NCBI GenBank assembly: GCA_029938555.1
Contig: JAOZUR010000003.1
Coordinates: forward strand, 1-42,375
Reading direction: 5' to 3'
Origin: Candidatus Sabulitectum sp.
Lineage (GTDB): Bacteria > Fermentibacterota > Fermentibacteria > Fermentibacterales > JCC-6
Length of the DNA: 42,375 bases
Shown: piece after piece, positions 1-42,375 of the stretch
Numbering within the stretch: position 1 is the first letter of the stretch
Layout of the letters: each line of letters begins with the position of its first letter
Position numbers and translations under genes: made by a program
The notes under the pieces: model-generated
What the model saw: the letters and a program-made list of their open reading frames with translations, nothing else
The model's database searches: none
What the model was told of the DNA's origin: nothing

Positions 1-993
1 AAGGTTTTCATCCCAAATGTCAAATGTGGGTATTGCAGCCCCACCGAGCCGCGCCCAAAGATTATCATCATGCCCCATGTAAAGACCTGTTATTGGTAGG
101 TGGTTCGGCCATGGATCACAGTCGTAATTAAAACCGTGATTATTATCACTGTTACCACCTAATGTGAATACGATAAAGTCTTTCTCTTCCTGAATTTCCT
201 CTTCAGTTTTAGGAACAGCTGTGTGTTCCCGTGAAATATTACCAATCAGAGAACCATCACTGTTAAAACACTGAATATTATAAACATCTTCATTGAATGG
301 TGAAATAAATACTCGACCTGTTTGCGGATCAGCAGTCCAGTAATTTGTTAAAAATAACTCAAGGGTCAAATTACCCATGTTGGATGGATCCCATGGAAGA
401 GTTTTTTCCCAGTAGGAAACAGTTGGTTCAAGAGAAATAGGGAAGAGGCCGATTGTTGCAGTTTCATTTACAGATTCACCGTCCATATCAAAACGAGCTT
501 TGAAACAGACAAATTCACTGTCGGAAAGAACTATTGGGTTTGCAGGTATATTATGACTTATGGCAAAATCAAGCCCAATCCATTCACCTTCTGCGGAAAA
601 TCTTTGAATTCCACCACTGTTGGGATCGATGACACCAATGGTGCCGTCTTGCCAGATGAAAAGACTTTGAGGATGAGAAAGCTCACCAGGCCCCTGGCCA
701 CGATTGCTTATTTGAGAAAGAAACAAACCCTCTGGTGAATATGTGCGGATGTTTGCATAACTTGCATCTAGTACCATAATATTACCGTTAGAAAGTATCT
801 CTATATCTGTGATAGCTCCAAAAACATATAAAGAATCACCCATCTCTATACCAATGGAGTCAACTATTTCCAAAACAATAGAATTGTCTACAACTAATGT
901 CTGCGCAGCTATACGCTCAGGAATTTCAAGAGGTTCGTCTGCACATGACAGTACCAGTAGAAATAGCATACTGATTAAAAATAGTAACTTCAT
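1..993 (-). CDS. Six-bladed beta-propeller lipoprotein, 3' end off the window
   Basis: The reading frame is open from the ATG at 993 down to base 1, so about 331 residues are visible and the C-terminus is missing. The N-terminus is a hydrophobic signal peptide ending in a lipobox, LVLSC, with the Cys near residue 17, so the product is probably a lipid-anchored envelope protein. The body has NHL-like propeller repeats, for example around residues 60-100 (ITDIEILSNGNIMVLDAS, then IRTYSPEGLFL) and again near residues 105-135. This resembles the 6-bladed beta-propeller (DUF4934-like) lipoproteins common in Bacteroidetes-type bacteria. GGAGGA lies just ahead of the ATG. The DUF3160 gene upstream ends 16 bases before this start, so the two are probably co-transcribed. 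The ligand or role is unknown. Confidence 0.8.
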   Translation of the reverse strand, partial: MKLLFLISMLFLLVLSCADEPLEIPERIAAQTLVVDNSIVLEIVDSIGIEMGDSLYVFGAITDIEILSNGNIMVLDASYANIRTYSPEGLFLSQISNRGQGPGELSHPQSLFIWQDGTIGVIDPNSGGIQRFSAEGEWIGLDFAISHNIPANPIVLSDSEFVCFKARFDMDGESVNETATIGLFPISLEPTVSYWEKTLPWDPSNMGNLTLELFLTNYWTADPQTGRVFISPFNEDVYNIQCFNSDGSLIGNISREHTAVPKTEEEIQEEKDFIVFTLGGNSDNNHGFNYDCDPWPNHLPITGLYMGHDDNLWARLGGAAIPTFDIWDENL

Positions 994-1009
994 TTATCCT
1001 CCAGTGTTT

Positions 1010-3175
1010 TTATTCCAGAATATATGTTTTTGTCCATTCAGGTCTTTCAGTTTCTCCTTCAGATAGCATATCACGCCAAGTTTCATCTGTAAGTCTATTG
1101 CTCATTGGTTGATTGAATTGATAATAACTAAGAACTGGGCCAATAGCCGCCTCAATAACACCATCTGCTCTTTTGTAAACAACAATACAGTAATCAAGAT
1201 TGCCTGAAGCAACTTCAAGAACACTGGAGCTGTTCTGGTCAGTGTGAACATCAGCTATCAAACTTGTCTCAAGCCCTTCAGTGGTAGTAGCTCCCCATGA
1301 AATAGCATTTTCTAAATAACCTGCAAAACCCTTGAGAAAATCTGCATCCGTAGTTGTTAACATTTCACCTGCAAGTTGTTTTTCTGCTATTAATTGAAGG
1401 GTTTCTAGAAGGGATTCTGCATTTTTAAACCTGTTTGTTATATCTGAATCAGAAAGATTGTAATGTTCAAGTGCCCTTTGAGCCATTTGAAGTGTAGCTC
1501 TAAGTTCTGCATAAACCTCAGGAACTGGTTCAACAAATCCTGCTGATGGTACAGGTTCATTCCTATTAGGAGCACATCCTGACATAGCTGTATAACTTTG
1601 CTTTGCGTAAAGAATAGTGTCATGTCTGAGCATAGCCCATGATGCTAAGAAAGTGGAGAGGGTGCAACGATCCCAAGCAGGTGTTTGCATAAAATTAGGA
1701 TAACCTTCTGTTCTGGGAGCTGAAAGCAACTCCAACGAATGAAGCCAGCACATATACAAAGTAGAGTGCCATTCTTCAAGTGTGTAGTTATCAACCATGG
1801 TCTGCATACTGTCTAAAGTTGCACAGTAGTTACCGAAAAGTACCGTACCATCTTCTTCAATAATCTCTAGAGCAGCGGCACATCGAAAAGATGCTGCAAC
1901 ATCAAGACCTGATGGCATGAATCTTTGTTCACCACTTGGATTGACAGAAATATTAGGAAAAACAAATTTGCCCAACATTTCACTGTCAGGTGTATACCGC
2001 TGCCCAAAGAACCGGAAACCAGTGGTTTTAGACAAAAGAGTCTGCAGCTCTGCCGGATCAAATTCACCTGATACTTCAGGATTTACAACTGAAGCACCGG
2101 TACCACTGTAAATAGCCGGACCCTCTAAATTCTCAGCTATAAAGTCTGTGAAATCTTCATAAAAAGATTGTTCGAATAGATTTGTTGATTCTATCAATTC
2201 ACCAGATACTTCCTCTGCCGCTGTTTGATATTGAGGTACGGAAAGGTCATCAGCAAAACCTGCAAAAAAAGCGGTAATCTCATAAATTCTCTGCCATTTA
2301 TACTTTAATGGTACTTCATCAATGACTATGGTATTCAGATCAGAAACAAGCAACAATGCTGCTTGAGTCATTTCTTCTGCAACTCCTTCCGAAACAAGAA
2401 ATTCTTCATCAGGCCCAAATGGCTCACCACCATGTAAAATGAAAGTAATTCTGCCAAGATACATCATAACCATAAAGTAATTCTCAAGTTCTTCGCTTGC
2501 TGTGTAATGACCACGGGGTACATACTGAGAATAATCTTCTTTATAACCGAATATAGGGCTGAATGAAAATCCTGCGTGTTCTCTCATTAAGGAAACTTCA
2601 GAGTTCACTATTTCTTCAATGGAGCCATGTGGAATAAAATCTTCATCAAGAAATACTAAAGAAACAGCAAAAAACGAAGCATTCATAAGATTTCCACGGG
2701 ATAGATTGCTTTGATATAGTTCTTCACAAATAATAAGTAGATCCGGATATAAGTCTTCAGTTTCCACCTGCTGCAATATCTGGTCAAAGAAGATATGCAA
2801 TAAATGAAGTGGAATTCCACTGGAAACATAAATTGGCTGATCCCTGTCTTCCAGTCTCTCAAATGCTCTCACTGGATTATCTGTTGGGTTTGAAATAGGA
2901 ACGACAACAAATCCATTTTCATTTATCTGTTCTGGCACATGATAAAGTCCGCCAAGTTGAAGAACTGAATTTAAGTTAAAAATATCATCAGTTGCAATTG
3001 GTAAATTTATCTGTTCCATTCTCGGATTTGAATTGAATTCAACTGGAGTGTAGAATCTAGAGAATGATTCTTCCATGGTTTCCTCCGCTGGGAAATGTAA
3101 ATTTTCTTCAAAAGAATCGGCTGAGCAACTAGCATTCAATAAAAGAAATACAGCAATAAATAGAATTATTTTCAT
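1010..3175 (-). CDS. DUF3160 family lipoprotein
   Basis: The 721-residue protein starts with a short hydrophobic signal (MKIILFIAVFLLLNASC). The likely lipobox is NASC, which is weak because Asn replaces the usual Leu at -3, so lipidation is probable rather than certain. Hallmarks of DUF3160 are clear: FRFFGQRYTPDSEM, RFMPSGLDVAAS, NFMQTPAWDRCTLSTFLASW and LRHDTILYAKQSYT across roughly residues 380-540. The family is found in many uncultivated bacteria and some archaea and has no established biochemical function; its members are large, helical and exported. AAAGGAG sits upstream of the ATG. It leads a probable two-gene minus-strand unit with the propeller lipoprotein. Family assignment is confident; function is unknown. 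Confidence 0.85.
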   Translation of the reverse strand: MKIILFIAVFLLLNASCSADSFEENLHFPAEETMEESFSRFYTPVEFNSNPRMEQINLPIATDDIFNLNSVLQLGGLYHVPEQINENGFVVVPISNPTDNPVRAFERLEDRDQPIYVSSGIPLHLLHIFFDQILQQVETEDLYPDLLIICEELYQSNLSRGNLMNASFFAVSLVFLDEDFIPHGSIEEIVNSEVSLMREHAGFSFSPIFGYKEDYSQYVPRGHYTASEELENYFMVMMYLGRITFILHGGEPFGPDEEFLVSEGVAEEMTQAALLLVSDLNTIVIDEVPLKYKWQRIYEITAFFAGFADDLSVPQYQTAAEEVSGELIESTNLFEQSFYEDFTDFIAENLEGPAIYSGTGASVVNPEVSGEFDPAELQTLLSKTTGFRFFGQRYTPDSEMLGKFVFPNISVNPSGEQRFMPSGLDVAASFRCAAALEIIEEDGTVLFGNYCATLDSMQTMVDNYTLEEWHSTLYMCWLHSLELLSAPRTEGYPNFMQTPAWDRCTLSTFLASWAMLRHDTILYAKQSYTAMSGCAPNRNEPVPSAGFVEPVPEVYAELRATLQMAQRALEHYNLSDSDITNRFKNAESLLETLQLIAEKQLAGEMLTTTDADFLKGFAGYLENAISWGATTTEGLETSLIADVHTDQNSSSVLEVASGNLDYCIVVYKRADGVIEAAIGPVLSYYQFNQPMSNRLTDETWRDMLSEGETERPEWTKTYILE

Positions 3176-3256
3176 TTCGCTCCTTTGTGAGTAATTAAAG
3201 CAAACTAATAAAAGTGATACCCCTAAGCAAGAGGTCTATTCCCAAACTGTTAAATT

Positions 3257-3284
3257 TTAGTATTTTCCAGCAATCAAATACTAA
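3257..3284. promoter_or_regulatory. 9-bp inverted repeat upstream of the mazG-like gene
   Basis: TTAGTATTT (3257-3265) and AAATACTAA (3276-3284) form a perfect 9-bp dyad separated by 10 bases. It ends a few bases before the AGGGGGA ribosome-binding site of the gene at 3297. It could be an operator or a weak 5'-UTR hairpin. No convincing -10/-35 pair could be placed around it. Confidence 0.35.
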
Positions 3285-3296
3285 TAGGGGGAAGTT

Positions 3297-3662
3297 ATGC
3301 TAAAAAAACTTTTAGAGGAAATCAGAGAATTTAACAAAGCTAGGGATTGGGATCAATTCCACTCACCTAAGAATCTTTCAACTTCTATACTAATTGAAGC
3401 TGCTGAACTTGCAGAGATTTTTCAGTGGCTTACTGAAGAAGAAAGCAAAAACTTGGACTCTAAGGCCCAGCAGAATGCCGAAGAGGAAATCGCAGATGTT
3501 TTTATATATCTATTAAATCTTGCAGACAAGCTTGGAGTAGATCCTATTCAGGCATCTATTAAAAAAATGATAAAAAACGGACAAAAGTATCCAGCAGATA
3601 TATGTAGGGGAAGTCGTCTGAAGTATACGGAGTTAAAGGAAAGTAAAAAAAGACCCCGATAA
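3297..3662 (+). CDS. MazG-like nucleotide pyrophosphohydrolase (dCTP pyrophosphatase type)
   Basis: The 121-residue protein matches the short single-domain MazG/RS21-C6 family, which hydrolyses (d)NTPs to monophosphates and pyrophosphate and helps clear non-canonical nucleotides. The metal-binding signature is visible: EAAELAEIFQW with the paired acidic residues near residues 31-36, and EEIADVFIYLLNLAD near residues 62-76. KNGQKYP near residue 97 is also typical of the dCTP pyrophosphatase branch. AGGGGGAAGTT precedes the ATG. The gene is single and plus-strand between minus-strand neighbours, with its own upstream dyad and a terminator that overlaps its last codons. Substrate preference cannot be read from sequence. 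Confidence 0.85.
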   Translation: MLKKLLEEIREFNKARDWDQFHSPKNLSTSILIEAAELAEIFQWLTEEESKNLDSKAQQNAEEEIADVFIYLLNLADKLGVDPIQASIKKMIKNGQKYPADICRGSRLKYTELKESKKRPR

Positions 3663-3675
3663 TTCGGGGTCTTTT
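3648..3675. terminator. Bidirectional intrinsic terminator between convergent genes
   Basis: A perfect 12-bp stem, AAAAGACCCCGA (3648-3659) with TCGGGGTCTTTT (3664-3675), has a four-base TAAT loop. The stem is A-rich on the left and T-rich on the right, so it can terminate from both directions. It serves the MazG-like gene, whose stop codon TAA (3660-3662) lies inside the loop, and the minus-strand propeller gene ending at 3685. Confidence 0.85.
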
Positions 3676-3684
3676 AAGTAAGTC

Positions 3685-4464
3685 TTAAAATGTTGCCTTT
3701 ATAGCTCCCCAAGTATTTCTACTTAAAGAAGAGATGGTAACATCTATTTTGTAAATTTCATCTGTGTTCATGTTGCTCACCCAAAGATAACCTTCATCAT
3801 CAAAAGTCATTCCGTGTGCTGCAGGAAGCACAGAAGAACTAATAGCCTCTACAAGAACTCCGTTTCCATTGTATACCCTAATTGGAAACTCTGAATCATT
3901 GCAGGCGTACCACCAGTTATTGTTGTAGTATGCTATATCGTAAAAGTCGATTCCCAGTTCAAGCATAAACTCAGGTCCTGCTTGAATAACTCCTGTGTAG
4001 CTGTAAATTTCAAGACATTCTTTCATGGTCTGAGTATCCACACCGGCTCCATAAATTTTACTGTTTCCTGTTGCGAGACCAGTAACCTCCTGGTCTAAAT
4101 CGCTTCCTCAACAATCCAGAGAAAATTGCCCCTGATAATCTCCTGAATCATTGTATCTGTAACAATATGAAATCGTAAGATTTGGAGTGTTTCCCATGGA
4201 TATGTAAACAGTATTGTTTGCAAAAGTGAGACCGGAAGGCACTTTTGTACCATTTTCACAATACCATGAATTCAAAACAGCACCTGATAAATCAAGCTCA
4301 TAGGCATACTCTGTAACCATATCAATGGCCCACAATGAACCATTCCCATACCCAAGACCGGAAATGTTCGTGTCAGGAGCATCTATTGTTGAAACAATAG
4401 AATACTCTGCAAATGCAATTCCTGAAAACAGGAAAAGAAAAATGAAGGTAACAGCAAATTTCAT
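3685..4464 (-). CDS. Secreted beta-propeller protein with one in-frame UGA (selenoprotein candidate or nonsense-interrupted gene)
   Basis: One frame runs from the ATG at 4464 to the TAA ending at 3685, broken only by a TGA at 4110-4108. The N-terminal part (118 residues) has a signal peptide cleaved around AFA-EYS and propeller-like strands (SGLGYGNGSLWAID, SGLTFANNTVYIS). The frame continues past the UGA with another matching strand (VTGLATGNSKIYGAG) and later AHGMTFDDEGYLWVSN, and ends in the tail SLSRNTWGAIKATF. The blade pattern therefore spans the UGA, which follows a Cys (SLDC-UGA-GSDLD). A bulged hairpin sits just downstream (4073-4103). AAAGGGG precedes the start. Either the UGA is read through, perhaps as selenocysteine, or the gene is a recent nonsense mutant, or this is a base error. 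The ligand is unknown. Confidence 0.65.
4073..4103 (-). promoter_or_regulatory. SECIS-like bulged hairpin downstream of the in-frame UGA
   Basis: Read on the minus strand, GGAA follows the UGA, then GCGA (4103-4100), a UUUA bulge (4099-4096), GACCAG (4095-4090), the loop GAGGUUA (4089-4083), CUGGUC (4082-4077) and UCGC (4076-4073). This makes a perfect 6-bp upper stem and 4-bp lower stem with a U-rich bulge on the 5' side only. The apical loop begins 18 nt after the UGA and carries G and GGU, close to the geometry of the E. coli fdhF SECIS. A competing fold pairs A4096 with U4076. It is a candidate only; a chance hairpin in coding sequence is possible. Confidence 0.45.
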
Positions 4465-4654
4465 GAAAACCCCTTTCGTGTGGTGTGGTGGTTAGATAAG
4501 ACGCACCAAAGTCATTGTCAATCCTTTACGAATTATTCCAATATCATACCAATTTACTAAGTTATTATTTGCATTGTCTCTAATAAAAAGGAACCGTATA
4601 TGGTCTACAAAATAATTTAAACACTTCATTAAAAAAAATGAGTAAATCGCTTTC

Positions 4655-4682
4655 TTGCAGATAATCTATTTCTTATTATTAT
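4655..4682 (+). promoter_or_regulatory. Possible sigma-70-type promoter for the secreted protein at 4738
   Basis: TTGCAG (4655-4660) and TATTAT (4677-4682) are spaced by 16 bases, ahead of the gene starting at 4738. The 273-base region 4465-4737 separates divergent genes and is otherwise AT-rich with no further recognisable feature. The assignment is by consensus match only. Confidence 0.35.
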
Positions 4683-4737
4683 ATGTGTTATGATTTGTAA
4701 GGGTTACCAGTTTGTAAAAATAGAAGAGAGGAAGAAA

Positions 4738-5334
4738 ATGAAGAGTTTACTTGTTATGGCACTTATGGTTGCATTCGCACAATTTGCTTTTGCTGAAAAC
4801 ACTGTTACTTATGGCTGGGAGGGTTCACAGACAATCTTGGGTAATTATGGTGATATCATCTGCACAATAGACACAGAGCAGGTTCATAGTGGTGATCAGG
4901 CACTGAAGGTAGTTGATGATGCTGAATCTGGTACACCACAAGCTTTTGTTGGTTGGGTAGTAGGCCTTTCCGATGGGGATGTTGTAACAGCTTCTTTCTG
5001 GAGATACGATGATACACCTTCAGCTTCCCCTTCATGCAGAATCTGGGGTAGCTGGAATGATGATCCAAATGATATCACTAGTTATGGTGGAAGCGCCGGT
5101 GGAGAAGAAGATTATGGTCCAGGTACAGGTTGGGATCTTACTGAATACACATGGACAGTCGAAGGTGGCCACCCGGGTCTTATTATTCAGGTAAGAACTT
5201 ACTCTGAAGCTGGAGCTACTGTATGGATTGATGACATGACAATCACAGCTCCTGATGGGGCTGAAATTCGTACACCAGAGTACGCCCAGTCTCTTTCACC
5301 AGACACATGGGCAGCAATCAAGGCTACATTCTAA
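4738..5334 (+). CDS. Secreted jelly-roll-like protein with C-terminal TWAAIKATF tail
   Basis: The start chosen is the ATG at 4738, because it is preceded by GAGAGGAAG and opens a clean signal peptide (MKSLLVMALMVAFAQFAFA, cleavage before ENTV). An upstream in-frame ATG at 4690 would put a hydrophilic stretch ahead of the signal. The mature protein of about 180 residues is rich in Gly, Asp and aromatic residues. It has the alternating-strand look of a carbohydrate-binding-module type jelly roll: HSGDQALKVVDD near residue 45, then a closing ATVWIDDMTIT. It ends SLSPDTWAAIKATF, nearly the same tail as the neighbouring propeller protein, although the DNA differs. Divergent from that gene, with its own terminator. 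The specific ligand is not recognisable. Confidence 0.8.
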   Translation: MKSLLVMALMVAFAQFAFAENTVTYGWEGSQTILGNYGDIICTIDTEQVHSGDQALKVVDDAESGTPQAFVGWVVGLSDGDVVTASFWRYDDTPSASPSCRIWGSWNDDPNDITSYGGSAGGEEDYGPGTGWDLTEYTWTVEGGHPGLIIQVRTYSEAGATVWIDDMTITAPDGAEIRTPEYAQSLSPDTWAAIKATF

Positions 5335-5348
5335 GAATTGTTATTTAT

Positions 5349-5384
5349 AACCGGGTCTGTTTTTTAAACAGATCCGGTTTTTTT
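5349..5384 (+). terminator. Strong intrinsic terminator
   Basis: A 14-bp stem pairs 5349-5362 with 5366-5379, with one G-U wobble and a three-T loop. A run of seven Ts (5378-5384) follows. It lies 14 bases after the stop of the secreted protein gene and overlaps the last codons of the convergent cyclase-like gene. For that gene it would also form a hairpin, but with a weaker U tract. Confidence 0.9.
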
Positions 5385-8300
5385 ATAAGAAATACATTTA
5401 TCAGCTTCTTCTGGCATATTCATTTCTCGATAAAGAATTTCTGCTTTTTTCATATATTTATTAAATTCAAATTCTATTCTATTTTCAAGCTTTAGTTCTA
5501 TTATGGTTTTAGCAAAAGATTGATAAGCTCTTGCTAATGCAGGTTTTGTATCCATTTCCTTAATAATCAAAACTCCATCTTCAAAAACTTTAATACCTTG
5601 ATGTATATCACCTTTTGTAACCAGGTGCTCACTCAGAGCAAAAGCATAAGAAGCTTTGTAATTTTCATTTTCAGACTTCTCTAAAAGCTTAAATGCTTTT
5701 TCCAAAACTTCTTCAGATAGTAAAACTTCATTTTTAAGTAAGAGACATTTTGAAATGTAAAGATATATTCCAAGTTGCATAGAAGAATTTGTAGCAACGG
5801 CAATAGCTTGAGCTTCATGAAATATTTCTAAAGCAGCATCAACTAACCCTTCACTTAATCGATTATGTGCTTGAACTACCAGTAAATGAGCTTTTTCACG
5901 ATCAAAGGATGCATCATCAGGCAGAATTGAAAGACCTTTATTTGTGTAATTTGAACTTTCTTCAATTTTACCAATTTCATTATAAACAAGTCCAAGGTGT
6001 GAATACGCAAGAAGCATATCATGTATAGCACCTATTGACTTAGCAAGGTTCATCTGTTTTTTTCCGTGAAAAATTGCTTCTTTGTAGTTTCCTAAAGCAG
6101 CGTGATTAGTAGCAAGTTCTCCGTGTGCGCTAAGAATAAGCAACTTTTCACCAATTGCAGTGGCCATGGATAATTTTTTTTCCATTCCCAGAGAAGCTTC
6201 TTTAAATTTCCCTAGTTTTTGAAGAACTAAACCTATATTTCCATAAGTAAGTGCAGCTTCTCTTTTTAAATTGTTAGCATTAGCAATGACAATTGCTCTT
6301 TCATAAAGATCTTTTGCTTTAGAATACTGTCCACTTGCCCAATAGACCGTAGCAAGAGTATTAAGTGCATGACCTATCTTTTTTGCTCGATAACACTCAG
6401 AAATTCCCGTGAGTGATTCAGAAATTCTAACGGAAGTAAGAGCTTCTGCCATTGCTAGGTCTAGTTTTCCAGTAATGCAATATACCCAGGCACGGTATGC
6501 TGCTATACCCAGATCAAGTGTTCTATCAGTATTCTTGCCTTTTATAAGTCTATTTTCAAGATTTTCAATTATACTCATACCTTCATCTAATTTTCCTTGA
6601 GCATAAATAACATCAGCATAATTAAGAAGACTTCTACCCACAAGAGATAAATCAGTTGATAAATCTGGAATTTTTTTATAAAAATCTATCGCTTCTGAGT
6701 ATTCACCAATAAGTTCCTTAACTCCTCCGATTGACGAATAACACTTTGCTAACTCTTCTCTTTGCTCTGGGTGAAAACTAGTGATCATTCTAATAGCATC
6801 TTCAAAAAACTTTATAGCTTCCTGGTTTCTGTATTCATCAACGGCAATAGCACCGGCTTCTATAGAATATTTTATTGCCATTCTCCATTCTTCCGCATTG
6901 ATGAAATGGTAGGCTAAAATTCTGTTTAAATCTTTTTCCTTAGAAAGGTTGTTTTCTAGTATGTACCCAATATCTTTATGTATTTGCCTTCTGCGCTCTA
7001 GAAGAATTGATTCGTATGCCACGTCTCGAATAAGCATATGACTGAATATATATTCAAGTTCGGTTATATTTGAAACAAAAGTTAAACCTGCATCGGATGA
7101 CTCAACTAAATCAGTATGAACATTCCTGGATATGATACGGTAAAGAAGATTTTCTTCAAACTTAACACCAACCACACTGGCAATCTTAAGGCTTTCTCGT
7201 GTTAATTCAGATAAAGAATCGATTCTAGCCATAATCATTGAAAAAATACTTTCAGGAAGACTTTCAAGGCTGGAATCACAAGATTTTTCCCATTTATTAT
7301 TTATGAATTGAATAAGATTTTTCTCTTTTAGATAAAGGAAAAACTGAACAAGAAAAAACGGATTACCTTGAGATCGCTTAACAAGAACTGTGAGAATCTG
7401 TTTTTCAATTTCTTTTCCCAAAGCAATACCAGCAAGTAACTCATATGAATCTTTCTCTGAAAGACCTTCAAGATTAAATTTATAGACCCCTGTGTCATCC
7501 TTAAAAAAATCCTCTTCAGTGGGCCGGGTAGTTAAAACAAAACTTAACAAACCTTCAGAAATTCTTTGAGACATAATCATAACTTCTTGCAGAGATTTAA
7601 GTTCTTCTAAATCTGAATAATGAATGTCCTCCACAATGATACAGGTTGGCAGTGGTAATTCTTGTAAAAGCAAGGTAATTGCTTCAATCAAATTTTCTCT
7701 TCTAAGTTTGGGGGGTAATGAATCAAAAGTTTTATCTTCTGATTTAATTCCAAAGAGCATTCTAGCAATAAATAATTCTCTGGTAATAATTTGTTCTTTT
7801 TCCGTTAATTCTAGAAAATCATGTAATTGTTGTTCTAACAATACTTTGTCTGTATTTCCTGACAAATCGCAGATATCACAAACTAGAGTAGTAAGTATTT
7901 CATTAGGAGGTCCGTGTTTTGTTTTTCCACATTTTTTTACAGTATAACCGCTGTCTCTTAGAGATTTAGATAGCTTGTTTACAAATGTGCTTTTTCCTAT
8001 ACCGGCATTACCGGAAAAAAGAATTCTAGACTCTGATTTCTTAATGAGTTCTGTGATTTTTTCAAGTTCTTTTTCACGACCGACAAAAGGTATAGAACTA
8101 AAATGAGAAGTGAGTCTTTGGATGGGCTTGAATCTTCTTAAACGATTATTTTTTCCTTTAACGGTTATAGAATCTAATTCTTTAAAGGAAAAATGTGACC
8201 GAGTTCGATTATATACACTTTCACTTACATTAATAGTTCCATTGACAGTACTGTCAGAAAGTCTTGCTGCTGTATTAACAGAGTCACCAATTACTGTGTA

Positions 8301-9230
8301 CTGTTTTCTTTTTTCATTACCTAGAATTCCCGAGAAAACATATCCTGTATCAATACCACAGCTTAAATTGAAAGAATACTTACCTTCAATTACAGAAAAA
8401 ATATTAATCATTGCCAACAGAGAGTTTACAGTATCATCTCCATAAGAAACAGGAGCGCCAAACAGAATCAGAATCTTTGATCCTTTTTCTAAAATATCAT
8501 CAATATGATGCAAGTACCCACCATATTTAGCTAATGATTTAGAAATATCAAGACACAGGTCATGGAAATCCTGAATAACTTTAAAACCGGATTCATCTGT
8601 ATGCACACTCAAGAAAACTGCTGTTACCGACCGATGCTCTCCAAAAAGTCTTTGCGAACCTGGAGATATAAAAGCTCTATTATCAGTTGGTGGGAACTGC
8701 AATAAAGTGGTTGTAACTGGTTCATCCAGGTAGAAGCTAGTAATGGTCTCTGGAGATGCATTTTCCTCGGTAGATGCAAGTTTTCTTATTAATTTACCAG
8801 AAAGAATAATATGAGAATTTTTGTTATCACCAATAATGTACTGATTCCATCTACCGATACCCAAAACAACTTTTGCTTTTAATGAAAACTCATATTCAAG
8901 GATAGACAGGTTTCTGAAATGTTTCATGGCATCCAACATTGTTTTTGCACAGCTTTTAGCGTTTTTTTCTTGTTGAAACCGAACAAGCATGGAATCTCCT
9001 GAAAAGGTGATAATACTTCCATTGTATTGCTCAGTAACAGTAATCATTTTATCAAAAAATTTATTAAGAAGAGTTGTAAGGGCTTCTGTTCCGTTTTTTC
9101 CACTGGCTGCAAGAATTTCAGTAATTGCAGTAAAACCGGAAATATCTACAACTAAAAGTGCACCACTAAATTCGACTGAACCATTTCTAATTAAAGAAAC
9201 ATCTCTTTCAGGAAAAAAAGCTTTATCCAA
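5364..9230 (-). CDS. Soluble adenylyl cyclase-like protein: two cyclase domains, NTPase, TPR array
   Basis: The 1288-residue cytoplasmic protein has no membrane segment. The first class III cyclase domain (about residues 20-150) has the metal-binding aspartates D29 (VVDISGF) and D79 (FSGDSMLV). The second (about 200-345) lacks these but has YTVIGDSVNTAARL, with the transition-state pair N319 and R323. The two halves would make one composite active site, as in mammalian ADCY10. An AAA-type NTPase follows (Walker A GNAGIGKST at 407-415; hydrophobic strand CIIVEDIHYSD as Walker B), then TPRs from about residue 760 to the end. The adenine-contacting Lys of ADCY10 appears replaced by T75, so nucleotide preference is uncertain. 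It starts at a TTG with GGAG upstream. It is monocistronic, and no cyclic-nucleotide receptor is nearby. Confidence 0.85.
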   Translation of the reverse strand: MDKAFFPERDVSLIRNGSVEFSGALLVVDISGFTAITEILAASGKNGTEALTTLLNKFFDKMITVTEQYNGSIITFSGDSMLVRFQQEKNAKSCAKTMLDAMKHFRNLSILEYEFSLKAKVVLGIGRWNQYIIGDNKNSHIILSGKLIRKLASTEENASPETITSFYLDEPVTTTLLQFPPTDNRAFISPGSQRLFGEHRSVTAVFLSVHTDESGFKVIQDFHDLCLDISKSLAKYGGYLHHIDDILEKGSKILILFGAPVSYGDDTVNSLLAMINIFSVIEGKYSFNLSCGIDTGYVFSGILGNEKRKQYTVIGDSVNTAARLSDSTVNGTINVSESVYNRTRSHFSFKELDSITVKGKNNRLRRFKPIQRLTSHFSSIPFVGREKELEKITELIKKSESRILFSGNAGIGKSTFVNKLSKSLRDSGYTVKKCGKTKHGPPNEILTTLVCDICDLSGNTDKVLLEQQLHDFLELTEKEQIITRELFIARMLFGIKSEDKTFDSLPPKLRRENLIEAITLLLQELPLPTCIIVEDIHYSDLEELKSLQEVMIMSQRISEGLLSFVLTTRPTEEDFFKDDTGVYKFNLEGLSEKDSYELLAGIALGKEIEKQILTVLVKRSQGNPFFLVQFFLYLKEKNLIQFINNKWEKSCDSSLESLPESIFSMIMARIDSLSELTRESLKIASVVGVKFEENLLYRIISRNVHTDLVESSDAGLTFVSNITELEYIFSHMLIRDVAYESILLERRRQIHKDIGYILENNLSKEKDLNRILAYHFINAEEWRMAIKYSIEAGAIAVDEYRNQEAIKFFEDAIRMITSFHPEQREELAKCYSSIGGVKELIGEYSEAIDFYKKIPDLSTDLSLVGRSLLNYADVIYAQGKLDEGMSIIENLENRLIKGKNTDRTLDLGIAAYRAWVYCITGKLDLAMAEALTSVRISESLTGISECYRAKKIGHALNTLATVYWASGQYSKAKDLYERAIVIANANNLKREAALTYGNIGLVLQKLGKFKEASLGMEKKLSMATAIGEKLLILSAHGELATNHAALGNYKEAIFHGKKQMNLAKSIGAIHDMLLAYSHLGLVYNEIGKIEESSNYTNKGLSILPDDASFDREKAHLLVVQAHNRLSEGLVDAALEIFHEAQAIAVATNSSMQLGIYLYISKCLLLKNEVLLSEEVLEKAFKLLEKSENENYKASYAFALSEHLVTKGDIHQGIKVFEDGVLIIKEMDTKPALARAYQSFAKTIIELKLENRIEFEFNKYMKKAEILYREMNMPEEADKCISYKKTGSV

Positions 9231-9385
9231 AAGATTCTCCTTTTTTTATAGGATTTGTCCATAAGATATGAAAATATACAAAGAAGACAAGTATCACTTA
9301 CAATCAGCATAATGTATAGTATTTTTCTTTTCTGTTAAGTTGTGTATACTTTGTAATATGAAACACCTGACGAGAAGAGAGAAAT

Positions 9386-9793
9386 ATGATTACTTTTGAG
9401 TTAAACAATAACGAAAATATTTTTACTGACACAAACAGATTTACACTTCAGGGTAACAAAATAAAATTCGCCGTGTATTCCAGAATAATTATAACAAATC
9501 AAAGATTTGTCTATTTTGATATGGGCAAAATGTCTCCATTTTATCTTCAACTTGGATTTCTCTTGAAGATGTTCATAAAGGGGAAACCTGTTTCATTGCC
9601 ATTAAAAAACCTTGAAATATCAAGAGGTCACTACGCAAAAAACAGTAAAATACTTTGCATGTCTTCTGAGGATGGCAATAAAGTACTGCTTGACAATTAT
9701 GATAAATCTCTCGAATGGTTTAGTAATATTTTGCTTAGTAATGGAATTGCTCTACAACAGATCGCAGATGAAAAATATAGAGTTTCATTTTAG
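9386..9793 (+). CDS. Small PH/GRAM-like hypothetical protein
   Basis: The 135-residue protein has no signal peptide. Residues about 20-110 look like a beta-rich bacterial PH-like or GRAM-type fold. RIIITNQRFVYFD is the typical strand-turn-strand core, followed by a hydrophobic stretch, then PLKNLEISRGHY and a strand KILCMSSEDGNKVLLD, and a C-terminal amphipathic helix (SLEWFSNILLSNG). Such domains sense membrane lipids or act as scaffolds; the role here is unknown. The ATG is preceded by GAGAGAAAT. It stands divergent from the cyclase-like gene, and the 155 bases between them contain a TATACT box at 9345-9350 but no good -35. The domain call is inference from the strand pattern. Confidence 0.6.
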   Translation: MITFELNNNENIFTDTNRFTLQGNKIKFAVYSRIIITNQRFVYFDMGKMSPFYLQLGFLLKMFIKGKPVSLPLKNLEISRGHYAKNSKILCMSSEDGNKVLLDNYDKSLEWFSNILLSNGIALQQIADEKYRVSF

Positions 9794-9842
9794 ATTATTC
9801 CTGAATCAGGTCTAAATACATCCTGCGATTATTAGAATTAGC

Positions 9843-9876
9843 CTGGAAGAACCGTGCTATTCCTATTATCTTCCAG
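9843..9876. repeat. 8-bp inverted repeat in the 9794-9907 spacer
   Basis: CTGGAAGA (9843-9850) and TCTTCCAG (9869-9876) form a perfect 8-bp dyad with an 18-base spacer, ending 31 bases before the next start codon. No U tract follows, so it is not a typical terminator. It may be an operator or chance. Confidence 0.25.
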
Positions 9877-9907
9877 CTTCGGTATCATATATCTAATTGG
9901 AGATGAA

Positions 9908-10594
9908 ATGAAGATATTACTGCCTCTATTATTGATTTTCTCCGTATGTTATGGCGAGATTTTGTTTTTTGATGATTTCAGTGATGGAGATGATGAAGGA
10001 TGGATTCATTTCGGAAATGCATCATTTGATGTTTTCAATGAGAAGTATTGTATTTTTTCTCAGGCTGCAAGAGGGCTTGGTAAATCAATAAACTCTGATG
10101 GTATGGGTTTCATGAGTACATCTGATTATTCTGTGATTTGCAGTATTGAAATGGAATGCGGTACAGAATCAGGGATTTTAGCAAGATACGAAAATTCGGA
10201 TGAATGGTATTACAGAATGATACTTCAACCAAATAATTCTCGCATACTTATTCAACGAAAAATAGATTCTGGAGCTACTTTTGGTATTGATGAATACTCA
10301 ATTCAGCTTCTGTATGACACCGTTTACTTTGTACGCTTTCAAGTCTCGGGTAATTTAATCCAGGGGAAAATTTGGCAGGGATCAATTGAAGAGGAGCCTG
10401 ATTATTGGCAACTTGAAGCTTCTGACTCTGTACAACCTAATCCAGGTTATTTTGGAGTTTTTTCAGGTGGATACGGAAAAAATATGGTTTCATGGTCTTC
10501 TCTTTTTGACGATATCACTGTGTCTACACCGATTACACAAAATCTATCTCATATCACATGGGCATCCATTAAGTCTTCAGGTTTTTCACAGTGA
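9908..10594 (+). CDS. Secreted LamG/concanavalin-like protein with TW-IK type tail
   Basis: The ATG at 9908 is chosen because GGAG lies five bases upstream and it opens directly into a signal peptide (MKILLPLLLIFSVCYG-EIL). The mature part of about 210 residues has the beta-sandwich motifs of a family-16/LamG-like laminin-type domain: FFDDFSDGDDEGWIHFGN near the start, GILARYENSDEWYYRMIL in the middle, and PGYFGVFSGGYG then SWSSLFDDITVS near the end. This layout (damaged-looking strand order included) is typical of exported domains that bind glycans or proteins. The C-terminus, NLSHITWASIKSSGFSQ, matches the tail of the proteins at 3685 and 4738. The stop overlaps the murJ start as GTGA, so the two are translationally coupled. 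Function unknown. Confidence 0.75.
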   Translation: MKILLPLLLIFSVCYGEILFFDDFSDGDDEGWIHFGNASFDVFNEKYCIFSQAARGLGKSINSDGMGFMSTSDYSVICSIEMECGTESGILARYENSDEWYYRMILQPNNSRILIQRKIDSGATFGIDEYSIQLLYDTVYFVRFQVSGNLIQGKIWQGSIEEEPDYWQLEASDSVQPNPGYFGVFSGGYGKNMVSWSSLFDDITVSTPITQNLSHITWASIKSSGFSQ

Positions 10595-12207
10595 ATAAAA
10601 TCTCTAGGCATCTTGGTACTCCAGAAGAAGAGGGAAGAAGTGTAGCAAAAGCAGCTGGACTACTTGGTGTACTTACATTTGCAAGTAGGATACTTGGCTT
10701 GGCCAGAGACATAGGTCAAGCAGCAATACTAGGCACTGGTATGGCTGCTGATGCATTTACTATAGCTTTCATTATACCTAATATTTTAAGAAGACTTTTT
10801 GGTGAAGCTACTGTGGCTTCAGCCCTTGTTCCCACTTATACAGAAACGCTCATGAAGGATGGAAAAGCTGAAGCTGCCAAACTTGCACGAAAAATACTTA
10901 CTTTCGTTGGTGTGATTTTGCTTGTGGTGGTTTTGCTGGGAATGCTTATTGCACCTATACTTGTGGATATGTTTGCTGCTGGATTTAGATCCGACCCAGG
11001 TAAAACTCAGCTCACTATCCAGCTTCTAAGAATTCTTTTCCCATACATTCTTTTTGTTGGTATAGCTTCTGTATGTATGGGAATTCTTAACAGTCACAGA
11101 CATTTTCTTGCACCTGCACTTGCTCCAATTCTTTTTAATGTTTCTGCTTTGTTTGGTCTTTTTGTTCTTGCAGGCCTCTGGAAAGCCAATATGCCTGTAT
11201 GGGCATACTCTGTTGGTGTGGTTACAGGAGGGGTTCTTCAACTACTTATTCAAATTCCATTCATGAAAAGCAGGGGAATAAGTTTCAGGCCTGATTTTTA
11301 CTGGAATGATCCCCGATTTAAGCGCGTTCTTAAACTTGCTGTACCAGCTCTTATAGGACTTCTTGCAGCAGAGGTGAATATTCTTGTGGATCAATTGATT
11401 GCATCAATGTTATCCCCAGGAAGTGTTGCCGCCTTATCGTACGGATTACGGGTTACCCAAGTACCTCAGGGAATATTTGCAGTGGCACTGGCCACAGCTC
11501 TTCTGCCTACCCTAAGTAGGCAAACAGCACTTGGAAAACTTGATGAGGCTGGAAAAACTCTTGGCTTCTCAACTCTTGTTATTACAGGAATTATGCTTCC
11601 AGCAGCATTGTATCTTATTGTCATGGCAGAGCCTATAATTAAAGTAATGTTTTTTAGGGGAGAGTTTACAAACAGTTCTTTGCAGTTAACTTCTGCAGCA
11701 TTACGGTACTATTCCATTGGAATGGTTTTTTATGCAGCTGTAAAAATTACAGCACCTGTTTTTTACGCATTAAAAGATACAAAAACACCTGTAAAAATCG
11801 CCATGGGATGCATGGGACTTAACATAGTTTTAAACGCTGCTTTTACTTACACTTTTTTAAGAACTGGTATTGCAGAACCTATTGCAGGTCTTGCTCTGGC
11901 AAGTAGTATAGCTTCAGTGGTGAATTTTGCTCTGCTTAAACACAAACTCAAGGGAAAAGTAGGCAAGGCAGGAGTTCCTGCAAAATCTTGGACTGCACTA
12001 TTCCTCAGTGGCGCCGGAACTCTTCTTATTTTGATTCTTATCAAACCTATTGTTTGGGAATTGTGTTCCCAGAGTACAATTGCTGGGGCGATTTCTATAT
12101 TACTTTCAGCTATTTTGATTATGATTATTTCTGTTGGTCTATTTTTTCTTTCCGGTGGGGAACAGGTAAGAGAAATTCTTAGGAAAGTAATTAAACGTGG
12201 CCGCTGA
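10591..12207 (+). CDS. murJ: MurJ lipid II flippase
   Basis: The 538-residue polytopic membrane protein of the MviN/MurJ (MOP) family flips undecaprenyl-linked peptidoglycan precursor from the inner to the outer leaflet. The N-terminal family signature is plain (FASRILGLARDIGQAAILG, then ADAFTIAFIIPNILRRLFGE around residues 30-80), with the conserved arginines of the central cavity. About 14 hydrophobic segments can be counted. Length is typical. The start is a GTG that overlaps the preceding stop by four bases, and the end overlaps uvrC by 11 bases, so it sits inside an operon. A short hydrophilic N-terminal extension (about 20 residues) precedes the first membrane helix. Confidence 0.95.
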   Translation: MNKISRHLGTPEEEGRSVAKAAGLLGVLTFASRILGLARDIGQAAILGTGMAADAFTIAFIIPNILRRLFGEATVASALVPTYTETLMKDGKAEAAKLARKILTFVGVILLVVVLLGMLIAPILVDMFAAGFRSDPGKTQLTIQLLRILFPYILFVGIASVCMGILNSHRHFLAPALAPILFNVSALFGLFVLAGLWKANMPVWAYSVGVVTGGVLQLLIQIPFMKSRGISFRPDFYWNDPRFKRVLKLAVPALIGLLAAEVNILVDQLIASMLSPGSVAALSYGLRVTQVPQGIFAVALATALLPTLSRQTALGKLDEAGKTLGFSTLVITGIMLPAALYLIVMAEPIIKVMFFRGEFTNSSLQLTSAALRYYSIGMVFYAAVKITAPVFYALKDTKTPVKIAMGCMGLNIVLNAAFTYTFLRTGIAEPIAGLALASSIASVVNFALLKHKLKGKVGKAGVPAKSWTALFLSGAGTLLILILIKPIVWELCSQSTIAGAISILLSAILIMIISVGLFFLSGGEQVREILRKVIKRGR

Positions 12208-13984
12208 TTCACTTAAAAGAACAGTATCTACAGCGCCTGAACTTCCAGGGGTTTATAGATTTATAGATGATAAAGGAAAAACACTTTATATAGGCAAGGC
12301 CAAAAATATATTGAAACGTCTTCGAGGTCACATATCAAATCAAGGCGATTTAAGACACAGAATTCTGCTTGAAAAAGCTATTACAATTCACTGGACAGTT
12401 ACACGAACTGAACTGGAAGCTCTAATTCTTGAAGCAGAGTTAATAAGAACTCACAAACCCCCTTTAAATGTAGACTTAAGAAGTTCAAGCAGATATCCAT
12501 GGCTAGAAATCACCACAAATGAAGAATTTCCCAGGCTTGTAATCACCCGTAGCCCAGACCGCTCAATTGATATTCCAAGATTTGGTCCATATCCTGATGC
12601 CGGTAATCTTCGCTCGCTTGTTTCTTTCCTTATGGAGCTTTATCCGCTGAGAAAATGCAACACATCCAGGTTGAAAATTCGTGAACGCCCTTGTCTTATG
12701 GGGCAACTGGACAGATGCCCATCTCCATGCTCTTCAACCAATTCTGAAGTTTACAAAAAAAGAGTAGAAAAAATAATTTATATGCTTAAAGGGCATTGGG
12801 ATGAATCAAGAGGTGAGATAATTACTGGAATGAAAGCAGCTGCAACTTCTCTCGAATTTGAGAGGGCAGCTGATTTACGGGACCTCTTAAAAAGGCTGGA
12901 CTCTTTCGGGTGGCCCACACCGGAATCAGTTCGCGATACCATTTCCAGAGATATTATGGCTGTTTCAGATAACTGGGGAATAATTATTCAAGTTCGTAGT
13001 GGAAGATTCATGGGTAGTCTCCGGCTTCCATTCAGTTCAAAATGGAAATATTCATCAAAAGAAGAAAGAATTTCTATTCTTCTTAGATCTTATTATTCTG
13101 AAACCGGCGACATTCCAAGGCAGGTTATTCTTGCAAGCCCTGCGGAAAATTCTGATATTCTTGTTATGTGGCTTCGTGAAAAAAAAGGCAGTGCAGTTGA
13201 TCTTCTTGTGCCTGAAAGGGGTGACCTTAAATCCTTAACAAATGTAGCAGAAAAAGATTTAAAGCATTTCCTTGCAAAACTTGAATGGAAACACCCTGCT
13301 GGGCGCAGCGAAAGACTTGAGAGTTCATTAGAGGCAATAGCTGATATTCTGGGTCTTAAAACTCCACCTGACTGGATGGTCTGCCTGGATGCTTCAACCA
13401 TTCAAGGTCATGCATCGGTAGCTGCTTTAATTAGTTTCCGAAAAGGAAAACCTGATAAAAATGGTTACAGACGATTTTCCATGGCAAAAGAAATTGCACA
13501 GAATGATCCTGCCATGATAGCAGATGCTGTTTCCCGGTATGCTTCACACCTGGAAGAAAAGCATCCAGATGTTTTTCTTATTGACGGAGGAATTACACAA
13601 CTCAGAGCTGCATGGGCTGCAGGTGGAATTCTTATGCCAAAAACTAGATTCGTTTCTATTGCAAAAAAAGAAGAAATCCTTCTCACGGCACCTGAAGAAA
13701 AACAGATAAATCTTCCAAACGATTCACCACCAATACTTCTGCTCAGAGCAATGAGGGATGAGGCACATCGTTTTGTAATTTCTTTTCACAGGACCAAACG
13801 AGCTAAAAGTCAGTTTCATTCTGCTCTAGATGATATTCCAGGTATCGGACCGGCACTGAAAGCATCTTTGCTTAAAAGATTCGGCAGCGTGGCACGAATA
13901 TCTGTTGCTTCAGAAAATGAAATAGCTTCAGTTCCTGGAATCGGTCGAAACAAGGCAATAGCTATCAAGAAAGCCATTTCATGA
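12197..13984 (+). CDS. uvrC: UvrABC system protein C (excinuclease subunit)
   Basis: UvrC makes the dual incisions around DNA lesions bound by UvrA/UvrB. All domains are present in order across 595 residues: the GIY-YIG nuclease (GVYRFIDD and LYIGKAKNILKRLRGH, residues 19-50), a UVR motif for UvrB (SLEFERAADLRDLLKRL, about 220-236), the RNase H-like C-terminal nuclease (CLDASTIQGHASVAALISF, then FLIDGGITQL), and tandem helix-hairpin-helix motifs (DIPGIGPALKASLLKRFGS and SVPGIGRNKAIAIKK). The usual DISN of the second nuclease reads DAST but keeps the Asp. The start is a GTG overlapping murJ by 11 bases. The stop overlaps the next gene as ATGA. Confidence 0.95.
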   Translation: MAADSLKRTVSTAPELPGVYRFIDDKGKTLYIGKAKNILKRLRGHISNQGDLRHRILLEKAITIHWTVTRTELEALILEAELIRTHKPPLNVDLRSSSRYPWLEITTNEEFPRLVITRSPDRSIDIPRFGPYPDAGNLRSLVSFLMELYPLRKCNTSRLKIRERPCLMGQLDRCPSPCSSTNSEVYKKRVEKIIYMLKGHWDESRGEIITGMKAAATSLEFERAADLRDLLKRLDSFGWPTPESVRDTISRDIMAVSDNWGIIIQVRSGRFMGSLRLPFSSKWKYSSKEERISILLRSYYSETGDIPRQVILASPAENSDILVMWLREKKGSAVDLLVPERGDLKSLTNVAEKDLKHFLAKLEWKHPAGRSERLESSLEAIADILGLKTPPDWMVCLDASTIQGHASVAALISFRKGKPDKNGYRRFSMAKEIAQNDPAMIADAVSRYASHLEEKHPDVFLIDGGITQLRAAWAAGGILMPKTRFVSIAKKEEILLTAPEEKQINLPNDSPPILLLRAMRDEAHRFVISFHRTKRAKSQFHSALDDIPGIGPALKASLLKRFGSVARISVASENEIASVPGIGRNKAIAIKKAIS

Positions 13985-14976
13985 TAGCCCTACTCTTGTC
14001 ATGTGTGGTTCTTTTAACTCCTATGTCTGGTGTGGTTTCAGGGGGAAGAGGTACTTCATTCTCCATGCTTACAGGCTTGCTGCCAGATGCAGAATGGATG
14101 TACATTCCCGGAATACCCGTGTGTAGTACAGGCACATTCACTGAAGTTCTTTACCAGAACGGTTATTCAGAAAGCTTTAGAGTTATCTCTTCCGGTTTAA
14201 CCGCCGGTATTAACCCTCTGGTTTCTTCTTATGTTACTAAAGAAAAATATGCTATGCAAATGCTAGTTAATAATATATCTTTAAATTACATAAATACTGT
14301 TGAAACAAACAGTTTTCTTCTGTCTTATAAAAAAGCCTCTGTTGCTATCAGTGGATCATTTGAATATGGCATGAAACCATCAATTGGTTTTTCTAACGAA
14401 GTGTTTTTGTTTGCGGCAACTTCAGAAAACTCAGCAATGGGGTTTTCTATCCCATTCAGTGAATCTGTATTTATCGGACCTGCATACAGCAGCAATAAAT
14501 ACAGCGGTGATTTATGGCTGCTTTGTGATGTTGATATAGGTCCTTTTTCACTTAATTCTGGACCAGCAATTGATTATGAAAATAATTATCAACGAATCAA
14601 TGGGGGTTTTGAGTATAACAACATGAGTTATATTTTGGGTTGGAATGGTAAGGCTAAATTTGATCAGCTTTCATACGTTAATAACATTTTTTCAGCTTCA
14701 ATCTCTCTTACAGAACCTGGTTTGATGGTTACATATCAACCACTTGATAATATCCTCTTAGTAGCATCTCATAATGAAAATGGATGGTTTCAAAGTGAAA
14801 TTCAAGGAAGATATTCTCTATTTAATGGCGGGGTTGATTATTTCAGAACCGCTGACTCGCAACATGGTTGGGCTATTAGTCTCGGTATTAATGTCGGAAT
14901 CAAAACTATAGAAAATTTGTCACCCATAAATACTGGATGGCAAAACCAGATTGCAAATACCCCTTTGATTCATTAA
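13981..14976 (+). CDS. Exported barrel-like protein of unknown function
   Basis: The 331-residue protein has a signal peptide (about residues 1-20) and then a pattern of alternating hydrophobic/polar strands with frequent Gly, Tyr and Asn, typical of an outer-membrane beta-barrel or PorV-like exported protein. Near the N-terminus it carries GGRGTSFSMLTGLLPDAEW, and in the middle KPSIGFSNEVFLFAATSENS. There is no recognisable enzyme motif and no lipobox. It lacks the TW-IK tail and does not end in an aromatic residue as classical porins do. It is coupled to uvrC through an ATGA overlap and closes the murJ-uvrC gene string; only a T-rich stretch without hairpin follows. The family is not identified. 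Confidence 0.65.
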   Translation: MIALLLSCVVLLTPMSGVVSGGRGTSFSMLTGLLPDAEWMYIPGIPVCSTGTFTEVLYQNGYSESFRVISSGLTAGINPLVSSYVTKEKYAMQMLVNNISLNYINTVETNSFLLSYKKASVAISGSFEYGMKPSIGFSNEVFLFAATSENSAMGFSIPFSESVFIGPAYSSNKYSGDLWLLCDVDIGPFSLNSGPAIDYENNYQRINGGFEYNNMSYILGWNGKAKFDQLSYVNNIFSASISLTEPGLMVTYQPLDNILLVASHNENGWFQSEIQGRYSLFNGGVDYFRTADSQHGWAISLGINVGIKTIENLSPINTGWQNQIANTPLIH

Positions 14977-15037
14977 CCCTTTCTTGTATCCTATTTTTTT
15001 ATGTTTCAACGGGATTTGGAGCCATTCGTGTTCGGTG

Positions 15038-15067
15038 TTGTATCCTCGGATAAGCTCTTAGTATATT
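15038..15067 (+). promoter_or_regulatory. Putative promoter of tRNA-Leu and mutL
   Basis: TTGTAT (15038-15043) and TATATT (15062-15067) are spaced by 18 bases. The tRNA begins 20 bases after the -10. No other good match is present in the 110 bases between the barrel gene and the tRNA. Confidence 0.4.
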
Positions 15068-15086
15068 GCATGCGTTAACAAGCAGT

Positions 15087-15173
15087 GCCGGGATGGTGGA
15101 ATGGCAGACACAGCGGACTTAAAATCCGCTGCCCCACAAGGGCGTGAGGGTTCAAGTCCCTCTCTCGGCACCA
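15087..15173 (+). tRNA. tRNA-Leu (anticodon TAA)
   Basis: The acceptor stem GCCGGGA (15087-15093) pairs with TCTCGGC (15163-15169) with one G-U. The anticodon stem GCGGA/TCCGC encloses the loop CTTAAAA, giving anticodon TAA (15120-15122), which reads UUA leucine codons. A long variable arm (TGCCCC...GGGCG) marks a class II tRNA, and the T-arm has GGTTCAAGTCC. The 3' CCA is encoded. The mutL ribosome-binding site starts only eight bases after the CCA. Confidence 0.97.
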
Positions 15174-15188
15174 CACTGCTGGAGGAAA

Positions 15189-16913
15189 ATGTCTGAAATT
15201 AGAAAACTACCGGATCATCTTGTTAACCTCATAGCAGCAGGCGAGGTTGTTGAAAGACCCGCTTCGGTGGTTAAAGAGTTGCTGGAAAACTCTCTTGATG
15301 CGGAAGCTACTGCCATTGAGATTGAACTTGAAGCCGGTGGAAGAAAACTTATAACAATTCGTGATAACGGTTCAGGTATGGATAAGCACGATATTCTTCT
15401 TGCTATTCAGCGACATGCCACCAGTAAAATATCTTCTCCCTCTGATTTAAATGATATCACAACTCTCGGCTTCCGTGGCGAGGCTCTTCCAAGCATTGCC
15501 AGTGTTTCTAGAATGACAATTCTTAGCAGCAAGGGAAAAGAAGGCTGGAAACTGATAATAACCGGTGGAAGAATGGATTCACTTGAGCCTGCAGGACGAA
15601 CTTGTGGAACAACTATTACTGTTGAAAATCTTTTTTTTAACCAACCGGCTCGAAGAAAATTCCTTAGAGCTGAATCCACAGAACTAGCGTGGATTGAAAG
15701 AATGGTTACCGGGGCGTCACTTGCAAAAATAGATTGTTCATTCAAACTGTTACATAATAGTAAGAAAGTATTTGATCTTTCTGTCGTTGATTCTCCAGCT
15801 CAGCGTTTAAGAAACAGATATAATTTATCATCTAGTGAAAAATGTGTAGAAGCCTCAGGAGAAAGTGATGGAGTCAAAGCAAATCTGTATATATTCCCTG
15901 ATAAACGATGGGCCAATAAACGCCACCAATTTACTCTTGTAAACGGAAGACTTGTATCTGCTCCTCAAGTGAGTATGCCTTTAAAAGAAGCATTCTCAGG
16001 GCCCGCTGGGTATCCTTTGATTCTTTGTGAAATTTCCATAAATCCGTCTCTAGTTGATGTAAATGCTCACCCAGCGAAAAGAGAAGTACGCTTTAGAAAA
16101 CCATTTCAAGTTGAATCAGCAGTTCGCTCTGCAATTCTTGGCATTGCATCTCACAGAACAGAATCTATTGTTGGTTTATCAGAAAGAAATACAAGTACAG
16201 GTTTAAGTTCAACAAGATCACATGTTTCATACTCATCTACACCTTATAAAGCTCCAGAAAAAATAACATCACAGGTTCGCCAAGCTGCATTTGATTTTGA
16301 ATCACCAAATAGACAAATACAATCAGTTCCTGAAATTACAGGAAATTCATGGGAAGATTCTGTTGAGGTTATTCGTATTGCTGGCTCTTACTTACTGACA
16401 GAAACAGCTACAGGTCTTCTTATTGTTGATCAGCATGCAGCACATGAACGAATTCTTTATGAGAAGATAATTGACTCTGTCAAAGGAGCAATGTCTGTTG
16501 GACAGCAAAGAATGCTTATTCCAGAAGAAATCAGTGTTGATGTTCATGAGAAACAAATACTAAGTATTTATAGTTCAATGATTAAACAGGCTGGTTATGA
16601 CTTTAAAATAGAAAATGATACTCTTGAACTTCTGGGGGTTCCTGTTGGAATTAAGCGTGGAACAGAAGCTTTGATGGAAGTAGTTAAAGCATTAGCTAAG
16701 GGAACAGAAGCTTCTGAATCAGAAGCTGAAAGAATTGCCTCTGCAAGTGCTTGTGCCGGAGCTATTAAGTTTGGTGATCATATCACAGTTGAAGAAGCTA
16801 AACATCTTTTTAATACGCTTTTTACCACAAAAGATCCATTTCATTGCCCTCACGGAAGACCAACTATGATAGAAATCCCATTCAATGAATTGACTAGTCG
16901 TTTTGGAAGATAG
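15189..16913 (+). CDS. mutL: DNA mismatch repair protein MutL (endonuclease type)
   Basis: The ATG at 15189 follows GGAGGAAA directly. A longer frame begins inside the tRNA and is rejected. The 574-residue product has the GHKL ATPase N-terminus (LIAAGEVVERPASVVKELLE, with the catalytic Glu and ENSLDA; GFRGEALPSI; KRHQFTLVNGRLV), a proline/serine-rich linker around residues 315-390, and a C-terminal dimerisation domain. The latter has DQHAAHERILYE, which fits the DQHA(X)2E(X)4E endonuclease signature, plus SACAGAIKFGD and HCPHGRPT. So this MutL probably nicks the error strand itself and does not rely on MutH. It is probably co-transcribed with tRNA-Leu upstream, and overlaps miaA by 11 bases. 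Confidence 0.95.
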   Translation: MSEIRKLPDHLVNLIAAGEVVERPASVVKELLENSLDAEATAIEIELEAGGRKLITIRDNGSGMDKHDILLAIQRHATSKISSPSDLNDITTLGFRGEALPSIASVSRMTILSSKGKEGWKLIITGGRMDSLEPAGRTCGTTITVENLFFNQPARRKFLRAESTELAWIERMVTGASLAKIDCSFKLLHNSKKVFDLSVVDSPAQRLRNRYNLSSSEKCVEASGESDGVKANLYIFPDKRWANKRHQFTLVNGRLVSAPQVSMPLKEAFSGPAGYPLILCEISINPSLVDVNAHPAKREVRFRKPFQVESAVRSAILGIASHRTESIVGLSERNTSTGLSSTRSHVSYSSTPYKAPEKITSQVRQAAFDFESPNRQIQSVPEITGNSWEDSVEVIRIAGSYLLTETATGLLIVDQHAAHERILYEKIIDSVKGAMSVGQQRMLIPEEISVDVHEKQILSIYSSMIKQAGYDFKIENDTLELLGVPVGIKRGTEALMEVVKALAKGTEASESEAERIASASACAGAIKFGDHITVEEAKHLFNTLFTTKDPFHCPHGRPTMIEIPFNELTSRFGR

Positions 16914-17814
16914 AATTTATGTAATTGCAGGTTGTACTGCAGCAGGTAAAACTGCAGCAGCATTTCACATTGCCAGAAATAGACCTTCGGTTGAGATTGT
17001 CAGTGCCGATTCACGACAAATTTATAGGGGAATGAATATTGGAACAGCAAAACCTACTGATGCAGAGTTACAAGAATTCCCACATCATATGATTGATGTG
17101 GCTGATCCAGATATTCTTAAATCTGCTAACTGGTTTTCTGAAAAGGCAATGAAGATCATAGAAAATATTTTAGGCCGAGGAGGAGTTCCCCTTGTAGTTG
17201 GTGGTTCAGGGTTGTATGTCATGTGTATGTCAGGGTTGCTTGATACACTACCACCCAGAAATGATAAAATTCGCAATTCCCTTTTATCTTTAGAAGATGC
17301 CGTACCTGGATCACTTCATCGTTTACTGCATGCTCTAGATGAAAAAGAAGCAGCAAGAACTGGATCTGCTGACAAAGTTCGACTGGTAAGAGCTTTGGAA
17401 ATTGCTTTAATTAGCGGTGAAAAACCTTCAGTTTTAAAAAAAGGTGGAACCCCTGATAAAAGATTTAAATACGTTTTTATTGAAAAAGATAATACCGTTC
17501 TCCGCAAGGGGATAAAAACAAGAACGGAAAACATGATAAAAGACGGATTACTGGAAGAAGTTAAAGATCTACTAAACAATGGATATACCCGTAATCAAGT
17601 TCTTGGTGCTACCATAGGTTACTCTGAATTATTAGATTATTTAGAGGGGATAAGCTCCCTTCAGGAAGCCCAGACTGCTATAGAAACTCACACATGGCAG
17701 TATGCAAGAAAACAGCGTAACATGTTCAGAAGGTTACCAGGGGTTGTATCAGTAGCCAGTGATCCGGTTCTTGTTGAAAATGCACTTTTCGCTGAGAGGA
17801 AAGCTGATGGATAG
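16903..17814 (+). CDS. miaA: tRNA dimethylallyltransferase MiaA
   Basis: MiaA transfers a dimethylallyl group to the N6 of A37 in tRNAs that read codons starting with U, which would include the tRNA-Leu(TAA) encoded just upstream. The 303-residue length is typical. Visible motifs are the P-loop GCTAAGKT (residues 10-17), the substrate loop SADSRQIYRGMNIGTAKP (about 34-51), HHMID (61-65), VVGGSGLY, and the C-terminal YARKQRNMFRR. The likely start is the TTG at 16903, overlapping mutL by 11 bases and lacking a clear ribosome-binding site, so it is probably coupled to mutL. It overlaps the following gene by eight bases. Confidence 0.93.
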   Translation: MEDRIYVIAGCTAAGKTAAAFHIARNRPSVEIVSADSRQIYRGMNIGTAKPTDAELQEFPHHMIDVADPDILKSANWFSEKAMKIIENILGRGGVPLVVGGSGLYVMCMSGLLDTLPPRNDKIRNSLLSLEDAVPGSLHRLLHALDEKEAARTGSADKVRLVRALEIALISGEKPSVLKKGGTPDKRFKYVFIEKDNTVLRKGIKTRTENMIKDGLLEEVKDLLNNGYTRNQVLGATIGYSELLDYLEGISSLQEAQTAIETHTWQYARKQRNMFRRLPGVVSVASDPVLVENALFAERKADG

Positions 17815-19000
17815 AAACAAAGATATAATCGCAGACCATCTGCCACTTGAACAAATTATGATTGCCAACATTTTTGGCATAGAGGCACCTGAAAATTGGG
17901 TTAGGGACCCCAAAAACACTTCTCAAGAGTTCCCTCCTGTTATTATTGCAGAGGACAGAGGTTTTTCTCTTGTTGCTAATCACAGAACTGTCTGGCATTT
18001 GAAAAATTCAGGTAAAACCATGGTAAAATGCCTTGTGGTCAGAAGCGTTGTACATGTAAGGCCTGCTCACATGCTAATAAACAACTGTACAGAAGAAGCA
18101 ATGCTTTTCGAAGCCCTTTTAAGACGTGAAATAGTCTCTAACAGAAGTCGCCTTGCGGATATGCTAGGGTACTCAAGAGCTCGAATAACACAACTCTTAA
18201 ATCAACTTAAACTTCCTGTTGACATTAGGCAGAAGGTACTTCTTACAGATGATATCAGTGAGTTTAAACTCAGACCATTACTTAAATTACTGAATGACGA
18301 GGATAAACTTCAAGCTGGTTTTAGCAAACTCATGGAAGGTAAGCTTTCAGGAAGACAGATGGAAGTGTTTGCTAACTCTAATTTCTTCGATAAATCAGCA
18401 AAAGACAAAGAGAAAAATCACGAGAAAAAACCACTTAACATTGTCCTTGACGATCCTGAGAATGCAATAAGCGAACTGGAGCATGTTTTTGCAAGTGATG
18501 AAGATGAAACATTGGTTCCTTCTCTTGTTGAAAAAAGTACTGTTTCAGAGGATACTTATAACACACCCAAATTCCCTAAGAAACAGGAAAGAATAGATAT
18601 GTCCATGGTTCTTAGGAAAATTGGCAGTATTCGTGGAGATGAGTGGAGAATGCGATTAGCTGAATTTAATCTGCCTTCATTAGAAGTAGAATTCCTCGAA
18701 GCTGTTTCCAAGTTACGAACGGGTCTTTATACAGAAGCTATGACTATTCTGAGTGAAATTGTTTCTGATGATTCCGATCACCATCTAGCATGGTTTTATT
18801 TAGGTAGATGCTGCAATCTCATTGGCTCATTTCCTGTTGCAGAGGAGTATTTGCGAAATGCTGTTTCAAGAGTTCCGAAAAATCCTGATTATTTGGTAGA
18901 ACTTGCAATCGTACTTGAAAAACTTAAAAGACACTCTGAAGCCGAAGCTTTTTATCGCAAATCCGCTAAAATACGAAAAGAATTGGCTTCTGGTAAATGA
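17807..19000 (+). CDS. ParB-like DNA-binding protein fused to TPR repeats
   Basis: The ATG at 17807 is used because AGAGGAAAG lies just upstream; it overlaps miaA by eight bases. The 397-residue protein begins with a degenerate ParB N-terminal domain (about residues 12-79): PPVIIAEDRGFSLVANHRTV aligns with the usual nuclease/CTPase core, but the GERR-type CTP motif reads ANHR. A ParB-type helix-turn-helix follows (about 105-140: NRSRLADMLGYSRARITQLL then NQLKLP). An acidic/lysine linker (about 190-260) leads to two or three TPR-like helices (SDDSDHHLAWFYLGRCCNLI and NPDYLVELAIVLEKLKRHSE). No ParA gene is adjacent. It may be a chromosome-organising or regulatory factor; the exact role is unknown. 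Confidence 0.75.
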   Translation: MDRNKDIIADHLPLEQIMIANIFGIEAPENWVRDPKNTSQEFPPVIIAEDRGFSLVANHRTVWHLKNSGKTMVKCLVVRSVVHVRPAHMLINNCTEEAMLFEALLRREIVSNRSRLADMLGYSRARITQLLNQLKLPVDIRQKVLLTDDISEFKLRPLLKLLNDEDKLQAGFSKLMEGKLSGRQMEVFANSNFFDKSAKDKEKNHEKKPLNIVLDDPENAISELEHVFASDEDETLVPSLVEKSTVSEDTYNTPKFPKKQERIDMSMVLRKIGSIRGDEWRMRLAEFNLPSLEVEFLEAVSKLRTGLYTEAMTILSEIVSDDSDHHLAWFYLGRCCNLIGSFPVAEEYLRNAVSRVPKNPDYLVELAIVLEKLKRHSEAEAFYRKSAKIRKELASGK

Positions 19001-20577
19001 AAAATTATCCGTTCCTTATTTTTTTGTTTCTTTTTTCCTGCGCAAAAGTTGTGGCTCCTTCCGGGGGGCCGGTTGACACATATCCACCAGAAATACTAGA
19101 AGTTTTGCCAGAACCTGGTTTTGTTACAATAATTCCATCAGAGATAATAATTACATTTTCTGAAAATATTCTTAACTCCCAAACAGCCATTCAGATGCAT
19201 CCGCACGGGGAAAATATAATTACCAAAGGGAAACAGGTAATTCTTCATAATAATTCAGATATAGGTCTTCTATTGGTTACTGTTTCCTCATCTCTTGAAG
19301 ACCTTCGTGGAAACAGAACAAACAACCCACAAACTTTTGTATGGAACAGCATTCCAGAAGATAGTTTTTCTAGTTTATCCCTTCAGCTTTTAAGAGATGG
19401 CGATGGGGTTTTAACTTCTGATTCGCGATCTGATTTTTTTCTGTTACCAGATACAACTTCACCAAGGCGTACCCACTTTCCTGATTCCACAGGATTAATA
19501 AATACATCATGGCTTACGCCAGGTATTTACAGAATACAGTCTTATGAAGATCTAGATAAAAGCAGAACATGGGACCCTGAGCGAGAACCAGGAGCTTCCA
19601 GCGAAATTGAGTTAGTATCAGGTCAGTTAACTGATCTTGAAATGATCATGACAATTATTGACAGTATAGGACCGAGAATATCGGATGTTAATGTATTAGA
19701 TAGCTGGCATTTAGAAATTCCATGGAACGAACAAATCAGCATAGGAAATGAAGGTAATCACAATATTACAATAACTGGTCCGGATAGTCTTCCTGTATTA
19801 ATTTATGGCATAAAGATTTCTTCAGGAAGAAGTTCGACAGGAAGATTGACCGTGTTTACTGATGAATTATCAGATACTGTATACACCATTGTTGTGGAGG
19901 GAATACTAGATCTCGCTGGAAATTCATCCTTATCTGATACACTGGAATTCTGGGGTCTTGATTCTCTTCCATCTTATAAATTATCTATTCAATCTGCTTA
20001 TCCTGCAGACGGCGGTATTGATATTCCAGCTACAGGACCTTTTTTCATATCATTTAATGACTGGGTAGACGAATCCGCCGTAAAAGCTCTTTACACCCTT
20101 AGAATGGTATCAGATAGTTCAGTTGTATCTGGCTCATTTCTTAGAACATCAGCAACTTCTTTTTCATTTACGCCTGCTTCTGAATTATTGGGAGACAGAC
20201 AATATCGTATTGACTTAAAACCTGGTCTAGTTTCCCTGCAGGGAGATACGCTTTCAGGTAAGAGCTGGGCTTTTAAACCTGCTTGGAGTTTGTCTCCTGG
20301 ATTCATTACTGGAATTATTTCAGGAACCGGTGCATCTGTGGTTAAAATGGTGGTAGCGCCTGCTGGAAGCGGTGGTGAAACTATTTTATCAAATTTTATG
20401 CCTGGGTCATATCTGTTCGAAGGTGTGGCTGGTGGTAGATACACAGTTTCTGTTTTTGTAGATTGGAATTCAGATAATATTTGGAACCCAGGCGAGCCCT
20501 ATGGTGCCTGGCCTGGGGTTGTGGAAGTGCTTCCCGGTATTGAAACTAAAAATATCAACATTCAAGTTGTTCCATAA
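18997..20577 (+). CDS. Ig-like (Big_5/SbsA-type) lipoprotein
   Basis: The 526-residue product has a signal peptide with lipobox LFSC (Cys near residue 15) followed by APSGGPVDTYPPEILEVLPE. That junction is typical of Bacteroidetes-type lipoproteins whose first domain is an SbsA Ig-like fold. Ig-like domains follow: residues about 30-110 (IPSEIIITFSENI, LEDLRGNRTNNP), about 215-320 (VYTIVVEGILDLAGNSS) and about 335-425 (DIPATGPFFISFNDWVDES). The C-terminus (about 440-525) is a SpaA/carboxypeptidase-regulatory-like strand set with GRYTVSVFVDWNSDN. It is probably anchored in the envelope as a structural or adhesion protein. The start overlaps the ParB-like gene as ATGA. Confidence 0.8.
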   Translation: MKNYPFLIFLFLFSCAKVVAPSGGPVDTYPPEILEVLPEPGFVTIIPSEIIITFSENILNSQTAIQMHPHGENIITKGKQVILHNNSDIGLLLVTVSSSLEDLRGNRTNNPQTFVWNSIPEDSFSSLSLQLLRDGDGVLTSDSRSDFFLLPDTTSPRRTHFPDSTGLINTSWLTPGIYRIQSYEDLDKSRTWDPEREPGASSEIELVSGQLTDLEMIMTIIDSIGPRISDVNVLDSWHLEIPWNEQISIGNEGNHNITITGPDSLPVLIYGIKISSGRSSTGRLTVFTDELSDTVYTIVVEGILDLAGNSSLSDTLEFWGLDSLPSYKLSIQSAYPADGGIDIPATGPFFISFNDWVDESAVKALYTLRMVSDSSVVSGSFLRTSATSFSFTPASELLGDRQYRIDLKPGLVSLQGDTLSGKSWAFKPAWSLSPGFITGIISGTGASVVKMVVAPAGSGGETILSNFMPGSYLFEGVAGGRYTVSVFVDWNSDNIWNPGEPYGAWPGVVEVLPGIETKNINIQVVP

Positions 20578-20578
20578 T

Positions 20579-21358
20579 ATGTTCAAACCAAGCCAAAACT
20601 TTCAAAGTAATAAGTGCACTGCTTGTGGTATTTGTTCAAAAGTATGCCCTAATGATGCAGTTTTAACAAACTCTACCGGTTTGGTGATCTCATTTTCATC
20701 TGCTTGTATTGGATGTGCACATTGTGGCTGTTATTGCCCATCGAATTGTTTCAAACTTCCCAAAGAAGAAGATAGAGAGATTGCAAAACCTCAAGAACTT
20801 CAGAACCTTTTTGAAATACGAAGATCAATTCGATTGTTTTCAGATAAAATCATAGCTGATTCAGTGATTCATTCATTATTGGAACCTGTTGGTTTTTCAC
20901 CTACAGGGAAAAATTCACAAGGAGTTACTGTAGATGTAATTCAGGGAACAGAGATAATTAAGAAACTAATTGTAAATCCCATAACAAAAATAGCTAAAAT
21001 TATTAACTGCTGTGGTATTTTTTCTTTGCTTGCTGGTTCAGCCGCTGAACCTGTAAAAAAACTTTGTGCGGGTATCGATGTTGTTACCTGGAATGCACCA
21101 TGTGTTCTTTTATTCAAAGCTCCTCTTGGGAATGTTACAGGGAAAACTGATTCAATCATTGCAGCAACCATGGTTTCAATAAAAGCCGAATCAATGGGTC
21201 TTGGAGTATTTTGGAATGGTGTAATTCAAATAACCTCATCAATACTTCCGTTAAAGCGAAGTCATGCGGTTCTTTGTATAGGTTATCCTGCTCTTAAAAA
21301 ATATCAACACATTTCAGAAAGAAAATGGAGCAAAAAAATAATCAGTCTAGATAGATAG
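20579..21358 (+). CDS. Ferredoxin-nitroreductase fusion protein
   Basis: The ATG at 20579 lies one base after the preceding stop. The N-terminal 60 residues hold two complete 4Fe-4S motifs, C13-C16-C19-C23 (CTACGICSKVCP) and C43-C46-C49-C53 (CIGCAHCGCYCP). The rest is a nitroreductase domain, with FEIRRSIRLFSDK for FMN phosphate binding near residues 79-91, EPVGFSPTGKNSQG near 103-116, and a C-terminal GLGVFWNGV followed by AVLCIGYPALKKY. Members of this fused family reduce nitro-aromatics or act as flavin/ferredoxin oxidoreductases in anaerobes; the substrate cannot be told. It is the last gene of its string and overlaps the convergent deacetylase gene by 17 bases, with no obvious terminator between them. 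Confidence 0.9.
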   Translation: MFKPSQNFQSNKCTACGICSKVCPNDAVLTNSTGLVISFSSACIGCAHCGCYCPSNCFKLPKEEDREIAKPQELQNLFEIRRSIRLFSDKIIADSVIHSLLEPVGFSPTGKNSQGVTVDVIQGTEIIKKLIVNPITKIAKIINCCGIFSLLAGSAAEPVKKLCAGIDVVTWNAPCVLLFKAPLGNVTGKTDSIIAATMVSIKAESMGLGVFWNGVIQITSSILPLKRSHAVLCIGYPALKKYQHISERKWSKKIISLDR

Positions 21359-22256
21359 GTCGCCAGGGAAGATCATCATGAAGCGATTCTCTAACTTCAC
21401 TACGCACCATAATATTTGACCAGTTTAAAAGTCTGGGAACACTATACAGAGCCATATCAATCCTGCTAATCCTGAATTCATTTCCATCGTAATATCTTTT
21501 AAAACTACCAACTGCGCCATCAACAAGATAACCTTGAGTTATGGCCTGTCTTCCTTGAAACTCAATAGAGGCAATAGCATTCTCAGCATTAACTCCCTGA
21601 GGAATCTGCCCACCAGGGTATGCAAATGCACAAATACCTGAAGTTCTCATACCTAGTTTTCTATAGAATGAATTTAACGCTGGAAGCACCTGCTCCCAAT
21701 ATCTTGAAGGTGGGATTTTAGTGAAGGCAAGATGGTCTGAAGAATGATTACCAATGTAATGTCCCATATCAAGCACAGCATTCAATTTCTCTTCAGTATG
21801 ATTACCAAATGGAACTTTATCCCAACTAATGAAAAATACCACACCACGACCGAAATCAGGAAATTCTTCAAGAAATGAGTTAACTATTGCAACAGCGCAA
21901 TCAGGATCTATTTGAACTTCACCATCAGGGAATTCTATGTATCTAAAATTATCTTGCCAGCCATCATCAAAAGTAATCATGATTGGTCTTCTATTAAATG
22001 GCACTCTTGAAAGCCCATTATCAAGATCAGTGGGAAGAATAAGAAAAAAACCAGCATCATAAAGTCCACGGAGGTCATCTCTCAATTTTGCAGGAGTTGC
22101 ACTATATGCGCTGGAGTGGTTTGATATCTGATGATATGTAATCACCGGAATGCCACTTGCGTATTCTGAAAATTCAGGTGGTTGACCATAATCAAGCATT
22201 GTGGTTCTACCTGAAAGTGGTGTAAAACCTGACAAAATAAGAAAAAGAATTATCAT
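21342..22256 (-). CDS. Secreted polysaccharide deacetylase (NodB homology)
   Basis: The 304-residue protein has an N-terminal hydrophobic signal segment (residues 1-15). Its NodB domain shows motif 1, TFDDG at 95-99, with the catalytic base D97 and metal ligand D98. Motif 2, HSSDH, has the metal ligands H171 and H175. Further signatures are CAFAYPGGQIP near residue 210 and an early ITYHQISNHS. Such enzymes de-N-acetylate peptidoglycan, chitin-like or exopolysaccharide chains outside the membrane. The ATG overlaps the stop of the upstream lipoprotein gene, so the two are coupled. The PgaB/IcaB-like opening VITYHQI suggests an exopolysaccharide substrate, but no synthase is nearby. Confidence 0.88.
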   Translation of the reverse strand: MIILFLILSGFTPLSGRTTMLDYGQPPEFSEYASGIPVITYHQISNHSSAYSATPAKLRDDLRGLYDAGFFLILPTDLDNGLSRVPFNRRPIMITFDDGWQDNFRYIEFPDGEVQIDPDCAVAIVNSFLEEFPDFGRGVVFFISWDKVPFGNHTEEKLNAVLDMGHYIGNHSSDHLAFTKIPPSRYWEQVLPALNSFYRKLGMRTSGICAFAYPGGQIPQGVNAENAIASIEFQGRQAITQGYLVDGAVGSFKRYYDGNEFRISRIDMALYSVPRLLNWSNIMVRSEVRESLHDDLPWRPIYLD

Positions 22257-22942
22257 AAAGGTATTACCGTAATTCTATCAAGGTCAGCATTAACTTTTGC
22301 ATCAACGAACACACCTATCTGACCGGTGGGTGGAATAGTAGTTCGAACTACCTGTATCAGCTGACCGTTAACACTGAAATCAGTGTAGTTTCCATGAACT
22401 TCTGCAGTTAGTTCAACTTCAGAAAGACGATATGGTAGAAGTCTTGAAGATTCAAAAACATCTAATCCCATCACTGGTATCCACAGCCCATTTAAACATC
22501 TTTGTATGGTATACTGACCTCTTCCGTTAACCCCAAGAAGAAGATAGTTATTGGGTCCATCTGCTCGAAGAACAAGTCCAACAACAGAGTGAGCTCTAGC
22601 TTCTGTAACATTAAAAACAGCCTGAACAAGACCATCTTGCACAAGGCCGGCAGTACTTAACAATACAACAGGTTCATTAAAATAGTTGTTATCAATATGT
22701 AATGCACCATTATAAACATCATAAGGGATGTTGGGCCCAAAAGGCCTGTCAAGAACTCTCTGAAATGTGATATTTAGTAAAGTATCATCAGGAGCAGGGG
22801 CTGGTACATCAACAGAAACCACTGTTGTACCGCTACTAACCGGTGTTGTTGAAGTGGCTCCTACAAAAAAACCAGTTGTTTGTTCCGTAGACCCACAAGC
22901 CATTAAAAGCAGAGCACTAATAATAATGTATATTTTGTTCAT
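22253..22942 (-). CDS. Lipoprotein with lectin-like (LamG-type) fold
   Basis: The product (about 229 residues) has a clear lipoprotein signal, MNKIYIIISALLLMAC-GST, followed by a low-complexity Thr/Ser/Val/Pro spacer (about residues 20-55). A beta-sandwich domain follows: LVQAVFNVTEARAHSVVGLV, NNYLLLGVNGRGQYTIQR and a closing PPTGQIGVFVDAK resemble concanavalin/LamG-like folds of family-16 type. The start is uncertain. An in-frame ATG 15 bases upstream (22957) gives five extra residues but has no ribosome-binding site, whereas GGA lies about ten bases ahead of the ATG at 22942. It is coupled to the deacetylase, so it may deliver or bind the same glycan; that is inference. Confidence 0.75.
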   Translation of the reverse strand: MNKIYIIISALLLMACGSTEQTTGFFVGATSTTPVSSGTTVVSVDVPAPAPDDTLLNITFQRVLDRPFGPNIPYDVYNGALHIDNNYFNEPVVLLSTAGLVQDGLVQAVFNVTEARAHSVVGLVLRADGPNNYLLLGVNGRGQYTIQRCLNGLWIPVMGLDVFESSRLLPYRLSEVELTAEVHGNYTDFSVNGQLIQVVRTTIPPTGQIGVFVDAKVNADLDRITVIPL

Positions 22943-22982
22943 GATTAGTTTTTCCATTCTAATTGAAAGAGATTAAATAGTT

Positions 22983-23759
22983 GTGAAAAATATGATTTTT
23001 TCAGTGCTCTGTCTAGTGCCGTTTCTTTTGGCCTGTTTCTCGGATCAGGGTCAAATTGAAATTATTACTCCAAATATATTAGAATCCGGTTATGCCCAGC
23101 CTGCCCCTTTTTATGATGTGGTTCTTCCAGAATCTATTAATACTTACATAATCTGGGATCAAAGATCGCCACTTATTGTTAAATCCATGACTCAAAAAAC
23201 ATCAGTTCTGAACAACGATACAATCTTAGTAGGATTTGATCCTTTCTTTGAAGTGGAAATGTTACGACTGGAAATGGAAATAGCAATTGCTGAAGCTGTT
23301 GGTGATAGTGCGCTTGTTGATTCACTTTCAAATGAATTAGATCATCCTTCTTTGTTCACTTATGTACTATCACCATCTGAAGGTATGATTCAATTAATGA
23401 CGGATATTGACAATACATTACAACCTGGAGATTCAATTGGTTTAATAGTTGGTTCTCCTCCAGATTCTTTGTACTTTCTTTCACCTGATTACAACCACAT
23501 TAGATGGCCAGAGGATTTAGCAGAAAATATTGTAACCTCAGAAGGACTTCAATTTAATGGTTATCCACCTGAGGAACCTGCTTCATTACCTGGTGTATGG
23601 TCAATTGAACATCGTTTCATCCATGAAACAGAGTTAGACTCATATCTAATTACAATAACAAGTGATACTATTCCAATCATTGTGATGGGAACAAAAGAAA
23701 ACGCTAAAATAATTTATTCTGTGTTAGCTCTTGACTCAATATCCGTTATTCCGTGGTAA
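22983..23759 (+). CDS. Lipoprotein of unknown function
   Basis: The 258-residue protein has a signal peptide and lipobox (PFLLAC, Cys near residue 18), so it is probably membrane anchored. The mature part is acidic, with a helical stretch around residues 85-115 (FEVEMLRLEMEIAIAEAVGD) flanked by beta-rich segments. No enzyme signature is visible. The frame opens with GTG at 22983; an in-frame ATG three codons later (22992) is an equally possible start, since neither has a strong ribosome-binding site. It is divergent from the lipoprotein gene to the left with only about 40 bases between, and overlaps the convergent msr gene by 14 bases. The family is not recognised. Confidence 0.7.
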   Translation: MKNMIFSVLCLVPFLLACFSDQGQIEIITPNILESGYAQPAPFYDVVLPESINTYIIWDQRSPLIVKSMTQKTSVLNNDTILVGFDPFFEVEMLRLEMEIAIAEAVGDSALVDSLSNELDHPSLFTYVLSPSEGMIQLMTDIDNTLQPGDSIGLIVGSPPDSLYFLSPDYNHIRWPEDLAENIVTSEGLQFNGYPPEEPASLPGVWSIEHRFIHETELDSYLITITSDTIPIIVMGTKENAKIIYSVLALDSISVIPW

Positions 23760-24669
23760 ATCGGTTTACTCTGAAGTGGCAGACCTCTGCACCACTTTTT
23801 CTTATGTAATTCTGATGATAGTCTTCTGCCAACCAGAAATTATCTGCTGGAATAACTTCAGTAGCAACATCAAGATCACGGCTTTGAAGAAATGATATTA
23901 ATTCATTAGTAACATCTTGTTGGGCTGAAGTTGTGTAAAAAACTGCAGACCTGTATTGTGTCCCAATATCAACGCCTTGACCATTTACTTGCGTTGGGTC
24001 GTGTATCTCAAAAAATGCTATAGCAAGGTCTCTGAAAGAAACTGTGTTTCTATTAAAAACAACTTTAACTGTTTCAGTATGACCTGTTGAACCGCTACAG
24101 ACTTCATTGTATTCGGGGTTTACTATTGTACCACCCATGTATCCAGATTCAGCGAAAAGAACCCCATTTGTATTGTCGAAAATATGTTCTACTCCCCAAA
24201 AACATCCACCTGCAAAATATGCGGTTTCCAGTTCATTTCCATTTATGAAATTCATGGAAATTGAGTTCACGCAATGTCTTGTATCTGTATCAGTATAACC
24301 TTCACCTGTAAAAACATGTCCAAGATGACCACCACATGATGTGCAAATGATCTCGGTTCTCAATCCATCATTGTCTGGTCTAATGGTGACAGCATTTGTA
24401 ATACTCTGATCAAAAGCTGGCCATCCACAGTGAGCTTTAAATTTAGTATCAGAAATATAGAGAGCGGCATTACACCTTTTGCAGGTATAAACTCCATTTG
24501 TAAATGTATCAAGATAAATACCTGTTCCTGGTCTTTCCGTAGCTCCATTTATTATTACTGATTGCTCTTCCGGGGAAAGTTTATTGTAACTCATATCTAT
24601 ATCTCCATTCAACAGGAAAAAGCTTAAAATAATGCTTATAAAATATTTAATCTTACTACCTCCATTCAT
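23746..24669 (-). CDS. msrBA: Methionine sulfoxide reductase fusion MsrB-MsrA, probably exported
   Basis: One protein carries both stereospecific repair activities for oxidised methionine. The MsrB domain (about residues 30-145) has zinc cysteines C63/C66 and C109/C112 and the catalytic C133 in RHCVNSISMNF. The MsrA domain (about 148-307) has GGCFWG with catalytic C156, followed by GYMGGTIVNPEYNEVCSGSTGH. Both catalytic residues are Cys, not Sec. The ATG at 24669 has AAGG eight bases upstream and gives a hydrophobic N-terminus (YFISIILSFFLLNG), suggesting export or anchoring. A second in-frame ATG at 24594, preceded by GGAGAT, would give a cytoplasmic form. It ends 14 bases inside the convergent lipoprotein gene. 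Confidence 0.93.
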   Translation of the reverse strand: MNGGSKIKYFISIILSFFLLNGDIDMSYNKLSPEEQSVIINGATERPGTGIYLDTFTNGVYTCKRCNAALYISDTKFKAHCGWPAFDQSITNAVTIRPDNDGLRTEIICTSCGGHLGHVFTGEGYTDTDTRHCVNSISMNFINGNELETAYFAGGCFWGVEHIFDNTNGVLFAESGYMGGTIVNPEYNEVCSGSTGHTETVKVVFNRNTVSFRDLAIAFFEIHDPTQVNGQGVDIGTQYRSAVFYTTSAQQDVTNELISFLQSRDLDVATEVIPADNFWLAEDYHQNYIRKSGAEVCHFRVNRFTTE

Positions 24670-24827
24670 CAATAATACCTTAAATCATAAGGAAGTTCCC
24701 GAAAAAAAGGGAAAATTTTAATTTGAAAAGATATTTAGATTACTTTTTATGTTCATCCTTTGTTTCCCGAAGAAGGGCAGTACGGCACAGTCTAATTATA
24801 TTAGTGTTGTAGAAATTTGCTTTTTAA

Positions 24828-26081
24828 ATGAAAGGGGTTCTTTTGTCAAGCGCACTTTTTAGTTTCAAGACCATGTATAAATGGGATAATGTGAATGTTG
24901 AATCTTTGGCTCTTTTTGATGAATGGCGTAAAAAGGGAAAACTAGGCTTTTTAGACCTGCCATTTAACACAGAACTTTGCGAGAAAACAATATTACTTGC
25001 AGATAAAATTAGCGCAGAAGTTGATACACTTTTTGTTGCCGGTATAGGTGGTTCATCACTGGGGCTTCGATCAATTCTTTCAGCCCTTGATGAAAATATT
25101 CGTGGAAAAGTTATAGTAGTTGACTCACCTGATTCAAAAGTAATCAAAAGAGCTGTTGCCGGTGTTGATTCAAAAAAAGCTGCCATTTGTGTTATCACAA
25201 AGTCTGGTGGAACCGCTGAAACTTTATCTATTTTTATGGAACTTCGTAATAACTTGGGTACAGATGTACCAGTAATTGCCATTACAGACCCAAAGAAAGG
25301 CGAATTGCGCAAACTAGGGGTTCAACATAATTGGAGTATGCTTCCGGTGCCAGAGAATGTAGGAGGAAGATTCAGTGTTCTGTCTCCTGTTGGTTTGTTC
25401 CCAGCAGCATTTGCCGGTATTGATACAAAAGGGCTTCTTGCAGGAGCAGGTGAAGTAGTAAATGATTTCGACGAACACGGAAAAAACAGTTTGGCTGGCA
25501 GGATAACAGCAGCATTCTTATCAAAATTCACAAGTCATCCTGTTCACGTATTCATGCCATATTCTGATTTTCTTTACGACACAGCTTTGTGGTTTGCTCA
25601 ACTCTGGGCAGAAAGCTTGGGCAAAGCTGAAGATATATCTGGCAAGCAAGTTAATATTGGTCAAACCCCTCTTGCATGCCGAGGACCAGCTGACCAACAT
25701 TCTCTTGTTCAATTATTTATGGCAGGACCATCCGACAAAACAATTACTATTCTTACAGAAGGTTCACCTAACTCATCAGCACCAAAACCAGGTGACTTTA
25801 GTGGCATCTCTACCATGGGTTATCTTGAAGGTAGAAATCCAAATGAACTTAGAATGGCCGAAGCAGATGCTACTTCTACTTCACTGTCTCAAAGAGGTTT
25901 ACCGGTTTCCAGAATTCATATTCCAGAAATCTCTTCTGAGTATCTTGGGCAAATATTTATGTCTCTTGAAATAGCCACAACGCTGGCAGGGCTTACGTTG
26001 GGTGTGAATCCTCTGGATCAGCCAGGAGTAGAGATAGGTAAAATATTGACATACAAAGCCATGGGTAGGGCTGGCTATTGA
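24828..26081 (+). CDS. pgi: Glucose-6-phosphate isomerase
   Basis: Pgi interconverts glucose 6-phosphate and fructose 6-phosphate. The product (about 410-417 residues) belongs to the short bacterial form. Motifs are present in order: VAGIGGSSLGLRSIL, VITKSGGTAETLSIF (phosphate-binding), VGGRFSVLSPVGLFP, and near the C-terminus NPLDQPGVEIGKILTYKAM, which includes the catalytic Lys region. The start is ambiguous. The ATG at 24828 lacks a ribosome-binding site, while AAAGGGG right after it is well placed for the in-frame TTG at 24843. It opens a long plus-strand gene string and overlaps the next gene as TTGA. The 155 bases upstream show no clear promoter. Confidence 0.94.
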   Translation: MKGVLLSSALFSFKTMYKWDNVNVESLALFDEWRKKGKLGFLDLPFNTELCEKTILLADKISAEVDTLFVAGIGGSSLGLRSILSALDENIRGKVIVVDSPDSKVIKRAVAGVDSKKAAICVITKSGGTAETLSIFMELRNNLGTDVPVIAITDPKKGELRKLGVQHNWSMLPVPENVGGRFSVLSPVGLFPAAFAGIDTKGLLAGAGEVVNDFDEHGKNSLAGRITAAFLSKFTSHPVHVFMPYSDFLYDTALWFAQLWAESLGKAEDISGKQVNIGQTPLACRGPADQHSLVQLFMAGPSDKTITILTEGSPNSSAPKPGDFSGISTMGYLEGRNPNELRMAEADATSTSLSQRGLPVSRIHIPEISSEYLGQIFMSLEIATTLAGLTLGVNPLDQPGVEIGKILTYKAMGRAGY

Positions 26082-27325
26082 TTCTGATTTTTTCAGTTCT
26101 TCTTGCGGTTTTTCCGAATTCATCCACTGAAGATTGGTATACACTGCTTCAAGGGAATTACAAACTTGAAAGTTCTGCTGATTTTTTGTTAGGTTCAGAA
26201 AATAACAGCAATGTTCTTGTTGAAAATCTTCCGGTTGTCGCTTACGGAACAATACCCCAGATTCCATGGCCTTCAGCAAATTATGTTGATCCGCTTCAAA
26301 GCGGAATGTGGGGTAGAGGTACATGGAATATCTCCATAATACAACGAGCCTTCCAGGATTCTGTCAGTATTTCTAAAATAGGTTTAATGCAGAATACAAA
26401 AGATCATAGCAGATATGTTTTTCTTCTTGACAGACCACTTCCCTTAGGATCTTCGGGAAATTTTCAAATGATTCGTGATGATTCCCTTCGTCTGTTTTCT
26501 GCAGTTATTAAAAAAAATGACTTCATCAACAGAACTATGAGTTGGGAAGGCAATAACTACGGTTGGGGAAGCTGGACCAGCTGGTTTTCTGAAAGAGAAA
26601 ATCTATATGCACGGGTGGGTTTTTCAAGACTTTCTTCTGGTGACAGGCGACCAGAGATATTAACTGGTTTTTCCATGAATTATTCAGTCTTTCAATTTGA
26701 AGGAGGAGGCTCTGCTTCCTACGTAGACAGTACTATTCAAGGACGAGGTCTAACAGGACTATCAACCAATATAGAAAAAATGAGACTTTCAGTTTATTTT
26801 GATTCAAGCCCTGAAGGAGAAAGTTTTTGGGGTGGAATATCTAGGCCTCTTGGGTCTATGCAGATATCTGCTTTGATTTCAAAACCAGCGAATGAAAATT
26901 TGTTCCAAACAATATCAGTTAGACACGATAATTTCAACATAATCGGCAGATTCATAAATGAAACTGCCGTTGCTGCTGACGGACAAATTAGAAAGGGTAT
27001 TTTTCGCGGAAAGGGTGCCGCCTGTTGGAATTTTGAAAGTGACTCTTTATCTGTAAGTAGTTGGATGCTTCTAGGAGTAGATTGGTATCGTGCAAGATTC
27101 GAAGCTGGCCCTAGAATAAGAGCAGGATTTACAACAGATGGAATAACTGAAGAGAAACTTGATCTGCTGGTGGGATTTACCCTTGCTACTTTTTCATTCG
27201 CCGGAGCAGTGGAAGATATGATTGAAGAAACAGAACGAAGCTGGTCTTTTGGAATTACATGGTTTTTTACTGACCAGTCTCCGGTAAGACCAATAGGTGA
27301 GGAGGAAGTAAGAAATGAAAACTAA
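26078..27325 (+). CDS. Exported outer-membrane barrel-like protein
   Basis: The 415-residue protein begins with a hydrophobic signal (ILIFSVLLAVFP). The mature part is made of amphipathic beta-strands rich in Trp, Phe, Ser and Gly, such as NNYGWGSWTSWFSERENLYARV and RPLGSMQISALISKP; the last third has alternating strands ending near WSFGITWFFTDQ. This is the appearance of an outer-membrane beta-barrel, but no named family was recognised. The start is a TTG overlapping pgi by four bases, with AGGG about eight bases upstream. It overlaps purN by 11 bases and so is probably transcribed with it. No TW-IK tail is present. Confidence 0.65.
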   Translation: MILIFSVLLAVFPNSSTEDWYTLLQGNYKLESSADFLLGSENNSNVLVENLPVVAYGTIPQIPWPSANYVDPLQSGMWGRGTWNISIIQRAFQDSVSISKIGLMQNTKDHSRYVFLLDRPLPLGSSGNFQMIRDDSLRLFSAVIKKNDFINRTMSWEGNNYGWGSWTSWFSERENLYARVGFSRLSSGDRRPEILTGFSMNYSVFQFEGGGSASYVDSTIQGRGLTGLSTNIEKMRLSVYFDSSPEGESFWGGISRPLGSMQISALISKPANENLFQTISVRHDNFNIIGRFINETAVAADGQIRKGIFRGKGAACWNFESDSLSVSSWMLLGVDWYRARFEAGPRIRAGFTTDGITEEKLDLLVGFTLATFSFAGAVEDMIEETERSWSFGITWFFTDQSPVRPIGEEEVRNEN

Positions 27326-27908
27326 AATAGCAGTTTTTGCATCAGGAACAGGATCTAATTTCAAAGCACTTGTTCAGGGCGATACTGGGGATGGTGAGAT
27401 AAAACTTCTTCTTACTGACAATAAAGATGCAGGGGCTCTAGCTCTTGCTGAAACACTGGGAATTGAAGCATTCTATAAATATCCAGGAAAATTTAAAACA
27501 AAATTCAGCGTTAAAGAAGAACAGAATTGGGTAGATTTTTTGATAAAAAAGAACATTCAACTCATCTGTCTTGCAGGTCTCATGAGAATTATCAAAGGGC
27601 CTCTACTTGAAGAGTTTCAAGGTAGAATACTTAATATTCATCCTTCGTTATTGCCGTCTTTTCCTGGCCTTGATGGAGCTGGACAGGCATTTAGATATGG
27701 GGTAAAAATAGCCGGCTGTACAGTTCATTATGTGGACAAAGGAACAGACACAGGTCCAATCATTTTTCAAGAAGCTGTGCAGGTTCTTGATACAGACAAC
27801 CGAGATTCTCTTGCAGCTAGGATACTAAAAAAAGAACATGAATTATTCTCAAAAGCTGTAAAAGCTCATTGTTCTGGAAGAGCAGTATATTCTATGGTAA
27901 ATCGCTAA
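27315..27908 (+). CDS. purN: Phosphoribosylglycinamide formyltransferase
   Basis: PurN transfers a formyl group from 10-formyltetrahydrofolate to GAR in purine synthesis. The 197-residue length fits. Motifs seen are the phosphate-binding FASGTGSNFKAL (residues 8-19), LAGLMRI, the catalytic block LNIHPSLLPSFPGLDG (about 105-120, with Asn and His), and VHYVDKGTDTGPIIFQ (about 138-153) with the catalytic Asp. GAGGAGG precedes the ATG. It overlaps the barrel gene by 11 bases. No other purine genes are in the window. Confidence 0.95.
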   Translation: MKTKIAVFASGTGSNFKALVQGDTGDGEIKLLLTDNKDAGALALAETLGIEAFYKYPGKFKTKFSVKEEQNWVDFLIKKNIQLICLAGLMRIIKGPLLEEFQGRILNIHPSLLPSFPGLDGAGQAFRYGVKIAGCTVHYVDKGTDTGPIIFQEAVQVLDTDNRDSLAARILKKEHELFSKAVKAHCSGRAVYSMVNR

Positions 27909-27932
27909 AGCTGATAAGGAGGGGTGTGCGGA

Positions 27933-28865
27933 ATGTATTCTATGGTAATGTTTCTTGTTTTTTTGATGTTCAGCGGCCAGGAGGCACCGGTTTCAAGTGA
28001 ACCAGTTTTTTCTATTTCAGTAAATAATGCACAGTTAGATCCTCACATGATGGCTTTCGTGGTTTCAGCTGGCGAACAGGTAACTTTATCCTGTAATGAT
28101 TCTCTTAACTGGTCAATTCCTTCTCTAGATTTTAACAGTACATGCAGAAATTTTACTTTTACACTACCCAGATCACATGGAACTTATATAGTAACAGCTT
28201 CTGATTCAATAGCATATCAGGAATGGATAATGATTGTGCCCCTAAGCAGTGATCAATTCAGAACAGCATCTATTAATTCTTTTTCTGTGGGTTTTTATGG
28301 TGATGGTAACTCAAGAGATAATCTTCCTGATCGAGGTTTTATTGAGCTTTGGCCTGATGTATTTGAGGCTAGAATTTCTACCCATCTTAGTTTCTCAGAT
28401 TTTTTAGGACATACCCAGGGCTCTTGGCCTCAATACATGGTTCTTGATTTACGACTTGTACACAAACTAGAATGTGTTTTTGAAGAAGTTGCAAAATCAT
28501 ACCCTGAAGCCCGTGATATTCACTGCATAAGTGGCTTCAGAACTCCTGTTTATAATGAGGCTATTGGAAATGAAACCGGCTTCAGCCTGCATCTCTACGG
28601 TGCTGCATCTGATTTCTGGATCGAGGGCTGGCCTGATAATGATTTAATTGATGATCTTGATAGAAATAAACGAATTGATGTTTTTGATGGTGAATTCATT
28701 GTTGATGCTGCCAGAAGACTTGAAGCTTCGGGAGAAGTCGTTGTAGGTGGAGCATCTGCATATCGATGGATTACCTCACATGGACCATTTGTTCATCTTG
28801 ATACACGGGGCACGCCAGCTGTATGGCAGACAAGAGAAAGTCTTGTGGATAACCCTGTTTTATAA
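27933..28865 (+). CDS. Exported M15-type peptidase (peptidoglycan carboxypeptidase-like)
   Basis: The ATG at 27933 is chosen because AAGGAGG ends ten bases upstream; an in-frame GTG at 27924 would sit almost on that site. The product (about 310 residues) has a hydrophobic N-terminal signal, a beta-rich N-terminal domain (about residues 25-110), and a C-terminal M15A/DUF882-like zinc peptidase domain. Visible motifs are CISGFRTPVYNEAIG, SLHLYGAASDFWI (zinc ligands His and Asp) and GPFVHLDTRG (third ligand His). Such enzymes cleave the peptide stems of the cell wall. An L,D-transpeptidase gene follows 13 bases later, supporting a cell-wall role. Between the ligands lies an acidic insertion (DNDLIDDLDRNKRIDVFDGE). 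Confidence 0.82.
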   Translation: MYSMVMFLVFLMFSGQEAPVSSEPVFSISVNNAQLDPHMMAFVVSAGEQVTLSCNDSLNWSIPSLDFNSTCRNFTFTLPRSHGTYIVTASDSIAYQEWIMIVPLSSDQFRTASINSFSVGFYGDGNSRDNLPDRGFIELWPDVFEARISTHLSFSDFLGHTQGSWPQYMVLDLRLVHKLECVFEEVAKSYPEARDIHCISGFRTPVYNEAIGNETGFSLHLYGAASDFWIEGWPDNDLIDDLDRNKRIDVFDGEFIVDAARRLEASGEVVVGGASAYRWITSHGPFVHLDTRGTPAVWQTRESLVDNPVL

Positions 28866-28878
28866 TTGGAGAGGTTAA

Positions 28879-29661
28879 ATGAAAATTCCTATTATTGTTC
28901 TTCTTTCTCTGTTAATAGTTGCACTTGCCATGAGTTTGACTACAGTTTACCGTATGGATGAAAAAGTCAACTATATGCATGATTTGGTAAGTGAATATGA
29001 TGATATAGTTCAACATGTAACAGCCCAAAGAGATACTCTGGCTCTGATGAATTCTGCATTTGCAGCAAGAGTCGATTCTGTACCACGGCTTCAACACAGG
29101 GCAGACTCTCTTCAGGTTCGTCTTGATGAAGCTGAACTTGTTCGTAACTATCTTGGCTATTATCTAGTGATTGATACAGGGCAAAATCGTTTTCATCTCA
29201 GGCGTGGTGGTCTTCTAGTTAGATCTGGATACTGTGGAACAGGCAAGGGATGGACTGCGAATGACAGCGGAATGGTATGGAATTTCAGCACTCCCAGGGG
29301 AATTAGATATGTTGTAAAAAAAGGAGAAAACCCTTACTGGTATAAACCAGACTGGTACTGGCTTGAGCAAGACCTGAGACCACCAAGACCTGGCCAAGAC
29401 ATTTTAATACCTGATAGTTTGTCATGGGAAGAACAAGTTGTTTTTTACAATGATTCTCTCTCTTCAGCAGAACGAGTATGGGTTCGTGCAGTTCCAGGCG
29501 CTTTGGGAAATTTCAAAGTTGACCTTGGCGGGGGAATTCTTCTTCATTATGGTGTTGGAAGGGGTCGAAATGTTAGTCACGGTTGTATTCGATTGAGCAA
29601 TGCGGATCTTGAAGCTCTATATAGAATACTTCCTGTTGGCGCTCCTGTATTGATATACTGA
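28879..29661 (+). CDS. L,D-transpeptidase (YkuD domain), membrane anchored
   Basis: The 260-residue protein has an N-terminal membrane anchor (about residues 3-22), then a coiled-coil-like helix (about 30-90). The YkuD catalytic domain starts at YLVIDTGQNRFHLRRGG and ends with SHGCIRLSN at 233-241, where H234, C236 and R238 are the expected catalytic residues. These enzymes make 3-3 peptidoglycan crosslinks or attach proteins to the wall in the periplasm. Residues about 155-195 contain a Trp/Tyr-rich insertion (NPYWYKPDWYWLEQDL). GGAGAGG precedes the ATG. It is grouped with the M15-type peptidase upstream. Confidence 0.92.
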   Translation: MKIPIIVLLSLLIVALAMSLTTVYRMDEKVNYMHDLVSEYDDIVQHVTAQRDTLALMNSAFAARVDSVPRLQHRADSLQVRLDEAELVRNYLGYYLVIDTGQNRFHLRRGGLLVRSGYCGTGKGWTANDSGMVWNFSTPRGIRYVVKKGENPYWYKPDWYWLEQDLRPPRPGQDILIPDSLSWEEQVVFYNDSLSSAERVWVRAVPGALGNFKVDLGGGILLHYGVGRGRNVSHGCIRLSNADLEALYRILPVGAPVLIY

Positions 29662-29676
29662 TAAAGAAAGGCAATT

Positions 29677-30954
29677 ATGATATCAACTATTATTGGAACA
29701 TCTTCAAAGCGATCCAAACTTAACATTTTCTTGATTGCAGGCACCCTTACAGCAGTTCTTGTGGGAATATTTTTTATTAATCGTACTGAAACAGATTCTC
29801 CCGTATTCAACCAGCAATCTGCTTCTGAAGTAAATCAAGTTACTCCTCAAGTTCCAGCCGTTACTTCTACACCCCTAGAAGAACCACCTGTACTATGGCT
29901 TCAAGCATCAGGCTCCTGCTCAGGTAATGCAGCATGGGGATATGCAGTGGTGGCACCTTTTGATACTTTATGGAGTTTGTCCACAGGACGAGAGTTATTC
30001 AGCCCACCGGCAATTGTGGGTCAAATGATTTTCATTGCAGGTAATGACAAAGTTCTAAGAGCTATAAATATGAATACAGGGCAACAGGTATGGTCAAAAA
30101 CTGTGACATGTGGTTTGTCTGGAGGGGTTGCTGCCGATTCTACGAATGTTTATTTCAGCGGTCAGGATGGATACATGTATGCTTTGAATATGGAAACTGG
30201 ATCTGAAGAATGGAAAACAGGTCTCGGCTTTCACATCTTCACAGATGCCTGTGTTGTTGCAGACAGTCTTGTATTAGCAGGTAACTCAAAAGGCTCAATT
30301 GCAGCACTCGATAGATTAACGGGCTCTCTTGTATGGAGTTATACGGTAGAAGGGTTGCTTTTAGGGCCAGCTATTTCAAATGAGGTTTCAGTTTTTTCAA
30401 CTGAATCTGGTACTGTTGGAGCCTGGGATATTCAGGGAAATTCAATCTGGCTTCGAAATTTCACAACACAGCCATCTGCACCATCAATAAAATCTGATGT
30501 TGTTTATCTTGGTTTTTCAAGTGGAAAAATTCTTGCACTTTCTCTTCTTACCGGAGAAACCATATGGGAATCGTCTTTAAGTGATGTCCAAGGCAGAACC
30601 GTGGTTTCAAGACCTGCTTTAACCAATGATTCACTTCTAGTTTCAGGTACATGTGATAATCGTGTTTTCTGTATGGAAACAACAAGTGGCGAGATTTTAT
30701 GGGAAACCGAGCTTGAAAACTGGGTTGCAGTAACGCCGGCGGTTTGCGACACTATTGTTTATGCAAGTTGTGATGATAACAGGATGTATCTCTTAAGTTT
30801 AAATACTGGTTTAGTAATAGATACTATTGAAACAGGTTCATACTCCGGCACACCTCCGATTCTTATGAACGGAACTTTATTTATTGGAAATTCAGCAGGC
30901 GATTTCGTTGCTATTTCCGGAACAGAACCCTCCATACCTCTTGAAGAAGAATAG
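29677..30954 (+). CDS. Membrane-anchored PQQ-type beta-propeller (BamB-like)
   Basis: The 425-residue protein has a single membrane segment near residues 16-34, then a Ser/Pro/Thr-rich linker, then at least six PQQ-type propeller repeats. Their hallmark W lies in GQQVWSKTV, GSEEWKTGL, GSLVWSYTV, NSIWLRNF, GETIWESSL and GEILWETEL. It resembles BamB, the propeller lipoprotein of the outer-membrane assembly complex, or a general PQQ-repeat sensor, but a transmembrane anchor replaces a lipobox and no other Bam gene is adjacent. The ATG follows GAAAGG. It lies between the L,D-transpeptidase and era in one gene string. Identity as true BamB is unproven. Confidence 0.8.
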   Translation: MISTIIGTSSKRSKLNIFLIAGTLTAVLVGIFFINRTETDSPVFNQQSASEVNQVTPQVPAVTSTPLEEPPVLWLQASGSCSGNAAWGYAVVAPFDTLWSLSTGRELFSPPAIVGQMIFIAGNDKVLRAINMNTGQQVWSKTVTCGLSGGVAADSTNVYFSGQDGYMYALNMETGSEEWKTGLGFHIFTDACVVADSLVLAGNSKGSIAALDRLTGSLVWSYTVEGLLLGPAISNEVSVFSTESGTVGAWDIQGNSIWLRNFTTQPSAPSIKSDVVYLGFSSGKILALSLLTGETIWESSLSDVQGRTVVSRPALTNDSLLVSGTCDNRVFCMETTSGEILWETELENWVAVTPAVCDTIVYASCDDNRMYLLSLNTGLVIDTIETGSYSGTPPILMNGTLFIGNSAGDFVAISGTEPSIPLEEE

Positions 30955-30961
30955 AGTATAA

Positions 30962-31831
30962 ATGCCAAATGGAACAATTCAAAGCGGATACGCTCTTGTA
31001 GCTGGTCTATCTAATACAGGTAAATCAAGTCTTCTCAATGCTTTAACCAAGTCTCAAATTTCCCCTGTAGCTCTTCAGGCAGCATCAACTCGAATGCCTA
31101 TTACAGCCATTTGTACACCTGGAGATGCACAAATTTGCTTCGTAGATACACCTCCTCTTGATGGCAACTTTGATCTATCAATTATTGACTGGGTTGATGT
31201 TATTGTTTTGGTAGTTGATATTAAAACTCTTGATAAAGACCTTACAAACCCGATAATCCAGAATTTCTTAAGACGCGTTAATAAAAAACCTGTTGTTCTT
31301 GCTTTAAGTAAAAGTGATTTTGTTAAACCAGAACATCGATCTGCTTATGTTTACCGCGCAATATACACAAATAAATTTACGGATATTATTCCAGTTACCC
31401 CTCCGCTTGACCACGGAATTAAAGATTTACTGCATTCGGTATTGGTGAATATTCCCAAGCGCATTCGATTATTTCCCAGAGATATAACAACTCTTAACTC
31501 ACAGAGATTCTTAATCTCTGAACAGATCCGTACACAGTTATACAGTTTGTTACCGTTAGAAATTGCAGGAGAAACTGCAGTTCAGATAGAAGAAACATCA
31601 CAGCGAGATGGTAGACTTTACATAAGAGCCAATCTAATTGTTTCAAGAGCTTCGACAAAAGGAATAATTATTGGAAGAAAAGGTCAAAATCTAGAACACA
31701 TCAATAAACTTTCATCACAAACTATAGGACGCTTCACAGGTGAAAAATGCAGACTGGATCTTTGGGTAAAAGTACGAGAAGCGTGGACAACCAATAAAGC
31801 GGATTTGCTTGAATTCGGATATGTCTGCTAA
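30962..31831 (+). CDS. era: GTPase Era with divergent nucleotide-specificity motifs
   Basis: Era is a GTPase with a KH domain that assists 16S rRNA 3'-end maturation and 30S assembly. The 289-residue length and two-domain plan fit: P-loop GLSNTGKSS (15-23), switch region ASTRMPITAI, DTPP at 62-65, and a KH domain with IIGRKGQNLEHI around residue 240. Two motifs deviate: G4 is SKSD (116-119) where NKxD is usual, and the G5 SA(x) position reads VTPPLD. DTPP replaces DTPG in G3. The C-terminal GEKCRLDLWVKVREAW is typical of Era. The gene sits between the PQQ propeller gene and scpA and overlaps scpA by 11 bases. Confidence 0.85.
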   Translation: MPNGTIQSGYALVAGLSNTGKSSLLNALTKSQISPVALQAASTRMPITAICTPGDAQICFVDTPPLDGNFDLSIIDWVDVIVLVVDIKTLDKDLTNPIIQNFLRRVNKKPVVLALSKSDFVKPEHRSAYVYRAIYTNKFTDIIPVTPPLDHGIKDLLHSVLVNIPKRIRLFPRDITTLNSQRFLISEQIRTQLYSLLPLEIAGETAVQIEETSQRDGRLYIRANLIVSRASTKGIIIGRKGQNLEHINKLSSQTIGRFTGEKCRLDLWVKVREAWTTNKADLLEFGYVC

Positions 31832-32570
31832 TCTTCCAAGAGCCTGCAGAATAAATATTGAGGATTTTCAAGGACCTCTAGACCTGCTTCTGTTCCTTAT
31901 AAGAAGAGATGAGCTTGATGTTACAACAATAAATCTTGCAGAAGTAGCCGATCAATATCTTCAATACATCCGAAAAGCTGATGACTTGAATCTGGATGTA
32001 GCAGGCGAATATCTTGTTATGGCTGCTACCCTTACTAGAATGAAAAGCAGGCTTCTTCTTCCTGTGGAAAGAGCGCTTATGGAGGAATCGGAAGACCCAA
32101 TGGAATCACTTAAAAGGCATCTAGTTTTATATAAAGCCTTTAAAGAAGTAGCCTCAGACTTGAAAAATAGTGAATCACTCTGGCGTGATGCTTTTTCGCC
32201 GCCAGGTGAACGGGAAAGATATGAAGACGATAATTCAGAGACCGATCCAGGGCAAACATCTCTTATTGATCTACTGCTTGCTCTTGAGAATATGGCAGAA
32301 AAAAGTGCTTTACCGCCGGAACATCGTGTACGCAAACCTTTATTATCTTTAACGGAATGTGTTAATCTTATTAACAATAAGCTTCCATTGAATTCTTCTG
32401 TGGAATTTACAGATATGGTAGGGGAGAACGCAGATCCAGCACTTGTAGTTTCTTTTTTTGTTACTATTTTAGAGTTAGTAAGACGGGGTTGGTTATCCAC
32501 ACAGCAAAGTTACCAATTTTCACAGATTATCATGAAACGAATAAATGAAGGGTGGAAAAAAAATGCTTGA
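31821..32570 (+). CDS. scpA: Segregation and condensation protein A
   Basis: ScpA is the kleisin that joins Smc head domains in the chromosome-condensing complex. The N-terminal signature, FQGPLDLLLFLIRRDELDV (about residues 14-32), and the helix AGEYLVMAATLTRMKSRLLL are typical, and the C-terminal winged-helix part (FFVTILELVRRGWLS) is present. The ATG at 31821 gives about 249 residues; an in-frame TTG at 31809 is also possible. It overlaps era upstream and scpB downstream (by eight bases), which indicates coupled translation of the two condensin subunits. A charged low-complexity loop (about 120-145) separates the domains. Confidence 0.93.
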   Translation: MSANLPRACRINIEDFQGPLDLLLFLIRRDELDVTTINLAEVADQYLQYIRKADDLNLDVAGEYLVMAATLTRMKSRLLLPVERALMEESEDPMESLKRHLVLYKAFKEVASDLKNSESLWRDAFSPPGERERYEDDNSETDPGQTSLIDLLLALENMAEKSALPPEHRVRKPLLSLTECVNLINNKLPLNSSVEFTDMVGENADPALVVSFFVTILELVRRGWLSTQQSYQFSQIIMKRINEGWKKNA

Positions 32571-33153
32571 TCAGCTGGCAAGACAGATAGAAGCACTTCT
32601 TATTGCCACAGAATCACCTGTTACTTTAACAAAAATATGCGAGTTAACTAATTGTGGCACTGAATCCGCAGAGCAAGCTATAGTGAGGATAGAGTCTGAA
32701 TTAGTCTCTGGTGGTCATTCCATGGAAGTTGCTCGTTTGGCTGGCGGTTTCAAAATTGTGACAGATCCAGATTTAGGTTATATAGTAGCACAATTGTTTC
32801 ACGGGAAAAGACACACAAAACTTTCCCGAGCATCGTTGGAAACCCTTGCAGTGATAGCGTACCGACAGCCGGCAACAAGAGCGCAAGTAGAGGCTGTACG
32901 CGGTGTAAACAGTGACAGTGCAATGAGAACACTGATGGAAAGAGATTTAATAAAAATTTCAGGGAGACAGGAGACACCGGGAAGACCCCTTCTTTATGGA
33001 ACGACTTCTAGATTCCTTGAGTATTTTGGTCTTAATAATCTTGAGCATCTGCCCAGGATGGAAGAGATTGAGAACCTTTTGAAGCTTTCGGCTGATGATA
33101 TCGAGCGAATGGCTTCTGAGTTGTCGGGAGATGAAAGTGACCAGATCAACTAA
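32563..33153 (+). CDS. scpB: Segregation and condensation protein B
   Basis: ScpB is the partner of ScpA in the Smc complex. The ATG at 32563 is preferred over one six codons upstream because GGTGG lies about seven bases ahead and MLDQLARQIEALLIATESPV is the usual family start. The tandem winged-helix fold is visible, with SLETLAVIAYRQPATRAQVE and RGVNSDSAMRTLMERDLIK followed by GRPLLYGTTSRFLEYFGL. It ends in an acidic tail. It overlaps scpA by eight bases and rluB by about 23 bases. The scpA-scpB-rluB order is widespread in bacteria. Confidence 0.93.
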   Translation: MLDQLARQIEALLIATESPVTLTKICELTNCGTESAEQAIVRIESELVSGGHSMEVARLAGGFKIVTDPDLGYIVAQLFHGKRHTKLSRASLETLAVIAYRQPATRAQVEAVRGVNSDSAMRTLMERDLIKISGRQETPGRPLLYGTTSRFLEYFGLNNLEHLPRMEEIENLLKLSADDIERMASELSGDESDQIN

Positions 33154-33895
33154 AAAAACAAAGAAAACAGCAGCAGCAACTGCTGACGGAATGCGACTTA
33201 ACAGGTACATAGCAAGATCAGGAATTGCCAGTAGACGAAACTGTGACAAAGGAATAAAAAATGGCATGGTTACTATTAATGGCAGGCTAGTTACAAATCC
33301 AGCAGAAAGAATCTCCACAGGGGATCTTGTATTGTGGGACGGCGCATCTATCACATTACCAGAGCTTTTCGTTGCGGTTATGAATAAACCATCCGGTTAT
33401 GAAACAACCATGGATGAAAAAGCAAATAGACCAATCTCACAGCTTTCAGTTGGTATGCCACGAGGTGCTGCCCCTGTTGGTCGCCTTGATATAAGAACTG
33501 GCGGACTAATATTGTGGAGCAATGACGGTGAGCTTGTTTATAGGTTAACTCATCCTAAATGGAGAGTTGAACGGGAATATTCTTTAATTTTGGCAAAACC
33601 TCCTGAAAAAGAAGCAATCGAGAAAATGCGAAAAGGTGTATACATTGCACCAAGAGAGTTTTCAAAACCTAAATCAGTAGAGAAAACCGGAACAAAAACC
33701 TTAAGTGTTGTTCTAACCACTGGGCGTAACAGAGAAGTAAGAAGATTATCAAAGTTTTCTGGAATTCCTCTGATTGGTCTGGAGCGAATTCGGTTTGGTC
33801 CTATACAGCTTGAAGATTTGGATCGCGGAAAATGGCGAATTCTTGATTCAGATGAGATAAGCTCTCTTTGCAAATTGGTAAGACTAAACAGGTAA
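33131..33895 (+). CDS. rluB: Pseudouridine synthase of the RsuA/RluB family
   Basis: The product (about 254 residues) has an N-terminal lysine-rich tail, an S4 RNA-binding domain (RLNRYIARSGIASRRNCDKG, about residues 23-42), and the catalytic domain with GRLDIRTGGLILWSNDG, which holds the nucleophilic Asp. The C-terminal NREVRRLSKFSGIPLIGLER is characteristic. These enzymes isomerise a specific uridine in rRNA; RluB acts on 23S rRNA helix 89-90. The family call is firm; RluB rather than RsuA is chosen from the scpB neighbourhood. The start may instead be the GTG at 33137, which is better spaced from GGGAG. It overlaps scpB. Confidence 0.9.
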   Translation: MKVTRSTKKTKKTAAATADGMRLNRYIARSGIASRRNCDKGIKNGMVTINGRLVTNPAERISTGDLVLWDGASITLPELFVAVMNKPSGYETTMDEKANRPISQLSVGMPRGAAPVGRLDIRTGGLILWSNDGELVYRLTHPKWRVEREYSLILAKPPEKEAIEKMRKGVYIAPREFSKPKSVEKTGTKTLSVVLTTGRNREVRRLSKFSGIPLIGLERIRFGPIQLEDLDRGKWRILDSDEISSLCKLVRLNR

Positions 33896-33949
33896 GTATC
33901 AGCTAAGTCGATACAAGAAAGCCAAATACTTAAAGCCATTGACAATACT

Positions 33950-33989
33950 ATCCCCTTTTAAGATGTTACCCACATCTTAAAGAGGGGAT
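33950..33989 (+). promoter_or_regulatory. 17-bp hairpin covering the ribosome-binding region of cmk
   Basis: The 5' arm 33950-33966 pairs with the 3' arm 33972-33989, with a single bulged G at 33982 and a five-base loop. The 3' arm contains GAGGGG, the only purine-rich ribosome-binding candidate before cmk. There is no U tract, so it is not a plain terminator. TTGACA at 33939-33944 lies just upstream, but the matching -10 would fall inside the dyad and is weak. It could act as an operator or as an RNA switch that hides the ribosome-binding site. Confidence 0.55.
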
Positions 33990-33999
33990 GTGAATTTGA

Positions 34000-34647
34000 C
34001 TGCCTGAGATAATTGCGATTGACGGACCTGCTGCCTCTGGTAAAAGTACCACTGCAAAGAAGATAGCGGGATTATTGAAATTTGAGTATCTGGACACCGG
34101 CGCAATGTACCGAGCGTCGGCTTTTCTGGTTTCAAATGCAGGTATTAACCTTCGTGATGGCTCTTCTGCTTCAAATCTTCTTAAAAAACACTGTATTGAT
34201 GTATCAAGTAAGGGCATTCTGCTTGACGGAAAAGATATTTCAAGCAAAATAAGGACCAATGTGATAAGCGAAGCCGCAAGTATTATTTCAACACATAAAT
34301 CCGTAAGAGAACACATGGTTTTTCTTCAGCGTGAATTTGGAAAAAAACACAATACAGTTGCAGAAGGAAGAGATATGGGAACTGTTGTTTTTCCAAAGGC
34401 TTCTTTAAAAATTTACATTGTTGCCGATATCGCTATTCGAGCCCTTCGCAGGCAAAAAGACCATAATCAGCCTAGTGTGAAAGAAATTGTCCATTCGATG
34501 TTCAAAAGAGATTACCGTGATAGAACCAGAACTGAAAGCCCGTTAAGACTTCCACCTGGTGGGATTTGGCTTGACGGTACCAACTTAACTATTAATCAAC
34601 AAGTCAATTTCATTGTTAAGTTATACAAAAGGCGGATGGTACAATGA
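34000..34647 (+). CDS. cmk: Cytidylate kinase, apparently with a non-canonical start codon
   Basis: Cmk phosphorylates CMP and dCMP. The frame includes the P-loop DGPAASGKST (residues 8-17 if counted from 34000), then LDTGAMYRA, the CMP-binding AEGRDMGTVVFP near residue 118, and RDYRDRTR with conserved arginines. In this frame there is no ATG, GTG or TTG before the P-loop: a TGA at 33997-33999 is followed directly by CTG at 34000. The first canonical codon is the TTG at 34075, which would delete the P-loop. CTG is therefore the likely start, unless ATA/ATT at 34009-34018 or a base error is involved. Its stop overlaps plsC as ATGA. Confidence 0.85.
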   Translation: MPEIIAIDGPAASGKSTTAKKIAGLLKFEYLDTGAMYRASAFLVSNAGINLRDGSSASNLLKKHCIDVSSKGILLDGKDISSKIRTNVISEAASIISTHKSVREHMVFLQREFGKKHNTVAEGRDMGTVVFPKASLKIYIVADIAIRALRRQKDHNQPSVKEIVHSMFKRDYRDRTRTESPLRLPPGGIWLDGTNLTINQQVNFIVKLYKRRMVQ

Positions 34648-35279
34648 GTAGATCTCCAATGGTTGACATAATTCTGAGACCCATCATTTGCACTATTGCT
34701 GCTGTGGTGTTCAGGATGAAAGTTGTTAATCGAAAGAATTTTCCAAAGGGAAATCTGATACTGGCTGGCAATCATATATCAAACTGGGATCCACCTTTTA
34801 TAGCAGCTGCCGTTCCTCGAGCAGTTTATTTTATGGCAAAATCAAGTTTGTTTAAAACTCGTTTTCTTTCCTGGTTTATGCTGAATCTTGGAGCGTTCCC
34901 AATTTACAGAAGATCAGCTGTTAATTCAGGTGCATTAAATAAAGCGATTGAACTGGTAAATCATGGTAAAGCTGTGATAATTTTCCCAGAAGGCACAAGA
35001 AGCAAAGACGGCAATATGTTGCCTGCAAAAGCTGGGGTTGGATACATTGCGCACGCAACAAAAGCTCCGGTGCTTCCATTTTTTCTAGAGGGTATGGACG
35101 ATCCGAAAAGTACCCTTCTTTTTAAATCAAGATTCAGAGTGACATTTGGAACACTTATTTCACCTGAAGAACTTGAATCGATTCACCAGTTAGGCGGAGC
35201 TAAAAAATCAGCTGAACATATTTTAAATCAAGTTAAGGAAATCAGAAATAGATATAACAACGAAAGGAACTCTAAATGA
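34644..35279 (+). CDS. plsC: 1-acyl-sn-glycerol-3-phosphate acyltransferase
   Basis: PlsC acylates lysophosphatidic acid to phosphatidic acid at the inner membrane. The 211-residue protein has the HX4D catalytic box NHISNWD (H44, D49), the substrate block FPEGTRS at 114-120, and an N-terminal hydrophobic helix (about 8-25). Between these lies the typical AVYFMAKSSLFK and LGAFPIYRR. The ATG overlaps the cmk stop and its own stop overlaps rpsA, both as ATGA, so cmk-plsC-rpsA is a tightly coupled unit. Confidence 0.94.
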   Translation: MSRSPMVDIILRPIICTIAAVVFRMKVVNRKNFPKGNLILAGNHISNWDPPFIAAAVPRAVYFMAKSSLFKTRFLSWFMLNLGAFPIYRRSAVNSGALNKAIELVNHGKAVIIFPEGTRSKDGNMLPAKAGVGYIAHATKAPVLPFFLEGMDDPKSTLLFKSRFRVTFGTLISPEELESIHQLGGAKKSAEHILNQVKEIRNRYNNERNSK

Positions 35280-37123
35280 GTGAGATGAAAGAATTTGTCG
35301 TAGGTCTTACAGCAGAAGAAATCGAGACTATTGAAGGTCACGATTACACAGCTAGTGAAAGAAGCGAGTTTGAAGATGCCTATGCAGGCACAATCGCCAA
35401 CTTCACAGTTAAAGTTGGAACAATTATCTCCGGTACTATCCTCAAGACTGCTAACAATGAGGTTATTGTTGATCTTGGTTACAAAAGTGAAGGTGTTATT
35501 CCACTGCAGGAATTCCGCGATGATGAACCACCTCAAGCTGGAACAAAAGTTGATGTTTTTGTTGAAAGCCTTGAAGACACAGACGGAAGAGTTACAGTTT
35601 CCAAAGAAAAAGCACACTTCCATACAGTATGGAATGATATCAAAGTTGCTTACGATGAAAACCTTATTCTTAAAGGTAAAGTTCTCAAGCGTATCAAGGG
35701 TGGCCTTACTGTTCGAATTATGGGTGTTGATGCTTTCCTTCCAGGTTCACAGGTTGCTCTTCGTCAAGTACCAAATTTGGAGAAATTCTGTGGAGAAGAA
35801 CTTGATTTCCGCGTAATTAAGCTTAACAAGCGTCGTAGAAACATCGTAGTCAGTCGCAGACAGGTTCTTGAAGAAGCAAGAAGCGAATTGAAAGAAAACC
35901 TTATTAAGGAACTTGAGGAAGAGCAGGTACGCAAGGGAATCGTTAAGAATATCACCGATTTCGGTGCATTTGTAGACCTTGGTGGTATCGATGGTCTTCT
36001 TCATATCACCGACATGAGCTGGGGAAGAGTTCGTCATCCATCTCAGCTTCTTACAATTGGTGAAGAAATTGATGTTAAAGTTCTTAAATTTGACAAAGAG
36101 CGCGAGCGTATTTCTCTGGGTCTCAAACAGCTTCAGCCTTTCCCATGGCAGGGCGTAGCAGAACGCTACTCACAGGAAACAATGGTTACTGGTAAAGTTG
36201 CTTCAATCACAGATTACGGTGCATTTGTTGAAATCGAACCTGGCGTAGAGGGTCTTATTCATATTTCTGAAATGTCTTGGACCAAACATGTTCGTCATCC
36301 ATCCAAGATTCTTAATGTTGGAGATGAAGTTGAAGCAGTTGTACTCAGCGTAAACGAAGAAGAAAGAAAAATTTCCTTGGGTCTCAAGCAGACAATGGAA
36401 AACCCTTGGAATTCAATTGAAGAAAGATATCCTATTGGATCTTCTGTGAATGGCAAAGTTCGTAATCTTACAAACTTTGGTGCTTTTGTAGAAATCGAAG
36501 ATGGAATTGATGGTCTTATTCATATTTCAGACATGAGCTGGACAAAGAGAATAACTCATCCTTCCGAAATCGTACAGAAAAACCTTCCTGTAAAAGTTGT
36601 AGTTCTTAGCATCGATCGTGAAAACCATCGCATTTCTCTCGGTCTCAAGCAGACAGAAGAAAACCCATGGGATTCCATGAACGAGCGTTACCCGGAGACT
36701 GCAGAAGTAAAAGGAAAAGTTACACAGATTCTTGACAGAGGTGTTGTAGTTGATCTTGAAGACGGAATAGAAGGTTTTGTTCCTCTCAGTCAGCTTGGCT
36801 GGGATGAACTTGAAAATCCAGCTACCGTGCTTAGAAAAGGCGATGACCTTCCTCTTAGAGTCATTGAAGTTGTACCTTCCAGTCGCAGAATAGTTCTCAG
36901 CGTGAGAAGCTACTTCAATGGTCGTTCAATGGAAGAACTTCAGGAATTCAGAACACTCCTTGAAGGGCGCCCAGTTGAAGAAGTAACTGCTGAAGAAAAG
37001 CCTGTTATCAGTGATGCTATTAATGAATCAATGATGAATGCAACTCCAGTGGTCAAAGAGCCTGTAACAGAGCCAGTTGTGGAAAAAGAACCAGAAGTTC
37101 TTGAAGAATCCACAAAGGAATAG
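35276..37123 (+). CDS. rpsA: 30S ribosomal protein S1
   Basis: S1 binds mRNA on the small subunit and helps initiate translation. The 615-residue protein has six S1 (OB-fold) repeats, at roughly residues 48-117, 134-200, 216-286, 303-373, 389-459 and 476-545. Repeats 3-5 share the strong core DFGAFVDLGGIDGLLHITDM. Repeats 1 and 2 are the divergent ribosome-binding type. A Glu/Val/Pro-rich tail (from about 565) is unstructured. AAAGGA precedes the ATG, and the start overlaps plsC. Codon choice in this gene is visibly more regular than in neighbours (many CTT, GGT, CGT), as expected for a highly expressed gene. A GC-rich hairpin follows the stop. Confidence 0.96.
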   Translation: MSEMKEFVVGLTAEEIETIEGHDYTASERSEFEDAYAGTIANFTVKVGTIISGTILKTANNEVIVDLGYKSEGVIPLQEFRDDEPPQAGTKVDVFVESLEDTDGRVTVSKEKAHFHTVWNDIKVAYDENLILKGKVLKRIKGGLTVRIMGVDAFLPGSQVALRQVPNLEKFCGEELDFRVIKLNKRRRNIVVSRRQVLEEARSELKENLIKELEEEQVRKGIVKNITDFGAFVDLGGIDGLLHITDMSWGRVRHPSQLLTIGEEIDVKVLKFDKERERISLGLKQLQPFPWQGVAERYSQETMVTGKVASITDYGAFVEIEPGVEGLIHISEMSWTKHVRHPSKILNVGDEVEAVVLSVNEEERKISLGLKQTMENPWNSIEERYPIGSSVNGKVRNLTNFGAFVEIEDGIDGLIHISDMSWTKRITHPSEIVQKNLPVKVVVLSIDRENHRISLGLKQTEENPWDSMNERYPETAEVKGKVTQILDRGVVVDLEDGIEGFVPLSQLGWDELENPATVLRKGDDLPLRVIEVVPSSRRIVLSVRSYFNGRSMEELQEFRTLLEGRPVEEVTAEEKPVISDAINESMMNATPVVKEPVTEPVVEKEPEVLEESTKE

Positions 37124-37132
37124 ATAAAATAT

Positions 37133-37159
37133 TTGGGGCGGACTGAAAGTCCGCCCCAA
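37133..37159 (+). terminator. GC-rich hairpin after rpsA
   Basis: A perfect 12-bp stem, TTGGGGCGGACT with AGTCCGCCCCAA, has a GAA loop. It lies ten bases after the rpsA stop and 12 bases before the mtaB start. CTTATC follows instead of a U tract, so termination may be partial. It could equally protect the rpsA transcript end or lower mtaB expression. Confidence 0.5.
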
Positions 37160-37170
37160 CTTATCATATC

Positions 37171-38436
37171 ATGAACTTGCCTGAAAAAACTGCTGTATTT
37201 GGTTTTACACTTGGTTGTAGACTGAATTCATATGAAACAGAAGCGCTTGTGGGAGAGCTTGTTGATAAGCTTTCCGGTAGTAGCGTCGATTCGCCTGAAA
37301 AGGCTGATTTGATTCTGGTAAATACTTGTGCTGTAACTAGTCGCAGTCAAGCACGCTCCCGAAAGACCGTAAGATCTTATGTTGCCAGGTATCCAAATGC
37401 TCAAATAGTGGTTACCGGTTGTGTTACAGTAGTATCACCGGAAGATTTTCTTGAAATGGACAGGGTTACAATTATCGCAAATGATAAAAAGCACTTGATT
37501 GCTTCTAAAATCAGCGGAGAGAAGAATTCGCCGATTAAAGAAAATCTATACCCTGTATTTGCTCCAATTACAACTTCAAAAACAAGAGGTTTTCTAAAAA
37601 TTCAAGATGGATGTAGTAACCACTGTACATATTGCATAGTTCCAACAGCCCGAGGCGATTCAAGAAGTCAACCCAAAGAACTTGTTTTAAGTCAGGCAAA
37701 GGAAATGGTAAATGCAGGTTTCCGTGAAATCTGTTTAACTGGAGTGGATATTGCTGATTATGGCAGAGGGTTATACTCTAATGGTTATGGTCTACCTCAA
37801 TTGGCAGAAGATCTTCTAGCAATTGGTGGTTTTAGACTTAGAATAGGATCCGTTGAACCACAATATCTTAATGTTAAAACTCTTGAGAATCTAGTGATTC
37901 CAGGTTTATGCAGACACTTTCATATTCCATTTCAAAGTGGTTCAGACAGTGTGCTTAAGGTGATGGGTAGACGGTATGACAGGGCAGAGGAGATGGATAT
38001 TTTAGACGCTGTAGTTAATCTTTTTCCAGGGGCTTGCATCGGCAGTGATATCATTGCTGGTTTTCCTGGTGAGACTGAAGAAGATTACCTTCAAAGCCTT
38101 TCTCTTGCACAAGACAGTCGAATCAATTATTTGCATGTTTTCCCTTTTTCACCAAGACCTGGTACTCCAGCTTCTAAAATGAAACCACTTCATACTGAAA
38201 ATATCACAATCCGGTCTGAAGAACTGAGAAGAGTATCAACTGAATCAAGAAGGATTTTCAGACAGTCTAACCTTTCCACCACAAACACAATGCTGGTTGA
38301 AAGTCGAAAGATTGATGGAAAAAAGATTGGACTTACAGATAATTATATACCAGTTTTTGCACCGGAAAATGCAAAAGAGGGTGAGCTTGTTGAAGTTTCG
38401 CTCTCGGAAGAAAATATTTGCTGGGGGCTACGCTAG
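37171..38436 (+). CDS. mtaB: tRNA t6A37 methylthiotransferase MtaB
   Basis: MtaB is a radical-SAM enzyme that adds a methylthio group to t6A at tRNA position 37. The 421-residue protein has the UPF0004 cluster cysteines C16 (TLGCRLN), C53 (NTCAVT) and C84 (VTGCVT), and the radical-SAM triad C148-C152-C155 (DGCSNHCTYCIVP). RGDSRSQP and HIPFQSGSDSVLKVMGRRY are further family marks, and a short TRAM-like domain closes the protein. The LGCRLN start and the RGDSRS loop favour MtaB over MiaB or RimO. Only one base overlaps coaE downstream. Confidence 0.92.
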   Translation: MNLPEKTAVFGFTLGCRLNSYETEALVGELVDKLSGSSVDSPEKADLILVNTCAVTSRSQARSRKTVRSYVARYPNAQIVVTGCVTVVSPEDFLEMDRVTIIANDKKHLIASKISGEKNSPIKENLYPVFAPITTSKTRGFLKIQDGCSNHCTYCIVPTARGDSRSQPKELVLSQAKEMVNAGFREICLTGVDIADYGRGLYSNGYGLPQLAEDLLAIGGFRLRIGSVEPQYLNVKTLENLVIPGLCRHFHIPFQSGSDSVLKVMGRRYDRAEEMDILDAVVNLFPGACIGSDIIAGFPGETEEDYLQSLSLAQDSRINYLHVFPFSPRPGTPASKMKPLHTENITIRSEELRRVSTESRRIFRQSNLSTTNTMLVESRKIDGKKIGLTDNYIPVFAPENAKEGELVEVSLSEENICWGLR

Positions 38437-39053
38437 TGTTCTGGGGGTTAACAGGGTGCAGCGGTACTGGAGTTTCAACAGTGGCTTCAGTTTGGGAATC
38501 ACTTGGAGCTCAGATTTGTTCTCTTGATAAAACAGGGCACAGGTTTCTTGATAAAATGTCTGTAAAGAAAGCCCTTGAACAAGAACTTGATATTCAAGGT
38601 TTATCGAATATGTCAACTATTGAGATCAGAAATGAACTAAGAGAGAAAGCATTTCTTTCAAAAGAAATTCTCAGCGGGATAAATAGAGTGGTACATCCCA
38701 GACTAATTAGGTGGGTAACAAGTTCAACAAACAAACTTAAAAGTAGCAATGATATTTTTGTTTTAGATGCTGCTCTTATTTTTGAATTGGATTTGTCAAA
38801 CTATTTCAACTTTGTGGTAACTGTAACTGATAGTATAGATAGGGTTTCTGATAGGCTTGTAAAACGAGATGGCATTTCGCCTGAAACGATATCTGGCAGA
38901 TGGAATAGTCAGCTAAGCCTAAAAACAAAATGTGAAAATTCTCATTTTGTTTTGCACAACTCAGGCACTGAATTTGATTTGAAGAAAAAGGCAAAAGAAT
39001 TTTATAAAGGGGTAATTCAAAAAATGGAGGCATCTGGTGGCACACAGAACTAG
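38436..39053 (+). CDS. coaE: Dephospho-CoA kinase-like protein with altered Walker A
   Basis: CoaE catalyses the last step of coenzyme A synthesis. The GTG at 38436 is preferred because GGGGG lies about nine bases upstream; a TTG at 38418 is also in frame. The 205-residue product keeps the family plan: GLTGCSGTGVST (residues 4-15), VVHPRLIRW, VLDAALIFELDL, and the C-terminal RDGISPETISGRWNSQLSLK followed by CENSHFVLHNSGT. The Walker A Lys is replaced by Val (V13), and the region after it (SLDKTGHRFL) is only loosely like the usual DAD motif. Activity is therefore doubtful, unless another residue substitutes. It overlaps the next gene by 17 bases. Confidence 0.82.
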   Translation: MFWGLTGCSGTGVSTVASVWESLGAQICSLDKTGHRFLDKMSVKKALEQELDIQGLSNMSTIEIRNELREKAFLSKEILSGINRVVHPRLIRWVTSSTNKLKSSNDIFVLDAALIFELDLSNYFNFVVTVTDSIDRVSDRLVKRDGISPETISGRWNSQLSLKTKCENSHFVLHNSGTEFDLKKKAKEFYKGVIQKMEASGGTQN

Positions 39054-39768
39054 AAAAAAGCTTACTAAGAAACAAATAGAGAAAGATCCAATCGGCGATA
39101 AACTTGAGATAGGTGCATTGTTTCTTCAAGCACGCTATAAAGAAGTATTTGGAGCTCTTGCTGTATTATTAATTGTCGTTCTTGTTATACAGTATATCGG
39201 TGGCAAAAAGAATTCAGCTGCAGAAGAATCTATGGCAGGATTTATTACAGCAAGTCAGACATTTGATCAAGCAATGAATGCTGCTGCTTCCAGTCAAGCA
39301 GACCAAGCATATCAGGCATTGAATGCATCTTACGCATTGTCAATGCAGACATGGAATAACAATCCTCAGAATGACTGGGCAAGAAAATCTGCAGTTCTTG
39401 CATCTAAAATTGATATTATCAGAGGAAACTATGAAGGCGCAATCGCTACACTTTCAACTGTACTTGCCACGGATCCTGATATTTCCATCAGAGTTCCAGC
39501 ATTGTTACACATGGGAATTGTACTAGAAAATCGTGGAAGTGAACAGGATCTTGTTAATGCCACTGCATCTTATCAAGAACTTATTGAGATTTCTGAAGAG
39601 AATCCTGCAGTTGAAGCAGAAGCACTTTTGGGATTATCTCGTGTTTATTTTGCACAGCAAAACTACACTGAAAGTGAAATAGCTTTAAACAATGCACTTG
39701 TTTTATCATCTGACACAACAGCTTTTGAAGCTTATCAGATAACAAGACTGGCAAGCTTTAATAACTAA
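39037..39768 (+). CDS. Membrane-anchored TPR protein (YfgM-like)
   Basis: The 243-residue protein has a charged cytoplasmic N-terminus (residues 1-35), one membrane segment (about 37-54: VFGALAVLLIVVLVIQYI), then a periplasmic TPR domain (about 70-235). The repeats include RGNYEGAIATLSTVLATDP, ATASYQELIEISEENPAVEAEALLG and QQNYTESEIALNNALVLS. This plan matches YfgM/TPR_21-type proteins, which assist envelope protein folding next to the Sec machinery. The start is a GTG preceded by GGAGG, inside the coaE gene. It closes the plus-strand string and is followed by a terminator. Confidence 0.8.
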   Translation: MAHRTRKKLTKKQIEKDPIGDKLEIGALFLQARYKEVFGALAVLLIVVLVIQYIGGKKNSAAEESMAGFITASQTFDQAMNAAASSQADQAYQALNASYALSMQTWNNNPQNDWARKSAVLASKIDIIRGNYEGAIATLSTVLATDPDISIRVPALLHMGIVLENRGSEQDLVNATASYQELIEISEENPAVEAEALLGLSRVYFAQQNYTESEIALNNALVLSSDTTAFEAYQITRLASFNN

Positions 39769-39772
39769 TTTA

Positions 39773-39803
39773 AGAAACGGGCTCTTTCGGGCCCGTTTCT
39801 CTT
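39773..39803 (+). terminator. Intrinsic terminator after the TPR gene
   Basis: AGAAACGGGC (39773-39782) pairs with GCCCGTTTCT (39791-39800), extended inward by a U-G and a C-G pair around a TTTC loop. A short T-rich tail (TTTCTCTT) follows. It starts four bases after the stop. Confidence 0.8.
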
Positions 39804-39902
39804 AATATAGAATGTCCGATAATGGATATTATGTAAAGTAGCAAAAGAAAAAATAAACCCTCACCAATTTATTCAAGTCACCAGTACATTGTACACAAAA
39901 TA

Positions 39903-39937
39903 AATCAGGTGAGCTCCTGTTAAGAACTCACCTGATT
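39903..39937 (-). terminator. Terminator of the minus-strand Bat-type operon
   Basis: AATCAGGTGAG (39903-39913) and CTCACCTGATT (39927-39937) form a perfect 11-bp stem with a 13-base loop. On the minus strand it is followed by TTTATTTTG, a usable U tract, just after the Mpv17-like gene stop at 39945. The stretch 39804-39902 holds nothing recognisable. Confidence 0.75.
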
Positions 39938-39944
39938 GTAGATT

Positions 39945-40478
39945 CTATTTTTTTCTGTTAGCAATTCCAAGAATAAGACCAAGAGCAAGTGACCAAGCAG
40001 CAGCAAGACCAACCTGGGCATCATGATTTGATAAACTAAAAGTAACGGTATGGGCTGGAATCCAGAAAAATATTAAACTTTTGATGGCAATTTCCATGCC
40101 TTTGTAACCTTTTGTACCCTGCATAAGATTATCTTCCCACCGGTGAAAGAACATCATTTGCGGACCAAAAATCACATTGGTAAACGTACTCATGCAAAGT
40201 GCAAAAAACAGTCGATTAGTAGTAGACCAATGAAATTTATCAAAAACAGCGGTAGTAAAACCTAACATTCCAGCAAAACCTACTTTAATAATCAAACCTA
40301 AAATTCCCCAGCCAAGCATTTTCAAAACAAACTTTACCGGAGTGTAACTGAATTTTTTGCGCATAACCGATGCTGCAATCCAATCACCAACCATTCCTAG
40401 AATTGCAAACTGTATAAAAGCCGCCTGGAAAGGGTACTTAGTTATTGTATCAATATACCATTCAATAATTCCACTCAT
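39945..40478 (-). CDS. Mpv17/PMP22-like membrane protein
   Basis: The 177-residue integral membrane protein has about four hydrophobic segments. The order of motifs resembles the Mpv17/PMP22 family: YPFQAAFIQFAILGMVGDWIA near the start (family GDxxAQ), FGPQMMFFHRWEDNLM in the middle (family GPxxHxWY), and IFFWIPAHTVTFSLSN near residues 135-150 (family WPxxQxxNF). The motifs are degenerate, so the call is inference. Eukaryotic members sit in organelle membranes and may form channels; a bacterial role is not established. AAGGAA lies upstream, inside the BatD-like gene, whose stop is one base away, so the two are co-transcribed. Confidence 0.6.
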   Translation of the reverse strand: MSGIIEWYIDTITKYPFQAAFIQFAILGMVGDWIAASVMRKKFSYTPVKFVLKMLGWGILGLIIKVGFAGMLGFTTAVFDKFHWSTTNRLFFALCMSTFTNVIFGPQMMFFHRWEDNLMQGTKGYKGMEIAIKSLIFFWIPAHTVTFSLSNHDAQVGLAAAWSLALGLILGIANRKK

Positions 40479-40479
40479 A

Positions 40480-42072
40480 CTATTCCTTTTCTTTGTGTGA
40501 TTCTACTTGTTTTTTTAGTTTCTCAAGAAGTTCATTTGCAGTTTTCTTCAAATCAATGAAAGCTAATATGGTTATTTCTTTTTCTGATAGAGATATCTCA
40601 AGATTTCTCCAGAACCTGAGAATTCTTCTTGATAGAAAACTATCAACATTACAATTATTCAGATATTCATCCAGTTCTTCATATCCCAGATATGATTTAC
40701 CTCCAGTTAGAATCTGTGATAATTCGGTTTCCATTCCCGATAATAACTCATCTACATCTTTAGCTTCTAAGACAGATACAAGTTGCTTTTCTTTTCTCTT
40801 AGCAGCTCGTCCTAGAATAACTGTTAGAGTTAATACCCCAAGAGTACCAATAATTATCCACAAGATAGGTGACTCTACCCCATTGTTTTTTTCCAGTTCA
40901 ATAACTCTATCTGTCCATGGGATAACTGTAACATCAACAGTACATGGGGAAATTTGTGTAGTCTGGTATGTATAGTCATAACGGTTTAACCACACTAAAG
41001 AATCAGGTCCTAGAATAAAAACCCCTGTTTCTTCTGGTTCAAGAATGAAATCCCACCATTTTTTATTCTCGGTAGAACCAGAATCAACTTGAATCAATGA
41101 TGCATTTCCTTTCACCGTAATTATGGGTGCCTCATCCATATAAATATTACCCGGGCCAAGGCTGGTAAGGCGAATGGAAAGCTCGCCTCCTTGTCCTGAA
41201 GGATTAGGTAACTGCTCTATTTTTACTGTTATACTATCAAGAAGAGTCTCGTCCCAATTCCAAGGTGCATTAAGAGGAAAAGGATAAACAGGCAGCATGA
41301 GTGGTTCGCTTTCTACTGTCCATGTAGGTGATTTCCCCCATCTATCGTAACCTGACCCGGTTATATCCGCAGCAAAAACCGGTGCAAAAAGACTGCCAGC
41401 AGCAGCTGGAGCCATTTCAACAACAGCCAGCAAACTACGGTTAGCTGAGTAGTGTTTCATATTTGTTGATTCCCAATTACTATCTTGAATAGCATCTACA
41501 TCAAGAATCACTCCAAGTTCTGGGGCACCCCACCAATATGACACATTATCAACACCTATAAGGCTATAAACATAATAATCAAGTTTTAATCTTGTTCCAG
41601 GATATATTCGCCCACCTGTATCATGCAAAATTCCCATTAACCATACTTCTTCATCAGGTATGTAAGACTGATTTACTGAAGGAAGCGTTGTTGTATTTAC
41701 ATCTGTCTCTACTTGTATTGAAATTTCTTCAAATGTATATGTACCTATACCATGCAAATTTACTTGAAAAGGGCCAATACTTTGATCTGCGTTTGCAGAA
41801 GGTGTGGCCGATAGAATAACCACCATTTGAACAACCTGAGTTAATTGCCGACCTGAAGTTGTAGTTACAGAAGAGATACTGGTAGATGTAGAACTACCAT
41901 GCAGTCTTAAACCTTGCGATAAAGTCATTCCAGTTACAGAAATTCCTGAACAACCTGGTTCTATACTTGTTATCTCTAATGAAAAAGTTTCACCTGGCTG
42001 CACCGATTGAGGACAAACCCAATCAAAAGGTAAATTTGCTGCAAAAAGAAAAAGAAAAAGAAGTTCTACCAA
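40480..42072 (-). CDS. BatD-like (oxygen tolerance) membrane protein
   Basis: The 530-residue protein starts at a TTG with GGAG about eight bases upstream and overlaps the preceding gene by seven bases. A signal segment (about residues 1-13) is followed by a large beta-rich extracytoplasmic region of Ig-like strands (VQPGETFSLEITS, then SIGPFQVNLHGIGTYTFEEISIQV), one membrane helix near residues 402-425, and a cytoplasmic helical tail (about 430-530). This matches BatD of the Bat (Bacteroides aerotolerance) operons, which accompany MoxR-type ATPases and von Willebrand factor A proteins. A MoxR gene is not visible here. It is likely an envelope component of a Bat complex; the precise function is unknown. 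Confidence 0.75.
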   Translation of the reverse strand: MVELLFLFLFAANLPFDWVCPQSVQPGETFSLEITSIEPGCSGISVTGMTLSQGLRLHGSSTSTSISSVTTTSGRQLTQVVQMVVILSATPSANADQSIGPFQVNLHGIGTYTFEEISIQVETDVNTTTLPSVNQSYIPDEEVWLMGILHDTGGRIYPGTRLKLDYYVYSLIGVDNVSYWWGAPELGVILDVDAIQDSNWESTNMKHYSANRSLLAVVEMAPAAAGSLFAPVFAADITGSGYDRWGKSPTWTVESEPLMLPVYPFPLNAPWNWDETLLDSITVKIEQLPNPSGQGGELSIRLTSLGPGNIYMDEAPIITVKGNASLIQVDSGSTENKKWWDFILEPEETGVFILGPDSLVWLNRYDYTYQTTQISPCTVDVTVIPWTDRVIELEKNNGVESPILWIIIGTLGVLTLTVILGRAAKRKEKQLVSVLEAKDVDELLSGMETELSQILTGGKSYLGYEELDEYLNNCNVDSFLSRRILRFWRNLEISLSEKEITILAFIDLKKTANELLEKLKKQVESHKEKE

Positions 42073-42375
42073 TTTGGAACTCCAATCCCACTAGTACCAT
42101 AACTTCCGGTTGTATCTGCTTCAGCTTCATCTACCATATCTAAAATCATTTGGGCAACCTCTGGGGTCATTTCCGGATCTGAAGGTGGCGGTGGTTGATC
42201 CTGTTCCTGAGGATCTTCGTTGTCTTCAGGTTCTTCCTGATCTTCATTGTTTTCAGGTTCTTCCTGATCTTCCTGATCTTCGTTGTCTTCAGGTTCTTCC
42301 TGATCTTCATTGTTTTCAGATTCTTCCTGATCTTCATTGTCTTCAGATTCTTCCTGATCTTCATTGTCTTCAGAT
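42066..42375 (-). CDS. C-terminal end of a Bat-operon protein with acidic repeats (partial)
   Basis: The frame enters at the right edge and stops at the TAG ending at 42066; the N-terminal part is outside. The visible 103 residues begin with about six acidic repeats (consensus S/P-E-D/N-N-E-D-Q-E-E), then a QPPPPSDPEMTPE segment and a short helix (VAQMILDMVDEAEAD), ending GIGVPNW. The position directly upstream of a batD-like gene, and the helix after the Pro stretch, suggest a BatB- or BatC-like protein (VWA or TPR), whose members often have acidic or Gln-rich tails. It overlaps the BatD-like start by seven bases. Confidence 0.7.
   Translation of the reverse strand, partial: SEDNEDQEESEDNEDQEESENNEDQEEPEDNEDQEDQEEPENNEDQEEPEDNEDPQEQDQPPPPSDPEMTPEVAQMILDMVDEAEADTTGSYGTSGIGVPNW
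42211..42375. repeat. 27-bp in-frame tandem repeat
   Basis: About six units of 27 bases (nine codons, encoding variants of SEDNEDQEE) lie head to tail, with one unit three codons longer. The array runs off the right edge. The units vary at a few bases (TCT/CCT, GAC/AAC), so it is a coding repeat prone to slippage, not a CRISPR. Confidence 0.85.

Follow-up and report, generated by a model that had tools for sequence, protein, structure and literature searches.

An in-frame UGA in a Fermentibacterota gene predicted to encode an exported five-bladed beta-propeller selenoprotein

The window analysed here, a stretch of 42,375 nucleotides that forms contig 75 of a 3.03 Mb draft genome of Candidatus Sabulitectum, holds on its minus strand a reading frame with a single TGA inside it. 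Does this codon end the protein, does it reflect a mutation or an error, or is it decoded as selenocysteine? An earlier note, made from the letters alone, had raised the reading as a secreted beta-propeller selenoprotein, and this is now strongly supported by the selenocysteine machinery of the genome, the UGA column in homologues, covariation in the hairpin downstream and the likeness of that hairpin to those of SelD genes. In the frame 4464-3685 the TGA at 4110-4108 is the sole interruption, with 118 amino acids before it, 140 after it and a TAA at the end of the frame, and the translation bears out both the signal-peptide-like N-terminus and the intact C-terminus that had been described. 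The selenocysteine would directly follow a cysteine, as had also been pointed out, giving a Cys118-Sec119 (C-U) pair. General reassignment of TGA, already set aside in the earlier note, is rejected because TGA terminates 11 of the 35 long open reading frames in the window as well as several propeller family genes themselves. The gene appears monocistronic, and the coordinates of its features are collected in Table 1. Regarding its surroundings, a large DUF3160 protein (544 bits) is encoded by the adjoining gene at 1010-3175 on the minus strand, and a DUF3160-related gene also lies near several orthologues (neighbour cluster 5). Further along the same strand, 5364-9230 is occupied by a long gene, possibly started by TTG, with, by inspection, a cyclase-like N-terminus and an ATPase/TPR-like C-terminal part.

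Table 1. Features of the predicted selenoprotein gene, in positions of the window.
Feature	Position	Strand	Description or basis
Predicted selenoprotein gene	3685..4464	-	259 codons + TAA; signal peptide, five-bladed beta-propeller with Cys118-Sec119, short TWGAIKATF tail
In-frame UGA, codon 119, predicted to be read as selenocysteine	4108..4110	-	same column in homologues
Cys118 codon beside Sec (C-U pair)	4111..4113	-	Cys at -1 or -3 in all Fermentibacterota sites examined
Probable signal peptide, codons 1-20	4405..4464	-	MK + hydrophobic stretch + AFA-E by inspection; low-pLDDT helix (AlphaFold)
Bacterial SECIS-like hairpin, complete predicted structure	4073..4103	-	RNAfold
Conserved SECIS core: 8-position stem (4095-4088 with 4084-4077) around GGU triloop 4087-4085	4077..4095	-	covariation, covariance model R1
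C-terminal tail TWGAIKATF, possible sorting tag	3688..3714	-	recurrent in source genome
Probable intrinsic terminator just 3' of the gene (GACCCCGA..TCGGGGTC-T7)	3644..3675	-	by inspection

The machinery for selenocysteine insertion, for which a check had been proposed, is present in full in the source genome. A selA match scores 504 bits, selB adjoins it on contig 6, and a tRNA-Sec is found 70 bits above the Rfam cut-off, which ARAGORN calls as tRNA-SeC(tca) with anticodon UCA. Two selD genes are also present, each with one in-frame TGA, so that selA, selB, selC and selD occur together in the genome that carries the candidate selenoprotein gene. The two selD genes (loci L199 and L219, on contigs 47 and 20 of the source genome, G000) have SECIS triloops of GGU and GGC. 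Across Fermentibacterota, tRNA-Sec was detected in 36 of 42 genomes, the other six probably lacking a match through incompleteness together with stricter filters, and selB lies above the cut-off in most of the 42. In genome G032 there is no TGA-bearing propeller, no tRNA-Sec match and neither selB nor selD above the cut-off; this co-absence supports selenocysteine decoding in an only suggestive manner, because G032 is 73% complete.

The distribution of the family was established by a search of 60 genomes, which yielded propeller homologues from 42 of 42 Fermentibacterota; the 18 remaining genomes had none. Named relatives drawn by the family profile from GTDB genomes all belong to Candidatus Fermentibacteria (Sabulitectum, Aegiribacteria, Fermentibacter; formerly Hyd24-12). 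When TGA is read through, a single alignment column carries it in 75 distinct homologues, and every homologue that possesses the loop has the in-frame TGA there. The codon is likewise present in 51 of 51 GTDB loci checked, all of them drawn from a set retrieved with an N-terminal pattern independent of the TGA, and a TGA-bearing propeller occurs in 41 of the 42 Fermentibacterota genomes, G032 being the exception. In G033 the TGA is kept, but the gene breaks soon after it. The earlier note had proposed that this column be inspected in homologues; it proved invariant, with no Cys, Trp, Arg, Gly or other sense codon found among the 75 homologues, in a search of 385 genomes or in the 51 GTDB loci; the inspected homologues that lack TGA lack the whole loop. 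These TGA-less paralogues are more distant, the loop being absent altogether rather than substituted, and some of them retain a single Cys (CPGT). Cys-for-Sec homologues, which are usual for selenoproteins although not obligatory, were thus absent from the 385 genomes and the 51 loci. Such absence is unusual, and genomes beyond those searched could still contain a Cys homologue.

The residues around the column are also strongly patterned. The cysteine is located at -1 in 49 and at -3 in 28 of 77 Fermentibacterota sites, and glycine directly follows the selenocysteine in 76 of them. Moreover, comparison of 13 orthologues or close paralogues displays synonymous differences near saturation on either side of the TGA (pS about 0.64-0.96, and about 0.75 in the part after it), with low nonsynonymous differences both before it (pN 0.12-0.26) and after it (pN 0.08-0.27). 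It is therefore indicated that the second half is translated and selected as protein. As to copy number, tandem duplicates of the TGA-bearing propeller are seen at L037, L062, L068 and L070, and family genes reach about seven per genome (for example G028 and G034). At L042 (contig 7 of G017) a second in-frame TGA, which may be either a mutation or another Sec codon, lies about 60 codons past the Sec codon, in the context FFDIUYMQDD.

In the profile search of 385 genomes, the same arrangement was found in one genome outside Fermentibacterota, G099, the sole genome of its phylum in the collection. In at least three propeller domains of this genome, an in-frame TGA corresponds to the U of HCPGGU, which adds C-P-G-G-U to the C-U and C-x-x-U spacings. 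By inspection, the proteins that contain these propellers are long and exported, and their C-termini are dockerin-like and FlgD/T9SS-like; G099 possesses tRNA-Sec and a TGA-bearing SelD. The remaining matches outside Fermentibacterota were weak, and the few inspected were ordinary propellers or secretion tails.

Folding of the RNA by RNAfold reproduced the hairpin 4103-4073 as it had been drawn, with a GCGA/UCGC lower stem, a UUUA bulge, a 6-bp GACCAG/CUGGUC upper stem and a 7-nt loop GAGGUUA, and the distance of 18 nt between UGA and loop was borne out. The GGU noticed in the loop is present; its description required refinement, since GGU forms a triloop closed by an A-U pair and a G.A mismatch rather than part of a plain 7-nt loop. 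In many relatives the triloop is closed by a perfect stem. The hairpin agrees with the definition of a bacterial SECIS as a hairpin directly 3' of the UGA with a small apical loop containing G (PMC1088965). All 77 Fermentibacterota sites have a stem around a triplet GGU (72/77) or GGC (5/77) after the UGA. Counted from the U of UGA, the first G of this triplet falls only at position 21 or 24, two places that differ by one codon.

Conservation of the hairpin, a further point the earlier note had wished to see examined, was confirmed, with compensatory changes in the stem. With the protein sequence held fixed, 7 or more of the 8 pairs would arise by chance in the window gene alone with P = 0.019. 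Among 568 possible pairs in 71 unique homologous sites, 531 are formed, against 306 +/- 9 under synonymous-codon randomisation, a comparison that is indicative rather than a strict significance, as related sequences are not independent and sigma is inflated. Alignment of 35 distinct hairpins displayed standard pairs in 93% of pair cells, and six of the eight pairs vary on both sides. The covariation score was 0.464, compared with 0.155 +/- 0.019 for shuffled alignments (0 of 500 shuffles) and 0.02-0.16 in slid registers. In the class DxxVxGL, where the covariation is plainest, 5'-arm codons CAG (Gln), CGG (Arg), CTG (Leu) and CAA (Gln) pair with 3'-arm codons ACT, ACC and ACA (all Thr) and TTT, so silent third bases track amino-acid changes on the opposite arm.

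SelD is a long-established selenoprotein family, and the two SelD hairpins of the source genome served as a positive control, with a GGU triloop on 8 contiguous pairs in one and a GGC triloop on 7 in the other. Run on the source genome, the covariance model R1 recovers the three family genes and no other gene; its further matches there are weak (E above 2) and lack a long open frame on both sides. The SelD hairpins, with their other spacing, and the G099 hairpins were not scored by R1. By inspection, the G099 hairpins share a register among themselves, two of them having compensatory stems (GGCGGG/CCCGCC and TACGGG/CCCGTA) around CGTGA and the third being imperfect. An Rfam scan of the selenoprotein gene returned nothing above the gathering score.

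The observations above bear on two other accounts of the TGA. A single TGA in one draft genome could well be a nonsense mutation, the mark of a pseudogene or an assembly or sequencing error beside a chance hairpin, and the earlier note had left these possibilities open. They are now excluded because dozens of independent assemblies, with 41 of 42 genomes among them, share the UGA in the same column, and constraint is found on either side of it; the probability left to such an accident is negligible. Alternatively, UGA might truly end translation, either as a regulated terminator or with a little readthrough in which Trp or some other standard amino acid is inserted, so that the downstream half is made only now and then. 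The normal use of TGA as a stop in this genome (those 11 of 35 window frames) and the signal peptide that the N-terminal half has of its own are in keeping with this. However, the codon is always UGA and never UAA or UAG in all homologues, a SECIS of SelD type with compensatory stem changes follows it, the selenocysteine machinery is complete, Cys is always found at -1, -3 or -4, and purifying selection continues past the UGA. A stop codon is consequently regarded as highly improbable. Decoding of codon 119 as selenocysteine in a full-length exported protein is very likely the correct account; it is strongly supported, about as firmly as comparative genomics allows, with incorporation of selenocysteine itself being a prediction.

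The structure of the protein was predicted by AlphaFold from 44 aligned sequences (pLDDT 87.7, pTM 0.83), and five four-stranded blades could be assigned by us in the model. Cys118-Sec119 follows the final strand of blade 2 (110-115) and precedes the opening strand of blade 3 (125-133), and the other invariant residues, Pro30-Asp31, Asp176 and Gly218, lie in or near inter-blade loops. Loops of that kind are found, by propeller convention, on the face that usually bears active sites, and the Cys-Sec loop would accordingly be placed on that face.

Regarding export, a T9SS sorting domain of the Por_Secre_tail type was absent from the window protein, and was above the cut-off in paralogues L012 and L087. 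Because paralogues carry this type IX secretion tail, export to the surface or the medium is very probable for the whole family. The tail of the window protein may serve instead as a Fermentibacterota tag for sorting or anchoring that has so far gone unrecognised, since the pattern W..IK..F-stop has 19 matches in the source genome against 2 for the reversed control. Tails of the form T-W-x-x-I-K-x-x-F are also carried by exported proteins at 5308-5334 and 9854-10594 on the plus strand of the window. No obvious or conserved redox partner was seen beside the loci examined. Genes of the CGGU class lie directly behind a cluster of adenylate/guanylate cyclase, SH3, M48 peptidase and glutamine cyclotransferase genes, and a true Glu_cyclase_2 gene precedes them, the cyclotransferase family having a five-bladed fold too. 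This upstream cluster is conserved at L135, L139, L140, L144-L147 and L152.

Taken as a sequence of events, UGA at codon 119 would be decoded by SelB and Sec-tRNA(UCA), directed by a hairpin which begins a few bases 3' of the codon and displays the GGU triloop. The N-terminal signal peptide would carry the protein out of the cytoplasm, and the protein is predicted to fold as a compact five-bladed propeller in which blades 2 and 3 are linked by the loop that bears Cys118 and Sec119. The two residues might then form a reversible selenenylsulfide and act as an extracellular redox centre, such as a disulfide, polysulfide or peroxide reductase. Such chemistry is suggested because a Cys-Sec couple at -1, -3 or -4 occurs on an exported propeller, and on the strength of this motif its chances are put at about even. 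Binding of a soft metal or electrophile is the main alternative: the pair would serve as a capture site for Hg, Cu or an organic halide on a secreted binding selenoprotein rather than as a catalytic couple. Vicinal C-U pairs in Sao and HgcA-type selenoproteins are tied to mercury or organometal handling (PMC13188914), propellers are common binding scaffolds, and several paralogues occur per genome; however, no metal-resistance or metal-transport genes were recognised beside the loci examined, and the C-x-x-U of some subfamilies is the classical redox spacing, leaving this role possible but unlikely. A structural use, in which a selenenylsulfide joins partner proteins at the cell surface, would fit exported proteins with secretion tails and a pair placed in a loop. 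Selenocysteine is nevertheless costly for a purely structural bond and the spacings of -1, -3 and -4 suggest an internal couple, so that crosslinking appears doubtful at best.

Returning to the selenoprotein reading, its wider meaning concerns how such families are detected. A 2026 review tabulates 119 prokaryotic selenoprotein families, none of them a propeller (PMC13188914), and the open literature, with subscription papers, preprints and one groundwater MAG survey lying outside this scope, held nothing relevant linking Fermentibacteria, Hyd24-12 or type IX secretion to selenoproteins. As judged from the genomes compared, the propellers would constitute a large, previously unlisted family that is largely confined to Fermentibacterota. 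Discovery pipelines lean on Cys-containing homologues, and the family falls in their blind spot because no Cys homologue occurs in the data searched. The 2025 deep-Sep method paper holds that Cys homologues now seem to exist for every known selenoprotein and that its algorithm would discard any without them, a blind spot named by its authors (PMC12013277). Public annotation likely displays these genes as two truncated open reading frames, masking a group of extracellular Fermentibacterota proteins. The exported five-bladed propeller is a new fold context for selenoproteins, the positions -1, -3 and -4 within one family are a new Sec/Cys arrangement, and the hairpins offer natural covariation in abundance for studying the bacterial SECIS that goes with a SelB of an uncultured phylum. 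The balance tips slightly towards an obligate-Sec family of surface-exported beta-propellers with no cysteine-only counterpart in nature, which has up to about seven members per genome in one anaerobic phylum, occurs in at least one other phylum, and would represent a notable part of the phylum's selenium economy spent outside the cell. The use of selenol chemistry outside the cell by an anaerobe, and the reason why Cys cannot replace Sec, thereby become testable questions.

Comparison with known proteins places the family within familiar folds. No Pfam family above the cut-off and no NCBIfam match was obtained for the window protein; NCBIfam includes models for many known selenoprotein families, and none of these matches the propeller family. 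The best structural match of the model is to the five-bladed glutaminyl-peptide cyclotransferases (PDB 2iwa, 3nol, 3mbr; TM 0.65-0.73). The likeness is at the level of fold only, with 14-16% identity and no match of the window protein to the Glu_cyclase_2 profile (PF05096), and the window protein differs in carrying the Cys-Sec loop. Its sequence profile resembles the blades of the designed Pizza6 and of Brat NHL, and the G099 domain weakly resembles Vgb. Compared with NHL and Vgb-type propellers, however, the model has five blades, not six or more, and has Sec, and the NHL profile (PF01436) was not above the cut-off in any member scanned. The TGA-less Fermentibacterota paralogues (for example L089, L093 and L094) belong by profile to the same fold family and are without the Cys-Sec loop. 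Set against the 119 tabulated families, of which none listed is a beta-propeller or T9SS-exported, the propellers stand apart also in having no Cys homologue found (PMC13188914). With the known C-U and C-x-x-U selenoproteins, such as SaoL, HgcA, GrdA, SelW-like proteins and the FCYXU TonB receptor, they share the in-frame UGA, a SECIS directly downstream and a cysteine one or three residues before the selenocysteine.
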